In this document: in pieces, positions 1-64,000 of the stretch | How positions within the stretch are numbered: the stretch's first letter is position 1 | Layout of the letters: every line of letters starts with the position of its first letter | Assembly (NCBI RefSeq): GCF_006538745.1 | Contig: NZ_BJLR01000025.1 | Coordinates: 124,001-188,000 of the forward strand | DNA: 64,000 nucleotides | Source of the DNA: Cellulomonas cellasea | Lineage (GTDB): Bacteria > Actinomycetota > Actinomycetes > Actinomycetales > Cellulomonadaceae | Direction: 5' to 3' | Translations under genes and position numbers: made by a program | Notes under the pieces: generated by a model | Seen by the model: only the letters and a program-made list of their open reading frames with translations | Database searches by the model: none | What the model was told of the DNA's origin: nothing

Positions 1-290
1 GCCGAGCCGGTCGCGGCGCGCGTCGACGACGGCAGCGGCTCGTCGACTTCCCCCGCGCCGATGCCCACGCTCCACCCCCCGTGCCGGACGACGTCCAGGG
101 CGAGGTCGACGACCAGCGCAGCATCGGACAGGAGCCCCTGCACCTCGTCGCCGACCGTGCGCTCGAACGCCCGGACGACATGCATGCCCGCCCCGAGGTC
201 GTCGAGCCGGCGGTGCACACGCGCGAGGAACGGCTCGACGCGATCACCGACGCGCCGGCTGTCGATCTGGTCGATCGTGAGCGCCCACAT
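1..290 (-). CDS. SatD-like family protein, C-terminus cut by the window edge
   Basis: Only the first 96 codons are inside the window; the gene starts at ATG 288-290 and runs off position 1. The N-terminus reads MWALTIDQIDSRR, followed by a stretch with RAFERTVGDEVQGLL and later WSVGIGAGEVDEPLPSS. This pattern is known to me from SatD-family proteins of actinobacteria, whose biochemical role is not established. A good TTGTGA-17-TAGCCT promoter ends six bases before the ATG, so the mRNA is probably leaderless, which also fixes the start. An inverted repeat overlaps that promoter, so repression is possible. Family assignment is moderately sure; function is unknown. Confidence 0.6.
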   Translation of the reverse strand, partial: MWALTIDQIDSRRVGDRVEPFLARVHRRLDDLGAGMHVVRAFERTVGDEVQGLLSDAALVVDLALDVVRHGGWSVGIGAGEVDEPLPSSTRAATGS

Positions 291-296
291 AAGACA

Positions 297-325
297 AGGC
301 TATGACATTGTTAGGTCGATCACAA
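297..325 (-). promoter_or_regulatory. Leaderless promoter of the SatD-like gene
   Basis: On the minus strand the -35 box TTGTGA (320-325) and the -10 box TAGCCT (297-302) are separated by exactly 17 bases. Only TGTCTT lies between the -10 box and the ATG at 290, placing the transcription start at or next to the start codon. Confidence 0.6.
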
Positions 326-327
326 TG
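306..327. promoter_or_regulatory. Inverted repeat, candidate operator
   Basis: CATTGT (306-311) and ACAATG (322-327) form a perfect 6-base inverted repeat with a 10-base spacer. It covers the -35 box and spacer of the SatD-like promoter and sits 3 bases past the aroQ stop. The position suits a repressor site; no regulator gene is visible nearby. Confidence 0.4.
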
Positions 328-329
328 CC

Positions 330-4536
<4,207 letters not shown>

Positions 4537-4550
<14 letters not shown>

Positions 4551-5772
4551 CGACGTCCGGGCCCCCAAGGACGGGCAGCCCGGGGCGCGTCGCTCGGCGG
4601 TCCAGGATCAGGGCCACGACCGCCACGACGACCACCACGAGCCGCAGGGTGACGAGCGAGACCGTCCGGTCGAGCAGGTACGGGACGAGCACCGTTGTGG
4701 GGACGAGCGACCAGCACGCCGCCCGGAGCGCGGGACCCGGGCGCGCGTTGCTCGTCCAGGCCCAGAGCAGCGCGACCACGAGGAACGGACCGGCGTAGTA
4801 CGTGAGGAACAGCGGATCGAGCAGCAGCCGGGTGCCGATCACCGCGAGGACCACGGTCAGCGGGGAGCCTGCGCGACGCAGAGCGACCGCCGCGCCCGTG
4901 GCGACCGCGACCCCGGCCTGGGCGACGCGCAGGCCCCAGTCCGACGCCTCCGGGCCCACGACACGGGCCAGGACGGTCTCCTGCGGGATCCCCCAGCTGA
5001 ACGAGAACGTCTGCACGTCGCCCCACAGGAAGAAGGGTCCGTAGACGAGCGCCGCCAGGAGGCCGCCCACCGCACCCGCGACGACGACGGTGCGGGGCCG
5101 ACGGCCGACAAGGGCGACCGGAGCACCGAGCACGCCCCAGATCTTGACGGCGACCGCGAGCGCCAGCAGCACCCCGACGGTGCGGGGCCGGGCCCGTGCC
5201 GCCTCGAGCGCGGCGTGCGCGAGGAGCAGGCCGAGAAGGATCTCCTCGGGGTGCCCGTTGCCCACCGACTCCGCGAGCAGCCCGCCGAGGACCAGGGCGA
5301 GGCCGACCGCCCACTGGGCGGGCAGTGCGCGCGCGCCGGTGGCGGACGCCGCGCGCCGGGTGACGGCGAGGGCGTACGCGAGGACGAGCGCGCCCTGACC
5401 GGCCGCGAGCACGAACCGCATCGACGGTTCCGGCAGCCAGTCCGTGGCGGCGGTCGCCGCGCCGAGCGACAGCAAGTACAGCGGGCCGATCTGCAGACCG
5501 GGTGCACCGAACACGTCGAGGAGCCGGGGTCCGAGCATGCTCAGTCCCGCGATGCGGAACCACTCCGCGTCACCGCCGGGGACGACCGCACCGAGCGTCC
5601 CGAGGATGACCACGGCGAGCGGCAGCAGGACGAGCGCGGGGCGCTCCGCGAGGTGCTGCAGGCCCGCTGCGAGCCGGGGGCTGTCGGTGTGCAGCCGGGC
5701 GGTCTCGCGCTCGAGCCAGGTAGGGGACGAAGAGGTCTCCGGCCCGGGCACGATCTCACTGGTCACGCGCAC
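4537..5772 (-). CDS. GT87-like polytopic membrane glycosyltransferase
   Basis: A 411-residue protein with about ten hydrophobic segments. Features suggesting the polyprenyl-phosphate sugar glycosyltransferase group (GT87/DUF2029) include VPGGDAEWFRIAG in the first outer loop with an acidic pair, a GNGHPEEILLGLLLAH segment, and the FFLWGDVQTFSFSWG loop. Such enzymes transfer sugars from lipid carriers on the outer face of the membrane. Starts are possible at GTG 5772 or GTG 5766. It converges with and slightly overlaps the DUF6541-like gene; the pair sits between aroC and aroK, so surface or pilin glycosylation is a reasonable but unproven guess. Confidence 0.6.
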
Positions 5773-5811
5773 GTGTGCACACCTTCGCCGGTTCTGCTGC
5801 TACCGCCCTGT

Positions 5812-5839
5812 ACATCGGCATGTGCGGACGGGACCTGAG
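5812..5839 (-). promoter_or_regulatory. Weak FliA/WhiG-like promoter candidate before the GT87-like gene
   Basis: On the minus strand CTCAGG (5834-5839) is followed after 14 bases by GCCGATGT (5812-5819). The core CTCA to GCCGAT distance is 16, one less than in the four pilus promoters. It lies about 40 bases before the start codon. Confidence 0.3.
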
Positions 5840-5949
5840 GTGCACGCACGGCCCGTCGCACCCGGGTTCGCGAGGACGGCGCCCGCAAGCGTCCGAGGCA
5901 CCGCCCCGCAGCGGACGCGCCGGGACGGGCGCCCCCGCCGCGGCGCGCC

Positions 5950-7140
5950 TCAGCGCTGCAGCTCGGGGACCGCGTCCAGGTACGTCGTGAGGTTGCGGCG
6001 CACCTCGCCGACGGAGTCGCCGCCGGCCTTCTCGAGCAGCGCATCCGCGAGCACGAGCGCGACCATCGCCTCGGCGACGACCGCCGCGGGCGGCACGGCG
6101 CACACGTCCGAGCGCTGGTGCTGGGCCTTCGCGGCCTCGCCGGACGTCGTGTCGATGGTGTCGAGCGCACGCGGGACGGTCGAGATCGGCTTCATCGCGG
6201 CGCGCACCCGCAGGATCTCGCCGTTCGACATGCCGCCCTCGACGCCGCCGGCGCGGTTGGTGCGCCGCACGATCCGGCCCGACGCGTCGCGCTCGATCTC
6301 GTCGTGGGCCGCAGACCCGCGCCGGGCGGCGGTGCGGAAGCCGTCCCCGACCTCGACGCCCTTGATCGCCTGGATGCTCATGAGGGCGCCGGCGAGCCGC
6401 GCGTCCAGCCGGCGGTCAGCGTGCACGTAGGAACCGAGGCCCGAGGGCAGCCCGTACGCGAGCACCTCGACGACGCCGCCCAGGGTGTCCCCTGCCGCAT
6501 GGCAGGCGTCGATCTCCGCGACCATCGCCGCCGACGTCTCCGCGTCGAAGCAGCGCACCGGGTCCGCGTCGAGGTGCGCGAGGTCGTCGGGGTGCGGCAG
6601 CGCGGCGTCCTCGGGCGCCTGGACGGGCCCGATGGCGACGACGTGCGAGACGAGCCGGATCCCCGCCGCCTGCTCGAGGAAGCGCGCGGCCAGGGTCCCG
6701 AGGGCGACGCGCGTGGCCGTCTCCCGGGCGCTGGCCCGCTCGAGCACCGGCCGCGCGTCGTCGAAGGCGTACTTGCGCATGCCCACGAGGTCGGCGTGGC
6801 CGGGCCGCGGCCGGGTCAGCGGCGCGTTGCGCGCGCGGTTGAGCTTTTCCGGGTCGTCGACCGGGTCGGCGGACATCACGTCGACCCACTTGGGCCACTC
6901 GGTGTTGCCGATCTCGACCGCGAGCGGACCGCCCTGCGTCAGGCCGAGGCGCAGACCCCCGAGCACCCGGACCTCGTCCTGCTCGAACTTCATCCGCGCC
7001 CCGCGGCCGTAGCCGAGGCGCCGGCGCGCGAGCGCCGCCTGGATGTCGCTCGTCGTGACCTCGACGCCGGCCGGGAGGCCCTCGAGGATCCCGACGAGCG
7101 CCTGACCGTGGGACTCACCCGACGTCAACCAACGCAGCAT
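5950..7140 (-). CDS. aroC: Chorismate synthase
   Basis: Last step of the shikimate pathway: converts EPSP to chorismate with reduced FMN. The 396-residue protein begins [19 protein letters not shown], which is the family signature with the FMN-binding His, and contains [28 protein letters not shown] and [14 protein letters not shown]. Another ATG lies three codons upstream (7149), but GGAAGG is 9 bases before ATG 7140 and adjacent to the earlier one, so 7140 is chosen. It stands alone between the pilus terminator and the membrane-gene pair. Confidence 0.96.
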
Positions 7141-7175
7141 GGCCGACATCCTTCCACGAGCCCGGCGAGGTCCCG

Positions 7176-7209
7176 CGCGTCGGCCCGGTGGGTGGACCGG
7201 GCCGACGCG
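7176..7209 (-). terminator. Terminator of the pilMNO operon
   Basis: A perfect 14-bp stem (7176-7189 with 7196-7209) and a 6-base loop, starting 7 bases past the pilO stop and ending just before the aroC ribosome-binding site. It has no U-run, as is common in actinobacteria. It insulates aroC from the pilus operon. Confidence 0.75.
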
Positions 7210-7216
7210 GGGGTGC

Positions 7217-8002
7217 TCAGTCCTCGCCGCCGACCGGGATCAGCGGATTCTTGCCGGGCACCGCGCCCGGCAGGACGGGCGCCGGCGCGGCCGGGTCCGT
7301 CGGGGTCGGGAGGACCGTCGGGTCGGTGAGGACGTACATGACGCCGTCGACCGCGAGCTCGACGTGGCCGAGCTCCGTCGCAGGGCGACCGCCGCCCCCC
7401 TCCGCGACCTTCTGGCCCGTGGCACGCAGGCCCGTGACCAGGAACAGCCGCGAGGCCCGCTGGAGCGCGTCGACGAAGGCGAGCGTCGGCTCGTAGCCGC
7501 CGAGCACCGTGATGGAGACCGGCACCTGCACGAAGCCCGTGAGGGGCGCCGGGCCCGCCGGGGCGGGTGCCGTCGTTGCCGGGTCGGTCGCGCCGCCCTC
7601 GGCGGGCTCGGTCGTGGCGGGCGCGACCGGTGCCGCGACGGACACGGCGGGGACCACGGCCGTGGGCGCGCTCGGCGTCACGGACATCACGGTCACGCCG
7701 CTGGCCTTCGCGACCTCGTCGAGCTGCCGCAGGAACGCGGCGAGCTCGGCCCGGGTCGGGATTTGCACCCGGAGCGCGGCGAGCTCGGCCTTGTGCTCAG
7801 GCAGCTTCGCGAAGTCGGCCTCGAGCTGCGCGAGCTGCAGCTCCAGCAGGTCGTTCTGCGCCCGCACGGACTCGGTCTGCTCTCGCGACTCCGACGCGGT
7901 GGCGACGGTCGGCGAGACCAGCAGGAACCACGCGGCCGCGAGCATCGCCACCGCGACGAACGCGGTCCCGCCGATCCACGTGCTCTTCTTCGCTCCAGCC
8001 AT
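7217..8002 (-). CDS. pilO: Type IV pilus alignment protein PilO
   Basis: Inner-membrane partner of PilN in the PilMNO assembly platform. The 261-residue protein has a short cytosolic start, one membrane helix at about residues 11-29 ([17 protein letters not shown]), a coiled-coil stretch ([27 protein letters not shown]) with [20 protein letters not shown] typical of PilO, and a ferredoxin-like outer domain interrupted by an Ala/Pro/Thr-rich linker at about residues 115-160. It starts one base after the pilN stop and is the last gene of pilM-pilN-pilO, followed by a strong terminator. Confidence 0.88.
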
Positions 8003-8003
8003 G

Positions 8004-8708
8004 TCAGCTCGCTCCTTCCACGGCGGCGAAGCGCTGGACGTACGCCACGTCGGTGATCTGGGCGGTCGCCGAGACCGTGTAGTACGACGACCCGCTGTCC
8101 GACACCACCGCGGTCGACACCCACGCGTCGGCGAGGCCGGGGACCCCGTTGAGGGCGTCGATCATCGCCGCGGTGTCCGGGAGGGTCGCCGTGCGCCCGG
8201 TGAACTGCATCTGCCCGACGCTCGGGCCCTGCAGCGCGTCCGTCGGGGCGGCGGGCGCCATGACCGGCGTCGCGCCGGTCACGAGCAGCGTCTCGAGGCT
8301 GACCTCGGCGGGCAGGACCGCGCCGACCGCGTCGAGGTAGCCCTTCCAGAGGATCTCGGTCGACATGCCGGTCTCGCGCGCCTGCCGGGTGAGCTCGAGC
8401 GCGGAGAGCACCTGCGGGACCTCCGCGTACTTCTGCTGCTCGGCCTGCAGGCGCGAGGTCTCCTCCTGCGCGGACGTCAGCTCCCGGCTCGCCGCGGACA
8501 CGTCGACGAGCGCGATCGCGTAGGCCACGACGCACAGGGTGAGCACACCGAGCAGGCTCACGCCGAGCCACTTCTTGATGGCCTTGAGGCCGCGTGCGGC
8601 GCGCACCTCGGGCGGGAGCAGGTTGACCTGCGGGAGCGAGCCGGTGCCGACGAGCGACCCCGCGCTGCTCGGCTTGGCCCGGCGGGCGCGTTCGGTCAGG
8701 GCGGTCAT
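8004..8708 (-). CDS. pilN: Type IV pilus assembly protein PilN
   Basis: Bitopic inner-membrane protein that docks on PilM through its cytosolic N-terminus. The 234 residues include the PilM-binding motif VNLLPPEVR near residue 28 (the PilN INLLP signature), a membrane helix (LLGVLTLCVVAYAIALV), a coiled-coil, and a small fimbrial-type outer domain. The ATG at 8708 overlaps the pilM stop as ATGA, which fixes the start and implies coupled translation. Confidence 0.9.
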   Translation of the reverse strand: MTALTERARRAKPSSAGSLVGTGSLPQVNLLPPEVRAARGLKAIKKWLGVSLLGVLTLCVVAYAIALVDVSAASRELTSAQEETSRLQAEQQKYAEVPQVLSALELTRQARETGMSTEILWKGYLDAVGAVLPAEVSLETLLVTGATPVMAPAAPTDALQGPSVGQMQFTGRTATLPDTAAMIDALNGVPGLADAWVSTAVVSDSGSSYYTVSATAQITDVAYVQRFAAVEGAS

Positions 8709-9763
8709 GCGGCGACTCCGTAGGCCAGGCCGACCGGGAGGGCGACCAACGACTCGAGGCCCGTGAGCGACTCGCGCGCCACGGTCTTGCCGATCTTCAG
8801 ACCCGCGAGCGGGTCGCCGAGGGTCACCGGGAGCCGGCTCGCGCTCGACAGGTACTGGCCGAGGCCGGGCAGGTGCGATCCGCCGCCGGTCAGCACGACG
8901 GCCTCGATCAGCGCGCCCGGGTTGTTCCCGGCGTAGTAGACAAACGTGTTGCGGACCGACTCGATGAGCGTGCGGGTCACGTTCGCGACCGCCTCGGCGG
9001 CGGCCTCGTGCTCGGCCTCGACCGCGTAGCCGACGCCGATGGTCCGCTTGATGACCTCGGCCTCCGCGGCCGCGATCCCGAGCGCCGACGCCACGGCCGC
9101 CGTGACGTTCTGCCCGCCGGCGGGCAGCGTGCGCACCAGGCGCGGGACGCCGCGCGCCGAGATCACGACGTTCGTGACGCTCGCGCCGATGTCGACGAGC
9201 GCCACGACGCGGTCCGCGAGGTCCCCGCGAGCCACGGCACGCAGCAGGGCGAACGCGTTGAGGTCGACCATGCTCGCGCGCAGGCCGGCGCCCTCGACCG
9301 CGAGGACGTTGGCGTTCACGGTGTCGCGCTGGGCGGCGACGAGCATGCCCTGGACCGTGCGCCCCTGCGGGCCGTCGAACTCGCTCGTCGGGTAGTAGTC
9401 GAGCAGCGCGTCGTCGGTCGACATGGGCAGCAGCTCGTGCACCTGGTAGGGCAGCGACGCGCGCAGCTGCGGCAGCGGCATCCACGGCAGGTCGAGCTCA
9501 CGGACCATCACGCGCTGGTTGCCGACGCCGAGGACGACCTCCTTGGAGTCGAACTTCGCCGCGACCCAGAGCTGGCGCAGGGCGCTCGCGACCGTCTCGG
9601 GCTGGACGACCTCGCCGTCCCGGACCGCGCCGAGCGGCAGCGGCACCTGGCCGTAGCGCACGAGGGTCGGTGTGCCCGTGCGCGCGCCGCTGCGGAACTC
9701 GAGCTCCGCAGCACGCACGCACGTCGTGCCGATGTCGAGCCCGATAACTCGGGTGCTGGCCAC
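8705..9763 (-). CDS. pilM: Type IV pilus actin-like ATPase PilM
   Basis: Cytosolic actin-like protein that binds the PilN N-terminus and links the PilNO complex to the assembly motor. The 352-residue sequence shows VIGLDIGTTCVRAAEL (phosphate-1 loop), VVALVDIGASVTNVVI (phosphate-2) and VVLTGGGSHLPGL (adenosine motif). A GTG at 9784 is in frame, but GTG 9763 has AAAGGGG five bases upstream and leads directly into the domain, so it is preferred. First gene of the pilMNO unit; a FliA-like promoter lies about 40 bases upstream. Confidence 0.92.
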   Translation of the reverse strand: MASTRVIGLDIGTTCVRAAELEFRSGARTGTPTLVRYGQVPLPLGAVRDGEVVQPETVASALRQLWVAAKFDSKEVVLGVGNQRVMVRELDLPWMPLPQLRASLPYQVHELLPMSTDDALLDYYPTSEFDGPQGRTVQGMLVAAQRDTVNANVLAVEGAGLRASMVDLNAFALLRAVARGDLADRVVALVDIGASVTNVVISARGVPRLVRTLPAGGQNVTAAVASALGIAAAEAEVIKRTIGVGYAVEAEHEAAAEAVANVTRTLIESVRNTFVYYAGNNPGALIEAVVLTGGGSHLPGLGQYLSSASRLPVTLGDPLAGLKIGKTVARESLTGLESLVALPVGLAYGVAA

Positions 9764-9799
9764 AGGTGCCCCTTTCGATGCCACACGCTTCCGTTCCCT

Positions 9800-9828
9800 C
9801 TATCGGGCGGTGGGCGGGGCTTCTTGAG
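9800..9828 (-). promoter_or_regulatory. FliA/SigD/WhiG-like promoter of pilMNO
   Basis: Minus strand CTCAAG (9823-9828), 15 bases, CCCGATAG (9800-9807), about 37 bases before the pilM start and 25 bases past the pilD stop. The same arrangement recurs before pilA, pilT and pilB. Confidence 0.65.
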
Positions 9829-9852
9829 GAGCCGTGCGAGCGACTTTGACGC

Positions 9853-10638
9853 TCAGAGGAGGTCGAGGTACGCGTCGAGCAGCGGTTCACCCGCGAGCAG
9901 GCCGACCGCGGCCCCCACGAGCATCCACGGCCCGAACGGGATGCCGGTCTTGCGGCCCGCGCGCCCCGACAGGAGCAGCGCGACGCCGAACACGCCCCCG
10001 AGCACGAACGCCGCGAACCAGCCGACGACGAGAGCGCCCCAGCCGACCCAGCCGAGGTACAGGCCGAGCACGCCGGCGAGCTTGACGTCCCCGAAGCCCA
10101 TCCCGGCCGGGTAGACGAGCACGAGCAGGAAGTACACGGCGTAGAGCACGGCGCAGCCGATCGCCGCGCGCAGCAGCGCGGGCCAGTCGCTCGCTCCCCC
10201 GGGGTTCGCGCTCGCGAGCGCGAGCAGGACCGCCGCCACCGGGTAGGAGGGCAGCACGATCGCGTTCGGCAGGCGGTGCGTGTCGAGGTCGATGAGCGCG
10301 AGCGCCACCGCGACCGCGGCGAGGTACAGGAACGCGGGCAGCGCCCACGACGGGCCGAGCCACGCGGCCGTGAGCGCGAAGAGCACCGCGGTGCCGGCCT
10401 CGACGAGCGGGTAGCGCGCCGAGATCGGTGCCGCGCAGTCGCGGCACCGGCCCCGCAGGAGGAGCCAGGACACGACCGGGACGTTGTCGCGCGGGCGGAT
10501 CTCGTGCCCGCACGCCGGGCACGCGCTCGGCGGGTGCACGACCGACTCGCGGCGCGGCACCCGCCAGACGACGACGTTGAGGAACGACCCGATGGCCGCA
10601 CCGAAGAGTGCGGCCACCAGGACGAGCGGGAGCGTCAC
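9853..10638 (-). CDS. pilD: Prepilin peptidase / N-methyltransferase
   Basis: Cleaves the leader of prepilins after the conserved Gly and methylates the new N-terminus. The 261-residue membrane protein has the N-terminal FGAAIGSFLNVVVWRVPRRES motif, two CxxC zinc-type pairs (CPACGHEI and CRDCAAPI) of the methylase domain, and both catalytic aspartates: one in ALIDLDTHRLPNAI, the other in GMGFGDVKLAGVLG. GTG 10638 overlaps the previous stop as GTGA. All substrates (major and minor pilins) lie just upstream in the same transcript. Confidence 0.94.
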   Translation of the reverse strand: MTLPLVLVAALFGAAIGSFLNVVVWRVPRRESVVHPPSACPACGHEIRPRDNVPVVSWLLLRGRCRDCAAPISARYPLVEAGTAVLFALTAAWLGPSWALPAFLYLAAVAVALALIDLDTHRLPNAIVLPSYPVAAVLLALASANPGGASDWPALLRAAIGCAVLYAVYFLLVLVYPAGMGFGDVKLAGVLGLYLGWVGWGALVVGWFAAFVLGGVFGVALLLSGRAGRKTGIPFGPWMLVGAAVGLLAGEPLLDAYLDLL

Positions 10639-12263
10639 GGCGTCGGCGCGGGCGTGCTCGCGGGCTTGACCTCGCGCTTGTAGACGACGTCGACGCGGAA
10701 GCCCGAGGCCGCGGTGGGCGTGGTGCTCGGGAAGGTGACGCCCGGGATGCCGATGGGCACGTACCGCTGCGTCATGTTGTTCCGGAGAATCACGTTGCCA
10801 CCGTACAGCTGGCCGTAGAACGTGGCCGTGTTGTTCGTCTCGAGCGTGCACGGGGTGTAGACGAACAGCGTGATCGGGGCGATCGCGAGGCTGCCGGAGT
10901 CGATCTTGAAGTTGCCCGACTTCTTGCCGCCGACCGTCTTGCCGCACTCCGCGAGCCCGTTGGGGGTCGGGTCGGGGTCCGGGATGATGATCCAGACGTT
11001 GTGCTGCGCGCCGTCCTTCGAGGTGATCTTGAAGTTGCCGGTCGCGTAAAAGTCGTTGGCGAAGATCACGAGGTCCGAGCGGAGCTGGATGTCGAGCCCG
11101 CCCTGGAACATCGTCTGGGCGCAGTGCCGCGTGTCGAAGACCGTCGGGACGGCGGGCCCCACGAGCGGGCCGTTGACCCCGTAGCTCTCCCCCGCGACGG
11201 TGCACTGGGTCTTCGCCGGGTTGCGCGCGTCCGACCAGGTCGGGGCGTTGTTCGCCACCGCGTTGTCGATGACCCACTGGCGGTAGGCCGCCGAGCGGTC
11301 GCCGGACGTGACGAAGCCCGTCCAGTCGCTCAGCCGGTAGTTGACCTCGGGGAGCTTCACGGGTACGTACTGCGGGATCGAGCTCGCCGCGACGCCGGTG
11401 CGCACGGAGCCACCCGCCTGCGGTCCGCCGCCCCACGTGCTCAGGCCGCCGACGATCATGACGTCACGGCCGTACTTGGACCCGCCCGCGAGCGTGGCGC
11501 CCGCGGACGCGTACGTGTCGACCCCGACGGTCGTCAGGCCGGCGGACTGCGCGCTGTGCACCGTGAGCGCCTTCTTGCTCCACAGGTTCTGGGTGATGCG
11601 GCACGCGTTCGAGATGTCGACCTTGCCGTCGACGACGATGAGGTTGCCGTCGATCTTGACGTTGGAGTTGCAGTTGACGTCGCCCGTGTCGACCCACACG
11701 TCGACCTCGGTGTCGGGCAGCGACGTCTCGAGCGTGAAGCCGTTCGTCGTCATGATCGAGCTCGCCGCGAAGATCGCCGCGCCGCGCCCGGGCACGCTCA
11801 GCGGCGTGAGGTTGACCTTCGACTGCACGGAGCGTCGGCTGGGCGTAGAGGACCCGACCTGGGGGGACGTCGACGTCGCCGTCACGACGGCGAGGGTCGG
11901 GCTGCCGGTCACGGCGCCGGCCGAGCACGGGAGCTGGACGTTGTTGACGTCGTAGTACGTCACGGCGGCGGACACGGTCGTGGTGCTCGGGGACGTGCCC
12001 GACGAGAACGTCCCGCTCGCCGGCCACTGGCACGGCGTGGAGGTCTCGAGCTCGGCGAACACCGCGTCGACCGCGCCCTCGGCGCTGTGCACCTGGACGG
12101 TCCGAGCACGGTCCCGCCCGGAGTCGTTCGCGGTCACGATGGTGTTCGCGACCACGACGGACGCCAGCGCGATCCCGATCAGGGCGACGGCGACCGCGGC
12201 GACGAGCGCGGCACCCCGCTCCCGGTCGTCGCCCGTCACACGGTGACGCAGCGCTCTCAGCAT
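10635..12263 (-). CDS. Large PilX-like pilus-associated protein
   Basis: A 542-residue protein of unknown exact role. It begins MLRALRHRVTGDDRERGAAL followed by a single hydrophobic helix (VAAVAVALIGIALASVVVANTIV), like the PilX N-terminus but without the Glu5 of true pilins. The remainder looks extracellular: Ser/Thr/Gly-rich, with several Cys residues that could form disulfides (for example around residues 60, 90, 195, 205) and repeated beta-type segments such as NVKIDGNLIVVDGKVDIS, reminiscent of a beta-helix. ATG 12263 has AGGAGA at good spacing. Its place among minor pilins and pilD suggests a pilus tip or surface function. Confidence 0.65.
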   Translation of the reverse strand: MLRALRHRVTGDDRERGAALVAAVAVALIGIALASVVVANTIVTANDSGRDRARTVQVHSAEGAVDAVFAELETSTPCQWPASGTFSSGTSPSTTTVSAAVTYYDVNNVQLPCSAGAVTGSPTLAVVTATSTSPQVGSSTPSRRSVQSKVNLTPLSVPGRGAAIFAASSIMTTNGFTLETSLPDTEVDVWVDTGDVNCNSNVKIDGNLIVVDGKVDISNACRITQNLWSKKALTVHSAQSAGLTTVGVDTYASAGATLAGGSKYGRDVMIVGGLSTWGGGPQAGGSVRTGVAASSIPQYVPVKLPEVNYRLSDWTGFVTSGDRSAAYRQWVIDNAVANNAPTWSDARNPAKTQCTVAGESYGVNGPLVGPAVPTVFDTRHCAQTMFQGGLDIQLRSDLVIFANDFYATGNFKITSKDGAQHNVWIIIPDPDPTPNGLAECGKTVGGKKSGNFKIDSGSLAIAPITLFVYTPCTLETNNTATFYGQLYGGNVILRNNMTQRYVPIGIPGVTFPSTTPTAASGFRVDVVYKREVKPASTPAPTP

Positions 12264-12280
12264 CGGTTCTCCTCGGTCGG

Positions 12281-12985
12281 TCACGGGGTGGGGATGGTGG
12301 CGCACTTGTCGGCGGGGTACCCGAAGACGGTGTTGCGGCCGGTCAGGACGGACGTGACGCTCGCGGGCTTCGAGGACGCCCGCTGGGCCGGGTCCTTGAG
12401 CCGCAGCGTGACCCGGATCGTCTGCGCCTCGGAGCTCGCCTGGGCCGCGGACGACGGGTCGACGTAGAACGGCGGCCAGGTCGTGGGGTCGGACTCCACG
12501 AAGCCGGTCCCGGTCGGCTTGACGACGTTGTGCGCGACGACGCGCCAGTCCTCGACCCCGCCCACGGCCTGCCAGTCCGGCCGCCACGAGCGGTACTCGA
12601 GGTCACCGAACTCCGAGCCGGCCGGGTAGATCACGCGCCACTGCACGCACTGGTACACGCCGTCCGTCTGCGTGTGCACGCGCAGCGAGTAGTACGGCGC
12701 GACGCCCGAGCCGGCGATGGTCTCGGCCGCGGGGTCGGAGATGACGTTCCCCGAGCGCACCTGCCGGTCGATCTGCATGAGGCCGAGGCGCGCCTCCTCG
12801 ACCGCGCGGTTGCGCGCGAGGTTGTCCCGCGTCTGCGTGCTCACCGAGATGAGGATCGAGAACACGATCGTCAGCAGCACCGCGAAGATCGTCATCGAGA
12901 CCATGAGCTCGACGAGGGTCCAGCCCTCGTCGCCCCGGCGTCGGCGGCGCGCCGCGGCGAGCCGGGCCCGCAGGAGATCACGCAT
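12281..12985 (-). CDS. Minor pilin, PilW/PulJ-like
   Basis: A 234-residue prepilin. The leader is long and basic (about 20 residues, rich in Arg), cleavage is expected after Gly in DEG/WTLVELMVSMTIFAVLL, Glu5 is present, and the hydrophobic helix follows. The C-terminal domain has two late Cys residues but no family I can name. It overlaps the preceding minor pilin by 8 bases, so the two are co-translated. Minor pilins of this type prime pilus assembly at the tip. Confidence 0.8.
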   Translation of the reverse strand: MRDLLRARLAAARRRRRGDEGWTLVELMVSMTIFAVLLTIVFSILISVSTQTRDNLARNRAVEEARLGLMQIDRQVRSGNVISDPAAETIAGSGVAPYYSLRVHTQTDGVYQCVQWRVIYPAGSEFGDLEYRSWRPDWQAVGGVEDWRVVAHNVVKPTGTGFVESDPTTWPPFYVDPSSAAQASSEAQTIRVTLRLKDPAQRASSKPASVTSVLTGRNTVFGYPADKCATIPTP

Positions 12986-14786
12986 CGGGGGCCGCCTTGT
13001 AGCCGGCGTTCGCGTTGGCCGTGCCGTACGTCGCGACCGCGGTGAACGCGCTCGAGCCGAGCGGCGTGCTCAGCGTGTACGTCACCGTGACCGTGAGCGT
13101 CCCCGCCTCGGCGTCGAGCGAGCACCCGTCGGTCTTGCACAGCAGCGGGTCCGGGTTGGACGCGATCGACATCGCCGGGGTCACCGCCACGGTGGCCTTC
13201 GCGGTCACGGTCCCGTTCGGGGTCGTCCACGTCACCTGGCCGCCGTTGACGGTCTGGTTCGTGCTCGGCGTGACCGTGAGGGTCTGGTACCCGGCGCCGT
13301 CCCAGTACTGGACGCTCGCGCTGCGCGTCGCCGTGGCCGCGGTCGTGCGCTGCGAGGAGCCGCGCTCGACGAGCACGGAGTCGGTGTACGACGCGACGCG
13401 GACGAGGCCGTTCGCGGCGGCGACGCCGCCGTCCCAGGGACCGACGCCGAACGTCGAGCCGCCGAGCGTGCGCTGCGAGCCGGCCGACGTGCAGCCGGCG
13501 CCCGCGAGCGTCGCGCACCCGACCGCCGCCGTGCCGGGGGCGTTCGTGAAGCGTCCGGTGAACGTCGAGGAGGAGCCGCCGCCCGCGTAGCCCCAGACCG
13601 AGACGGAGCCGGTCGGCAGCGAGAGGGTCACGTTCGACGCGCTGCCCGAGCTGAGCAGCCCGGCGGAGCACGGCTGGCCGGCCGGGATGCCGGTGCGGCA
13701 CGACGCGGTCGTCGAGGCGCGGGCGGTGCCGCTCGTGCCGGTGCCGGCGGTCAGGCTCAGGCTCGCCGGTCCGGCGGGGATGTTCGTCGTCGCGACCGGG
13801 CCCGTGCCGACGACGTCAGCGGGGTTGGCGGGCGCGGCGCCCGACGCACCGACGTCGTTCGACGCAGCGTTCGTGAGCTTGCCGGAACCGTCCGAGGCCA
13901 GGGGGGTCGCGGGGTCGACGCCCTCGACGACGACGCCGCCGTGCGTCACGACCGAGTCGGTCGCGGTGGCCTGCTGCGAGGTCGAGCTGCTCCCCGCGCG
14001 GGACAGGCTCAGCGTCGCGGTGAGCGCGTTCGAGCCGGGCAGGAGCGGCCACGGGCCGGGGCCGGGGGCCGGAGGGGCGGCCGGGCCGACGACGGTCGTG
14101 GCGGGGTCCTGGCCGGTGAGCGTGATGGAGGGGCCGAGCGCGCCACCCGAGCTCGACAGCAGCGCCTGGCACGCGCCGAGGAAGGGCTGGTTCGCGGGGT
14201 CGCCGCAGCCGCCGTCGGGCGCGTACGCCTGCGAGCGGGCGATCACGGACGCCGCGGTCGACCTGCCCGAGCGCGTCCAGGTCGTGATGACGGTCAGCGT
14301 GAGCACGTCGGTGGTCGTGGCCGACGAGCGCGACACGTACACGCGCGAGGTGAACGGCGTCCCGACGCCCGAGACGTCGGCCGAGACGGTCTTGTTGCTC
14401 CCCCCGGTGCCGGACAGCGGCGGGACGTCGGTCGCCTGGCTGCTCGACGTGACGAGCACCTCGTTGATCGAGGGGTCCGCCACGGGGCGCAGGCTCCCGC
14501 CCGCGACGTTCGCGTCCCCGCCCGCGGCGCCGGCGAAGTTCGTGTGCAGCCCGCGGCTGAGCACGAGCCACGGGAGCGAGCGCAGCTCCTCGAGGATCTG
14601 GTTGCTCACCGCGGTGGCCTGCGTGCGCTGACGCGACTGCGCGGTCGTCACGAGCGCGGACGTCTGGACCGCCATGAGGATGACCAGCACCGCGGTGATG
14701 ATCATCATCGCGACGAGCAGCTCGATGAGGGAGAACCCGGTGTCCTCCCGGGGCGCCGTGACGCGGCGGACCAGCCTCTTCAGCAC
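12978..14786 (-). CDS. Large minor pilin, PilV-like, with adhesin-size extension
   Basis: A 602-residue prepilin: leader MLKRLVRRVTAPREDTG, cleavage before FSLIELLVAMMIITAVLV, Glu5 present. This is three to four times the size of ordinary pilins. The outer region is rich in Ser, Thr, Gly and Ala with TTWTRSGRST and VTWTTPNGTVTAKATV-like beta segments and an Ala/Pro/Gly-rich linker near residue 240, giving the look of an adhesin tip subunit. GTG 14786 is preceded by GAGAGGAG. It lies just behind the strong hairpin that follows pilA, so it is probably expressed less than pilA. Confidence 0.8.
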   Translation of the reverse strand: MLKRLVRRVTAPREDTGFSLIELLVAMMIITAVLVILMAVQTSALVTTAQSRQRTQATAVSNQILEELRSLPWLVLSRGLHTNFAGAAGGDANVAGGSLRPVADPSINEVLVTSSSQATDVPPLSGTGGSNKTVSADVSGVGTPFTSRVYVSRSSATTTDVLTLTVITTWTRSGRSTAASVIARSQAYAPDGGCGDPANQPFLGACQALLSSSGGALGPSITLTGQDPATTVVGPAAPPAPGPGPWPLLPGSNALTATLSLSRAGSSSTSQQATATDSVVTHGGVVVEGVDPATPLASDGSGKLTNAASNDVGASGAAPANPADVVGTGPVATTNIPAGPASLSLTAGTGTSGTARASTTASCRTGIPAGQPCSAGLLSSGSASNVTLSLPTGSVSVWGYAGGGSSSTFTGRFTNAPGTAAVGCATLAGAGCTSAGSQRTLGGSTFGVGPWDGGVAAANGLVRVASYTDSVLVERGSSQRTTAATATRSASVQYWDGAGYQTLTVTPSTNQTVNGGQVTWTTPNGTVTAKATVAVTPAMSIASNPDPLLCKTDGCSLDAEAGTLTVTVTYTLSTPLGSSAFTAVATYGTANANAGYKAAPDA

Positions 14787-14839
14787 GACGCTCCTCTCGA
14801 GCGGTCGACGACGGTGGGGTTCGTTCTGGGTACGGGTTC

Positions 14840-14881
14840 ACCGACAGGGCAGGAGGCGAGCGCCTCCTGCCCTGTCGGTGC
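14840..14881 (-). terminator. Very strong hairpin after pilA
   Basis: A perfect 20-bp stem (14840-14859 with 14862-14881) with a two-base centre, starting 12 bases after the pilA stop. There is no U-run. It is the longest perfect stem seen in the window and most likely makes the pilA mRNA end here or be stabilised here, with partial read-through to the minor pilins. Confidence 0.8.
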
Positions 14882-14893
14882 GTCCAGCCTGGG

Positions 14894-15361
14894 TCAGCAG
14901 CTTTCCTTGTTCAGGCCCTTGGCTGCCGAGTAGAAGACCGTCGTGCGCGTGCCGCCCGTGTAGGTGAGCGTGACGCACCAGTTGACGGCCGCGTTCGCGA
15001 TGGTGGCGCCACCGGTGCCGGTGTACGACAGCGTCGCGCCGGAGACGGGGCCGCTCTTGACGCCCATGTCGGCGATGGCCGTCGTGCCCGTGCCGATCGA
15101 CCACTTGCTGTCGGTGGAGCCGACGCCGAAGGCGCCCGCCGCGATGGGGTCCTTCGCGTCGACGTAGTACGTGGCGATCTCCTTGCCGAGCGTCGAGACG
15201 TCCGACGTGGCGGCGGTGTCGTTCGCCTTCTTGCGCTGGTTGAGGAACACCGGGATCGCGATGGCCGCGAGGATCCCGATGATGATCATGACGACCAGGA
15301 GCTCGATCAGGGTGAAGCCCTGGTCCTTCTCCTGCATGGACTTGCGGATGCGAGCGATCAC
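14894..15361 (-). CDS. pilA: Major type IV pilin
   Basis: A 155-residue prepilin and the likely main fibre subunit. The leader is VIARIRKSMQEKDQG; the mature N-terminus FTLIELLVVMIIIGILAAIA with Glu5 and IPVFLNQRKKAND is the classical signature. Two Cys residues near the C-terminus (WCVTLTY and the final KESC) could close the D-loop disulfide. The frame is open further upstream, but GTG 15361 has GGAG six bases before it and gives a normal leader. A FliA-like promoter lies about 85 bases upstream and a 20-bp hairpin directly downstream, consistent with a separate abundant transcript. Confidence 0.94.
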   Translation of the reverse strand: MIARIRKSMQEKDQGFTLIELLVVMIIIGILAAIAIPVFLNQRKKANDTAATSDVSTLGKEIATYYVDAKDPIAAGAFGVGSTDSKWSIGTGTTAIADMGVKSGPVSGATLSYTGTGGATIANAAVNWCVTLTYTGGTRTTVFYSAAKGLNKESC

Positions 15362-15444
15362 GTCGTGCTCCCGTTCGGTGGTGTCGTGCGAGTCGGTTTT
15401 CCAGCTCAGTGCCGGCCGGGGCCGGATCAGGTGGTGCACCCGAT

Positions 15445-15473
15445 TCATCGGGCGCCTCCCCCGTCCCCTTGAG
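15445..15473 (-). promoter_or_regulatory. FliA/SigD/WhiG-like promoter of pilA
   Basis: Minus strand CTCAAG (15468-15473), 15 bases, CCCGATGA (15445-15452). The -10 half is itself inside a 14-base hairpin-type palindrome (15439-15452, CCCGAT/ATCGGG arms). The start codon is about 85 bases downstream. Confidence 0.65.
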
Positions 15474-15481
15474 CGCCTGGG

Positions 15482-15498
15482 CCGCGATTCACTCGCGG
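15482..15498 (-). terminator. Possible hairpin terminator of pilTC
   Basis: CCGCGA and TCGCGG arms around a 5-base loop, 34 bases past the pilC stop and immediately before the pilA promoter. The stem is short, so this is a modest call. Confidence 0.35.
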
Positions 15499-15532
15499 TT
15501 CACCCGTTCGGCGGGCGCGCGCCCGTTTTGTA

Positions 15533-16762
15533 TTACTCGATCAGGTTGAAGATGCCGAAGATCGGCATGTACATCGCGATGATCATTCCGCCGACGATGC
15601 CACCGATGACGACGATCATGATGGGCTCGATGAGGCTCGTGAGCTGCTCCGTGGTCGCCTCGACCTCCTGGTCGTAGAAGTCGGCGATCTTGTCGAGCAT
15701 CGTGTCGAGCGCGCCCGTGTCCTCACCGACCGCCATCATCTGCACGACCATCGGCGGGAACACGGGGTGCTGCGAGAGCGGGCCCGTCAGGGACTCACCG
15801 CGGCGCACGGACTCCTCGACGGCCTTCGCGGCCCGCTCGATCACGAGGTTGCCGCTCGTCTCCCCCACGATGTCGAGGGCGTGCAGGATCGGCACGCCCG
15901 CGTGGATCATCGTCCCGAAGTTGCGGGTGAAGCGGGACACCGCGATCTTCTGGAAGAGCTTGCCGAACACCGGGACCTTGAGCTTCCAGGGGTCGACCTT
16001 CTCGCGGATCGCGCGGTCGTTCTTGTGCTTTCCCCACCACACCGCGAATACCCCCAGCGCGATGACGGTCGGCACGATCGTCCATTTCAGGATGTCCGAG
16101 AGGATCACCAGGATCCGCGTCGGCAGCGGCAGGGTCCCGCCGAGCGTCGCGAACATCCCGGCGAAGATCGGCACGATGAACAGCAGCATGCCGACCGTCG
16201 CCAGGATCGCGATCACGAATACGACCACGGGATAGGTCATCGCGGACTTGATCTTGCCGCGGAGCTTGACCTCGGTCTCGAAGTTGTCGGCGACCGAGAC
16301 CAGCACCTCGTCGAGGAAGCCGCCGACCTCGCCGGCCTTGACCATGTTGATCATGATCGGCGGGAAGACGTTGGGGTGCTTCGCGAGCGCGTTCGAGAAC
16401 GCCACGCCCGTCTCGACGTCGCTGCGCACCTGCGCGAGCACCTTCGACAGCGGCTTGGACTCGGTCTGCTCGGCGAGGATCGACAGCGCGCGCAGCAGCG
16501 ACAGCCCCGCGCTGATCATCGTCGCGAGCTGCCGCGACATGATGGCGAGGTCCTTGAGCGAGATCTTCTCGCCCATGCCGAAGAGCGTGATCTCCTTGTT
16601 CAGGCCGCCGTTCGAGACCGCCTCGATCGACACGGGGGCCAGCCCCATGCCCTTGAGACGGTTCGCGACGGCCGCCTGGTTGTGCGCCTCGATCCGGCCC
16701 TTGACGAGCTTGCCCGAGCGGTCCCGGACCGCGTACTCGTAGGTCGTGGTCGCGTCCGCCAT
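15533..16762 (-). CDS. pilC: Type IV pilus platform protein PilC
   Basis: Inner-membrane platform of the GspF/PilC family on which PilB and PilT act. The 409-residue length is normal. Both GspF repeats are visible: the first with LAIMSRQLATMISAGLSLLRAL and FPPIMINMVKAGEVGGFLDEVL, the second with RFTRNFGTMIHAGVPILHAL and FPPMVVQMMAVGEDTGALDTML. Membrane helices lie near 175-195, 225-245 and at the C-terminus. The ATG shares one base with the pilT stop (TGATG), so it is coupled to pilT. Confidence 0.95.
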   Translation of the reverse strand: MADATTTYEYAVRDRSGKLVKGRIEAHNQAAVANRLKGMGLAPVSIEAVSNGGLNKEITLFGMGEKISLKDLAIMSRQLATMISAGLSLLRALSILAEQTESKPLSKVLAQVRSDVETGVAFSNALAKHPNVFPPIMINMVKAGEVGGFLDEVLVSVADNFETEVKLRGKIKSAMTYPVVVFVIAILATVGMLLFIVPIFAGMFATLGGTLPLPTRILVILSDILKWTIVPTVIALGVFAVWWGKHKNDRAIREKVDPWKLKVPVFGKLFQKIAVSRFTRNFGTMIHAGVPILHALDIVGETSGNLVIERAAKAVEESVRRGESLTGPLSQHPVFPPMVVQMMAVGEDTGALDTMLDKIADFYDQEVEATTEQLTSLIEPIMIVVIGGIVGGMIIAMYMPIFGIFNLIE

Positions 16763-18336
16763 CAGTACGCCTGCCCGTTCATCGTCGCCATCGCGGCCTG
16801 GCCGCCCTGCACCCCGCCTGAGAAACGGCCGGTCAGGCGGTTGAAGTCCTCGATGTGGTGGCACTTCTCGAGGCCGGTCTCGTGGGTGATCCGGCCGGTC
16901 TTCACGAGGTCCGCGAGGTGCTGGTCGAGCGTGTGCATGCCCTGCTGGGCGCCCGCCTGCATCGAGGAGTAGATCTGGTGCGTCTTGCCCTCGCGGATGA
17001 GGTTGCGGATCGCCGGCGTCGCGACGAGGACCTCTGTCGCCACCGCGCGCCCCGGACCGTCCGCGCGCTTGCACAGCGTCTGGCACACGACGCCCTGCAG
17101 GGCGCCGGCGAGCTGCGTGCGCACCTGAGCCTGCTGGTGGGAGGGGAACACGTCGATGATGCGGTCGATCGTCTGCGCGGCGTCCTGCGTGTGCAGCGTC
17201 GCGAAGACGAGGTGACCGGTCTCCGCCGCGGTGAGCGCCACGGAGATCGTCTCGAGGTCACGCATCTCGCCGACGAGGATGATGTCGGGGTCCTGGCGCA
17301 GCACGTGCTTGAGGGCGTTCGCGAACGAGTGCGTGTCCGCGCCGACCTCGCGCTGGTTGATCAGCGACTTCTTGTGCTTGTGCAGGAACTCGATCGGGTC
17401 CTCGACCGTCATGATGTGGTCCTCGCGCGTGCGGTTCGCGAGGTCGACGATCGCGGCGAGCGTCGTGGACTTGCCCGAGCCGGTCGGCCCGGTGACGAGG
17501 ACCAGCCCGCGGGGCATCCCGGCGAACGTCCCGACGATCGGCGGGACGCCGAGGTCCTCGAGCGGCTTGATCTCGTACGGGATGACACGGAACGCCGCGC
17601 CGATCGCCTCGCGCTGCTGGTAGAGGTTCACGCGGAACCGCGCGTGGCCGCGCACCGAGTACGCGAAGTCGAGCTCGAGGTTCTCCTCGAACGTCTCGCG
17701 CTGCTTCTGCGTGAGCACCGAGTACAGCGAACGCTGGAGCGAGTCGGGCATGAGCCGGTCGAAGCCCTCGAGCGGGCGCAGCGAGCCGCTGAGCCGGATC
17801 ATCGGCGGCGCGCCGGACGTCAGGTGCAGGTCGGACGCACCGGTCTTGATCATCGCGACGAGCGCCTGGTCGAGCTGCAGGTCGTCGTCGTGCGACTCCT
17901 GGCTCATGCCGATGCGCGAGCTGCGCGCGGCGGCGCGGGTCGGTGGCGTGGGGACCTCGCCGCGCGGGGCTCCGGCGGGCGCCGCGGCACCTGCGGGGCG
18001 CCCGGGGGGGCTTCCGACGGGCGGAGCGTGCGGCGCGGCCGTCGGCGCGGCGGGCTGGTACCCGCCGGGTGCGGCGGGCGGCGGGTACGCGCCCGGCGGG
18101 GGCGGCGGGTAGCCGGCGGCGGCCGGCGGCGGGTAGCTGCCGGGCGGCGGCGGGAGGGGCGCCGGCGGGCCGACGGGCGGCGCGGCACCCGCGCTGCCCT
18201 GCGAGGGCACCGGCATGTAGGTGGGCCGTCCCGTGACGGGGGCGTCGCTCGGGGGGCCGGCCTGCGGACCCGCCGGCCGGTACGGCGGCAGCGGCCGCGT
18301 CGGGTCGGCGCCGCGGGCCTGGTACGAGTCGCTCAC
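16762..18336 (-). CDS. pilT: Pilus retraction ATPase PilT with a long Pro-rich N-terminus
   Basis: Hexameric ATPase that powers pilus retraction. The last ~350 of 524 residues form the PilT core: QALVAMIKTGASDLHLTSGAPP start, Walker A GPTGSGKSTTLA, Walker B DIILVGEMRDLETI, and the His box HLVFATLHTQDAAQTI. The first ~165 residues are unusual: Pro/Ala/Gly/Tyr-rich with PPP, YPPPAA and GAYPPP repeats, probably disordered and perhaps a docking tail. GTG 18336 has GGAGG seven bases upstream, so this tail appears to be translated. A FliA-like promoter is about 80 bases upstream. Confidence 0.93.
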   Translation of the reverse strand: MSDSYQARGADPTRPLPPYRPAGPQAGPPSDAPVTGRPTYMPVPSQGSAGAAPPVGPPAPLPPPPGSYPPPAAAGYPPPPPGAYPPPAAPGGYQPAAPTAAPHAPPVGSPPGRPAGAAAPAGAPRGEVPTPPTRAAARSSRIGMSQESHDDDLQLDQALVAMIKTGASDLHLTSGAPPMIRLSGSLRPLEGFDRLMPDSLQRSLYSVLTQKQRETFEENLELDFAYSVRGHARFRVNLYQQREAIGAAFRVIPYEIKPLEDLGVPPIVGTFAGMPRGLVLVTGPTGSGKSTTLAAIVDLANRTREDHIMTVEDPIEFLHKHKKSLINQREVGADTHSFANALKHVLRQDPDIILVGEMRDLETISVALTAAETGHLVFATLHTQDAAQTIDRIIDVFPSHQQAQVRTQLAGALQGVVCQTLCKRADGPGRAVATEVLVATPAIRNLIREGKTHQIYSSMQAGAQQGMHTLDQHLADLVKTGRITHETGLEKCHHIEDFNRLTGRFSGGVQGGQAAMATMNGQAY

Positions 18337-18415
18337 TGAATGGCCTCCACGTCTTCGGAACGCACGTCGCCGGGCACGCCCGGCGGTCGAGGCCCACTCA
18401 GGGCGCTCTGTCGTC

Positions 18416-18444
18416 TCATCGGCCGGCGGCCCCCGGGTCTTGAG
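18416..18444 (-). promoter_or_regulatory. FliA/SigD/WhiG-like promoter of pilTC
   Basis: Minus strand CTCAAG (18439-18444), 15 bases, GCCGATGA (18416-18423), about 80 bases before the pilT start, inside the 310-base gap after pilB. Confidence 0.7.
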
Positions 18445-18577
18445 GGACAAGGGGCACCGAGGTCCACGGCGAGTGACGCCGCGGGCTCTGCGAGCGGGGC
18501 GCGGGCGACGACGGATGGGACGCACGCCGTGCGGGACGGACGACGGCCGGGACGGTCGACGGCCCGGACGAACGACG

Positions 18578-18611
18578 GTGCCCGCGCCGGTCGACAGTGC
18601 CCGCGCCGGTC
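18578..18611. repeat. 15-base direct repeat in the pilB-pilT gap
   Basis: GTGCCCGCGCCGGTC at 18578-18592 recurs one base changed (AGTGC start) at 18597-18611, period 19. The gap 18337-18646 also contains several short GGGACGG/GACGG runs and the pilTC promoter; no gene is seen in it. Confidence 0.5.
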
Positions 18612-18646
18612 CGGACGGCACCGTCAGCGCGAGCCGGCGGCCCGGG

Positions 18647-20326
18647 TCACGCCACGACGCGCAGGATCTCCTCGATCGACGTCATCCCGAGGGCGACCTT
18701 GTGCCAGCCGTCGTCGCGGAGCTGGATCATGCCCTGCTTGCGCGCGGTCGCGGCGATGTCGGCAGCCGACGAGTGCGACACCGCGTGGCGCTCGATCTCC
18801 TCGGTCACCCGCATGACCTCGTGCAGCGCGATGCGGCCGCGGTACCCCGTCTTGGAGCACGAGACGCATCCCGCGGGCCGGTTGAGCACGGGGATCTCCT
18901 CACCCTCGACCCACGGGAACCTCGCGGCGACGAGCTCGGTCGGCGTGGGCCGGTACGGCTCCTTGCACTTGTCGCAGAGCTTGCGCGCGAGCCGCTGCGC
19001 GACCACGGCGTCGAGGGCCGAGCCGACGAGGAACGGCTCGATGCCCATCTCGACGAGGCGCGTGATCGCCGACGGGGCGTCGTTCGTGTGCAGCGTCGAG
19101 AGCACGAGGTGACCGGTGAGGGCCGCCTCGATCGCGATCTGGGCGGTCTCGTGGTCACGGATCTCACCGAGGAGCACGACGTCGGGGTCCGAGCGCAGGA
19201 TCGAGCGCAGCGCGCCGGCGAACGTCAGGCCGGCCTTCGGGTTGACCTGCACCTGGTTGATCCCGGCGAGCCGGTACTCCACAGGATCCTCGACCGTGAT
19301 CACGTTGATCTCGGGCCGCGAGACGGCGTTGAGCGTCGCGTAGAGCGTCGTCGACTTGCCGGAGCCGGTCGGCCCGGTCACGAGGATCATGCCGTAGGGC
19401 TTGGTGTACGCCTCGCGGTAGACGTCGTAGTTCTGGTCGAGGAACGACAGGTCGCGCAGGTCGAGGCTCGCGGTGGAGTTGTCGAGGATACGCATGACGA
19501 TCTTCTCGCCCCACACCGTCGGGAGCGTCGCGACGCGGAGGTCGATCTTGCGCCCGTTGTGGTTGATCGACATGCGGCCGTCCTGCGGCTTGCGCCGCTC
19601 GGCGATGTCGATGTCGCTGAGGATCTTGACGCGGCTGATCACGCCGCCGGTGATCTGCTTGGGCGAGCGCTGCATCTCGTGCAGCACGCCGTCGATGCGG
19701 TAGCGCACCCGCAGGTCGTGCTCGCTCGGCTCGATGTGGATGTCCGACGCGCGGTCCGTGATCGCCTGCGAGACGAGCAGGTTGACGTACCGGACGATCG
19801 GCGCGTCGTCGTCGACGAACTCCCCGACGCGCGCGAGGTCGGCCTCGGCCGTCGCGGCCTGCTGCTCCTCCTCGAACGCGGAGGTCAGGTCGTCCATCTC
19901 GCCGTCGGCGCGGCAGAACCGGTCGATCGCGCGCGTGAGGTTGTCGTAGGTCGCGACGACCGGCGTGACCTGCAGGCCCGACATCGTGCGGACGTCGTCG
20001 ACCGCCACGACGTTGCCGGGGTCCGCGGTCGCGAGGACCAGGGACCCGTTCGCGAAGCCGACGGGGAGGACCGTGTACCGCCGGCACAGCGCCGCGGGCA
20101 CGACGCTCACGGCCGAGCGGTCGACGGGGTACTCGTCGAGGTCGATAAAGTCCATGCCGACCTGGCGCGCGAGCGCGGCGACGAGCTGCCCCTCGGAGAG
20201 GATGCCGATCTCGACGAGCGTGCGCCCGAGCGACTGCCCGCGCGTGAGCTGCTCGTCCATCGCGGCCATGAGCTGGGACTCCGTGACCAGACCCTCGTCC
20301 AGCAAGATCTCGCCGAGCTGCTTCAC
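18647..20326 (-). CDS. pilB: Pilus extension ATPase PilB
   Basis: Hexameric ATPase driving pilin polymerisation. The 559-residue protein starts with two MshEN half-motifs (QLGEILLDEGLVTESQLMAA and SLGRTLVEIGILSEGQLVAA), a domain known in MshE/PilB proteins to bind cyclic di-GMP. The C-terminal core has SDIHIEPSE, Walker A GPTGSGKSTTLY, Walker B DVVLLGEIRDHETA, the His box HLVLSTLHTNDAPSAI, and a zinc CxxC...CxxC set (KLCDKCKE and GCVSCSKT). GTG 20326 has GAGAGGA upstream. A FliA-like promoter is about 58 bases upstream. Confidence 0.95.
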   Translation of the reverse strand: MKQLGEILLDEGLVTESQLMAAMDEQLTRGQSLGRTLVEIGILSEGQLVAALARQVGMDFIDLDEYPVDRSAVSVVPAALCRRYTVLPVGFANGSLVLATADPGNVVAVDDVRTMSGLQVTPVVATYDNLTRAIDRFCRADGEMDDLTSAFEEEQQAATAEADLARVGEFVDDDAPIVRYVNLLVSQAITDRASDIHIEPSEHDLRVRYRIDGVLHEMQRSPKQITGGVISRVKILSDIDIAERRKPQDGRMSINHNGRKIDLRVATLPTVWGEKIVMRILDNSTASLDLRDLSFLDQNYDVYREAYTKPYGMILVTGPTGSGKSTTLYATLNAVSRPEINVITVEDPVEYRLAGINQVQVNPKAGLTFAGALRSILRSDPDVVLLGEIRDHETAQIAIEAALTGHLVLSTLHTNDAPSAITRLVEMGIEPFLVGSALDAVVAQRLARKLCDKCKEPYRPTPTELVAARFPWVEGEEIPVLNRPAGCVSCSKTGYRGRIALHEVMRVTEEIERHAVSHSSAADIAATARKQGMIQLRDDGWHKVALGMTSIEEILRVVA

Positions 20327-20383
20327 GGTCGTCCTCTCGTCGCGGGCGCGCCCAGGGATCGCGCGCGTACGTGCCCAGAGGAC

Positions 20384-20412
20384 TTATCGGCACGCACCGG
20401 GTGCGTCGTGAG
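20384..20412 (-). promoter_or_regulatory. FliA/SigD/WhiG-like promoter of pilB
   Basis: Minus strand CTCACG (20407-20412), 15 bases, GCCGATAA (20384-20391). The second half is a perfect match to the classical FliA/WhiG -10 element. Confidence 0.75.
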
Positions 20413-20446
20413 GGGTCGGACGTCCCGACGTGCGCCGGGTGCCGGA

Positions 20447-20525
20447 CCGCGGCGCGCGGCGGCGGGTCAGCGGGTCGCGGGGTTGGGGTCCGCGGCGCGC
20501 GACGGTCGGGTCAGCGGGTCGCGGG
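20447..20525. repeat. Direct repeat duplicating the 3' end of aroE
   Basis: A ~36-base block starting CCGCGGCGCGCG occurs at 20447-20481 and 20490-20525, with the last 19 bases identical. The second copy contains the aroE stop codon and the codons before it; the first is a non-coding copy just downstream. Confidence 0.7.
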
Positions 20526-21401
20526 TGTCGACGCGAGCGCCGACCGCAGAGCCGCGTCCATCGCCTCGACCGGCCCGGGTCGCCCGGTCATGAGCCGGAC
20601 CTGCTCGACCGCCTGGTGCAGCAGCATCCGCTCGCCCCCGACGACGGGTCCGCCGCTGCGGTCCCAGGCGACGGACAGCGCGGTCGGCCGCGGGTCGTAG
20701 GCGACGTCGAGCAGCACGCCGCGGACCGGCACGCCGTCGAGCTCCGCGGCCAGGTCGTCGGCGGCGCGCGGCGGGAGCGTCGAGACCACGACGTCGGCGC
20801 CGGGCACCTCGCGCGCGGCGGTCTCGAGCGGCGCGTACCGCGGCTCGACACCCATCCGGTGCGCGGCCCGCATGAGCCCGCCGACGCGCGCGATCGAGCG
20901 GACGTACACCACGGGGGTCGTGCACCCCAGCTGCGCGAGCGCGGCGAGCGTCGAGGCGGCCGTCGCGCCGCCGCCGAGCACGGCCGCGGTCCGCCGGACG
21001 GGTCCCCCGCCGGTCCCGAGCCCCTCGCCGAGCGCCGTCACGAGCCCGTACACGTCGGTGTTGGCGCCCGTGAGCACCGGCGTCCCGCGAGCGGGCTGGA
21101 CGAGCACCGTGTTGACGGCGCCGACGACGCCCGCGAGCGGCTCGACGTGGTCGAGCAGCGGCAGGACCGTCTGCTTGAGCGGCATCGTCAGGCTCAGACC
21201 CGCCCACGAGGCGTCGAGCGCGCCGACGAACGCGGCGAGGCCGTCCTCGGTCACGTCGACCGGGTCGTAGCGCCAGTCGTCGAGCCCGAGCGCGGCGTAC
21301 GCGGCACGGTGCAGCACCGGCGACAGCGAGTGCGCGACGGGGTGCCCGAGCACCGCCGCCCGGCGGCCCGCGCCGCCGTCGGCTGCGTGCGCGTCCGTCA
21401 C
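20511..21401 (-). CDS. aroE: Shikimate dehydrogenase
   Basis: NADPH-dependent reduction of 3-dehydroshikimate to shikimate. The 296-residue protein contains AVLGHPVAHSLSPVLHRAAY (shikimate-binding Ser pair), LSLTMPLKQTVLPLLD with the catalytic Lys, GANTDVYGL, the nucleotide loop VLGGGATAASTLAAL and a C-terminal GERMLLHQAVEQVRLMTG. GTG 21401 overlaps the mltG stop as GTGA. It closes the alaS-ruvX-mltG-aroE operon and, together with aroC, brackets the pilus locus. Confidence 0.94.
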   Translation of the reverse strand: MTDAHAADGGAGRRAAVLGHPVAHSLSPVLHRAAYAALGLDDWRYDPVDVTEDGLAAFVGALDASWAGLSLTMPLKQTVLPLLDHVEPLAGVVGAVNTVLVQPARGTPVLTGANTDVYGLVTALGEGLGTGGGPVRRTAAVLGGGATAASTLAALAQLGCTTPVVYVRSIARVGGLMRAAHRMGVEPRYAPLETAAREVPGADVVVSTLPPRAADDLAAELDGVPVRGVLLDVAYDPRPTALSVAWDRSGGPVVGGERMLLHQAVEQVRLMTGRPGPVEAMDAALRSALASTPATR

Positions 21402-22549
21402 GACGTGGGGTTCTCCTTCTGCCACTGGCGCAGGAGCGCGACGTTCTCCTGGTGCTCGGTGTACGTCTCGGAGAACATCGTCTCGCCGGTCTCGAGGTTG
21501 ATCGCGACCCAGAAGATCCACGGGCCGGGTGTCGGTGCGAGCACCGCGTCGATCGACTTCTCGCCGGGCGACGCGATGGGCGTCGGCGGCAGGCCGGTGT
21601 TCATCTCGAGGTTGTACGGGTTCTCGACGCTCTTGTCGGCCGTGGTCAGACCGGTCCCCGGCTTGCCCAGGCCGTACGCGAGCGACGCGTCGATCTGCAG
21701 GATCATGTCCTTGTCGAGCCGGTTCTGGATCGCCTGCGCGATCTTGCCGCGGTCCTCGTCGCGGCGCGCCTCCCGCTCGACGAGCGAGGCGCGGATCAGC
21801 ACGTCCTGCCACTGCTCGCGCGGGATCTGCTTCGCGGTGAGGACCCCGACCGTCTGGTCGACCATCTGCTTGACGACGCTCGCTGCCGTCGCGCCCGGCT
21901 CGATCTGGTACGTCGCGGGGTACAGCCAGCCCTCGACGTTGCCGCCGGCCTCGGCGGGGAGCCCGACGGCCGGGTCGGCGACCGCGGCGTTGAGCGCGTC
22001 GACCGGGATGCCGGTGACCTCGTTGACCCGCGTGAAGACGTCGTCGCGCGAGAGCCCCTCGGCGACGGTGACCTTGAGGGACACCCGGTTGGCGGTGTTG
22101 AGGAGGGCCGCGACCGCGTCGCTCGCCTTCATCTGGAGCTGGAGCGTGTACGTGCCGGGCTGGATGCTCGGGGCGTCGGGGTTCGCGGTGAACGCTGCGG
22201 TGAACGCGCTGGTCGTGGCGACGACGCCCGCGTCCACGAGCTTCTGCCCGATCGCACCGCCGGAGTCGCCCTGCGCGACGGCCACCTGGACCTCGCCGCT
22301 GCCGGGGCCGGGGTAGTCCGTGACCGTGTCCTCGCCGCCCCCGCTGGACAGCATGGGGCCGACGACGCTCCAGACGACGTACCCGGCACCGAGCACGAGG
22401 GCGAGGGCCATGACGATCACGACGATGCTGCGGCGGCGGCGCTTGCGGCGCTCCTTGGCCTTGCGGGCCTTGCCGCGCTGGCGGGCACGGCGCGACGCGG
22501 CGGGCTCGCTCGCGGCTTGCGTCGGTGCGCCGAGGAAGAGGTCACTCAC
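21398..22549 (-). CDS. mltG: Endolytic murein transglycosylase MltG
   Basis: Membrane-anchored lytic transglycosylase (YceG family) that cleaves nascent glycan strands. The 383-residue protein has a basic cytosolic start (RRARQRGKARKAKERRKRRRR), one membrane helix (SIVVIVMALALVLGAGYVVW), a LysM-like region, then the YceG core with NVEGWLYPATYQIEPGATA, ASLVEREARRDEDRGKIAQ (catalytic Glu in LVERE) and NPYNLEMNTGLPPTPIASPG. GTG 22549 has GAAGAGA upstream and overlaps the ruvX stop by 8 bases. Confidence 0.93.
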   Translation of the reverse strand: MSDLFLGAPTQAASEPAASRRARQRGKARKAKERRKRRRRSIVVIVMALALVLGAGYVVWSVVGPMLSSGGGEDTVTDYPGPGSGEVQVAVAQGDSGGAIGQKLVDAGVVATTSAFTAAFTANPDAPSIQPGTYTLQLQMKASDAVAALLNTANRVSLKVTVAEGLSRDDVFTRVNEVTGIPVDALNAAVADPAVGLPAEAGGNVEGWLYPATYQIEPGATAASVVKQMVDQTVGVLTAKQIPREQWQDVLIRASLVEREARRDEDRGKIAQAIQNRLDKDMILQIDASLAYGLGKPGTGLTTADKSVENPYNLEMNTGLPPTPIASPGEKSIDAVLAPTPGPWIFWVAINLETGETMFSETYTEHQENVALLRQWQKENPTS

Positions 22550-23165
22550 GTTCTCTTCCCTCCGATCCCTGGCTCGTCGGTCCGTCGTGCCGCTCATCTG
22601 CACCGTCCTGCAGTCTCGTCCGTCCGTCCCCGCAGCCACCCGCGTCACGCGCGACCACCGGCGGGTCCGCGTCGACCCGTTCCCCCGCCCGTGCACCCGT
22701 GACCCGCTCCGCGTCCAACGCGGTCTGCAGGATCACCACCGCGGCCGCCTGGTCGACGACCTGCCGGTGGCTGCGCCCGGCCCGGCCGGACGCGCGTAGC
22801 GCCTGATGGGCGGACACCGTGCTCATCCGCTCGTCGACCATCCGCACCGGGACGGGTGCGACGGCCTGCGCCAGCACCACAGCGTACGCGCGCGCGGCCT
22901 CGGATGCGGCACCTTCGACTCCGGAGAGGTGTCGGGGAAGTCCGACATACACGACAGCGGCCGCGCGCTCCTCCGCCTCCGCGGCGATGCGCCGCACGTC
23001 GGCGGGCAGCGCCCCGGGGGCCGGCCGGCGGGTGTCGCGGGGCACGGTGTCGACCGGGGTCGCGATCAGCCCGTCGGGGTCGCTCGAGGCGAGCCCGACC
23101 CGGACGCTCCCCACGTCGACCCCGAGGCGGCTCCCGCGCGTGACCGGTGCAGCGGATCCCTGCAC
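22542..23165 (-). CDS. ruvX: RuvX/YqgF family nuclease
   Basis: RNase H-fold nuclease (YqgF), implicated in Holliday junction resolution or 16S rRNA processing. The core LGVDVGSVRVGLASSDPDGL, YVGLPRHLSGVEG, VRMVDERMSTVSA and VDQAAAVVILQTALD matches the family with its acidic residues. GTG 23165 starts one base after the alaS stop codon. The C-terminal ~45 residues after the core are rich in Asp/Arg/Gly and look non-conserved. Confidence 0.88.
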   Translation of the reverse strand: MQGSAAPVTRGSRLGVDVGSVRVGLASSDPDGLIATPVDTVPRDTRRPAPGALPADVRRIAAEAEERAAAVVYVGLPRHLSGVEGAASEAARAYAVVLAQAVAPVPVRMVDERMSTVSAHQALRASGRAGRSHRQVVDQAAAVVILQTALDAERVTGARAGERVDADPPVVARDAGGCGDGRTRLQDGADERHDGPTSQGSEGRERE

Positions 23166-23166
23166 C

Positions 23167-25875
23167 TCAGGCCGCCGCGCCGATCTCGGCCCGCAGGCCG
23201 TCGAGCGCGGCTCCGAGCCGGCTCGCGTCCGTGCCGCCACCCTGCGCGAGGTCGTCCTTGCCGCCGCCCCCACCGCCGAGCACGCCGGACGCGGTCTTCA
23301 CGAGCGCACCGGCCCGCACCCCGCGCTCGCGCGCGGCCGCGTTCGTCGCGACGACGACGACCGGGCGGCCCTTGGCGACGCCGCCGACCGCCACGACCGC
23401 CGGCGCCGACTCCCCGAGGCGCGCGCGGACGTCGAGCACGAGCGTCCGCAGGTCGTCCGCCGAGGACACCTCGCCGGCGTCGTGCGCGACGACCCGGACC
23501 CCGCCCGCGTCGACCGCGCCGGACGCGAGCGCGGCCGCACCCGCGAGCACCTGCGCCTGGCGCAGCGCCGCGAGCTCCTTCTCCGACTCCTTGAGCCGCG
23601 TGAGCAGCGACGACACGCGGTCGCCCAGCTCGTCGGGCCGGGCGCCGAGCAGGCCCGAGAGCTGGCCGACGAGCGCGTGCTCCTTGGCCTGGAACCCGTA
23701 CGCGCCGTCGCCGACGAGCGCGTCGACGCGCCGGACGCCCGAGCCGATCGAGGACTCCCCGAGCAGCGTCACGAGCCCGAGCTGGCCCGAGCGGCGCACG
23801 TGGGTCCCGGCGCACAGCTCGCGCGACCAGTCCCCGCCGATCGACACCACGCGCACTCGGTCGCCGTACTTCTCGCCGAACAGCGCCATGGCCCCGAGCG
23901 CGCGCGCCTCGGCGATCGGCATGACCTCGTCGGTCACGTCGAGGTCCTCCGCGAGCTGGGTGTTGACGCGCTCCTCGATCTCGGAGAGCGCACCCGCGGG
24001 CACCGCGGCGCTCGACCGGAAGTCGAAGCGGATGCGGCTCGGGGCGTTCTCGGAGCCGGCCTGCGTCGCGGTGTCACCGAGCGCCTCGCGCAGCGCCTTG
24101 TGCACCATGTGCGTCGCGGTGTGGGCGCGGCTGATCGCCTTGCGGCGCACGACGTCGATCGTCGCGGTGCCGGCCTCGCCGAACGTGACGGTGCCGTCGA
24201 CCAGCCGGCCGTGGTGCACCGACAGCCCCTTGACGGGCGCCTGGACGTCGTCGACCTCGATCCGCGCGCCGCCGTCGAGCACGATCACGCCGTGGTCGGC
24301 GAGCTGGCCGCCCGACTCCGCGTAGAACGGCGTGCGGTCGAGCACGACCTCGACGTCGGCCGGCGCGGTCGCCGCGGGGGCGGGCACGCCGTCGACGAGC
24401 AGCCCGACGACGCGCGAGCGCGACGTGGTGTCGGTGTAGCCGAGGAACTCGACCGGGCCGGCCTTCTCGCTGCTGAGCGTGGAGTGCAGCTCCTGGTACG
24501 CGGCGGTGTCCGCGCGCCCGGCACGCTTCGCGAGCGCGTCGGCGCGGGCGCGCTGGCGCTGGGCCTGCATGAGCGAGCGGAACGCGGTCTCGTCGACCGA
24601 CACGCCCTGCTCCGCGGCCATCTCGAGCGTGAGGTCGATCGGGAAGCCGTACGTGTCGTGCAGCTGGAACGCCTGCTCGCCCGAGAGCAGCGGCGTCGCC
24701 GACGGGGCGTCTCCTCCGGCCTGGGTCTTCACCGTGCGCACCGCGGTGTCGAGGATCGTCGTGCCGGCGGCGAGCGTGCGGCGGAACGCGTCCTCCTCGG
24801 CGTACGCGACCGTGCTGATGCGGTCGAACCGCTCCGCGAGCTCGGGGTAGGACGGGCTCATCGCGTCCTTGCTCACCGGCAGGAGCGTCGGCAGCGCGAG
24901 GTCCTCGACGCCGAGCAGGCGCATCGCGCGGACCGAGCGGCGCAGCAGGCGGCGCAGCACGTAGCCGCGGCCCTCGTTCGAGGGCGTCACCCCGTCGCCC
25001 ATGAGCATGAGGCTGCTCCGGACGTGGTCGGCGACGACGCGCATGCGGACGTCGTCGTCGCGATCGGCGCCGTAGCGGCGGCCCGAGAGCTCCTGCGCCG
25101 CCTGGATGACCGGGAAGACCTCGTCGATCTCGTACATGTTGTCGACGCCCTGCAGCAGGTACGCGACGCGCTCGAGCCCCATGCCGGTGTCGATGTTCTT
25201 CTGCTGGAGCTCCCCGAGGATCGGGAAGTCCTCCTTGCCGCCGCCGTCGCCCCGCTCGTACTGCATGAAGACGAGGTTCCAGATCTCGATGTAGCGGTCC
25301 TCGTCGACCACGGGCCCGCCCTCGGCGCCGTACTCCGGCCCGCGGTCGACGTAGATCTCCGAGCACGGGCCGGCCGGGCCGCGCGCCCCCGTCGACCAGT
25401 AGTTGTCCTTCATCCCGCGGCGCTGGATGCGCTCGTCGGGCAGCCCGGCGATGCGCTTCCAGAGCGCGGCCGCCTCGTCGTCGTCGTGGTAGACGGTGAC
25501 CCAGATCGTCTCGGGGTCGAACCCGAAGCCCCCGTCCGCGGTGGAGCCCGTGACGAGCTCCCACGCGTACGTGATGGCGCCTTCCTTGAAGTAGTCGCCG
25601 AACGAGAAGTTGCCGTTCATCTGGAAGAACGTGCCGTGCCGGGTCGTCTTGCCGACCTCTTCGATGTCCAGCGTGCGCACGCACTTCTGCACGCTCGTCG
25701 CACGCGGCCACGGCGCGGTCTGCTCGCCGAGCATGTACGGGATGAACGGCACCATGCCCGCGATGACGAACAGCGTCGAGGGGTCGGGCGAGATGAGCGG
25801 GGCCGACGGGACGACGGTGTGCCCGCGGCCCTCGAAGTAGTCGAGCCAGCGCTGGCGGATCTCGGCGGTACGCAT
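23167..25875 (-). CDS. alaS: Alanyl-tRNA synthetase
   Basis: Charges tRNA-Ala. The 902-residue length is normal. The N-terminal class II core starts [28 protein letters not shown] (motif region), with [25 protein letters not shown]; the editing domain has [15 protein letters not shown] (HxxxH zinc site) with the Cys-His partner in [16 protein letters not shown]; the C-terminal Gly-rich segment [18 protein letters not shown] matches the C-Ala domain. It is the first translated gene of a close-packed alaS-ruvX-mltG-aroE cluster. Confidence 0.97.
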
Positions 25876-25990
25876 GGGATTCTCGGTTCCTTCGGTGTGT
25901 GCCGGTCGCTGTCGGCGGTGATGTCAGTCTGACGTGCGGGGGCCCCGGTCAGTTCCGCGGGGCCGTCCGCGTCCGTCAGGAGGACGTCGG

Positions 25991-26359
25991 TCAGTAGAAC
26001 GAGTAGGGCAGGTCCCCGTCGGCGTCGTCCGGGTCCTCGGTGGCGGGCCGGCGGTGCGCCGCGCGACGCCCGCGCGCGGCCGGCTCGGCGTCCTCCGCCG
26101 CACGGCGGCGGGCGCGCTCCTCGCGCAGCGCGTCCACGTCGACGTCGCCGACGAGGTCGTGCGTGAGCTGCTCCTCGCGCTCCGCGAGCCCCGCGAGGAA
26201 CTCGGAGCGGGCGGTGCGGGCGGCCGTGGTCACCTGCTGGACGACGCCGAGGGCCTCCCCCGTGCCGGCGGGCAGGTACCCGGTCACGACGTCGCGCGCG
26301 CGCCGCACCGCCACGAGCGTCACGGTCGCGCCGACGGCGACCCAGAACAGGCGCCGCAT
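25991..26359 (-). CDS. Small DUF6167-like membrane-associated protein
   Basis: A 122-residue protein conserved next to alaS in actinobacteria; function unknown. It begins MRRLFWVAVGATVTLVAVRR, a short hydrophobic helix followed by basic residues, and then a charged helical region rich in Ala, Glu and Arg (SEFLAGLAEREEQLTHDL). Its ATG shares one base with the stop of the DUF948-like gene, so the two are translated as a pair. Confidence 0.7.
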   Translation of the reverse strand: MRRLFWVAVGATVTLVAVRRARDVVTGYLPAGTGEALGVVQQVTTAARTARSEFLAGLAEREEQLTHDLVGDVDVDALREERARRRAAEDAEPAARGRRAAHRRPATEDPDDADGDLPYSFY

Positions 26360-26730
26360 CAGCGGGTCCTCGACGCCTTCGCGGTCGCGCCGAGCCCGGA
26401 CAGCGCCCGCCGCACGCCGTAGGAGAACGCAGCGACCTTGATCATCGGGCCGCCGACCGTCGCCGCGAACAGCGACGTGAGCGCCGAGACGTTCGCGGAG
26501 ACCTGCGCCGCGGACGTGGTGATCTGGTCGACGCGCTCGAGCTGGCCGTTGGTGGACGCCACGACGGCCGCGGTCTCGTCGATCACCGGGAGCGTGTGCT
26601 CGGTGACCTTGCGCAGCGACACGGTCGCCTCGTCGAAGGTCCGGCCGAGCTTCACGAGCGGCACCGCCAGGACGCCCACGAGGATGAGGAAGGCAGACGC
26701 CGCCACGATCCCTGCGATGTCTCCGAGCAT
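26359..26730 (-). CDS. DUF948-like membrane protein
   Basis: A 123-residue protein with an N-terminal membrane helix (GIVAASAFLILVGVLAVPLVKLG) followed by an amphipathic helical region (TFDEATVSLRKVTEHTLPVID, VASTNGQLERVDQITTSAAQV) typical of DUF948 proteins, which sit beside alaS in many Gram-positive genomes. The role is unknown; a membrane-bound coiled-coil scaffold is suggested by the pattern. ATG start with GGAGGG upstream. Confidence 0.75.
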   Translation of the reverse strand: MLGDIAGIVAASAFLILVGVLAVPLVKLGRTFDEATVSLRKVTEHTLPVIDETAAVVASTNGQLERVDQITTSAAQVSANVSALTSLFAATVGGPMIKVAAFSYGVRRALSGLGATAKASRTR

Positions 26731-26779
26731 GACGACCCTCCTGGAAGCGTGCGACCGGGCGCCCGCCCGATCCTGCGAA

Positions 26780-26785
26780 ACCCTA
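26780..26785 (-). promoter_or_regulatory. -10 box before the DUF948-like gene
   Basis: TAGGGT on the minus strand, about 50 bases before the start codon. No clear -35 box; single-box support only. Confidence 0.3.
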
Positions 26786-26797
26786 CCCGGACAGCAC

Positions 26798-26837
26798 AGC
26801 GCCCCGCGTGCGCCGGGTTCGGCACGCGCGGGGCGCT
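26798..26837 (-). terminator. rpsD terminator
   Basis: AGCGCCCCGC...GTGC arms pair with GCAC..GCGGGGCGCT across a 10-base loop with a two-base bulge, beginning about 22 bases past the rpsD stop. Confidence 0.7.
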
Positions 26838-26859
26838 GAGGTGCTGCGACGCGCCGGTG

Positions 26860-27486
26860 TCAGCGCGCGTAGTACTCGACGACGAGCTGGACCTCGCAGG
26901 TCACGGGGACCTCGGCGCGCTTGGGGTGGCGCACGAGGACCGCGCTGAGCTTCTCCAGCTGCACGTCGATGTAGCCCGGGACGGCCGGCAGGACGTCGCG
27001 GTGCGCACCGGCGGCGGCGACCTGGAACGGCACGGTCGCCTGGCTCTTCGGCTTGACCTGGAGGGTCTGGCCCGGCTTCACGCGGAACGACGGGCGGTCC
27101 ACGATCTTGCCGTCGACGAGCACGTGACGGTGCACGACGACCTGGCGGGCCTGGAGGATCGTGCGGGCGAAGCCGGCACGCAGGACGAGCGCGTCGAGAC
27201 GCGTCTCGAGGTTCTCGACGAGCGCCTCACCGGTCAGGCCCGGGGCCTTGCGGGCGTCCTCGTACGCACGGGCGAGCTGCTTCTCGCGGAGCGCGTACTG
27301 CGCACGCAGGCGCTGCTTCTCGCGGAGACGGACGGCGTAGTCGGACTCGGTCCGACGGCGCGCGCGGCCGTGCTCGCCCGGGGGGTAGGGACGCTTCTCG
27401 AAGTGCTTGACAGCCTTGGGCGTCAGCGCGAGGCCGAGGGCGCGCGAGAGGCGCACCTGGCGACGCGAGCGGGTCACACTGCTCAC
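26860..27486 (-). CDS. rpsD: 30S ribosomal protein S4
   Basis: Primary 16S rRNA-binding protein of the small subunit. The 208-residue form starts at GTG 27486 with AGGAAG upstream (an in-frame start 10 codons earlier lacks one). Typical segments are SRRQVRLSRALGLALTPKAV, KRPYPPGEHG, QRLRAQYALREKQLARAY, and the S4 RNA-binding fold LETRLDALVLRAGFARTILQ with HVLVDGKIVDRPSFRVKPGQ. Monocistronic: own promoter region about 185 bases upstream and a terminator downstream. It lacks the zinc-finger Cys set, so it is the C-minus form. Confidence 0.96.
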   Translation of the reverse strand: MSSVTRSRRQVRLSRALGLALTPKAVKHFEKRPYPPGEHGRARRRTESDYAVRLREKQRLRAQYALREKQLARAYEDARKAPGLTGEALVENLETRLDALVLRAGFARTILQARQVVVHRHVLVDGKIVDRPSFRVKPGQTLQVKPKSQATVPFQVAAAGAHRDVLPAVPGYIDVQLEKLSAVLVRHPKRAEVPVTCEVQLVVEYYAR

Positions 27487-27559
27487 AGACGTACTTCCTG
27501 TCGTTGTAGACGTCACACCCGACGCGGAGGACTCCGGCGGGGTGGGGCCGACCTTCGGT

Positions 27560-27581
27560 GCGCGACCCGTGTCGGTCGCGC
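27560..27581 (-). promoter_or_regulatory. Hairpin in the rpsD leader
   Basis: Perfect 8-bp stem (GCGCGACC with GGTCGCGC) and 6-base loop, 75 bases before the rpsD start within a ~185-base untranslated leader. It could belong to an S4 autoregulatory structure, which is known for rpsD in other bacteria, but I do not recognise a described motif. Confidence 0.35.
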
Positions 27582-27686
27582 GGCTAAGGCCCCAGGTGGT
27601 CGTCCGGCTCGTCGGGACGGCGCGTGCTCCCCGGTCTCCCGGGCCGCACCGTGCCGTCGCCCGCCGGGCAACCTGTACAGACTAGC

Positions 27687-27706
27687 GGGTGCACGCCGGT
27701 GCACCC
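27687..27706 (-). terminator. rarA terminator
   Basis: Perfect 8-bp stem (GGGTGCAC with GTGCACCC) with a 4-base loop, 7 bases past the rarA stop. The rpsD promoter region (TAGTCT box at about 27680-27685) begins immediately after it. Confidence 0.6.
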
Positions 27707-27713
27707 AATCGCG

Positions 27714-29165
27714 TCAGCCGTCGCTCGCGAGGATCGCCCGGATGCGCTCGAGCCGCTCGGACACCGACCGCTCGAAGCCGCGGTCGCTCGGCGTGTAGTA
27801 CCGCGTCCCGACGAGCTCGTCGGGCAGGTACTGCTGCGCGGCGACCGCGTGCGGCGCGTCGTGCGCGTACCGGTAGCCCTTCCCGTGGCCGAGCTCCTTC
27901 GCGCCGGCGTAGTGCGCGTCGCGCAGGTGCGCTGGGACCGATCCGATCCGCCCCGCACGCACGTCCGCGAGCGCGGCGTCGATCCCGGTGTACGCCGCGT
28001 TGGACTTCGGCGCCGTCGCGAGGTGCACGACCGCCTCGGCGAGGATGATCCGCGCCTCGGGCATGCCGATGAGCGCGACGGCCTGCGCGGCGGCGACCGC
28101 GGTCTGCAGCGCGCTCGGGTCCGCCATGCCGACGTCCTCCGCGGCGGCGATGACGATGCGGCGGGCGATGAAGCGGGGGTCCTCGCCGGCCGCGATCATG
28201 CGCGCGAGGTAGTGCAGCGACGCGTCGACGTCGGACCCGCGCATCGACTTGATGAACGCGCTGATGACGTCGTAGTGCTGGTCGCCGTCGCGGTCGTAGC
28301 GCACCGCGGCGACGTCGATCGCGCGCTCCACGGTCGCGAGGTCGACGACGGCGGGTGCGGGTGCGCCCGTGGGGCCGTCGTCCGGGCGCGCGTCCTCGTC
28401 CGGGCGCTGGTCCTCGTCGGGGCGCTCGTCCTCGTCGGGGCGCTCGTCGTGGTCCGCGAGCGCCGCACCGGCCGCGGCCTCGAGGATGGTCAGCGCCTTG
28501 CGCGCGTCCCCGCCCGCGAGCCGCAGGAGGTGCTCCTCGGCATCCTCGTCGAGCGTGACCGCTCCGCCGAGCCCGCGCTCGTCGAGCACCGCTCGGCGCA
28601 CGAGCGCGCGCACGTCCTCGACACCGAGCGGCTGGAGGGTCAGCAGGAGCGAGCGCGACAGCAGCGGGGAGTTCACCGAGAAGCTCGGGTTCTCGGTCGT
28701 CGCCGCGACGAGCGTGACCCAGCGGTTCTCCACGCTCGGCAGCAGCGCGTCCTGCTGGGCCTTGGTGAAACGGTGCACCTCGTCGATGAAGAGCACGGTC
28801 TCGCTGCCGTCGCCCGCGAGCCGGCGGCGGGCGTCGTCGATCACGGCGCGCACGTCCTTGACGCCCGCGGTGACCGCGGACAGCTCGACGAAGCGCCGTC
28901 CCGACGTCGCGGCGATGAGGTACGCGAGCGTCGTCTTGCCGGTCCCGGGCGGCCCCCACAGGACCACGGAGCTGGGCGCGGCGCGGCGGGAGGCCTCTCC
29001 CCCGGGCTCGACGAGGCGCCGCAGCGGCGACCCGGCGACGAGCAGGTGCCCCTGGCCGGCGACCTCGGCGAGGGTGCGCGGACGCATGCGCACCGCAAGG
29101 GGGGCACCGGCGGAGACCGTCGGCAGCCCCTGCGCGGTCGAGCTGACCGCGTCGAACAGGTCCAT
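27714..29165 (-). CDS. rarA: RarA/MgsA-type AAA ATPase with a DERPDE repeat insert
   Basis: Clamp-loader-like AAA+ ATPase acting at stalled replication forks. The 483-residue protein has [18 protein letters not shown], Walker [12 protein letters not shown], Walker [17 protein letters not shown], sensor-1 AATTENPSF, and the C-terminal tetramerisation part [20 protein letters not shown]...[13 protein letters not shown]. Between the AAA lid and that domain lies an insert of four DERPDE-type hexapeptide repeats (28385-28455). The ATG 29165 follows TAGGCT by seven bases, so the mRNA is likely leaderless. Confidence 0.93.
28385..28455. repeat. 18-base tandem repeat inside rarA
   Basis: Four imperfect 18-base units (minus strand GACGAGCGCCCCGACGAG type) encode [18 protein letters not shown]. 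They stay in frame and lie between folded domains. Confidence 0.75.
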
Positions 29166-29208
29166 GGCGTCGAGCCTACGCACCGCCGCCCACGTGCCCG
29201 GCCCGCCC

Positions 29209-29304
29209 GACGCGCTCCCGCGGGACGGGCCCGTCCGCCGGACGCGCGCCCGGCGGGACGGTCCGGCCCCCCGAACGCGCCCACGCGGGACGCCCGGTGT
29301 GCGG
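29209..29304. repeat. Three degenerate 32-base tandem repeats
   Basis: Units begin at 29209, 29241 and 29273 with the shared core GACGCGC-CCC-GCGGGACGG (unit 3 starts GAACGCGC). They fill most of the divergent gap between rarA and the MMPL gene. Confidence 0.6.
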
Positions 29305-29334
29305 TCGCGCGCGCGTTGCTGCGATGCTGACGCC

Positions 29335-31569
29335 GTGTTCGAGAGCCTGGGCCGCGCGATCGCCCACCACCCCCGCCTCACGGTCGCCGTCTGGCTCGTC
29401 CTGACGGTGCTGGGCTTCGGCCTCGCCGTCGTCGGCGTGCAGGGCGAGAACCTGTTCGAGCGGCTGTCGACGGGTGAGCCCGCGGTGCCCGGCTCGGACA
29501 GCTCGCGCGCGAACGAGATCCTCAGCGACTCCGACGAGCGCGGCGCGAGCCTGACCCTCGTGCTGCGCGACGTCGACCCCACGACGGTGGGCGTCGCCGA
29601 GGCGATGGCGCCCGTGCACGAGGAGCTCGCGGCCATCGAGGGTGTCGCGTCCGTGATCGACCCGCTGGTGCTGCCCCAGGGCGCGGCGAACCCGGCGGCG
29701 GCGCCGCTGATCGCGCAGGACGGCAGCGGGTTCCTCGTCGTCGTCGAGCTCGAGCCCGGGCTGGGCGAGGCCGCGCAGGACGAGGCGCTCGGGTCCGTCG
29801 AGCGCACGCTCGACGGCGTCCCCGCGGTGCTCGAGCCGGTCGCGCCCGGCGCGAGCGGGCTGGTCGGCGGGACGTCGCTCATCGTCGAGGCGATCACGAG
29901 CCAGGTCGAGGAGGACCTGGCGACGGGCGAGACGATCGCGCTGCCGGTCGCGCTCGTCATCATGGTGCTCGTCTTCGGCGGCTTCCTCGCGGCGTCGATG
30001 CCGATGGTGGGGGCGATCGCGTCGATCGCGGGCGGGCTCGGCGCACTCCTCGGGTTCTCCTACGTGCTCGACCTCGACTCGTCCGTGGTCAACGTCGTGA
30101 CGATCCTGGGGCTCGGGCTCTCGATCGACTACGGGCTGCTGATCGTGTCCCGGTTCCGCGAGGAGCTGCACCACCTCGTCGACGAGGACGGCGGTGCCGG
30201 CGCGCGTCGGCGGCGCGGCGACGGCGCCGTGGTGACCGCCCTGACCCGCACGATGTCGACGGCGGGCCGGACGGTCGCGTTCTCCGCGGTCACGGTCGCG
30301 ATCTCGATCGCGGGGCTGCTCGCGTTCCGACCCGACATCCTGCGGGCGTTCGGCGCGGCCGGTGTCGCGGTCATCGTCGTGGCGGTCGCGACCGCGCTCT
30401 CGCTCGTGCCGGCGATGCTCGTGCTGTTCGGCCGCCGGCTGGTGCGCCCCGGGCTCGTCTCGCGCGTCCCGGGGCTGCGGGGGCTGCTCGCGCGCACCGC
30501 GGACGTGCAGTCGGAGGAGGGCGTCTTCTCGCGCCTCGCGACCCGCGTCCAGCGCCACCCCTGGGTCGTGATGCTCGGGTCGGTCGCGCTGCTCGGGGTG
30601 CTCGCCCTGCCGCTCACCCAGCTCGAGCTGCGCAACTCCACGACGCAGCTGCTGCCGTCGGGCACGACCCAGCGCGAGTACGTCGAGGCGCTCGCCGACG
30701 ACTACCCCGCCGCGTCCTCGCCGGGGGTGATCGTGGTCGCCGAGACGTCGCTCGAGGCCGCGACGGCGTGGGCCGCGTCGATCGCGGAGCTCGACGACGT
30801 CGCCGGCGTCGACCCGCCGTCACCGAGCGGCGCGCACGTCGTGATCGGCGTCCGGCCGGACACCGACGACCCCGGCGACGAGGTGGCCCGCGGCGTCGTC
30901 ACCCAGATCCGGGACCTGGACGCCGACTTCCCGGTCCTCGTCACGGGCCAGGCCGCGGGCCAGATGGACTTCGCGGACTCGCTCGTCGAGCGCCTGCCGT
31001 GGGCCGCGGGCATCGTCGCCGTCGCGAGCCTCGTGCTGCTGTTCCTCATGACGGGCTCGGTCGTGATCCCCGTCAAGGCGCTGCTGACGAACCTGCTGTC
31101 GATCGCCGCGTCGCTGGGCGTGCTCGTCTGGGTGTTCCAGGACGGTCACCTGTCGGGGCTCATCGGCTTCGTGTCGACCGGGGGCATCGAGACATACGTG
31201 CTCGCGCTCGTCGTGGCGTTCGCGTTCGGGCTCGCGATGGACTACGAGGTCTTCCTGCTCTCGCGCATCAAGGAGCTGCACGACGCGGGGCTGCCGAACG
31301 ACGAGGCGGTGCGGCTCGGCCTGCAGCGCTCGGGGCGCATCATCACGTCTGCGGCGGCGATCATCATCGTCGTGTTCGCGGGCTTCGTCGCCGGCAAGCT
31401 CCTCGTGATCAAGGAGGTCGGCTTCGCCCTCGCGGTCGCGGTGCTCATCGACGCGACCGTGGTGCGCCTGCTGCTCGTCCCCGCGACCATGACGATCCTC
31501 GGGCGCGCGAACTGGTGGGCGCCGGGCTTCCTCAAGCGCCTGCACGCGCGCGTCGGACTGGACCACTGA
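29335..31569 (+). CDS. MMPL family RND-type transporter
   Basis: A 744-residue membrane protein of the MMPL/YdfJ group, which export lipids or drugs using the proton gradient. It has the expected two halves: helix 1 ([20 protein letters not shown]), an outer domain, helices around residues 195-370 including [18 protein letters not shown], then a repeat with [15 protein letters not shown], a second outer domain and [18 protein letters not shown]. The two Asp-Tyr pairs are the predicted proton relay. Start GTG 29335 is chosen because the family N-terminus ([16 protein letters not shown]) begins there; no clear Shine-Dalgarno. Substrate unknown. Confidence 0.88.
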
Positions 31570-31585
31570 CCGGTCGCACCGGTCC

Positions 31586-31613
31586 CCGGGGCGCACCCGC
31601 CGGTGCGCCCCGG
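31586..31613. terminator. Hairpin between convergent MMPL and aspS genes
   Basis: Perfect 11-bp stem (CCGGGGCGCAC with GTGCGCCCCGG) and 6-base loop, 16 bases past the MMPL stop; works in either direction. Confidence 0.75.
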
Positions 31614-31641
31614 ACGCGCGACCCGTAGTCCTGCACGACGA

Positions 31642-31683
31642 AGGGCAGCGCCCGCACCGGTCGCCCGGCGGGCCGCTGCCCCT
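31642..31683 (-). terminator. Second hairpin, probable aspS terminator
   Basis: GGGCAGCG and CGCTGCCC arms around a long GC-rich loop, about 25 bases past the aspS stop. Confidence 0.5.
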
Positions 31684-31707
31684 CTCGCTGCGCCGACGGC
31701 GCCGTGC

Positions 31708-33480
31708 TCACTCCGCGGGCGGCGCGGCCTTCGGCTTCGCGTCGACGCCGGCCTCGCGGCGCTGGGCCGCGGTGATCGGGGCCGGCGCGCCGGTCAGCGG
31801 GTCGTAGCCGCCCCCGGACTTCGGGAAGGCGATGACGTCGCGGATCGACTCGGAGCGCGTGAGCAGCGCGACGATCCGGTCCCACCCGAACGCGATCCCG
31901 CCGTGCGGCGGCGCGCCGAACTGGAACGCGTCGAGCAAGAACCCGAACTTCTCCTGGGCCTCCTCCTCGCCGATCCCCATGATCCGGAAGACGCGCTCCT
32001 GCACGTCGCGGCGGTGGATACGGATGGACCCGCCGCCGATCTCGTTGCCGTTGCACACGATGTCGTAGGCGTACGCGAGGGCCTGGCCCGGGTCCTCCTC
32101 GAACCGGTCGAGCCACTCGGGCGTCGGCGACGTGAACGCGTGGTGCACCGCGGTCCAGGCGCCTTCGCCGACCGCGACGTCGTCGTCCTCGCCCGTGGGC
32201 TTGAACAGCGGCGCGTCGACGACCCAGACGAAGTTCCACGCGTCCTCGTCGATGAGCCCGCCGCGGCGGCCGATCTCGAGCCGCGCGGCACCGAGGAGCG
32301 CCCGGGCGTCGGAGACCTTGCCCGCGGCGAAGAACACCGCGTCGCCCGGGCTCGCGCCCACGGCGGCGACCAGGCCCGCGCGCTCGTCCTCGGACAGGTT
32401 CTTGGCGACGGGACCGCCGAGCTCGCCGTCCTCGCCGACGGTGACGTACGCCAGGCCCTTGGCCCCGCGCTGCTTGGCCCACTCCTGCCACGCGTCGAAC
32501 CCGCGGCGCGGCGTCGAGGCCCCGCCCGGCTGGACGACCGCGCCGACGTACGGGGCTTGGAACACCCGGAAGGGCGTCTGCTTGAAGTAGTCGGTCAGCT
32601 CGACGAGCTCGAGCCCGAAGCGCAGGTCGGGCTTGTCCGAGCCGTAGCGCGCCATCGCGTCGGCGAACGTCATGCGCGGGATCGGCGTCGGGACCGTGTA
32701 CCCGATGAGGTCCCACAGCGCGACGAGGATCTTCTCCCCCAGCGCGATGACGTCGTCCTGCTCGACGAAGCTCATCTCGACGTCGAGCTGCGTGAACTCC
32801 GGCTGCCGGTCCGCGCGGAAGTCCTCGTCGCGGTAGCAGCGGGCGATCTGGTAGTACCGCTCGAGGCCGGCGACCATGAGCAGCTGCTTGAACAGCTGCG
32901 GGGACTGCGGCAGCGCGTACCACGAGCCGGGCGCGAGGCGCGCGGGCACCACGAAGTCGCGGGCGCCCTCGGGCGTCGAGCGGGTCAGCGTCGGGGTCTC
33001 GACCTCGACGAAGTCCTCGGCGTCGAGCACGCGGCGCGCCGCCTGGTTCGCCTGCGAGCGCAGCCGCAGCGCGCGGGCGGGGGCGGGACGACGCAGGTCG
33101 AGGTACCGGTGCTTGAGGCGCGCCTCCTCGCCGATCGTCTCGTCGAGCGCGGACGACACCTGGAACGGCAGCGGCGCGGACTCGTTGAGGACGACGACCT
33201 GCTGCGCGACGACCTCGACCTCGCCGGTCGCGAGGTGCGCGTTCTCGTTGCCCTCGGGCCGGCGCCCGACCTCGCCCGTCACCTGCAGGACGTACTCGTT
33301 GCGCAGCCCGTGCGCGACCTGCTCGTCGCGGATCACGACCTGGGCGATGCCGCTCGCGTCGCGCAGGTCGATGAAGGCCACCCCACCGTGGTCGCGGCGC
33401 CGGTCCACCCACCCGGTGAGGGTGACGGTCGTACCGATGTGCTCGGCTCGCAGGGAGCCGGCGGAGTGGGTGCGGAGCAC
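31708..33480 (-). CDS. aspS: Aspartyl-tRNA synthetase
   Basis: Charges tRNA-Asp (and possibly tRNA-Asn; actinobacteria often use the non-discriminating form). The 590-residue protein starts with an OB-fold anticodon domain ([20 protein letters not shown]), has class II motif 2 in [20 protein letters not shown], the bacterial GAD insert, and motif 3 [17 protein letters not shown] 33480 follows GGAAGGA. A TAGACT -10 box lies 54 bases upstream. Transcribed alone between a bidirectional hairpin and its own promoter. Confidence 0.96.
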
Positions 33481-33533
33481 GAGAGGGTCCTTCCGGGACG
33501 TCCAGGGGATGGCGCCGCGCGGGCGCCCGGACG

Positions 33534-33539
33534 AGTCTA
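33534..33539 (-). promoter_or_regulatory. -10 box of aspS
   Basis: TAGACT on the minus strand about 54 bases before the start. The same hexamer precedes the cyclophilin gene, yajC and pdxS. No good -35 box. The rest of the gap 33540-33776 shows no gene. Confidence 0.45.
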
Positions 33540-33776
33540 GTGGGGCAGGCCCGGGCGACGGCCTCCTGATTCCGGGCGCACCCGGTTGCGGGGGCGCTGC
33601 CGCGGGGTGAGGCTCGGGGGATGGCGACCTCCGCGCGCGTCCCCGCTGCCGGGCCCGTCCTGGCCGTGGGTGCCCGCACGCACGGCTCGGCCCCGCCGAC
33701 GCCCCGGAGCACCGTGCCGTGGTGCGCGACCTCGCGCCCGCGCACCTGAGCTGAGCGGCGCGTGCGACGGGGGGTG

Positions 33777-34574
33777 TCAGCGGGCCAGGTACGGGTTGCC
33801 GGCGAGCTCGGCCGCGACCCGGCTGGTCGGCCCGTGCCCGGGCAGGACGACGGTGTGCGGCGGGAGCGCCGCGACGACGTCCCGCAGCGTCACGGCCATC
33901 ACGGCGTCGTCGCCGCCCGGCAGGTCGGTGCGGCCGATCGTCCCGGCGAACAGCACGTCCCCCGTGAGCGCGACCAGGTCGCCGCCCGCGGCTGCCGGCG
34001 CAGCGGAGTCGGTCGTCCCTGCGTTCCCGGCGCGCGCAGCCGGAGCGCCGTCGACCGCGTCGGGCACCGCGCCGAGCAGGTACAGCGTCGACCCCTGGGT
34101 GTGCCCGGGGGCGTGCCGCGCGACGACCCGCACGCCGCCCAGCGCGAGCACCACGTCCGCGCTGCGGCCGCCCTCCCCCGCCGCGCCGCCGAACGGCTCG
34201 ACCCGCTCCGGGCGCCGGTAGGACTCGGGCCGTGCGCCGGCCGACGCGAGGGCCTGCGCGAGCGGGCCGCCCGGGTCGTGGGAGGCTCCGAGCCCGAGCG
34301 TGCCGAAGGGGTCATCGAGCCGGTAGGCGTCCGCCGCGTGCAGGTGCACCGGCACGTCGAACGCCTCGGACAGCTCGGCCGCGTCCCAGGTGTGGTCGAC
34401 GTGCCCGTGCGTCGCGAGCACCGCGACGCAGCGCAGGCCGCGCCCGGTCACCGCGTCGCGCACGGGGCCCGCGACGCCCGCACCCGCGTCGACCACGACG
34501 CACGTGCCGTCGTCGGCCACGACGACGTAGCAGTTGGTGCCGAACACGGGGGCGACGACGGTGAGGATCTGCAC
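33777..34574 (-). CDS. Metallo-beta-lactamase-fold hydrolase (glyoxalase II-like)
   Basis: A 265-residue cytosolic hydrolase. The metal-binding motif [11 protein letters not shown] (THxHxDH) sits near residue 54, with later His ligands in [19 protein letters not shown], Asp in [19 protein letters not shown], and a final [16 protein letters not shown]. This matches the glyoxalase II-like group that hydrolyses thioesters, although the substrate cannot be read from the sequence. An insert of ~35 Ala/Gly-rich residues precedes the LTGD motif. GTG 34574 lies six bases after TACCGT, so the mRNA may be leaderless. Confidence 0.85.
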
Positions 34575-34668
34575 GTCACCACGGTAGCGGCGCGGTTCCG
34601 AGACCAGACCGTGACCTTCGGCGCCCCGGCACGACGCGCCGCGTGGCGAACGCGCGGTGTCCCCTGCC

Positions 34669-34674
34669 TAGACT
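34669..34674 (+). promoter_or_regulatory. -10 box of the cyclophilin operon
   Basis: TAGACT on the plus strand, 69 bases before the GTG at 34743. No clear -35 box. Confidence 0.45.
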
Positions 34675-34742
34675 GTCGGAGGTCCAGAGTGCGACGCGGC
34701 AGGCCACAGCGTCAGCCGGTCGCCCGTCGTCGAGGAGTCTGC

Positions 34743-35522
34743 GTGTCGTCCAGCAAGCGCGAGCGTGAGTACGAGCGTCGCCGTTACGAGAAGTGGCAGC
34801 AGCGTCAGGCCGCGAACCGCGAGCGTCGACGCAGGGTGATCGCCATCTCGCTCGTCGGTGTCCTCGTGCTCGGGCTCGGAGTCGTGTCCGCCGTGATCCT
34901 CACCCGCCGCGATGCCACCGCGGACGCCTCGCCGACCGCGACGGGGTCGCCCGCGCCCGAGGCCTCGGCCAGCGCGCTGCCCGCGCGGACCGGCAACGGC
35001 GGGGTCGTGCCCGACCCCGCGGCCGCGGAGGCCCGGACCTGGACCGGCGCCGTCACGCTGAACACCGGCGCGGTCGGCATCGAGCTCGACGGCGCCGCGG
35101 CCCCGCAGGCCGTCGCGAACTTCGTGACGCTCGCGCGCGAGGGCTACTTCGACGGTACGAAGTGCCACCGGCTCGTGACCGAGGGCATCAAGGTGCTGCA
35201 GTGCGGCGACCCGACCGCGACCGGCACGGGCGGCCCGGGCTACACCTGGGGACCGATCGAGAACGCCCCGGCGGACGACGTCTACCCCGCGGGCACGATC
35301 GCGATGGCCCGCGTCGGCGGCAGCGGCGAGTCCATGGGCAGCCAGTTCTTCCTCGTCTACGAGGACTCGACCATCCCGTCCGACGCAGCGGGCGGGTACA
35401 CGGTGTTCGGCCGCATCACCTCCGGACTGGACGTGGTGCAGGCAATCGCTGACGGCGGGATCGGTGCCGACGGAACGGCACCGGCCTCCGACGTCATCAT
35501 CGAGGGAGTGGAGACCCAGTGA
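34743..35522 (+). CDS. Membrane-anchored cyclophilin-type peptidyl-prolyl isomerase
   Basis: Prolyl isomerase, probably held on the outer face of the membrane. The 259 residues begin with a very basic cytosolic segment (SSSKREREYERRRYEKWQQR), then one helix (VIAISLVGVLVLGLGVVSAVIL, about residues 32-53), a Pro/Ala/Ser-rich linker, and a cyclophilin domain with AVANFVTLAREGYFDGTKCHRL, GPGYTWG, GTIAMARVGG and SMGSQFFLVYED. GTG 34743 has GAGGAG five bases upstream. The stop overlaps the GTG of the DUF349 gene by four bases. Confidence 0.9.
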   Translation: MSSSKREREYERRRYEKWQQRQAANRERRRRVIAISLVGVLVLGLGVVSAVILTRRDATADASPTATGSPAPEASASALPARTGNGGVVPDPAAAEARTWTGAVTLNTGAVGIELDGAAAPQAVANFVTLAREGYFDGTKCHRLVTEGIKVLQCGDPTATGTGGPGYTWGPIENAPADDVYPAGTIAMARVGGSGESMGSQFFLVYEDSTIPSDAAGGYTVFGRITSGLDVVQAIADGGIGADGTAPASDVIIEGVETQ

Positions 35523-37639
35523 CCGAGAACCCGGCTGCCCGGCAGCCCGAGACCGACGACGTCGCGGAGTCCACACCACCGGAGGGCGTCGAGCCCGCCG
35601 CCGAGGACATCGCGTCCGGCGGCGGCGAGGAGCTCGACGCGCAGATCGCGGCGGACATCGCCGACGCCGGCGAGTTCCAGGCGGCCCCGGCCCTCGAGGA
35701 CGCCGTGCCCGACGAGGAGCTCGTCGCCGACGACGCGGCGACCGCGGCAGAGACGACGCCCGAGACGGCCCCGGACGAGCCCGCGGGGGCCGACACCAGC
35801 GTGACCGCGCCCGACGAGGCTCCGGCCGACGACGTGGCTCCCGTCGACCAGGCTCCTGCCCCCGTCGACGAGGCTCCTGCCGCCGACGAGGTGACTCCCG
35901 CCGACGACGTCGCTCCGGCCGACGCCGAGCCGAGCCCGGTGGACGACGCCGCACCCGACGCGGCACCGGACGACGCGACAGGCGAGGCTCCGGCCGCCAC
36001 CGAGCCGGCGGACGAGGTCACGGGCTCCGACGAGAGCGTGGACGAGGCGTCGGCAGCTGCCGACACCGAGTCCCGCCCGGCGACCGACGCCGAGGCGACG
36101 GATGACGTCGCGCCCGCGGACGAGGCGTCCTCCGATGTCGCGTCGACCGACCAGACCACCGTCGACGAGACGGCCGAGGCCCCGACGCCCGATGCCGCGC
36201 CCGCGGAGGAGGGCGACACCGAGGCATCCGCGGGTGCCTCGGCGCCCCGTCCGACGCCCCGCCCCGTGCCGCGTCCCGTCCCGCGCCCGTCGGCGCGCCC
36301 GGTCGCCGTCCCCCAGGCCGGGGCGCCTGCCGGTGCTCCCGCCGTCCCCGCGGCCGTCGTGCCCCCGCAGGACGCCGCCGAGGCCGCGCACGCCGCGACC
36401 TTCGGCCGGGTCGACGAGGACGGCACGGTCTACGTCCGCGAGGAGTCGGGCGAGCGCGTGGTCGGGCAGTTCCCGGGCGCCGGTCACGACGAGGCGCTCG
36501 CCCTCTACGTGCGCCGGTTCCTCGACCTGCAGGCCAAGGTCGTGCTGTTCGAGGCCCGCCTCGGCGCCACGGACCTCGCGGTCAAGGAGATCGACCAGAC
36601 GCTCGCGAAGCTGACCGACGAGCTCGCCGAGCCCGCCGCAGTGGGCGACCTCGCCGCGCTGCGTGCGCGCCTCGACGCGCTGCGGGGTGTCGCTGCGGAG
36701 CGTCGGGCGGCAGCCGAGGCCGAGCGGGCCGCGGCGCGCGAGGCGGCGGTGGCGTCGCGGACGGCGATCGTCGAGCAGGCCGAGAAGATCGCGGCGACCG
36801 ACCCGAGCCGCATCCAGTGGCGGCCCGCCGGTGAGCAGCTGCGCCTGCTGCTCGACCAGTGGAAGGACGCGCAGCGCAATGGCCCGCGCCTGGACCGGCC
36901 GACCGAGGAGTCGCTGTGGAAGCGGTTCAGCCACGCGCGCACGACGTTCGACCGTGAGCGCCGGCACTTCTTCGCCGAGCTCGAGTCGCGCAACGCCGGT
37001 GCGAAGGCGGCCAAGGAGGCGCTCGTCCGCGAGGCCGAGGCCCTGGCGACGAGCACCGACTGGGGTGCGACCGCAGGTGCGTACCGCGACCTGATGACGC
37101 GCTGGAAGGCCGCCGGCCGTGCGAGCCGGTCGGACGACGACGCGCTGTGGGCCCGCTTCCGCAGCGCCCAGGACGCGTTCTTCGCCGCGCGCGACGCCGC
37201 GTCAGCCGCGACCGACACCGAGTTCCGCGCGAACCTCGAGGTCAAGGAGGCGCTCCTCGCCGAGGCCGAGCGCCTCGTCCCGGTCACGGACCTGCGTGCC
37301 GCGAAGGCGGCGCTGCGCAGCCTCCAGGACCGCTGGGAGTCCGCCGGCAAGGTGCCGCGCGCCGACGTGCAGCGCGTCGAGGCGCGCATGCGGGCGGTCG
37401 AGACGGCCGTGCGCGACGCCGAGCAGAGCGACTGGCGCCGGAGCAACCCCGAGACGCGCGCGCGGGCCGAGGGCGCGGCGGCGCAGCTCGAGGCGGCGAT
37501 CGCCGGTCTCGAGGACGACCTCGCCAAGGCGCAGGCGAAGGGCGACCAGCGCCGGATCCGCGAGGCGCAGGCCGCGCTCGACGCCCGGCGCTCCTGGCTC
37601 GAGCAGGTCCAGCGCGCCGCGCAGGACGCGCGCGGCTGA
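35519..37639 (+). CDS. DUF349-repeat protein with a long acidic N-terminus
   Basis: A 706-residue cytosolic protein. Residues 1 to ~240 are low-complexity and acidic (runs of Asp, Ala, Pro, Glu such as APADDVAPVDQAPAPVDEAP), ending in a short Pro/Arg segment (APRPTPRPVPRPVPRP). The rest is helical with repeated DUF349 units, each carrying a Trp-Lys/Asp pattern: LLDQWKDAQRNGPRLDR, DLMTRWKAAGRASRSDDDAL, SLQDRWESAGKVPRADVQRV. DUF349 proteins are common downstream of cyclophilins in actinobacteria; function is unknown. Translation is coupled to the cyclophilin by GTGA. Confidence 0.85.
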   Translation: MTENPAARQPETDDVAESTPPEGVEPAAEDIASGGGEELDAQIAADIADAGEFQAAPALEDAVPDEELVADDAATAAETTPETAPDEPAGADTSVTAPDEAPADDVAPVDQAPAPVDEAPAADEVTPADDVAPADAEPSPVDDAAPDAAPDDATGEAPAATEPADEVTGSDESVDEASAAADTESRPATDAEATDDVAPADEASSDVASTDQTTVDETAEAPTPDAAPAEEGDTEASAGASAPRPTPRPVPRPVPRPSARPVAVPQAGAPAGAPAVPAAVVPPQDAAEAAHAATFGRVDEDGTVYVREESGERVVGQFPGAGHDEALALYVRRFLDLQAKVVLFEARLGATDLAVKEIDQTLAKLTDELAEPAAVGDLAALRARLDALRGVAAERRAAAEAERAAAREAAVASRTAIVEQAEKIAATDPSRIQWRPAGEQLRLLLDQWKDAQRNGPRLDRPTEESLWKRFSHARTTFDRERRHFFAELESRNAGAKAAKEALVREAEALATSTDWGATAGAYRDLMTRWKAAGRASRSDDDALWARFRSAQDAFFAARDAASAATDTEFRANLEVKEALLAEAERLVPVTDLRAAKAALRSLQDRWESAGKVPRADVQRVEARMRAVETAVRDAEQSDWRRSNPETRARAEGAAAQLEAAIAGLEDDLAKAQAKGDQRRIREAQAALDARRSWLEQVQRAAQDARG

Positions 37640-37647
37640 GCGAGCCT

Positions 37648-37687
37648 CGACGGGGCGGTGCGGGCGTCGGCCCGCACCGCCCCGTCG
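37648..37687 (+). terminator. Terminator after the DUF349 gene
   Basis: Perfect 17-bp stem (37648-37664 with 37671-37687) and a 6-base loop, 8 bases past the stop codon. Confidence 0.8.
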
Positions 37688-37727
37688 GCGCGTCCGCCCC
37701 CGTCGCCGTCGATTGCCGAGGCTGTGA

Positions 37728-37769
37728 CGGGCGGCGGGCGGCGGGCGGCCGGCGGCCGGCGGCCGGCGG
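37728..37769. repeat. Run of 7-base GC repeats
   Basis: Three GCGGCGG-type units followed by three GCGGCCG-type units, period 7, in the gap before the AbiEi-like gene. Otherwise the gap 37688-37820 holds nothing recognisable. Confidence 0.7.
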
Positions 37770-37820
37770 ACCCTGTGCACGGTCCGCACGGCCGGTCGCC
37801 CGTGGGGCCATGCTGGCGCG

Positions 37821-38510
37821 ATGCGCCCCGCACCGTGGATGCCCCGCCCCGCTCCGCCCCTGCCGCTCGAGCTGCGCCCGTCGAACGTCGGCCCCCTCAC
37901 CCACCGCACGCTTGTGCGTGACGGCGTAGCTCACGTCGTCTGGGGCGACCTCGCGGTGCCCGCCGACGTCCCCGTGGGCCCGCGGCTGCGCGCCGCAGCG
38001 TTCCGCGGGCTCGTGCCGGCGCGGGCCGTCGTCGGTCGGCGGTCGGCCGTCTGGGTGCACACCGGGGAGCACACACCGCGGCGCGTCGACGTCCTCGTCG
38101 GCCCACGGAGCCGGCGCCCGGACCCCCACCCGCGCCGCACGACGCACGAGTGCGCGCTGCCCGAGGCCGACGTGGTCGACCTCGGTGGCGTGCGCGTGAC
38201 GACGGTCCAGCGCACCGGTCTCGACGTGGCCCGCTGGTTCCCGGCCGAGGAGGCGTCCACGCTGCTCGGCTCGCTGCTGCGCGCCGGCTTCGACCCGGTG
38301 CACGCCCGGACGGACCTCGCGCGGCTGCACGGCTACGCCGGGACCCTCGCCGCGGCGGACCTGCTCGCGTCGCTGGCTCCCACCACCCCGGGACCGCGAC
38401 CGCAGGACCGGGCGGCGCAGGCTCCGCCGCCGAGCCCCGGGACCGCGCACGCGCCGCGTCAGGCGCGGATCGCAGGCTCCTCGGACGCCTTGGCGCCCGT
38501 GATCCGGTAG
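37821..38510 (+). CDS. Orphan AbiEi-antitoxin-like protein
   Basis: A 229-residue protein I cannot name with confidence. Segments such as [57 protein letters not shown] and [18 protein letters not shown] resemble AbiEi-type transcription-factor-like proteins often found singly in actinobacteria; no cognate AbiEii toxin is next to it. The last ~60 residues are Pro/Ala-rich. The ATG at 37821 has no strong ribosome-binding site. The 3' end overlaps the convergent rel gene by 52 bases. Confidence 0.55.
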
Positions 38511-40774
38511 ACGTCGAAGACGCCCTCGACCTTGCGGACCGCCCCGAGCACCGACGCGAGGTGCGAGGGCTCGGCCATCTCGAACACGAAGCGCGACATC
38601 GCCACGCGGTCGCGCGATGTCGACACCGAGGCGGACAGGATGTTGACGTGGTGGTCGGACAGCACGCGCGTGACGTCCGAGAGAAGCCGGCTGCGGTCGA
38701 GCGCCTCGACCTGGATCTGGACGAGGAACAGCGCGCTGCTCCCCTGGGTCCAGCTCACGTCGACGATCCGCTCGGGCTGCTGGCGCAGGCCGTCGACGTT
38801 GATGCAGTCGGTCCGGTGCACGCTCACACCGGCGCCGCGCGTGACGAACCCGATGATCTCGTCGCCGGGGACCGGGGTGCAGCACTTCGCGAGCTTGACC
38901 CAGATGTCGTCGACGCCCTTGACCACGACGCCGGGGTCGCCCGTGCGGATGCGGCGCGCGGTGTGGCCGGGCCGCGCGGTCTCGGCGAGGTCCTCCTCGG
39001 CGCCCGGCTCCCCGCCCATCGACTGCACGAGCCGCTGGACGACGTTCGCGGCGGACACCTGGCCCTCGCCGATGGCCGCGTACAGCGAGGACACGTCGGC
39101 GTAGCGCATCTCGTTCGCAAGGCCCACGAGGGACTCGTGCGACAGCAGGCGCTGGATCGGCAGGTTCTGCTTGCGCATCGCCTTCGCGATCGCGTCCTTG
39201 CCCTGCTCGATGGCCTCCTCGCGGCGCTCCTTCGAGAACCACTGCCGGATCTTGTTGCGCGCGCGGGGGCTCTTGACGAAGCCCATCCAGTCCCGGCTCG
39301 GACCCGCGGTCTCGGACTTCGACGTGAAGACGTCGACCACGTCGCCGTTCTCGAGCGCCGAGTCCAGCGGCACGAGGCGGCCGTTCACGCGCGCGCCCAT
39401 CGTGCGGTGCCCGACCTCGGTGTGCACCGCGTACGCGAAGTCGACCGGCGTCGACCCGGCGGGCAGCGAGATCACGTCGCCCTTCGGGGTGAACACGTAG
39501 ACCTCGGCGCCGGCGATCTCGAAGCGCAGCGAGTCGAGGAACTCGCTCGGGTCCGCGGTCTCCTTCTGCCAGTCGACGAGCTGGCGCAGCCAGGTCATGT
39601 CGTTGCCCGCCGCGTCCGTGGCGGCCGGCTGGTTCTTGGCGTTCTCCTTGTACTTCCAGTGCGCGGCGACGCCGTACTCCGCGCGGCGGTGCATGTCGTG
39701 CGTGCGGATCTGGATCTCGACGGGCTTGCCGCCGGGGCCGATCACGGTCGTGTGCAGCGACTGGTAGAGGTTGAACTTGGGCATCGCGATGTAGTCCTTG
39801 AACCGGCCCGGGACCGGGTTCCACCGCGCGTGCAGCGCGCCGAGCGCCGCGTAGCAGTCCCGCACCGAGTCGACCAGGACGCGCACGCCGACGAGGTCGT
39901 AGATGTCCGCGAAGTCGCGGCCGCGGACGATCATCTTCTGGTAGATCGAGTAGTAGTGCTTCGGCCGGCCCGAGACCGTCGCCTTGATCTTCGAGGTCCG
40001 CAGGTCCGCGCCGACCTGGTCGCGCACGACCGCCAGGTACTCCTCGCGTGCCGGCGCCCGCTCGGCGACGAGGTGCACGATCTCGTCGTAGACCTTCGGG
40101 TAGAGCGTCGCGAACGACAGGTCCTCGAGCTCCCACTTGATCGTGTTCATGCCGAGCCGGTGCGCGAGCGGGGCGTAGATCTCGAGCGTCTCGCGGGCCT
40201 TGCGCTCGGCGGACCCCGACGCGACGAACTTCCAGGTCCGCGCGTTGTGCAGCCGGTCGGCGAGCTTGATGACGAGCACGCGGATGTCGCGCGACATCGC
40301 CACGACCATCTTGCGGACGGTCTCGGCCTGCGCCGCGTCGCCGTACGTCACCTTGTCGAGCTTCGTGACGCCGTCGACGAGCATCGCGATCTCGGGACCG
40401 AACTCGGTGCGGAGCTGGTCGAGCGAGTACTCGGTGTCCTCGACGGTGTCGTGCAGCAGCGCAGCCGCGAGGGTCGGCGGCGTCATGCCGAGGTCGGCGA
40501 GGATCGTCGCGACGGCGACGGGGTGGGTGATGTACGGGTCGCCGCTCTTGCGCATCTGGCCGCGGTGGGCGCGCTCGGCCACGACGTACGCCTGCTCGAT
40601 GACCCCGAGGTCGGCCTTGGGGTGGTTGGTGCGGATCGCCTGCAGCAACGGCTCGAGCGCGGGTGACGTCCCCGGGCCGCGTGTGCCGAAGCGCGCGAGC
40701 CGCGAGCGGACGCGGCCGCCCGCGAAGACCTCCCCGGGCGCCGTCGGCGGCTCCTGGCGTGCTTCGTCGGTCAC
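38459..40774 (-). CDS. rel: Bifunctional (p)ppGpp synthetase/hydrolase
   Basis: Makes and destroys the stringent-response alarmone. The 771-residue protein has an intact HD hydrolase domain ([42 protein letters not shown]), a synthetase domain ([51 protein letters not shown]), TGS ([21 protein letters not shown]), a CC/zinc-finger region ([14 protein letters not shown]) and a C-terminal ACT domain. RGRD at the synthetase loop fits the bifunctional class. GTG 40774 has GGAGGGGG six bases upstream; an earlier in-frame start lacks this. Confidence 0.95.
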
Positions 40775-40872
40775 CGCACACCCCCTCCCCGCGCCCATCC
40801 GGCGGGCGCCCGTCGGGTCGGCGCCCGGTGCGAGGGCGCGGCCCGCCGGGTCCCCACCGACCCGATCCGTGA

Positions 40873-40878
40873 AGTGTA
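40873..40878 (-). promoter_or_regulatory. -10 box upstream of rel
   Basis: TACACT on the minus strand in the 117-base gap between apt and rel, about 100 bases before the rel start. Confidence 0.4.
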
Positions 40879-40891
40879 CGGCGGGACGGGC

Positions 40892-41440
40892 TCAGCTCAC
40901 GCCGAGCAGCGCCTCGACACGGCGGCCGTGCAGGCGCGCGCGCCCGCCGAGGAACTCGAGGTCGACGAGGAACGTCAGGCCGACGACCTCGGCGCCGCAG
41001 CCCTCGAGCAGCTCGACCGTCGCGGCGGCCGTCCCGCCGGTCGCCAGGACGTCGTCGACCACGAGCACCCGCGACCCGGCGGGGATGTCCGCCGGGTGGA
41101 GCTCGACCGTCGCGGTGCCGTACTCGAGGCTGTACTCGCGCGAGACCGTGGGGCCGGGCAGCTTGCCGGCCTTGCGCACCGGCACGAAGCCCGCGCCGAG
41201 CGCCACGGCGACCGGGGCCGCGAACATGAACCCGCGCGCCTCCATGCCGACGACGAGGTCCACCGGGCCGTCGACGCGCGCGGCCATCTCGGCGACGACC
41301 GCCGAGAAGGCCGCCGCGTCGGCGAGCACCGGGGTGATGTCCTTGAAGCCCACACCCGGGGTCGGGAAGTCCGGGACGTCACGGATGAGCTCCGTGATGC
41401 GTGCGAGCAGCGCGGGGCCGGTGAGGTCGACCGACGTCAT
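40892..41440 (-). CDS. apt: Adenine phosphoribosyltransferase
   Basis: Salvages adenine to AMP with PRPP. The 182-residue protein has VPDFPTPGVGFKDITPVLAD near the N-terminus, VVGMEARGFMFAAPVA, FVPVRKAGKLPG, and the PRPP-binding loop VLVVDDVLATGGTAAATVEL. It lies 8 bases after secF in the conserved yajC-secD-secF-apt-rel order, so it is probably read from the same transcript. Confidence 0.95.
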   Translation of the reverse strand: MTSVDLTGPALLARITELIRDVPDFPTPGVGFKDITPVLADAAAFSAVVAEMAARVDGPVDLVVGMEARGFMFAAPVAVALGAGFVPVRKAGKLPGPTVSREYSLEYGTATVELHPADIPAGSRVLVVDDVLATGGTAAATVELLEGCGAEVVGLTFLVDLEFLGGRARLHGRRVEALLGVS

Positions 41441-41448
41441 CCGGGCGC

Positions 41449-42540
41449 CTACCGCTTGCTCGGCTTGCGGCGCGGCTGCGCGGCCGTGCCCAGGTGCGTG
41501 CCGGGGCGGATCTGCCCCGACGCGCGTGCTGCCGCCGCCAGAGCCGGCTCGCCGCCCTCGGACGCGGCGGTGCGCGACCGCAGGACCCGGGCGGTGTGCT
41601 CCTTGATCTTCGGCTCACCCTGGCGCAGCGCGACCTCGAACGGCGTCGCGAGGAAGATCGACGAGAACGTGCCGATCGCCATGCCGACGAACAGCGCGAG
41701 CGCGATGTCGCGCAGCGTCCCGGCGCCGAGGATGAACGCACCGACGAACAGGATCGCCGAGACCGGGAGCAGCGCGACGACGGAGGTGTTGATCGAGCGC
41801 ACGAGCGTCTGGTTCACCGCGAGGTTGGCGCGCTCGGCGTAGGTCGCCTTCGACTGGTCCAGCACGCCGACCGTGTTCTCGCGCACCTTGTCGAACACCA
41901 CGACGGTGTCGTACAGCGAGTACCCGAGGATCGTCAGGAAGCCGATGACCGTCGCGGGCGTGACCTCCCAGCCGACGGCCGCGTAGACGCCGACCGTGAC
42001 GACGAGGTCGTGGAACAGCGCGATGAGCGCCGCCGCCGCCATCCGCCAGTTGCGGAAGTACAGCGTCATCACGACCGTGACGAGGCCGAGGAAGACGAGC
42101 AGGCCGCGGATCGCCTTGTCGGAGACGTCGGCGCCCCACGTCGGGCCGATGAACGAGCTCGTGACCTGGTCGGTCGACACGTCGTAGGCCTCGGCGAGGG
42201 CCGTGCGGACCTCCTCGACCTCCTCGGACGTCAGCGTCGCCGTCTGGACGCGCAGCGCGTTGGAGCCGATGCGGCTGACGCGCGCCTCCTCCTCCTCCGA
42301 CACCGCGGTCACGGCGTCGATGGCGGGCTGCTCCGCGGGGTCGACGATCTCGTTGATCCGGAACTCCGAGCCGCCCCGGAACTCGATGCCGGGGTTCAGG
42401 CCCGGGCGCACGAGCAGGACGGCGGAGATCAGGACGAGCACCGCGCCGATCAGGAACCACAGGCGCCGCTTGCCGACGATGTCGTACGAGCGTCGTCCCG
42501 TGTACAGGTCGTTGCCCCACTGGGCGAATCCGGAGGCCAT
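41449..42540 (-). CDS. secF: Protein translocase subunit SecF
   Basis: Proton-driven partner of SecD that helps release translocated proteins on the outer face. The 363-residue protein shows the first helix (LWFLIGAVLVLISAVLLVRPGL), the outer P1-like loop with GIEFRGGSEF, and the RND helices with TPATVIGFLTILGYSLYDTVVVFDK and RSINTSVVALLPVSAI. The ATG shares one base with the secD stop. The C-terminal tail is basic and Ala-rich. Confidence 0.95.
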   Translation of the reverse strand: MASGFAQWGNDLYTGRRSYDIVGKRRLWFLIGAVLVLISAVLLVRPGLNPGIEFRGGSEFRINEIVDPAEQPAIDAVTAVSEEEEARVSRIGSNALRVQTATLTSEEVEEVRTALAEAYDVSTDQVTSSFIGPTWGADVSDKAIRGLLVFLGLVTVVMTLYFRNWRMAAAALIALFHDLVVTVGVYAAVGWEVTPATVIGFLTILGYSLYDTVVVFDKVRENTVGVLDQSKATYAERANLAVNQTLVRSINTSVVALLPVSAILFVGAFILGAGTLRDIALALFVGMAIGTFSSIFLATPFEVALRQGEPKIKEHTARVLRSRTAASEGGEPALAAAARASGQIRPGTHLGTAAQPRRKPSKR

Positions 42541-44495
42541 CAGTGCTCGTTCCCCTCGGTGCGTCCGGACGTCGGCTCGGCGGCGCCGTCCCCTGGGGAC
42601 GGGTCCGGTGCGGCCGCATCAGGTCCCGGCTCGGTGGTCCGTGCCGCGGCCGCTGCTGCGGCGCGGCGCTGCGCGATCGTCTGGCCGGAGCCCCCGACGC
42701 CCGCGGTGACCGGCACCTTGGGCTCGGACGTGCTCTCGAGCGACGCCGTGCCCGCGTTGCCGGCGCTGACGACGCGCCCGCGGCCGGCGTACCGCGGTGC
42801 GGTCCCGCCGAGCCGGCGACGGTCCAGGCCCGAGAGCGGGTGACCCTCGCCGAAGAACTTCGTGCGGGCGAGCAGCAGCATGAGCGGGTGGGTGAAGAGG
42901 AACACCACGACGAGGTCGATGATCGTCGTCAGGCCCAGCGTGAACGCGAAGCCCCGGACCCCGCCGACCGCGAGCAGGTACAGCACGATCGCGGCGAGGA
43001 AGTTGACGGCGTCGGACGCGAGGATCGTCTGCCGCGCGCGCTCCCAGCCCTTGTCGACCGCCGCCTGGAGCGTGCGCCCGTCGCGGAGCTCGTCGCGGAT
43101 GCGCTCGAAGTAGACGATGAAGGAGTCGGCGGTGATGCCGATGGCGACGATGAGGCCGGCGACGCCGGGCAGCGACAGCCGGTAGCCCTGCGTCCACGAC
43201 AGCACCGAGATGACGCCGAACGTGAGGACGCCGGCGGCGATGAGCGAGGCCACCGTCACCAGACCGAGCGCGCGGTACTGGAACAGCGAGTACACGACGA
43301 CGAGGCCGAGCCCGATGAGGCCCGCGATGAGGCCCTTCTCGAGCTGCTCGGCGCCGAGCGTCGCAGAGATCTGCTCCTCGCTCTGCACCTCGAAGGTCAG
43401 CGGGAGCGCACCGAAGTTGAGCTGGCTCGCGAGCGTCGCGGCCGTCTCGCGCGTGAAGTCGCCGGAGATCTGCGCCTTGCCGTCGGAGATGATGACGCCC
43501 GTGGCGAGGCTCGGCGCCGAGATGACAAGCCCGTCGAGGACCATGGCGAACTGGTTCTGCGGCTGCGTGAGCGCCTGCAGACGGGTCGTGGTGTCGCGGA
43601 AGATCCGCGTGCCCTCGCCGTCGAGCTCCATGTTGACGACCCAGTTGTTGGTCGTCGCACCGGTCTGCGTGACCTCGAGGCCGGACGTCGCGTTCGCGAT
43701 GTTCGTGCCCTGGATCTCGACCGGGCCGAGCAGGTACTTGGCGGTGCCGTCGGGGTCGCACGTCACGAGCGCGCGGTCCGCGGGGCCCTGAACGCCGCCG
43801 GTGAGGTTCGCGGGGTCCGTGCAGTCGAGCGCCGCGAAGTCCGCCTGCACCTTGGGCGTCGCGTAGTACGTGAGGTCGCTCGCGTTGTCCGGCGCCTCCT
43901 TGCCCGGCTCGTCCGAGGGCGCGGCCGTCTCCGTCGGCGCGGGCGTGGCCGCTGCCTCGGGCGCGGGCGCGGGCGTCGCCGCAGCGTCGGCGGCCGGCGT
44001 CGCGGCGGCGTCCGCGGCTGCCGGCTCGCCGTCGGTGGGCGCGGCGGTCGCCGCGGGGTCGGCGGCCGGGTCGGCCTCCGCCGGGTCCTCGACCGGTGCC
44101 GGGCCCGAGACCGTCAGCACCGGTCGCAGCTCCATCTGGGCCGACGTGCGCACGAGCGCGAGCGTCTCGGCGTCGGGGCGGCCCGGGAGCGCGACCACGA
44201 TGTTCCGGCCGCCCTGGCTCGTGATCTCGGCCTCCGCGACGCCCGAGGAGTCGACGCGCTGGCGGATGACTGCGATCGCCTCCGAGATCGTCTCGGGCGT
44301 GACCTCCTCGTCGTTCTCGGTGACGGGCTGCAGGATGATCTGCGTGCCGCCCTCGAGGTCGAGCGCGAGCTTCGGGGTGAGCGACGCGTCGGACCACCGC
44401 GAGCCGGCGAGCAGGGACCCGAAGAGCGCGAGCACGAGCCCGCCGAGGATGATCAGCGAGCGCAGCGGCCGGTGACGGCGTGTGGGTTGAGCCAA
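42540..44495 (-). CDS. secD: Protein translocase subunit SecD with a low-complexity outer insert
   Basis: Works with SecF and YajC in protein export. The 651-residue protein has the first helix (SLIILGGLVLALFGSLLAGS), LDLEGGTQIILQPV, the DGLVISAPSL...ISGDFTRETAATLASQLNFGALPL segment, and RND helices with GVAGLIVAIGITADSFIVYFERIRDELRDG. Residues ~133-205 form an extended Ala/Pro/Glu/Thr-rich insert (for example DAAATPAADAAATPAPAP) placed in the outer domain. The start codon appears to be TTG (44495), unusual among its neighbours; no better one precedes the helix. Confidence 0.94.
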   Translation of the reverse strand: MAQPTRRHRPLRSLIILGGLVLALFGSLLAGSRWSDASLTPKLALDLEGGTQIILQPVTENDEEVTPETISEAIAVIRQRVDSSGVAEAEITSQGGRNIVVALPGRPDAETLALVRTSAQMELRPVLTVSGPAPVEDPAEADPAADPAATAAPTDGEPAAADAAATPAADAAATPAPAPEAAATPAPTETAAPSDEPGKEAPDNASDLTYYATPKVQADFAALDCTDPANLTGGVQGPADRALVTCDPDGTAKYLLGPVEIQGTNIANATSGLEVTQTGATTNNWVVNMELDGEGTRIFRDTTTRLQALTQPQNQFAMVLDGLVISAPSLATGVIISDGKAQISGDFTRETAATLASQLNFGALPLTFEVQSEEQISATLGAEQLEKGLIAGLIGLGLVVVYSLFQYRALGLVTVASLIAAGVLTFGVISVLSWTQGYRLSLPGVAGLIVAIGITADSFIVYFERIRDELRDGRTLQAAVDKGWERARQTILASDAVNFLAAIVLYLLAVGGVRGFAFTLGLTTIIDLVVVFLFTHPLMLLLARTKFFGEGHPLSGLDRRRLGGTAPRYAGRGRVVSAGNAGTASLESTSEPKVPVTAGVGGSGQTIAQRRAAAAAAARTTEPGPDAAAPDPSPGDGAAEPTSGRTEGNEH

Positions 44496-44585
44496 CGGAG
44501 TGTCTTCTCTCGTGCGCGCACCGCCACGAGCGCGGCGGTGGGATCGTGGTCCGTCCCGGCGTCGGTGCCGGGGCGGGCCTGCGGG

Positions 44586-45008
44586 CTACTTCTTCTCGGG
44601 CGTGTCGTCCCCCCGCGCGGGCGGGAGCGTCGACAGGTCGTCGGGCACGTCGTACGACGCGGCCGGGGTCCCCTTCACGAGCGAGGGGCCGGCGGTCGTG
44701 GGCTCGGGGTCCTCGTCGACCACCGTCACGTCCTCCTCCGCCGACGCCGCGACCGGGGCCTCGACGAGCTTCGCGATCGCCGCGCGCAACCACCGGGACC
44801 GGTTGCCGGGCGTCGACTCGAGCGTGATCTCGTCCCCGTCGATCGCGACGACCGTCCCGAGCATCCCGGAGCCGGTCATCACGTCCTGGCCGACCGCGAG
44901 GTTCGCCCGGAAGTCGACCGCCTGCTTCTGCTGCTTGCGCGTGCGGCTGGTCATGAGCCACATGGCGCCGAAGGCGATGGCGATGAAGAGCAGGAACGTG
45001 GGGTCCAC
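44586..45008 (-). CDS. yajC: Preprotein translocase subunit YajC
   Basis: Small accessory subunit of SecDF. The 140-residue protein starts MDPTFLLFIAIAFGAMWLMTSRTRKQQKQA, the normal single helix plus basic stretch, followed by VGQDVMTGSGMLGTVVAIDGDEITLES (YajC fold) and a longer acidic C-terminal tail. GTG start at 45008 with GGAG upstream; TAGACT box 38 bases upstream. Heads yajC-secD-secF-apt. Confidence 0.93.
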   Translation of the reverse strand: MDPTFLLFIAIAFGAMWLMTSRTRKQQKQAVDFRANLAVGQDVMTGSGMLGTVVAIDGDEITLESTPGNRSRWLRAAIAKLVEAPVAASAEEDVTVVDEDPEPTTAGPSLVKGTPAASYDVPDDLSTLPPARGDDTPEKK

Positions 45009-45045
45009 GGGGTGGGTCTCCGGATCTGGTCGAGATGTCCGCCGC

Positions 45046-45051
45046 AGTCTA
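45046..45051 (-). promoter_or_regulatory. -10 box of the yajC-secDF operon
   Basis: TAGACT on the minus strand, about 38 bases before the yajC start. Confidence 0.45.
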
Positions 45052-45076
45052 GGCGCAGCGGCTCCTCGGACCTAAC

Positions 45077-45108
45077 GTCCGCCGGCGGTGCGCGGTTCCC
45101 CGGCGGAC
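45077..45108 (-). terminator. ruvCAB terminator
   Basis: GTCCGCCGG and CCGGCGGAC arms (9 bp) around a 14-base loop, 11 bases past the ruvB stop. Confidence 0.6.
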
Positions 45109-45119
45109 GCCCGGAGCGG

Positions 45120-46208
45120 TCAGCCGAAGAGCGTGTTCCCCGCCGCCGGCGGGGTGAGGCCCAGGTGCGCCCAGGCGCCCGGCATCGCGACGCGTCCGCG
45201 CGGCGTGCGTCCGACGAGCCCCTCGCGGACGAGGAACGGCTCGGCGACCGTCTCGACCGTCTCGGGCTCCTCGCCGACCGCGACGGCGAGAGTCGTGAGC
45301 CCCACCGGACCGCCCCCGAAGCGCGTGCACAGCGCGGTGAGCACCGCGCGGTCGAGCCGGTCGAGGCCCAGCGCGTCGACCTCGTACACCTCGAGCGCGG
45401 CGCGGGCCGCGGCGAGCGAGAGGGTGCCGTCGCCGCGGACCTGCGCCCAGTCGCGCACGCGGCGCAGCAGCCGGTTCGCGATGCGGGGGGTCCCCCGCGA
45501 GCGGCCCGCGATCTCGGCGGCGGCGTCGGCCGCGAGCGGCACGCCCAGCAGCCCGGCGGACCGCACGAGCACGCGCTCGAGCTCCTCGGACGAGTAGAAG
45601 TCGAGGTGCCCGGTGAAGCCGAACCGGTCGCGCAGCGGCGCGGGGAGCAGCCCCGCCCGGGTCGTGGCGCCGACGACCGTGAACGGCGGCAGGCTCAGCG
45701 GGATCGCGCTCGCGCCGGCGCCCTTGCCGACGACGACGTCGACCCGGAAGTCCTCCATCGCGACGTAGAGCAGCTCCTCGGCGGGCCGGGCGAGGCGGTG
45801 GATCTCGTCGAGGAAGAGCACCTCGCCCTCGTCGAGCGAGGACAGCACGGCGGCGAGGTCGCCGGCGTGCTGGATCGCGGGCCCGCTCGTGACGCGCAGC
45901 GGCGCGCCGAGCTCGGCGGCGATGATCATCGCGAGCGTCGTCTTGCCGAGCCCCGGCGGGCCGGAGAGGAGCACGTGGTCGGGGGCCCGGCCGCGGCCGA
46001 GCGCCGCCTGGAGCACGAGCGAGAGCTGCTCGCGCACGACGCGCTGCCCGACGAACTCCTCGAGCCGGCGCGGGCGCAGGGCGGCCTCGGCGGCGCGCTC
46101 GAGGTCGTCGGCGGCCGAGCGGACGAGCGACGGGTCGTCCCCGCCGGGAGCGGGGATGCGCTCCGTCGTGAGCTCCTCGTGGTCGTCGGCGCCGTACGCG
46201 TCAGCCAC
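45120..46208 (-). CDS. ruvB: Holliday junction branch migration ATPase RuvB
   Basis: Hexameric AAA+ motor that drives branch migration on RuvA-bound junctions. The 362-residue protein has [19 protein letters not shown], Walker [14 protein letters not shown], Walker [17 protein letters not shown], sensor-1 [19 protein letters not shown], and the winged-helix C-terminus [20 protein letters not shown] with [15 protein letters not shown] 46208 overlaps the ruvA stop by 8 bases. Confidence 0.96.
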
Positions 46209-46815
46209 GGCCGCCGCCGAGCGCCCGGAGCGCCGCGCGCAGCACGCCCGCGACGTCGTCCGGGCCGATCGTCACTGCCGGGTCGGGCAGCACCCCGGCG
46301 ACCGCGTCCTCGGCCGCGCGCACGTTCCAGCCCAGACCCACGAGCGCGTCGACGACCTGACCGCGCTGGTCGCCCGCCGGCGCGGGCGGCCCGTCCGGCA
46401 CGCCCGCGGGCGTCGGGGCACCGAGCCGGTCGGCGAGCTCGAGCACGATGCGCTGGGCGCCCTTGTGACCGATGCCCGGCACGCGCTTGAGCGCGGCGAG
46501 GTCCTCCGCGGCGACGGCCCGGCGCAGCCCGTCCGGGGTGTGCACCGCAAGCATCGCGAGCGCGAGACGCGGGCCCACGCCGCTGACCGTCTGCACGACC
46601 TCGAAGACCTCGCGCTCGTCGGCGTCGGCGAAGCCGTAGAGCGTCAGGGAGTCCTCCCGCACGACCATCGACGTCGCGAGCACGGCCTCGGCCCCGACGC
46701 GCAGGGAGGCGAGCGTCGCGGGCGTCGCCTGCACGAGCAGGCCCACTCCCCCGACCTCGAGGATCGCCGCGTCCAGCCGGACCGTCTGCACGGTCCCTCG
46801 TACCGACGCGATCAC
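46201..46815 (-). CDS. ruvA: Holliday junction DNA helicase subunit RuvA
   Basis: Tetrameric junction-binding protein that loads RuvB. The 204-residue protein has the OB-fold start [40 protein letters not shown] with the helix-hairpin-helix pairs [14 protein letters not shown] and [19 protein letters not shown], and the RuvB-binding C-terminal domain [23 protein letters not shown] 46815 has GGAGGAGGAG upstream and is preferred over an earlier in-frame start. Confidence 0.95.
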
Positions 46816-46933
46816 GCGCTCCTCCTCCTGCTGGTCCTGGCCGCCCGGGCGGCGCACCGCACAGCGGCGGGCCCCCGCCCGGGGTCGGCACGCACTATGC
46901 CACGCGGACGAACACGTGTACGAACGGACACGC

Positions 46934-47503
46934 TCAGCGCGCGCCGCGCCGCGCCGACTGCTCGGCCTGCGCCCAGGCGAGCTGCGCGGGCGTGAGCGAA
47001 CCGGGGGCGCGCTGCGGCGTGCCGAGCGCCCCGGCCGGACGCCACAAGTGGCAGATCGCGATCGCGAGCGCGTCGGCCGCGTCGGCGGGCTTCGGGACCT
47101 CGGTCAGCGCGAGCAGGCGGGTGACCATCGCCTGGACCTGCGGCTTGTCGGCGCGGCCGCTGCCGGTGACCGCGGCCTTGACCTCGCTCGGCGTGTGCAG
47201 CGCGACGGGGATGCGCCGCCGGGCGGCCGCGAGCATCGCGATGCCGGCGACCTGCGCGGTCCCCATGACGGTGCTCACGTTGTGCTGCGCGAACACGCGC
47301 TCCACAGCGACCGCGTCGGGGGCGTGCTCCTCGAGCCACGCGTCGATGCTCGTCGCGATCGCGAGGAGACGCTGGTCCACGTCGAGGCCCGGGTCGGAGC
47401 GCGCCACCCCGACGGCCACGAGCCGGGCCCGCCGGCCGGACAGCCCGTCGACGACGCCGAGGCCGCAACGGGTCAGGCCTGGGTCGACTCCGAGCACGCG
47501 CAC
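46934..47503 (-). CDS. ruvC: Crossover junction endodeoxyribonuclease RuvC
   Basis: Cuts Holliday junctions. The 189 residues start [20 protein letters not shown] with the first catalytic Asp; [20 protein letters not shown] carries the Glu, and [15 protein letters not shown] the Asp pair. The frame is open upstream, but GTG 47503 gives the exact family N-terminus. First gene of ruvC-ruvA-ruvB, with a 118-base gap to ruvA. Confidence 0.95.
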
Positions 47504-47609
47504 GCCCGCAGTCTCCCAGCCCCGCCGCCCGCCGCGGCGCACCTCGCGCGGCGCGCCGCAGCCGGCCGTCCGCACCCGGCGCCGCGGGGCGCCCGGCGCA
47601 GGGCTCGGG

Positions 47610-48371
47610 TCAGTCGTCCGCGTCGAGCTCGGCCATGACCTCGTCGGACGCGTCGAAGTTGGCGTAGACGTTCTGCACGTCGTCGCTGTCCTCGAGCGCG
47701 TCGATGAGGCGCAGGATCTTGCGCGCACCCTCGGCGTCGACCTCGACCTGCGTCGCCGGGTAGAACACGACGTCCGCGGAGTCGTACTCGAGGCCGGCCT
47801 CCTGGAGCGCGGTGCGCACCGGGACCAGGTCCGTCGCCTCGGAGAGCACCTCGAACGCGTCGCCGAAGTCGTTGACCTCGAGCGCGCCCGCGTCGAGCAC
47901 GGCCTCCATGACGCCGTCCTCGTCGACCCCGTCGTTCTTGGGGACCATGACGACGCCCTTGCGGGAGAACAGATAGGAGACCGAGCCGGGGTCGGCCATC
48001 TGGCCGCCGTTGCGCGTGAAGGCGACCCGCACGTCGGACGCGGCACGGTTGCGGTTGTCCGTGAGGCACTCGACGAGCACCGCGATGCCGCCCGGGCCGT
48101 AACCCTCGTACATGATGCCCTGGTAGTCGGCGCCGCCGGCTTCCTGGCCCGACCCGCGCTTGACCGCGCGGTTGATGTTGTCGATCGGGACCGAGTTCTT
48201 CTTGGCCTTCTGGACCGCGTCGAAGAGCGTCGGGTTGCCCGCGAGGTCACCGCCGCCCGTGCGGGCCGCGACCTCGATGTTCTTGATGAGCTTCGCGAAG
48301 AGCTTGCTCCGCTTGGCGTCGACGACGGCCTTCTTGTGCTTCGTGGTGGCCCACTTGGAGTGACCCGACAT
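47610..48371 (-). CDS. YebC/PmpR family translation/regulatory protein
   Basis: A 253-residue YebC-family protein, recently linked to ribosome stalling relief and also described as transcription regulators. The N-terminus [20 protein letters not shown] is the family hallmark, followed by [43 protein letters not shown] and the acidic C-terminal half with [19 protein letters not shown]. It lies between pdxT and ruvC, the usual actinobacterial arrangement. Confidence 0.94.
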
Positions 48372-48446
48372 GGTCTCGCTACCCCTTCGTCTCCGCCCGC
48401 GGCGCGGACCCCGGACGTGCCGCGCCGTCGAGGGCGCCGTACGGGG

Positions 48447-49058
48447 TCAGAGGCTGTCGCGGACGATCTGCACGAACAGACGGTGCACCCGCGTGTCGCC
48501 GGTGACCTCCGGATGGAAGGAGGTCGCCAGGAGCGGGCCCTGACGCACCGCGACGATCCTACCGGCGGCGGGACCCGACTCGACGCGCCCCACGACGGTC
48601 GCCTGCTCGCCGACCTCCTCGACCCACGGCGCCCGGATGAACACCGCGTGCAGCGGGTCCGCGGCGCTGTCCTCGACGCCGTCGATCACGAGGTCGGTCT
48701 CGAACGAGTCGACCTGCCGCCCGAACGCGTTGCGGCGCACCGTGATGTCGAGGCCGCCGAGCGTCCGCTGGCCCTCGATGCCGCCGAGCACGCGGTCCGC
48801 CAGCAGGATCATCCCGGCGCACGACCCGTACGCGGGCAGGCCGTCGCGCAGGCGCTGCTGGACCGGCTCGAAGAGGTCGAACGCGCGCAGCAGCTTGTCG
48901 ATCGTCGTGGACTCCCCGCCGGGGATCACGAGCCCGTCGACCGCGGCCAGCTCGCTCGCACGACGCACGGGGACCGCGTCCGCGCCGCACTCCTCGAGCG
49001 CGCGCGCGTGCTCGCGCACGTCACCCTGCAGGGCCAGGACACCGATGGTGGGGCTCAC
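48447..49058 (-). CDS. pdxT: Pyridoxal 5'-phosphate synthase glutaminase subunit
   Basis: Class I glutamine amidotransferase that feeds ammonia to PdxS. The 203-residue protein has [28 protein letters not shown], the nucleophile Cys in [13 protein letters not shown], and the His/Glu pair in [19 protein letters not shown] 49058 is eight bases after TAGGAT, suggesting its own near-leaderless start despite following the NUDIX gene by 67 bases. Confidence 0.95.
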
Positions 49059-49125
49059 GTGGGCCGATCCTACGGAACGTCGGCACCGTCCAGCGCCCGC
49101 GACCGCGGCGTGGGCCGGGCGGGGG

Positions 49126-49707
49126 TCACTCGCGCGCGAGGCCCAGGTGCCGGGTCGTGCCGTCCCAGCCGCTCAGCAGGGGGCGGACGAGGTCGACGAG
49201 CCCCTCGGGGAACACCTCGAGCTCGACGCCGGCGAGCTCGTCGAGGTCCCACCAGCGCAGCTCGTCGAGCACGTCGAGCTCGACCTGCGTCCAGCCCTCG
49301 CGGCTCGACGTCGCGGCGTCCGTCAGCTCGCGGCCCTCGACGCGCGCGAGGAAGAACACCTCGTCCTGGCGGCAGTGCTCGGCGTAGAAGTCGAAGATCG
49401 CCGACCGCGTGAGCACCGGCCCGACGAGGTCGGCGGGGTCCAGGACGAGCCCGGCCTCCTCGCGGACCTCCCGCACGGCGGCCGTCCGGGCGTCCTCGCC
49501 GGCGTCGATCCCGCCGCCCACGGTGAACCACCAGCTGCGCTCGGGCTGGTCGAGGTCGTGGCCGCGCAGCAGGAGCACGCGGTCGGCGTCGTCGAGCAGG
49601 ATGACGCGCGCCGCGCGCCGGAAGCGCAGACCGTCCGCCCCGAGCACCCACTCGTCCCCCAGGCCGCGGGCCTGGGTCGGCGGGGTGCCCGGGACGGGGC
49701 CGGTCAC
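49126..49707 (-). CDS. NUDIX hydrolase
   Basis: A 193-residue hydrolase of nucleoside-diphosphate-linked compounds; substrate unknown. The Nudix box [20 protein letters not shown] followed by AGL is complete. An N-terminal segment [22 protein letters not shown] precedes it. GTG 49707 overlaps the pdxS stop as GTGA. It is sandwiched between pdxS and pdxT, which in many genomes are adjacent or separated by exactly this type of gene. Confidence 0.92.
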
Positions 49708-50633
49708 CAGCCGCGCTCGGCCAGGCGGTGCCCGACGGGCACGTCGTCGACGTTGATGCCGACCATGGCCTCGCCGAGGCCGCGCGAGACCTTGGCGATG
49801 ACGTCCGGGTCGTCGTAGAACGTGGTCGCCTTGACGATCGCGTTCGCGCGCTCGGCCGGGTTGCCCGACTTGAAGATGCCGGACCCGACGAACACGCCCT
49901 CGGCGCCGAGCTGCATCATCATGGCGGCGTCCGACGGGGTGGCGATGCCGCCCGCGGTGAAGAGCACGACGGGGAGCTTGCCCGCGGTCGCGACCTCCTT
50001 GACGAGCTCGTACGGCGCCTGGAGCTCCTTGGCCGCCACGTACAGCTCGTCCTCGGGCAGCGACGTCAGGCGGCGGATCTCGTCGCGCAGCGTGCGCATG
50101 TGCGTCGTGGCGTTCGAGACGTCGCCCGTGCCGGCCTCGCCCTTCGAGCGGATCATCGCCGCGCCCTCGGTGATGCGGCGCAGGGCCTCGCCGAGGTTCG
50201 TCGCGCCGCACACGAACGGGACCGTGAAGGCCCACTTGTCGATGTGGTGCGCGTAGTCGGCCGGCGTGAGCACCTCGGACTCGTCGACGTAGTCGACACC
50301 GAGGCTCTGCAGCACCTGCGCCTCGACGAAGTGGCCGATGCGCGCCTTCGCCATGACAGGGATGGACACCGTGCTGATGATCGCGTCGATCAGGTCGGGG
50401 TCGCTCATGCGTGCGACGCCGCCCTGGGCGCGGATGTCCGCGGGGACCCGCTCGAGCGCCATGACGGCGACCGCTCCGGCATCCTCCGCGATCTTCGCCT
50501 GCTCGGCCGTGACGACGTCCATGATGACGCCGCCCTTGAGCATCTCGGCCATCCCGCGCTTGACGCGGGCCGTGCCGACCGCGCCCGCGGCCGGGGTGTG
50601 CGACGGGGTGCTGGGGGTGCTCTCGCTGGTCAC
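49704..50633 (-). CDS. pdxS: Pyridoxal 5'-phosphate synthase subunit PdxS
   Basis: Lyase subunit that makes PLP from ribose 5-phosphate, glyceraldehyde 3-phosphate and ammonia. The 309-residue barrel shows [20 protein letters not shown], with the catalytic Lys in [45 protein letters not shown] and [23 protein letters not shown] 50633 has GAGG six bases upstream; an earlier in-frame GTG (50645) lacks one. A TAGACT box lies 70 bases upstream. Confidence 0.96.
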
Positions 50634-50702
50634 GCTGTGCCTCACAGGTCGCGGTGGAGGGGGTGTGCAGAGGACGCAGACGCTCGCGTGCTCCGTGGTC
50701 CC

Positions 50703-50708
50703 AGTCTA
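50703..50708 (-). promoter_or_regulatory. -10 box of pdxS
   Basis: TAGACT on the minus strand, in the 86-base gap between the LemA-like gene and pdxS. Confidence 0.45.
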
Positions 50709-50719
50709 GACCGTCGCCC

Positions 50720-51394
50720 TCACGGCTCCGACGGGCGGTCCCGCAGGGCGGTCGCGGGCGCGGGCTCCCCCGGGCGGCCGAGCGCGGCGGGCCACGCGTC
50801 GTCGAGCTCGAGCGTGCGGGGCATCGGGGCGCGACCCGCGAGACGCAGGTTGCGCGCGACCCACGAGCGCCGGACCCGCTGGGCCTGCGCGACGGCCTCG
50901 TTGTGGAAGCGCCGGGCGAGCTGCGCGCGGTACCAGGACGCGGCGAGCGCCTCGACGAGCTCGGCGCCGTCGGGCTCGTCCCGCATCGCCGCGACCTCCT
51001 CAGGGTCGTCGAGCGCGGCGCGCAGGGTCTGGGAGAGCTCGCTCTCCACGAGGCCCCGGTCCTGGACGGCCGCCCGCGTGAGCACGTCGGGGACGTCCGC
51101 GAGCGCACGCACGTCCTCGGGCAGCGAGCGGAGCCCGTCGACCTCGGGCCCGCCGGCCGCGAGCGCAGCCCACGCGGCCTCGCCGACGAGCAGCGAGCTG
51201 ACCGGGTCCATGAGGCCGGACGACGACAGGCCGACGGCGGCGGACGCCCGGCGCACGAGCTGGGTCTCGACGACGGCGCGCGACGCGGCGACCTTGCGGT
51301 GCAGCCGGTCGAGGCGCGTCGCGGCGACCCACACGCGCCACCCGACGAGCAGCAGGACGGCGGCGACGAGCACCGCGGTCTCGGACCAGGTCAT
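50720..51394 (-). CDS. LemA-like membrane protein
   Basis: A 224-residue protein: membrane helix at the start (TAVLVAAVLLLVGWRVWVAA), then RLDRLHRKVAASRAVVETQLVRRASAA and near the end QLARRFHNEAVAQAQRVRRSWVARN with RTLELDD. That ending closely parallels the ARRFYN...AV...FxxxxF(E)VDD pattern of LemA proteins, but the middle is diverged, so this is a weak family call. ATG 51394 overlaps the pimA stop as ATGA; it may act in the cell envelope with its neighbours. Confidence 0.55.
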   Translation of the reverse strand: MTWSETAVLVAAVLLLVGWRVWVAATRLDRLHRKVAASRAVVETQLVRRASAAVGLSSSGLMDPVSSLLVGEAAWAALAAGGPEVDGLRSLPEDVRALADVPDVLTRAAVQDRGLVESELSQTLRAALDDPEEVAAMRDEPDGAELVEALAASWYRAQLARRFHNEAVAQAQRVRRSWVARNLRLAGRAPMPRTLELDDAWPAALGRPGEPAPATALRDRPSEP

Positions 51395-52620
51395 CGGGCC
51401 TCTCCTCGCACGCGGCGCAGGTCGCGCAGGCGGGCGCCGCGCCACGAGGAGGGGTCCTCGCGGACGGGCGCGTCGGCGGCCTCGACGACCATCTCGTAGA
51501 CGGTGAGGACCTCGTGCGTCACCGACGACCAGTCGTAGCGCCGGACGGCGGCGGACGCGCGCTCGACGAGCGCTGCGCGCAGCGGCGCGTCGCCGAGCAC
51601 CCGCACGAGCGTGCGGGCGAGGTCGGCGGGGTCGCCGGTCCGGAACAGGACGCCCGCGTCGCCCTCCTCGAGCACGCGGCGGAACGCGCCGAGGTCGCTC
51701 GCGACGACCGGGGTGCCAGCGCTCATCGCCTCGACGAGGACGATCCCGAAGCTCTCGCCGCCGATCTGCGGCGCGCAGTACACGTCGACGGACGCGAGCA
51801 GGCTCGCCTTCTCGTCGTCGGTGATCCCGCCGAGGAACTCGACCGCGCGTGCGTCGTCGCCGAGCAGCTCGCGGACCTCGTCGGGGCCGGTGTCGCCGCG
51901 GCCGGCGACGAGGAAGCGTGCGCCGGGGTGGGTGCGCAGCACCTCGGGCACCGCGCCGAGCAGCACCTGGAGGCCCTTGCGGGGCTCGTCGAGGCGGCCG
52001 AGGAACGCGATCGTCGGCGCCTCGGGCGTGCCGGTCCACCGCGGGTCGGTGGTCGCTCCGGTGAACGCGTCGACGTAGACGCCGTTGGGGATCACGACCG
52101 CGTCGCCGCCCATGTGCTCGACGAGGGTGCGGCGGGCGTCCTCGGAGACGGCGATGCGCGCGGAGATCTTCTCGAGCGACTGCCGCACGAGCGGGTAGGC
52201 CATCTGCAGCGGGCGGGAGCGCAGCAGCGCGGTGTGGAACGTCGCGACGATGGGTCCGTCGGCGATCCACAGGGCGAGCATCCCGAGGCTCGGGGTCACG
52301 GGCTCGTGCAGGTGCAGGACGTCGAACTCCCCCGCGGCGAGCCAGCGGCGCACGCGCGCGGCGGTCACGGGCCCGAAGGTCATGCGCGCGACGGCGCCGT
52401 TGTAGCGCACGGGCACCGCGCGGCCCGCGGACGTCATGTACTCCGGGATCGGGGTGTCGTCGTCGGCGGGGGCGAGCACCGAGACGGTGTGGCCGCGCTC
52501 GATGAGCGCCTCCGCGAGGTCCCGGACGTGGAACTGCACGCCCCCGGGGACGTCGAACGAGTACGGGCAGACGATCCCGACGCGCAGGGGGCGGTGCGTG
52601 CCCGTCATGTCGGCGGTCAC
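51391..52620 (-). CDS. pimA: Phosphatidylinositol mannosyltransferase, PimA-like
   Basis: GT4 glycosyltransferase that adds the first mannose to phosphatidylinositol on the inner membrane face. The 409-residue protein has VGIVCPYSFDVPGGVQFHVR (acceptor Gly-Gly loop), VLHLHEPVTPSLGMLAL, VATFHTALLRSRP, FLGRLDEPRKGLQVLL, and the donor site with the EX7E segment ESFGIVLVEAMSAGTPVVAS. GTG 52620 overlaps the acyltransferase stop as GTGA. It lies in the pgsA-patA-pimA order used for PIM synthesis. Confidence 0.93.
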   Translation of the reverse strand: MTADMTGTHRPLRVGIVCPYSFDVPGGVQFHVRDLAEALIERGHTVSVLAPADDDTPIPEYMTSAGRAVPVRYNGAVARMTFGPVTAARVRRWLAAGEFDVLHLHEPVTPSLGMLALWIADGPIVATFHTALLRSRPLQMAYPLVRQSLEKISARIAVSEDARRTLVEHMGGDAVVIPNGVYVDAFTGATTDPRWTGTPEAPTIAFLGRLDEPRKGLQVLLGAVPEVLRTHPGARFLVAGRGDTGPDEVRELLGDDARAVEFLGGITDDEKASLLASVDVYCAPQIGGESFGIVLVEAMSAGTPVVASDLGAFRRVLEEGDAGVLFRTGDPADLARTLVRVLGDAPLRAALVERASAAVRRYDWSSVTHEVLTVYEMVVEAADAPVREDPSSWRGARLRDLRRVRGEAR

Positions 52621-53681
52621 GGCGTCTCCACCGGGGAGGGCGCGGTGGGCGCAGCGGGGGCCGTCGGGTCGGGCGTCGCCGCACCGGGTGACCCGGCGCC
52701 GGTGGGCGACCCCGCGCCGGCACGCTCGCCCGCGACGGTCGCGGCGTAGCGCGCCGCGTCGAGGTCGTCGACGAAGACCTTCTGCAGCATGTGCCAGTCC
52801 TCGGGGTGCTCGGCGATCACCGCCGCGATCGCGTCGACCCACGCCTGCGTGAGCACCCGCACCCGGTCGGGCCGGGCGACCGCGTCGGGGAGCGTCACGG
52901 GCGGCAGGAACTGGATGACGACACCCCAGGGCGACCCGGCGGCACGGCGGCGCTCGCCGCCGAGCCGCTCGTAGTGGATCGTCGCGGGGGCGAGCGTCGC
53001 GCCGGCGGACACCGCGAGCGCCGCGGGTCCGGCGGCGACGCGGGCGCGCGTCCCGAACAGGTCGACCTCCACGCCGCGCGCCGTGAGGTCACGGTCGGCG
53101 AGCAGCGGGACGAGGCGTGGTCCGGTGCGCACCGCGCCGACGAGCTCGCGGAAGACGTCCCCGCCGCCGCCGTCCCCGAGCGGGATGATCGTCATGCCGA
53201 GGCCCTCGCGGAACGCCAGGAACTGCTGGAAGAGCTCCTCGGGCCGCAGCCGCTCGGCGACGGTCGTCACGGGCGCGAGGTGCACGGTCGCCCACGCCCC
53301 CGCGAGGTCCCAGTTCCCCATGTGGGTCAGCGCGAGGACGATCGCCTCGCCCGCGTCGAGCCGGGGCTGCAGCCAGTCGAGCCCGGTGGCGCGCACGCGT
53401 GCCGCGAGCTGCGCCGGCGGGAGGGTGTCCAGGGCGAACGCCTCGCCGTAGTACCGCATGTAGGAGCGCATGCCGTCGCGGCTCAGCCGGCGCAGCTCGC
53501 GCGGCGTCGCCCCCGGCCGGACGCGCGCCAGGTTCGCCTCGAGCCGGCGGACGCCCCCGGTGCGCCGGAGCCAGGCGAGGTCCGCGGCGAGCGTGCACGC
53601 ACCGCGCAGCACGGGTCCGGGCACCCGGCCGGCGACGCGCCAGCCGAGCACGACGAGCCGCGCGGGGTCGGGGCGCCTCAC
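52617..53681 (-). CDS. Phosphatidylinositol mannoside acyltransferase
   Basis: Lysophospholipid-type acyltransferase related to mycobacterial PatA; acylates PIM on the inner leaflet. The 354-residue protein has the HX4D motif in ALTHMGNWDLAGAWA, GMTIIPLGDGGGGDVFREL, LVPLLADRDLTARGVEV, and ends with EHPEDWHMLQKVFVDDL. The C-terminal ~40 residues are Pro/Ala/Thr-rich and variable (GAGSPTGAGSPGAATPDP). Translation is coupled to both neighbours by 4-base overlaps. Confidence 0.9.
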   Translation of the reverse strand: MRRPDPARLVVLGWRVAGRVPGPVLRGACTLAADLAWLRRTGGVRRLEANLARVRPGATPRELRRLSRDGMRSYMRYYGEAFALDTLPPAQLAARVRATGLDWLQPRLDAGEAIVLALTHMGNWDLAGAWATVHLAPVTTVAERLRPEELFQQFLAFREGLGMTIIPLGDGGGGDVFRELVGAVRTGPRLVPLLADRDLTARGVEVDLFGTRARVAAGPAALAVSAGATLAPATIHYERLGGERRRAAGSPWGVVIQFLPPVTLPDAVARPDRVRVLTQAWVDAIAAVIAEHPEDWHMLQKVFVDDLDAARYAATVAGERAGAGSPTGAGSPGAATPDPTAPAAPTAPSPVETP

Positions 53682-54289
53682 GAGGACGCCCCGAGCGACT
53701 GGCGACGGACCGTGGCCATGCGCTGCACGACCGTGACCGCCGAGGCGACCGCGAGCAGCGCGAGGACGACCGTGAGGACGACCCGGGGTGCGCCGGCCCC
53801 GACGAGCGCGGCCGCGGCGAGGACCGCGAAGAGCCGGTCCGCCCGCTCGGCGATGCCGACGGCGGCGGTCATGCCGAGCCCCTCGGCGCGCGCCCGGGCG
53901 TACGGGACGACAGAGCCGAGCACGAGACAGGCGAGCGCGAGCACCGCGGTGACCTCATGGTCCCCGCCGCCGTAGAACCACAGCACGAGCCCGCCGAAGA
54001 TCGCGGCGTCGCCGAAGCGGTCGAGCGTCGAGTCGAGGAACGCCCCCCAGCTGCTGGACCGCCCCGCCTGGCGCGCCATGACGCCGTCGAGGGAGTCCGT
54101 GAGCGCGAAGAACGACACGACGAGCGCCCCGGCGAGCAGGTGACCCGTGGGGAACAGCCACAGGGCCGCCGCGACGACCGCGAGGGTCCCGGCGACGGTG
54201 ACCGCGTCGGGCGAGACCCCGAGCCGCAGCAGGGCCGTGGCGACCGGGGTCAGGACGCGCGTCATCCCGCTGCGCAACCGGTTCAGCAC
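53678..54289 (-). CDS. pgsA: Phosphatidylinositol phosphate synthase (CDP-alcohol phosphotransferase)
   Basis: Membrane enzyme joining CDP-diacylglycerol with inositol phosphate, the first step of actinobacterial PI synthesis. The complete CDP-alcohol motif D-xx-DG-xx-AR...G-xxx-D-xxx-D is visible as DSLDGVMARQAGRSSSWGAF then LDSTLDRFGD. About six hydrophobic helices surround it. Starting at GTG 54289 gives 203 residues, the normal length, 7 bases after the HIT stop; the longer frame to 54370 adds an unlikely basic tail. Confidence 0.88.
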   Translation of the reverse strand: MLNRLRSGMTRVLTPVATALLRLGVSPDAVTVAGTLAVVAAALWLFPTGHLLAGALVVSFFALTDSLDGVMARQAGRSSSWGAFLDSTLDRFGDAAIFGGLVLWFYGGGDHEVTAVLALACLVLGSVVPYARARAEGLGMTAAVGIAERADRLFAVLAAAALVGAGAPRVVLTVVLALLAVASAVTVVQRMATVRRQSLGASS

Positions 54290-54296
54290 GGGTCGG

Positions 54297-54887
54297 TCAT
54301 CCCTTCTGGGCGGCCGGCCACGCCGCGGCGAGCCGGTCGCGGGTGTCGCCGAGGAGCTCGGGCAGGGCACGCGTGCGCCCGACGATCGGCAGGAAGTTGG
54401 AGTCCCCGCCCCAGCGCGGCACCACGTGCTGGTGCAGGTGCGCGGCGATCCCGGCGCCGGCGACCTCGCCCTGGTTCATGCCCAGGTTGAAGCCGTGCGG
54501 CGCCGAGACCTCGCGCAGGACCCGCATCGCGGTGCGCGTCATCGACGCGACCTCCGCGACCTCGTCGTCCGCCAGGTCGGTGTAGTCCGCGACGTGCCGG
54601 TACGGGCACACGAGCAGGTGGCCGGAGTTGTACGGGTACAGGTTGAGCACGACGAAGGCCACCTCGCCGCGCGCGACGACGAGCCCCTCCTCGTCCCCGA
54701 GCCCGGGGATGCGGCAGAACGGGCAGCCCGGGCCCGCGTCGGAGTCCGTCGGCTTGTCCTGGCCGCCGATGTACGCCATGCGGTGCGGCGTCCACAGCCG
54801 CTCGAGGCGGTCGGGCACGCCGGCGTGGTCGCCCGCGCGCTCGACCTGCACCTCGTCGCCGTGCCCGTCACCCTGCTCCGCGCTCAC
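54297..54887 (-). CDS. HIT domain protein, Ap4A phosphorylase-like
   Basis: A 196-residue nucleotide-binding protein. The HIT motif AAHLHQHVVPRWGGD is complete (HxHxH), preceded by VLNLYPYNSGHLLVCPYRH, and CPFCRI supplies a Cys pair near residue 55. This matches the actinobacterial HIT protein that follows thrS and is characterised in mycobacteria as a diadenosine tetraphosphate phosphorylase. GTG 54887 lies five bases after the thrS stop. Confidence 0.9.
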   Translation of the reverse strand: MSAEQGDGHGDEVQVERAGDHAGVPDRLERLWTPHRMAYIGGQDKPTDSDAGPGCPFCRIPGLGDEEGLVVARGEVAFVVLNLYPYNSGHLLVCPYRHVADYTDLADDEVAEVASMTRTAMRVLREVSAPHGFNLGMNQGEVAGAGIAAHLHQHVVPRWGGDSNFLPIVGRTRALPELLGDTRDRLAAAWPAAQKG

Positions 54888-54892
54888 GTGCG

Positions 54893-56908
54893 TCAGACCT
54901 GCACCCGGTCCCGCACCGCCGAGACGATCCGCTCGACCGCCTCGGCGACGGGCACCGCGTTGTCCTGGCGGCCGTCGCGGTACCGGAACGACACCGCGCC
55001 CGCGTCGACGTCGTCACCGCCCGCGATGAGCACGAACGGGATCTTCTGCGTGCTCGCCGAGCGGATCTTCTTCCCGAAGCGGTCGTCGCTCGTGTCGAGC
55101 TCCGCCCGGATCCCCTGCGCCCGCAGCTGTGCGACGACGTCCGCGAGGTAGTCGTTGAACGGCTCGGCGACGGGCACCGCGACGACCTGCACGGGGGCGA
55201 GCCACGCCGGGAACGCGCCCGCGTAGTGCTCGGTCAGGACGCCGAAGAAGCGCTCGATCGAGCCGAACAGCGCGCGGTGGATCATCACGGGCCGCTGGCG
55301 GCTGCCGTCGCTCGCCGTGTACTCGAGCTCGAAGCGCTCGGGGAGGTTGAAGTCGAGCTGGATCGTCGACATCTGCCAGGTGCGCCCGATCGCGTCGCGC
55401 GCCTGCACCGAGATCTTCGGCCCGTAGAACGCGGCGCCGCCCGGGTCGGGGACGAGCTCGAGGCCCGACGCGGTCGCGACCTCCTCGAGCGTGCGGGTCG
55501 CCTCGTCCCAGATCTCGTCCGAGCCGACCGACTTCTCCGGGTTGCGGGTCGACAGCTCGAGGTAGAAGTCGTCGAGCCCGTAGTCCTTGAGCAGGTCGAG
55601 CACGAACTGCAGCGTGCTCGTGAGCTCGTCGCGCATCTGGTCGCGGGTGCAGTAGATGTGCGCGTCGTCCTGGGTCATGCCGCGCACGCGGGTCAGCCCG
55701 TGGATGACGCCCGACTTCTCGTACCGGTACACCGACCCGAACTCGAACAGCCGCAGCGGCAGCTCCCGGTACGAGCGCCCGCGCGAGGCGAAGACCAGGT
55801 TGTGCATCGGGCAGTTCATCGGCTTGAGGTAGTAGTCCTGGCCGGGCTTGCGGACCGTGCCGTCGTCGTTCAGCTCCGCGTCGACGTGCATCGGGGGGAA
55901 CATGCCGTCGCGGTACCAGTCGAGGTGACCCGAGATCTCGTACAGGTGGCCCTTGGTGATGTGCGGGGTGTTGACGAACGAGTACCCCGCCGCGACGTGC
56001 CGGCGGCGCGAGTAGTCCTCCATCTCCATGCGGATGATGCCGCCCTTGGGGTGGAACACCGGCAGGCCCGAGCCGAGCTCGTCGGGGAAGGAGAACAGGT
56101 CGAGCTCCGCGCCGAGCCGGCGGTGGTCGCGGCGCTCCGCCTCCGCGAGCCGCTCGAGGTACGCCTTGAGCTCGTCCTTGGTCGGCCACGCCGTGCCGTA
56201 CACGCGCTGCAGCTGCGGGTTCTTCTCCGAGCCGCGCCAGTACGCCGCCGCCGAGCGGGTCAGCTGGAAGCCGTTGGCGATGAGGCGGGTGCTCGGCAGG
56301 TGCGGGCCGCGGCACAGGTCCTGCCAGACGACCTGCTCGGACTCGCGGCCGGCGCCGCGCACGTTCTGGTAGATCGACAGCCCGCCCAGGCCGACCTCGA
56401 CCGACGCGCCGTCGTCCTCGCCCCCCGGGGTGCCCTTGAGCCCGATGAGCTCGAGCTTGTAGGGCTCGTCGGCGAGCTCCGCGCGGGCCTCGTCCTCGGT
56501 GACGTCCCACCGGCGGAAGGTCTGGCCCTCCTTGATGATGCGGCCCATGACCTTCTCGAGGGCCTTGAGGTCCTCGGGCGTGAACGGGGTCTCGACGTCG
56601 AAGTCGTAGTAGAAGCCGTCGGTGATCGGTGGGCCGATGCCGAGCTTCGCCTTCGGGTTGACCTCCTGGACCGCCTGCGCGAGCACGTGCGCGGCGGAGT
56701 GGCGCAGCACCGCGAGCCCGTCGGGCGAGTCGATCGTCACGGCCTCGACCACGGCGCCGTCGCTCAGCGGCAGGTGCAGGTCTCGCAGCTCCCCGTCGAC
56801 GCGGACGACGACGACGTCGCGGCGCGAGCCGTACAGGTCCGTGCCCGTCGTCCCTGGCTCCACCGTGGTCGCGACGCCGTCGACGGTGAGGGTCATGAGC
56901 TCGGGCAC
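54893..56908 (-). CDS. thrS: Threonyl-tRNA synthetase
   Basis: Charges tRNA-Thr. The 671-residue protein has the TGS start ([16 protein letters not shown]), the editing domain with [14 protein letters not shown] (HxxxH) and a Cys near residue 210, class II core [20 protein letters not shown] (zinc Cys), motif 2 region [20 protein letters not shown], and the C-terminal anticodon domain [16 protein letters not shown] 56908 has AGGAG nine bases upstream; a longer frame begins 10 codons earlier without one. TAGCAT box 55 bases upstream. Confidence 0.96.
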
Positions 56909-56961
56909 GAGAGGGATCTCCTTGCGTCGGGCCCGCACTCAGGCGGTGCGGGCGCACGTCG

Positions 56962-56967
56962 ATGCTA
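56962..56967 (-). promoter_or_regulatory. -10 box of thrS
   Basis: TAGCAT on the minus strand, about 54 bases before the start. Single-box support. Confidence 0.35.
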
Positions 56968-56995
56968 CCGACGCCGCGTGGACCCCGGACGCACG

Positions 56996-57028
56996 ACAGC
57001 CCCGGTTCGCGAGGCGGACCGGGGCTGT
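56996..57028 (-). terminator. Terminator of the minus-strand tRNA-Val
   Basis: Perfect 10-bp stem (ACAGCCCCGG with CCGGGGCTGT) around a 13-base loop, 2 bases past the tRNA 3' end. Confidence 0.75.
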
Positions 57029-57030
57029 GC

Positions 57031-57105
57031 TGGTGGGCGATACTGGGTTCGAACCAGTGACCTCCTCGGTGTGAACGAGGCGCTCTACCACTGAGCCAAT
57101 CGCCC
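57031..57105 (-). tRNA. tRNA-Val (anticodon CAC)
   Basis: Acceptor GGGCGAT pairs with ATCGCCC, discriminator A and encoded CCA at 57031-57033. D-arm with GGTAGA, anticodon stem CCTCG/CGAGG with loop TTCACAC, and T-arm ACTGG-TTCGAAC-CCAGT are all standard. Anticodon CAC reads GUG. Its acceptor and T-arm are nearly identical to the plus-strand tRNA-Val at 60502-60576. Confidence 0.96.
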
Positions 57106-57179
57106 GTCGTCCTGCGGGTACGGCCGGACCGGGAAGAAACGAGGCCCGTACCGTGCACCGTCGGTGACGTCGAAGTAGG

Positions 57180-57209
57180 ATGCTACCCAACGCGCGGCGA
57201 TATTCCGAA
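57180..57209 (-). promoter_or_regulatory. Probable promoter of the minus-strand tRNA-Val
   Basis: TTCGGA (57204-57209), 18 bases, TAGCAT (57180-57185) on the minus strand, about 75 bases before the tRNA. The rest of the gap 57106-57448 contains no gene and no other clear signal. Confidence 0.4.
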
Positions 57210-57448
57210 CCGGGCTCCTGGCGGGGTCGTGGCGACTCCCCGGGAGCACGCAGCGGACGCCGCCGGCTCGCCGGACGGCTCGATCGGGTGGACGAGTGCC
57301 ACGTGCGGGTGGACGGCAGGCCCTGTGACGGTGGACGTCACGGGTATGACGGGGCCTACCGGGTGAACTCCGCCCCGATTTCCCGCCAGGAAGGCGTTCC
57401 GGCTGCCATGATGGAGACCCCACCACCGCGCGAATCAGGAGGACGCCG

Positions 57449-57877
57449 ATGACGCAACCGTCGTACGACGTCGTCGAAGCTGTCACCATGCAGCTGATCA
57501 GCTCTGACGCCAGCGTCATCCCGGTCAACGCCGAGTTCTCCTTCCGCGTCTCGGACCCGTACACCGTGCGCACCGTCTTCACGGGCCAGCACACGATGTC
57601 GACCTGGCTGCTCGGGCGCGAGCTCCTCGTGCACGGCCTGCTGGCCGCCTCGGACGCACCCGCCGGCAACGGCGACGTCCAGGTCTGGCGTGACGAGGAC
57701 CCGGACTTCCTGCTCATCTCGCTCAGCGGCGTCGAGGGCAGCGCGCTCCTCGCGGCGCCCGCCGAGCCGCTCGAGCGCTTCCTGGCGACGACCGAGGACC
57801 TCGTCCCGATCGGCTCCGAGAGCGACCGCATGGAGACCGAGATCTCGGCACTCATCGCGGCCCTGCTCACCGCCTGA
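57449..57877 (+). CDS. SsgA-like (SALP family) cell-division regulator
   Basis: A 142-residue cytosolic protein with the SALP fold: [92 protein letters not shown]. It most resembles SsgB, which in streptomycetes marks division sites and recruits FtsZ with SsgA. ATG has AGGAGG six bases upstream, a strong initiation site. It stands alone between tRNA-Val and its own terminator. Presence in a presumably non-sporulating rod suggests a more general division or wall role. Confidence 0.88.
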   Translation: MTQPSYDVVEAVTMQLISSDASVIPVNAEFSFRVSDPYTVRTVFTGQHTMSTWLLGRELLVHGLLAASDAPAGNGDVQVWRDEDPDFLLISLSGVEGSALLAAPAEPLERFLATTEDLVPIGSESDRMETEISALIAALLTA

Positions 57878-57893
57878 GCCGCACCGCACGCAC

Positions 57894-57931
57894 CGACGAA
57901 GGCCGGCCCCCTCGGGGGTCGGCCTTCGTCG
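57894..57931. terminator. Bidirectional terminator between ssgA-like and pabC-like genes
   Basis: Stem of about 17 bp (CGACGAAGGCCG with CGGCCTTCGTCG, continuing as GCCCC/GGGGT with one G-T) around a tiny loop. Serves the plus-strand gene ending at 57877 and lies past the stop of the minus-strand gene at 57986. Confidence 0.8.
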
Positions 57932-57985
57932 TCGTCCGGCGTCGTCCTCCGCGCCGCTCACGCGGCAGGGCTGCTCAGGGGCCGC

Positions 57986-58849
57986 TCAGGGGTCGAGGTC
58001 GTCCGCGAGGCGCGCCTGGAAGAGCTCCTGCGCCGCCCGGGTCACCTCTCCGGCGACGACGTCGACCTCGTCGAGCGAGACGACGGGCACGACGTTGCGG
58101 ATCGACCCGCTCAGCGCGAGGTGCGCGTCACCGGCGAGCACGTCGTCGAGGACCGTGTAGGGCAGCTCGCCCGGCAGGGCCTCGCGCACCGGCAGGCCGG
58201 CCTCGGCCGACCACTCGAGCAGCAGCTCGCGCGTGATGCCCGCGAGGCAGCCGCTCGACAGCGGCGGGGTCACGAGCTCGCCGCCGCGCTCGAGGAGCAC
58301 GTTCGAGCCCGTGCCCTCGCACAGCTCGCCGACGGTGTTCGCGAGGATCGCCTCGTCGGCGCCGTGGTGGTGCGCGCGGGCCAGCGCGACGACGTTCTCG
58401 GCGTAGGAGATCGTCTTGAGGCCCGCGACCGCCGAGCGCTCGTTGCGCACCCAGGGGACGCGCACGGCGCGCGAGACGGTCATCTGCGGGGCCGGGCCCG
58501 CGAGCACGATCACGGTCTGCCGCGACTCACCCGGCTCGCTGCGGTGGGACCCCAGGGGACCCGGGCCGGCCGTGAGCGTGATGCGCAGGCGGCCGACGTC
58601 GGGCGTCGCCGCCTCGAGCACCGCCTTGACGCCCGCGCGGACCTCGTCCTCGTCCGGGGTGTCGAGCCCGAGCCCGTGCGCCGAGCGCGCGAGGCGGCGC
58701 AGGTGGCGCGTGAGCGCGAACGCCTGTCCCCCGTACACCGCGCACGTCTCGAAGACGCCGTCGCCCACGGTCAGGCCGTGGTCGATCCCGGTCGCGAGGG
58801 GCTCGTCGGGGGCGTACAGGCGGCCTCGTGACCACAGCAGGGTGCTCAT
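57986..58849 (-). CDS. pabC: Aminotransferase class IV, aminodeoxychorismate lyase-like
   Basis: PLP enzyme of fold type IV. The 287-residue protein has DHGLTVGDGVFETCAVYGG, a PLP Lys in AGLKTISYAENVVALARA, EAILANTVGELCEGTGSNVL, and SGCLAGITRELLLEW. Coupling to the pabB-like gene by ATGA argues for 4-amino-4-deoxychorismate lyase in folate synthesis; a branched-chain or D-amino acid aminotransferase cannot be ruled out from sequence. Confidence 0.82.
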   Translation of the reverse strand: MSTLLWSRGRLYAPDEPLATGIDHGLTVGDGVFETCAVYGGQAFALTRHLRRLARSAHGLGLDTPDEDEVRAGVKAVLEAATPDVGRLRITLTAGPGPLGSHRSEPGESRQTVIVLAGPAPQMTVSRAVRVPWVRNERSAVAGLKTISYAENVVALARAHHHGADEAILANTVGELCEGTGSNVLLERGGELVTPPLSSGCLAGITRELLLEWSAEAGLPVREALPGELPYTVLDDVLAGDAHLALSGSIRNVVPVVSLDEVDVVAGEVTRAAQELFQARLADDLDP

Positions 58850-60174
58850 GGCGCCCAGTCTCCCACCGGAGGCCCGCCGCGGGAGGCCAGGGCGACCAGG
58901 CGGGCAGCCTTGAGCTCGGTCTCGCGCCACTCCGCGCGGGCGTCGCTCCCCCACGTGATCCCGGCGCCCGTGCCGAAGCGCAGCGTGCCCGCGCCGGCCG
59001 GCACACGCGGCCCCGGGTCCTCCGGCGGGTGCGTCACCGGCAGCCCGCGACGGCCCCGCACCGGCACCCCCGGCCGGCGCTCCCACCAGAAGCTGCGGAT
59101 CCCGACCGCGAGCTCCGCACGCACCGAGCCGTCCTCCGCGACGTCCACCCAGCCGACGGCACCGCAGTACGGGCCGCGCGGGACCGGTTCGAGCCGCCGG
59201 ATGATCCGCAGCGCCGAGCTCTTGGGCGCCCCCGACACCGATCCCGGCGGGAACGTCGCGTCCAGGAGGTGCCGCCACAGCTGCGACGAGCCGAGCACCT
59301 CCGGCGCGAGCCGGCCCTGCACGGTCGAGACGAGGTGCACGAGGCCGGGGTGGCGCTCGAGCGCGAGCAGCGCGGTGACCTCGACCGTCCCGGGCACGCT
59401 GACCCGCTGGAGGTCGTTGCGAACCAGGTCCGTGATCATGACGTTCTCCGCCTCGTCCTTCGCGGACAGGCCCTCGGCCGTGGTGGCGGTGCCCTTGATG
59501 GGGCTCGACGTCACGACGTCGCCCTCGACCCGCAGGAACAGCTCGGGCGACGCGGACACGACCCAGACGGGGTCGACGCCGGACCCGCCAGGCACGTGGA
59601 CGCCGCCCGCGAACGGAGCCGGGTTCCCCTGCGCGAGCACCGCCGCCAGCGCGCGCGCGTCGGGCTCCGGCTCCCCCGGTGCGCCGCTCAGCGGGGCGGA
59701 CAGGACCCGGCAGAGGTTGGCCTGGTAGACCTCGCCGGCCCGGATCTCGTCCTGCACCGCACGCACGGCCGCCTCGTAGCCGTGCTGGTCGAGCGAGGAC
59801 GTCCACGCGGACGCCGCCGGGCCCCGCCACGCCGAGGCCGCGCGGGCCCGGGCCTCGTCCGGGGCGACGGCCGCCTCTGGGGCGTCGGCCAGGGCGGCTC
59901 CGGCGTCGGCACGGGCGGCGGCTGCGTCGGCCTGGCCGGCGTCGGCGTCGGCGTCAGCACGCTCGACCTCGGTGAACCGCCAGGCCCGCACCCGCCCCTC
60001 GAACTCCCCCACGACCGCCCAGAAGCCCGGCTCGCGCAGCCGCTCCGGCTCGATGACGACATCGACGCACTCGGCCGCGCCCCACGCCCGGACGCCCGAG
60101 AACCACGCCTCGCCGGCACCTCGGGGGGTGACGTGGGGCGGTCCGATCGGGGCGCTGACCTGCACGTCCGACAC
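58846..60174 (-). CDS. pabB: Aminodeoxychorismate synthase component I-like
   Basis: Chorismate-using enzyme of folate synthesis. The 442-residue protein carries the catalytic core YEAAVRAVQDEIRAGEVYQA, SPELFLRVEGDVVTSSPIKG, VMITDLVRNDLQRVSVPGTV, FPPGSVSGAPKSSALRII and GPYCGAVGWVDVAEDGSVRA. The N-terminal domain is short and contains an Ala/Asp-rich stretch (ADADADAGQADAAAARADAG). No amidotransferase partner (PabA) is in the window. Start may be GTG 60174 or GTG 60165; TAGCGT just upstream suggests a leaderless message. Confidence 0.85.
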   Translation of the reverse strand: MSDVQVSAPIGPPHVTPRGAGEAWFSGVRAWGAAECVDVVIEPERLREPGFWAVVGEFEGRVRAWRFTEVERADADADAGQADAAAARADAGAALADAPEAAVAPDEARARAASAWRGPAASAWTSSLDQHGYEAAVRAVQDEIRAGEVYQANLCRVLSAPLSGAPGEPEPDARALAAVLAQGNPAPFAGGVHVPGGSGVDPVWVVSASPELFLRVEGDVVTSSPIKGTATTAEGLSAKDEAENVMITDLVRNDLQRVSVPGTVEVTALLALERHPGLVHLVSTVQGRLAPEVLGSSQLWRHLLDATFPPGSVSGAPKSSALRIIRRLEPVPRGPYCGAVGWVDVAEDGSVRAELAVGIRSFWWERRPGVPVRGRRGLPVTHPPEDPGPRVPAGAGTLRFGTGAGITWGSDARAEWRETELKAARLVALASRGGPPVGDWAP

Positions 60175-60213
60175 GCTACCGAGGCCCCGGCCGACGCGCG
60201 GACGGGGAGCCGG

Positions 60214-60244
60214 TTGGACTCTTCCCGAAAACGTCGGCTAATGT
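60214..60244 (+). promoter_or_regulatory. Promoter of the tRNA-Gly/Cys/Val cluster
   Basis: TTGGAC (60214-60219) and TAATGT (60239-60244), 19 bases apart, about 46 bases before tRNA-Gly. One of the few AT-containing patches in the area. Confidence 0.45.
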
Positions 60245-60289
60245 TCAGCACGCACACGGAACGCCGGTGAGAGCCGGAGGAAGTGTCGC

Positions 60290-60361
60290 GCGGACGTGGC
60301 TCAGTGGTAGAGCATCACCTTGCCAAGGTGAGGGTCGCGGGTTCGAATCCCGTCGTCCGCT
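60290..60361 (+). tRNA. tRNA-Gly (anticodon GCC)
   Basis: Acceptor GCGGACG pairs with CGTCCGC; anticodon stem CACCT-like/AGGTG with loop TTGCCAA; T-arm GCGGG-TTCGAAT-CCCGT-type. Discriminator T, no encoded CCA. Anticodon GCC reads GGC/GGU. Confidence 0.96.
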
Positions 60362-60416
60362 CGGAGGCAGACACTCCTGATCGACCCGCGAGGGTCGCTG
60401 AGGACTGCGGTCTCAG

Positions 60417-60487
60417 GGTGGAGTGGCCGAGAGGCGAGGCAGCGGCCTGCAAAGCCGTATACGTGGGTTCGAATCCCATCTCCACCT
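60417..60487 (+). tRNA. tRNA-Cys (anticodon GCA)
   Basis: Acceptor GGTGGAG pairs with CTCCACC; anticodon stem CGGC/GCCG with loop containing CTGCAAA; T-arm GTGGG-TTCGAAT-CCCAT. Length 71 with no encoded CCA, normal for tRNA-Cys. Confidence 0.95.
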
Positions 60488-60501
60488 CGCAGCACAGCCT
60501 T

Positions 60502-60576
60502 GGGCGATTGGCGCAGCGGTAGCGCGCTTCCCTGACACGGAAGAGGTCACTGGTTCGATCCCAGTATCGCCCACCA
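60502..60576 (+). tRNA. tRNA-Val (anticodon GAC)
   Basis: Acceptor GGGCGAT pairs with ATCGCCC, discriminator A, CCA encoded. Anticodon stem CTTCC/GGAAG with loop CTGACAC; T-arm ACTGG-TTCGATC-CCAGT. Anticodon GAC reads GUC/GUU and complements the minus-strand tRNA-Val (CAC). Confidence 0.96.
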
Positions 60577-60858
60577 GCATCACCGCAGGTCACAGGCCGT
60601 TCCGGAGAGATCCGGGGCGGCCTTCGTGGTCTCTGTCGACTCCCACACCCCCGCGCGCTTCCCGCGCCGGTGCGACGGACGCCGCGAGGCGTGGCGGACG
60701 GCGATGGAGCGGCCGCCCGACGCTGATAGCCGGGTGATCCTCGTCACGGTCAGAGCGTCTACCCGCATGCGGACCGAGGGCAGCCGTTGCTCAGGGCCAC
60801 GCGTGACGTCCTCACGGTTCCCGCGTCAGCACCCGCCGCACGGACGAGGGCGTGCAGC
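60577..60858. other. Intergenic gap after the tRNA cluster
   Basis: A 282-base stretch between tRNA-Val and the GGDEF gene stop. An imperfect hairpin (GGCCG..CCGG with CCGG..CGGCC, near 60596-60631) may end the tRNA transcript. No gene is supported. Confidence 0.5.
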
Positions 60859-62136
60859 TCAGCGGTGCTCGATCCCACCAGGGTCGACATCAGCGACGAC
60901 GACCCGGTCCCGTCCGGCGACCTTCGCCTCGTACAGCGCGGCGTCCGCGGCGGCGTAGAGGCGGTCGAGGCCGCCCGGCTCGAGCGTGTGCGCGACGCCG
61001 ATGCTGACCGTCATGGGGATCTCCCGCGCCCGGGCGGTGAACGGGGTGTCGCGGACGACGGCGTGCACCGCTCGCGCCCGCTCGACCACGCCGGCGCGCG
61101 AGCCCCGGAGCAGGATCGCGAGCTCGTCGCCGCCGATCCGAGCGACCGTGTCACCGCTGCGCACGACGGACCGGACCAGCCGGGCGACGTGGACGAGCGC
61201 GGCGTCGCCGACGGGGTGGCCGTGGCTGTCGTTCAGCTCCTTGAAGCGGTCGAGGTCGACGAGGACGAGGCCGGCACCCGCGGCCGGCTCCGCCGAGCGC
61301 CGCTGCGCCGTCGTGCCCGCCTCGGTCCGCAGGAGCTCCACCGCCTGCTCCAGGACGCGCCGGGTGGCGAGCCCTGTGAGCGAGTCGCTCGACGCGACCT
61401 CGTTGAGCCGGCGGACGAGCCGGTCCTGGTGCCGGACCGCCGCCAGCAGCGCCGCGGTCGTCATCACGACGACGGCGGTCATGGACGCCAGGTCGGCAGC
61501 GGCCGACCCCGAGGGCTGGGTCGAGAGGATGATCGTGGACGACCCGACGAGGGCGAGACCGGCGACGGTCCAGGCGACGAGGCGGCGCAGGTGCGCCGCG
61601 GCGAAGATCACCGGGAACATGAACCAGGCGAGGCCGCCGAAGGTCGAGTTCCCGGTCAGGTTCGACGTCGTGGTGTTGACCGCGAGCGCGACCAGGCACA
61701 GCGCCGTGTAGGTCGGTCCGGGCACGATCTCGGGACGGCGGCGCAGGAGCAGCGCGAGACCGAACATGAGGAGCGCACCGACCACCGTCCACGCGGCGCT
61801 CGTCGCGGAACCGCGGTAGTCGCCCAGCACCTGCGGGAGGGTCTCGAGCGCGACGGTCGCGACGCCCCCCGCGAGGCACATGACCGAGGCGGTCCGCCCG
61901 GCGGCGACCGCGTCGCGGGGGCCGAGCAGCTCGTGGGTGCGCACGTCGCCCCATCGGCTGCCGGGCGCGTCGCTCCAGGTCTTCGGGGCAGCGTCACCCC
62001 GGGACGTGCGGGGCGAGGCCGCCGGGGGGTCGTCCACGTCCGGCACCGTCCTCAGGTCGTGCGAGATCGAGCGCGGTGGCCTCGCGTCGACGTCCGCACC
62101 GCTGACGTCCACCGGCCGCCCCGTCAGCGGAGCCAC
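60859..62136 (-). CDS. Membrane GGDEF-domain protein (variant GGDEL)
   Basis: Probable diguanylate cyclase or its degenerate relative. The 425-residue protein has a ~65-residue disordered start, six or so membrane helices (residues ~85-225; for example VVGALLMFGLALLL), then a GGDEF domain: DSLTGLATRRVLEQAVELL, LVDLDRFKELNDSHGHPVGD, and the signature ARIGGDELAILLRG, where the usual Phe is Leu. The metal-binding Asp residues remain. No RxxD inhibitory site is evident five residues before the signature. The start is uncertain; GTG 62136 overlaps the CYTH-CHAD stop by 13 bases. Confidence 0.85.
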   Translation of the reverse strand: MAPLTGRPVDVSGADVDARPPRSISHDLRTVPDVDDPPAASPRTSRGDAAPKTWSDAPGSRWGDVRTHELLGPRDAVAAGRTASVMCLAGGVATVALETLPQVLGDYRGSATSAAWTVVGALLMFGLALLLRRRPEIVPGPTYTALCLVALAVNTTTSNLTGNSTFGGLAWFMFPVIFAAAHLRRLVAWTVAGLALVGSSTIILSTQPSGSAAADLASMTAVVVMTTAALLAAVRHQDRLVRRLNEVASSDSLTGLATRRVLEQAVELLRTEAGTTAQRRSAEPAAGAGLVLVDLDRFKELNDSHGHPVGDAALVHVARLVRSVVRSGDTVARIGGDELAILLRGSRAGVVERARAVHAVVRDTPFTARAREIPMTVSIGVAHTLEPGGLDRLYAAADAALYEAKVAGRDRVVVADVDPGGIEHR

Positions 62137-63740
62137 CGGCGCAGGCGCTTCTTGCTGGTCCTGGACCAGACCGCCGGCAGCCGCTCCTCGGCCTCGCGCG
62201 CGCGAACCTCCTCCAGGGCGTGCAGGCGGCCGTAGGTGAACGCGGCGACCGGGTCGGTCGTGGCCTGGGCGAGCTCGCGCAGGCGCTGACGCAGGACGAC
62301 GGAGTCCTGGTGCTGACCGAGGAGCTCCTGGGTGCGCTCCATCGCGGCGGCGAACGCCCGGGCCCGGCCGCCGAACACGTCGCCGGCGAGCTCGGCCGCG
62401 TAGCGGGTCTGCTTCGCTGCCTTGCGGGCCTCGTGCAGCAGCTCGGCGCGCTGGTCGGCGTCGGTGGCCGCCCCCGCGCGCTCGACGAGCCGCCGCACCC
62501 GCGCGTACTGCCGCGCCACCCCACGCCGCAACGCCTTCCCGGCGGGTCGGCTGCCGCGCTGCGTGGTGGGCGGGTTCGAGACGAAGTCGTCGAGGGCGTC
62601 GAGGAGGCGGTCGTACCGTTCACCGTCGAGCTCGTGCACGAGCGCCTCGCGCGCGGCTCGGTGCGCGGACCGCAGCCGTGCGTCGGCCTCGCCCGCGGCC
62701 GGGGGGCCCGCGTCGTCCCCGTCCGGAGGGCCCGCGTCGACCATCTCCGTGGGGCCGGCGTCGACCGCCGGCTCGGTCCGCAGCACGCCGACGACCCGCT
62801 CGTGCATCACCTCGGCGTCCCGGACCTCGCCCAGGACGCCGGCGAGCCATCGGAGCTCCGCGCGCAGCGCCGTGACCGCGTCGGGGGCGAACGACGAGCG
62901 GAACGTGTCCAGGGCGCTGCGGAGGCGACGGGTCGCCACGCGCATCTTGTGCACGCTCCCGGGCCTGTCCATCCGCACGAGGAGGTCCTGCGAGCGCAGC
63001 TGCTCGAGCTGGTCACCGACGTACGCGAGCGCGACGCCGCTCGTCGGGGCCTTCGTCGGGCGACGCCTCGCCTTCTTCGGGCGGGCCGGCGCGGTGCGTC
63101 CGTCGGGCCCGAGCACGCGCGCGAGCTTCGAGGTGTGCGGTGCCGCCGCCAGCCCGCGTGCGGCCAGCTCGCCGGCGACGGCCGTCAGTGTCTCCTCGTC
63201 CCCGTCGAGGACCTCGACCTCGATCTCCTGCCAGGTGATCTCCGGCCCCGTCGCGTCGCCCGATCCCCCGAGCGGCAGGACCCGTCGGGCGCTGACCCGG
63301 TCGTGCGCCAGCTCGAGCAGCGGCCGGTCGGTGGCGTCGAACAGCCGGTGGACGGTCCGCCGCGTGGTGATCTTGGCGACGGGGACGAGCGGCCGGCCCT
63401 GCGTGCGCGCACGCACGAGCCGCTGCAGCACCTCGGGGATCGCGCTGCCCGCGCGCCCGGGCGGCAGCCGGACCTCCGACCGCTCGGACTCACCGCCCGG
63501 GACCTTGAGGTGCCAGCCGCCGTCCTGCCCGCCGACGCGTCGCCGCAGCGTCAGGTCGTGGCGCGCCAGGTCCAGGTCCGCGGTGTCGTAGTAGGTGGCG
63601 CGCAGCACGTGCTGCTCAGGCTCGCCCACGATGAAGGCCGTGCCGTCTGCCGCCGGCCCGGCGAGCTCGATCAGGCTCGGCACCTGGTCGTCGTCGTCGA
63701 CGGCGAACTTCAGCTCGACCTCTCGGTGCACCTGAGTCAT
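62124..63740 (-). CDS. CYTH and CHAD domain protein
   Basis: A 538-residue protein joining a CYTH phosphohydrolase-type domain with a CHAD helical domain that binds polyphosphate. CYTH begins VHREVELKFAVDDD (ExExK as EVELKF) with TYYDTADLDLARHDLTLRRR. CHAD, from about residue 225, has VHKMRVATRRLRSALDTFRS with conserved His/Arg and ELLHEARKAAKQTRYAAELA. Between CHAD halves is an insert with three DAGP-type motifs. ATG with no strong Shine-Dalgarno; a TAGGAC box lies 6 bases upstream. No polyphosphate kinase is nearby. Confidence 0.92.
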   Translation of the reverse strand: MTQVHREVELKFAVDDDDQVPSLIELAGPAADGTAFIVGEPEQHVLRATYYDTADLDLARHDLTLRRRVGGQDGGWHLKVPGGESERSEVRLPPGRAGSAIPEVLQRLVRARTQGRPLVPVAKITTRRTVHRLFDATDRPLLELAHDRVSARRVLPLGGSGDATGPEITWQEIEVEVLDGDEETLTAVAGELAARGLAAAPHTSKLARVLGPDGRTAPARPKKARRRPTKAPTSGVALAYVGDQLEQLRSQDLLVRMDRPGSVHKMRVATRRLRSALDTFRSSFAPDAVTALRAELRWLAGVLGEVRDAEVMHERVVGVLRTEPAVDAGPTEMVDAGPPDGDDAGPPAAGEADARLRSAHRAAREALVHELDGERYDRLLDALDDFVSNPPTTQRGSRPAGKALRRGVARQYARVRRLVERAGAATDADQRAELLHEARKAAKQTRYAAELAGDVFGGRARAFAAAMERTQELLGQHQDSVVLRQRLRELAQATTDPVAAFTYGRLHALEEVRAREAEERLPAVWSRTSKKRLRRWLR

Positions 63741-63774
63741 GCCCCAGTCCTACAGCAGAACCGCCACGCCGGCT

Positions 63775-63819
63775 CTGCACGGGGCTGCCGAGCGACGTCG
63801 TGCTCACCGCCCCGTGCAG
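63775..63819. terminator. Hairpin in the right-end gap
   Basis: CTGCACGGGGC and GCCCCGTGCAG arms (11 bp, perfect) around a 23-base loop, in the 260-base end gap 63741-64000. No gene is supported there. It may end a transcript entering from outside the window. Confidence 0.4.
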
Positions 63820-64000
63820 CGCTGCTGCCCGGGCGGTACCGGCCCAGCCGGGCGCCTGCTCCCTCCCCGGCGAGGCCGGCCCCGCGGCTCTCACGACGGC
63901 GGGGTCAAGGAGCTGCTCGTACGTCTCGGGTGAGCCGCGACGGCGCTCCGCGCCCGACCGGCGCGCCGCATCGTCCGCTTCGGGTGACCCGCGCCGACAC

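Follow-up and report, generated by a model that had tools for sequence, protein, structure and literature searches.

Predicted WhiG-type promoters before the type IV pilus genes of Cellulomonas cellasea and their probable separation from the flagellar regulon

The stretch of Cellulomonas cellasea DNA analysed here (64 kb, hereafter the window) carries a cluster of type IV pilus genes (Table 1), among which PilB, PilT, PilC, PilM and a prepilin were recovered by family search, in agreement with the gene identities given in an earlier note on this DNA. The N-terminus of PilB (residues 3-55) is a predicted MshE-type c-di-GMP-binding domain (NF053729, 54.5 bits against a cut-off of 38). The pattern CTCAMG-N15-SCCGATRR has exactly four matches in the window, all on the minus strand, against a chance expectation of 0.02 (mean of 100 dinucleotide shuffles; maximum 1), and these are the four sites that the earlier note had located before pilB, pilT, pilA and pilM. 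Throughout, the gap is the number of bases from CTCA to the -10 box, and the CTCAAG-N15 pattern corresponds to gap 17. Counted on the sequence from the end of the motif to the most likely start codon, the four distances (Table 1) are close to the 37 to 85 bases claimed. At pilM, an earlier GTG lies only 15 bases after the motif end. The -10 half of the sites lies near GCCGATAA, the published flagellar-sigma consensus (PMC8325347, in the part of that paper available), and the short -35, the fixed spacing and the gene downstream are likewise those of flagellar-clade promoters, the FliA/SigD/WhiG-like type to which the motif had been assigned. A site stands at each of the four gene groups, as had been said of every pilus transcription unit, although the units themselves are putative.

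Table 1. Pilus genes of the window and the predicted promoter sites before them
Feature	Position	Strand	Basis	Predicted role
site before pilB	20384..20412	-	CTCA-N17-GCCGATAA, 57 bases to GTG	WhiG-type promoter site (predicted)
pilB extension ATPase	18647..20326	-	TIGR02538 652 bits, just under cut-off 675.65	
site before pilT	18416..18444	-	CTCAAG-N15-GCCGATGA, 79 bases to GTG	WhiG-type promoter site (predicted)
pilT retraction ATPase, long N-terminal extension	16762..18336	-	TIGR01420 500 bits, cut-off 319; start read from sequence	
pilC inner-membrane platform protein	15533..16762	-	NF052607 421 bits, best of its matches; cut-off 700 not reached	
site before pilA	15445..15473	-	CTCAAG-N15-CCCGATGA, 83 bases to GTG	WhiG-type promoter site (predicted)
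pilA-like prepilin	14894..15361	-	TIGR02532 prepilin domain 38.3 bits, cut-off 16.3	
large prepilin-like protein (minor pilin)	12978..14786	-	N-terminal GFSLIELLVAM, sequence read directly	
prepilin-like protein (PilW-type)	12281..12985	-	N-terminal GWTLVELMVSM, sequence read directly	
site before pilM	9800..9828	-	CTCAAG-N15-CCCGATAG, 36 bases to GTG	WhiG-type promoter site (predicted)
pilM	8705..9763	-	TIGR01175 173 bits, cut-off 133	
PilO-like membrane protein	7217..8002	-	place after pilM and sequence only	

The whole genome contains eight exact matches to the pilus pattern, including the four in the window, and none to a reversed control pattern; in 25 relatives the exact CTCAAG pattern gave 65 matches versus one for the reversed control. 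The genome-wide distribution, which the earlier note had proposed to scan, is thus non-random. The 65 matches in relatives include 32 in pil clusters, 11 before a LuxR-type gene (in which only the LuxR-type HTH, GerE, exceeds the Pfam cut-off), five before a second pilT, two before RsiG-like genes and one before a GGDEF-EAL gene. The unlinked second pilT of C. cellasea has a one-mismatch copy of the site upstream. Some matches do lie inside genes, an outcome that the earlier note had counted against its own proposal: among the non-pil or unplaced matches read in the relatives, 5/34 are flagged inside a called gene (three of the five precede the second pilT), as is one of the four non-pil exact matches of C. 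cellasea (L001), and the rest are not flagged.

A class of sites one base shorter emerged only once the gap was widened. The widened pattern has 47 matches in the C. cellasea genome versus seven for the reversed control, i.e. with background present; ten gap-19 matches share their codon phase with gap 16, so that part of the 20 gap-16 matches is coding background. Outside the flagellar contig (C43), 12 of the 15 gap-16 matches were read, and six of these were scanned with Pfam. Gap-13 matches in pil loci were rejected, as most are coding, close to where the conserved PilT match begins, and recur through shared coding sequence; also set aside were three gap-17 matches of C. cellasea other than CTCAMG, which are flagged inside genes.

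Comparison of these gaps across related genomes, also suggested by the earlier note, shows that the sites are kept: in 80 related pil loci, CTCA-N17-SCCGATRR occurs 88 times on the strand of the cluster and once on the opposite strand. Usable upstream regions from these loci numbered 72 for pilB, 76 for pilT, 73 for pilA and 68 for pilM. Outside Demequina, sites with at most one mismatch were found in 226/250 regions (gap 17 in 200, gap 16 in 26), namely 55/63 for pilB (gap 17 in 45/55), 63/66 for pilT (gap 17 in 61/63; a 900-base search region, in which shuffles gave 65/330), 51/63 for pilA (gap 17 in 44/51) and 57/58 for pilM (gap 17 in 50/57).

The genome encodes a WhiG orthologue near rpsB and xerC (TIGR02479, 264.5 bits against a cut-off of 189.6), whose best match of solved structure is Streptomyces venezuelae WhiG (6pfj, 267 bits for the part before the stop), and a second, FliA-like sigma factor (164.7 bits, below the same cut-off) inside the flagellar cluster, adjoining flagellin. 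The match of whiG covers TIGR02479 positions 1-224 with one in-frame TAG inside, located in region 4.2, which recognises the -35; if real, this stop would leave the strain without full WhiG, or FliA would take over. In the 49 of the 80 pil-locus genomes covered by the sigma search, WhiG exceeds the cut-off in 46, with a stop inside in 0/46, and 32 have a match scoring 159-185 bits, the FliA-type band. The WhiG/FliA-family sigma gene that the earlier note's reading needs is therefore present as a WhiG orthologue, but one that carries a stop codon here.

Pilus and flagellar sites share the -10 and the CTCA core, but not one spacing: with exceptions, pilus sites mostly have gap 17, usually as CTCAAG, whereas flagellar sites, in C. 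cellasea as in its relatives, mostly have gap 16 and seldom AG after CTCA. Upstream of fliC, flgN and flgB, sites with at most one mismatch were found in 69/84 regions (gap 16 in 54, gap 17 in two, other gaps in 13). Whole flagellar loci (31 loci, 494 kb, drawn from every relative with a FliA-type-band match except G013, i.e. 31 of 32, three of the 31 being Demequina) contain 35 gap-16 matches and no gap-17 match. In a fourth flagellar-side set, before genes like that at C43:22789-24012, only 5/18 regions had sites, four of them at gap 16. In 21 of the 26 genomes scored for both classes, the pil sites have a modal gap of 17 and the flagellar sites one of 16; C. marina has gap 16 at all four pil sites, four genomes have a flagellar modal gap other than 16, and the tied pil gaps (2:2) of relative G045 were counted as 17. 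The strict pilus pattern has no match in the flagellar contig of C. cellasea. With flagellar sites mostly one base shorter and a FliA-like sigma factor belonging to the flagellar cluster, the earlier suggestion that the motif ties pili to flagellar control is not supported in that form.

The occurrence of the pilus sites goes with WhiG. All nine non-Demequina genomes that have WhiG over the cut-off and no FliA-type-band match keep a gap-17 pil site, 8/9 of them at no fewer than two pil genes. Class-wide, in 60 pilM upstream regions from 67 other PilM-positive genomes (45 with WhiG over the cut-off, 13 with none and two with fragments only), a site with gap 16 or 17 precedes pilM in 28/45 genomes with WhiG versus 2/13 without (Fisher p 0.004), a contrast that falls to 28/45 versus 4/13 (p 0.06) when gaps from 13 to 20 are allowed, both p-values overstating the association because relatives share ancestry. 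No pilM site with at most one mismatch was found in 17/45 of the WhiG-bearing genomes, and sites are kept without WhiG over the cut-off in G030 (fragment at a contig start), G040 and G100 (93% complete; same assembly as G018). Because the nine relatives with WhiG and no FliA-type-band match keep the sites and because sites and WhiG co-occur class-wide, the pilus sites most likely serve WhiG, and the pili would not be simply tied to flagella. The core of the earlier proposal, that the pili form a regulon of a FliA/WhiG-type sigma factor, gains support from the presence of the orthologue, the conservation of the sites and this co-occurrence.

The RsiG-like gene of C. cellasea matches PF22802 with 16.2 bits (E 0.039), below the curated cut-off of 27 bits, which is exceeded in 8/50 genomes, none of them Cellulomonadaceae or Demequina; 6/14 control genomes also match at E<=1, 0/14 over the cut-off. 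The readings comprise 45 RsiG matches, with four excluded for a frame that is not RsiG-like (G033, G024 and two of G010), and the canonical RsiG of G012 and G015 is absent from them because of a wrong frame. Pfam and profile comparison link the RsiG-like sequences to RsiG; one sequence compared with solved structures gave no match, and NCBIfam gave no name for either of two. In an alignment judged by eye, the c-di-GMP motif E(x3)S(x2)R(x3)[QH](x3)D is not present in these proteins: helix 1 keeps mainly R and D, has lost S and mostly has R for Q/H (H or Q in some), and the second helix keeps little beyond E/D. In Demequina, a gap-17 site precedes 7/7 RsiG-like genes read. The RsiG-like protein may restrain WhiG.

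The four pilus sites would be promoters of a WhiG-type (flagellar-clade) sigma factor, the -35 resembling CTCAAG and the -10, 17 bases after CTCA, resembling GCCGATRA, and transcription would start at them. With operon limits predicted from the sequence, they would join pilB, pilTC, pilA with the minor pilins, and pilMNO in one regulon, which may also take in the unlinked second pilT and the gene of the orphan LuxR-type regulator, joined in many relatives by the gene of the RsiG-like putative anti-sigma factor. The flagellar cluster would be transcribed by its own FliA-like sigma factor from mostly shorter sites, CTCA-N16-GCCGATRR. Since there are two site classes and a separate flagellar sigma factor, pili and flagella would run in parallel under two sister sigma factors, WhiG for the long sites and FliA for the short ones. 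That WhiG-type promoters run a pil regulon parallel to a FliA-like flagellar regulon, the two being discriminated mainly by spacer length and by the AG after CTCA, is in our judgement quite probable.

A single FliA-like sigma factor might instead read both classes, making pili and flagella one motility regulon and the one-base difference tolerated variation. This sigma factor and the flagellar cluster are both in the genome, the pil sites of C. cellasea are intact beside an interrupted whiG, gap 16 occurs at some pil sites, and G030 and G040 combine FliA-type matches and pil sites without WhiG over the cut-off; the proposal is nevertheless unlikely, in view of the almost complete separation of the spacer classes (35 versus 0 in flagellar loci), the pil sites kept in the nine genomes with WhiG and no FliA-type-band match, and the class-wide association of the site with WhiG. 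The position of the FliA-like gene, inside the flagellar cluster and adjoining flagellin, makes it very improbable that WhiG reads both classes, with another role for the FliA-like protein and spacer length only tuning strength, even though the -10 and CTCA core are common to both classes and WhiG is the more widespread protein (46/49 versus 32/49 relatives). The lack of a FliA-type-band match in 7/10 Demequina and 10 other relatives would count the same way if flagellar genes are likewise missing there. A bipartite sequence conserved upstream of several unlinked genes could also be the operator of a DNA-binding regulator, e.g. the LuxR-type protein, rather than a sigma site, but this is hardly credible for a sequence whose -10 half matches the published flagellar-sigma consensus GCCGATAA (PMC8325347, available in part), which consistently points towards the gene (88 versus 1) and whose occurrence tracks a sigma gene.

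The preferred reading of parallel WhiG and FliA-like regulons may be extended tentatively, at somewhat less than an even chance: Cellulomonadaceae may have split an ancestral flagellar-clade regulon into pili under WhiG (CTCAAG, gap 17) and flagella under FliA (gap 16), with WhiG transcribing a descendant of RsiG that lacks the c-di-GMP motif, a self-limiting loop that, in Demequina, would have outlasted the departure of the pili from the regulon.

Pili under WhiG/FliA control have already been published for Rubrobacter and Actinoplanes, whereas the split by spacer length and the proposed self-regulation of the RsiG-like gene appear to be new. Rubrobacter, in the parts of its published account available, similarly has a WhiG-family sigma factor and flagellar-type promoters within the pil cluster and also before c-di-GMP enzymes; the pattern used to find those promoters had TAAA and GCCGATAA, whereas the sites here have CTCAAG and a longer gap and stand beside a separate flagellar class. 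The same partial account gives Rubrobacter RsiG as a single-motif c-di-GMP-binding dimer, unlike the short RsiG-like proteins of Cellulomonadaceae and Demequina, in which most motif residues are changed. For Actinoplanes missouriensis, the available portions of three papers (PMC8325347; also PMC13293333, PMC11064477) describe zoospores whose pili and flagella are under FliA-family control; the first of them states that WhiG-like flagellar sigma factors direct both pil and flagellar genes and that RsiG is absent from Actinoplanes. The one-base spacer split is a feature of the Cellulomonas side, not seen in these accounts of Actinoplanes as far as they are available. The Actinoplanes control serves the zoospores of a sporangium former, which Cellulomonas is not known to be. 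The Streptomyces WhiG targets include whiH and whiI (PMC4255298, available in part); the sigma factors are orthologous, and an orphan response-regulator or LuxR-type regulator is among the targets in Streptomyces and among the predicted targets in Cellulomonas, but Streptomyces WhiG leads to sporulation and Cellulomonas WhiG would lead to pili, and the LuxR-type protein is likened by its GerE HTH only. The open-licence PMC papers, a scope outside which most subscription papers lie, describe neither WhiG-controlled Cellulomonas pili nor a spacer split.

According to the available part of a review from 2013 that covered 100 actinobacterial genomes, the role of WhiG in motile simple actinobacteria was still not analysed (PMC4255298). 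Type IV pili under WhiG and flagella under a sister sigma factor are a candidate answer for Cellulomonas and its relatives, which would show promoters discriminated in nature by a single spacer base and may represent a step towards a WhiG free of c-di-GMP control.

The motif CTCAMG-N15-SCCGATRR, which the earlier note had placed before each of four pil transcription units, occurs in the window exactly four times (0.02 expected from shuffles), always on the minus strand and at the positions originally described (see table; pil genes were identified by family search), and a scan of all 4.73 Mb of the genome gave 8 exact matches versus 0 for a reversed control pattern. When the gap between CTCA (-35) and SCCGATRR (-10) was allowed to vary, the genome yielded 47 matches versus 7 for the control, 20 of them with gap 16 and 11 with gap 17, the spacing of CTCAMG-N15. 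Every reading of pilus promoters and regulon given here is drawn from sequence only.

Features and their coordinates, with the conservation of pil sites (at most one mismatch) in upstream regions of non-Demequina relatives
Feature	Location	Strand	Bases from site to likely start	Relatives with site	Shuffles with site
pilM site	window 9800-9828	-	36	57/58	2/290
pilA site	window 15445-15473	-	83	51/63	12/315
pilT site (900-base region)	window 18416-18444	-	79	63/66	65/330
pilB site	window 20384-20412	-	57	55/63	12/315
pilB	window 18647-20326	-
whiG	G000 (own genome) C19:183616-184296 (stretch L009)
LuxR-type gene, own genome	L008 / L026:859-1404	+	37
camelysin/TasA-like gene	L027:6943-7662	-
large gene beside it	L027:7831-10029	-

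On the cluster strand of the best 80 of 558 pil loci from one scan (mostly Cellulomonas, also Actinotalea, Sanguibacter, Demequina, Kineococcus and others), CTCA-Nk-SCCGATRR matched 88 times at k = 17, 10 times at k = 16, 16 times at k = 13, chiefly within the coding sequence of PilT, and 6 times at the remaining gaps from 12 to 21; the opposite strand of these loci held 3 matches, one of them at k = 17. Demequina upstream regions had a site with at most one mismatch in 3/9 (pilB), 8/10 (pilT), 0/10 (pilA) and 1/10 (pilM), and at this stringency none of the 9-10 regions per gene had a gap-17 site. Some Demequina stretches (L122, L125, L132) carry a CTAAAG/CTCAAG-N14-GCCGATA site upstream of pilT, overlapped in L125 by an inverted repeat, AGTGA-N6-TCACT, which we take to resemble a Crp-type operator.

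Pilus and flagellar sites mostly differ by one base of spacer. Upstream of pil genes outside Demequina, 200 of 226 sites have gap 17 and 26 have gap 16, whereas 31 flagellar loci of relatives gave 35 matches at gap 16, 3 at gap 15 and none at gap 17. Sites precede fliC (24/29; shuffles 3/145), flgN (25/31; 5/155) and flgB (20/24; 6/120), and of these 69 sites 54 have gap 16, 2 have gap 17 and the remaining 13 have some other gap. The modal gap is 17 for pili and 16 for flagella in 21 of 26 genomes, including G045, which is tied 2:2 for pili; in four exceptions (G026, G028, G035, G040) the flagellar mode, based on two scored sites per genome, is not 16, and the fifth, C. marina (G048), has gap 16 at all four pil sites. 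The C. marina pil sites (L112) read CTCAGG or CTCACA, none of them CTCAAG, which stands at its fliC site, possibly a lineage switch of promoter class. A Fisher test of the pilus-flagellum gap contrast takes no account of common ancestry, and its value is not to be taken at face value. In the C. cellasea genome, five gap-16 matches lie on the flagellar contig, including those upstream of fliC and flgB, and flgN is preceded by a GTCA variant; the 12 examined elsewhere include sites upstream of three GGDEF genes, a methyl-accepting chemotaxis gene and a SpoIIE-type phosphatase gene. Searches of open-licence PMC papers found no description of this spacer difference.

The genome does contain the flagellar-clade sigma gene on which the earlier proposal depended. 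There are nine matches to the TIGR02479 profile, three of them above 100 bits. The best (264.5 bits, contig C19), whose top solved-structure match is Streptomyces venezuelae WhiG (6pfj), adjoins a XerC-type recombinase gene with a ribosomal protein S2 gene nearby (both read by eye), and the runner-up (164.7 bits, under the 189.6-bit cut-off) adjoins flagellin in the flagellar cluster of C43; the genome thus encodes WhiG and a separate FliA-like sigma factor. A single TAG interrupts the whiG reading frame within region 4.2, and WhiG exceeds the cut-off in 46 of 49 relatives with an internal stop in none of the 46. The pil sites of C. cellasea still lie close to the consensus, so the stop is either a recent event or an error in the sequence.

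The distribution of the pilus sites favors WhiG as their sigma factor. No match in the FliA-type band (159-185 bits, set from the scores of relatives) was found in 17 of 49 relatives, of which seven are Demequina. Of the other ten, nine carry an above-cut-off WhiG, and every one of these nine retains a pil site with gap 17: eight have such sites at two or more pil genes, and G049 has just one, together with a sigma match that is partial (102.6 bits). The counterexamples are G030 and G040, which retain pil sites although neither has a WhiG over the cut-off; G030 has a fragment at a contig start. In a class-wide sample, PilM was present in 68 of 246 genomes, C. cellasea included, and WhiG exceeded the cut-off in 51 of the other 67. 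Among 60 pilM upstream regions, a gap-16 or gap-17 site accompanied WhiG in 28/45 versus 2/13 without it (p 0.004), or 3/15 when two fragment-only genomes were reassigned to the latter (p 0.007), and the difference narrowed to 28/45 versus 4/13 (p 0.06) when all gaps of 13 to 20 were accepted. G100, one of the two exceptions among the 13, agrees with G018 in contig, coordinates and score, and the two are to all appearances one assembly; among the genomes with WhiG that were scored as misses, several have CTCAAG and a two-mismatch gap-17 site before pilM.

These promoters, WhiG and the pil cluster are of known kinds. PMC8325347 describes type IV pili under WhiG control in Rubrobacter, and pili and flagella both directed by WhiG-like sigma factors in Actinoplanes.

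The putative WhiG regulon extends beyond pili. CTCAAG-N15-SCCGATRR has 65 exact matches in 24 of 25 relatives (control 1), of which 34 were read and the others placed from earlier pil-locus matches or position: 32 in pil clusters (two by position only), 11 before an orphan LuxR-type gene, five before a second pilT, two before an RsiG-like gene, one each before a camelysin/TasA-like and a GGDEF-EAL gene, and 13 that are unassigned. The LuxR-type gene lies behind an exact site in C. cellasea and 11 of the 25 relatives. Its product has GerE as the sole domain above the Pfam cut-off, plus a conserved N-terminal part, unnamed by Pfam, common to six orthologs, and may parallel Streptomyces WhiI. C. 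cellasea also has a camelysin-like member and a second pilT, the latter preceded by a site with one mismatch. In L027 a WhiG-type site accompanies the camelysin/TasA-like gene, which comes directly after a large gene, GGDEF-EAL by eye; C. chitinilytica (L232) has a camelysin-like gene of the same type with a site upstream.

The regulon may include an anti-sigma factor. One exact site precedes a gene for a 134-residue protein scoring 23.8 bits (E 3.7e-5) against Pfam RsiG, whose cut-off of 27 bits is exceeded in 8 of 50 genomes; many Cellulomonadaceae and Demequina have short RsiG-like proteins below it, including C. cellasea (16.2 bits, E 0.039). Weak single scores prove little, because 6 of 14 control genomes also give matches at E<=1, although all of these stay under the cut-off. 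A profile of 33 RsiG-like proteins, C. cellasea's included, aligned with six canonical ones over helix 1 (probability 74.5, E 2.7e-5); by eye, the c-di-GMP motif residues are mostly substituted. Upstream of the 33 genes, gap-17 sites are exact in 8 and one-mismatch in 11 (4/660 in shuffles), one site has gap 16, and 13 genes have none. The 19 gap-17 genes include all seven Demequina genes read (three more Demequina genomes yielded no usable gene); the 13 site-less ones include that of C. cellasea, where CTCAAG is present with a poor -10, and those of most core Cellulomonas. This distribution makes autoregulation of a putative anti-sigma factor likely in many relatives, but weak or absent in C. 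cellasea. Searches of open-licence PMC papers likewise found no account of WhiG driving an RsiG-like gene whose motif is eroded. Since residues 3-55 of PilB form an MshE-type c-di-GMP-binding domain (over cut-off), c-di-GMP may still act on the pilus through its motor.
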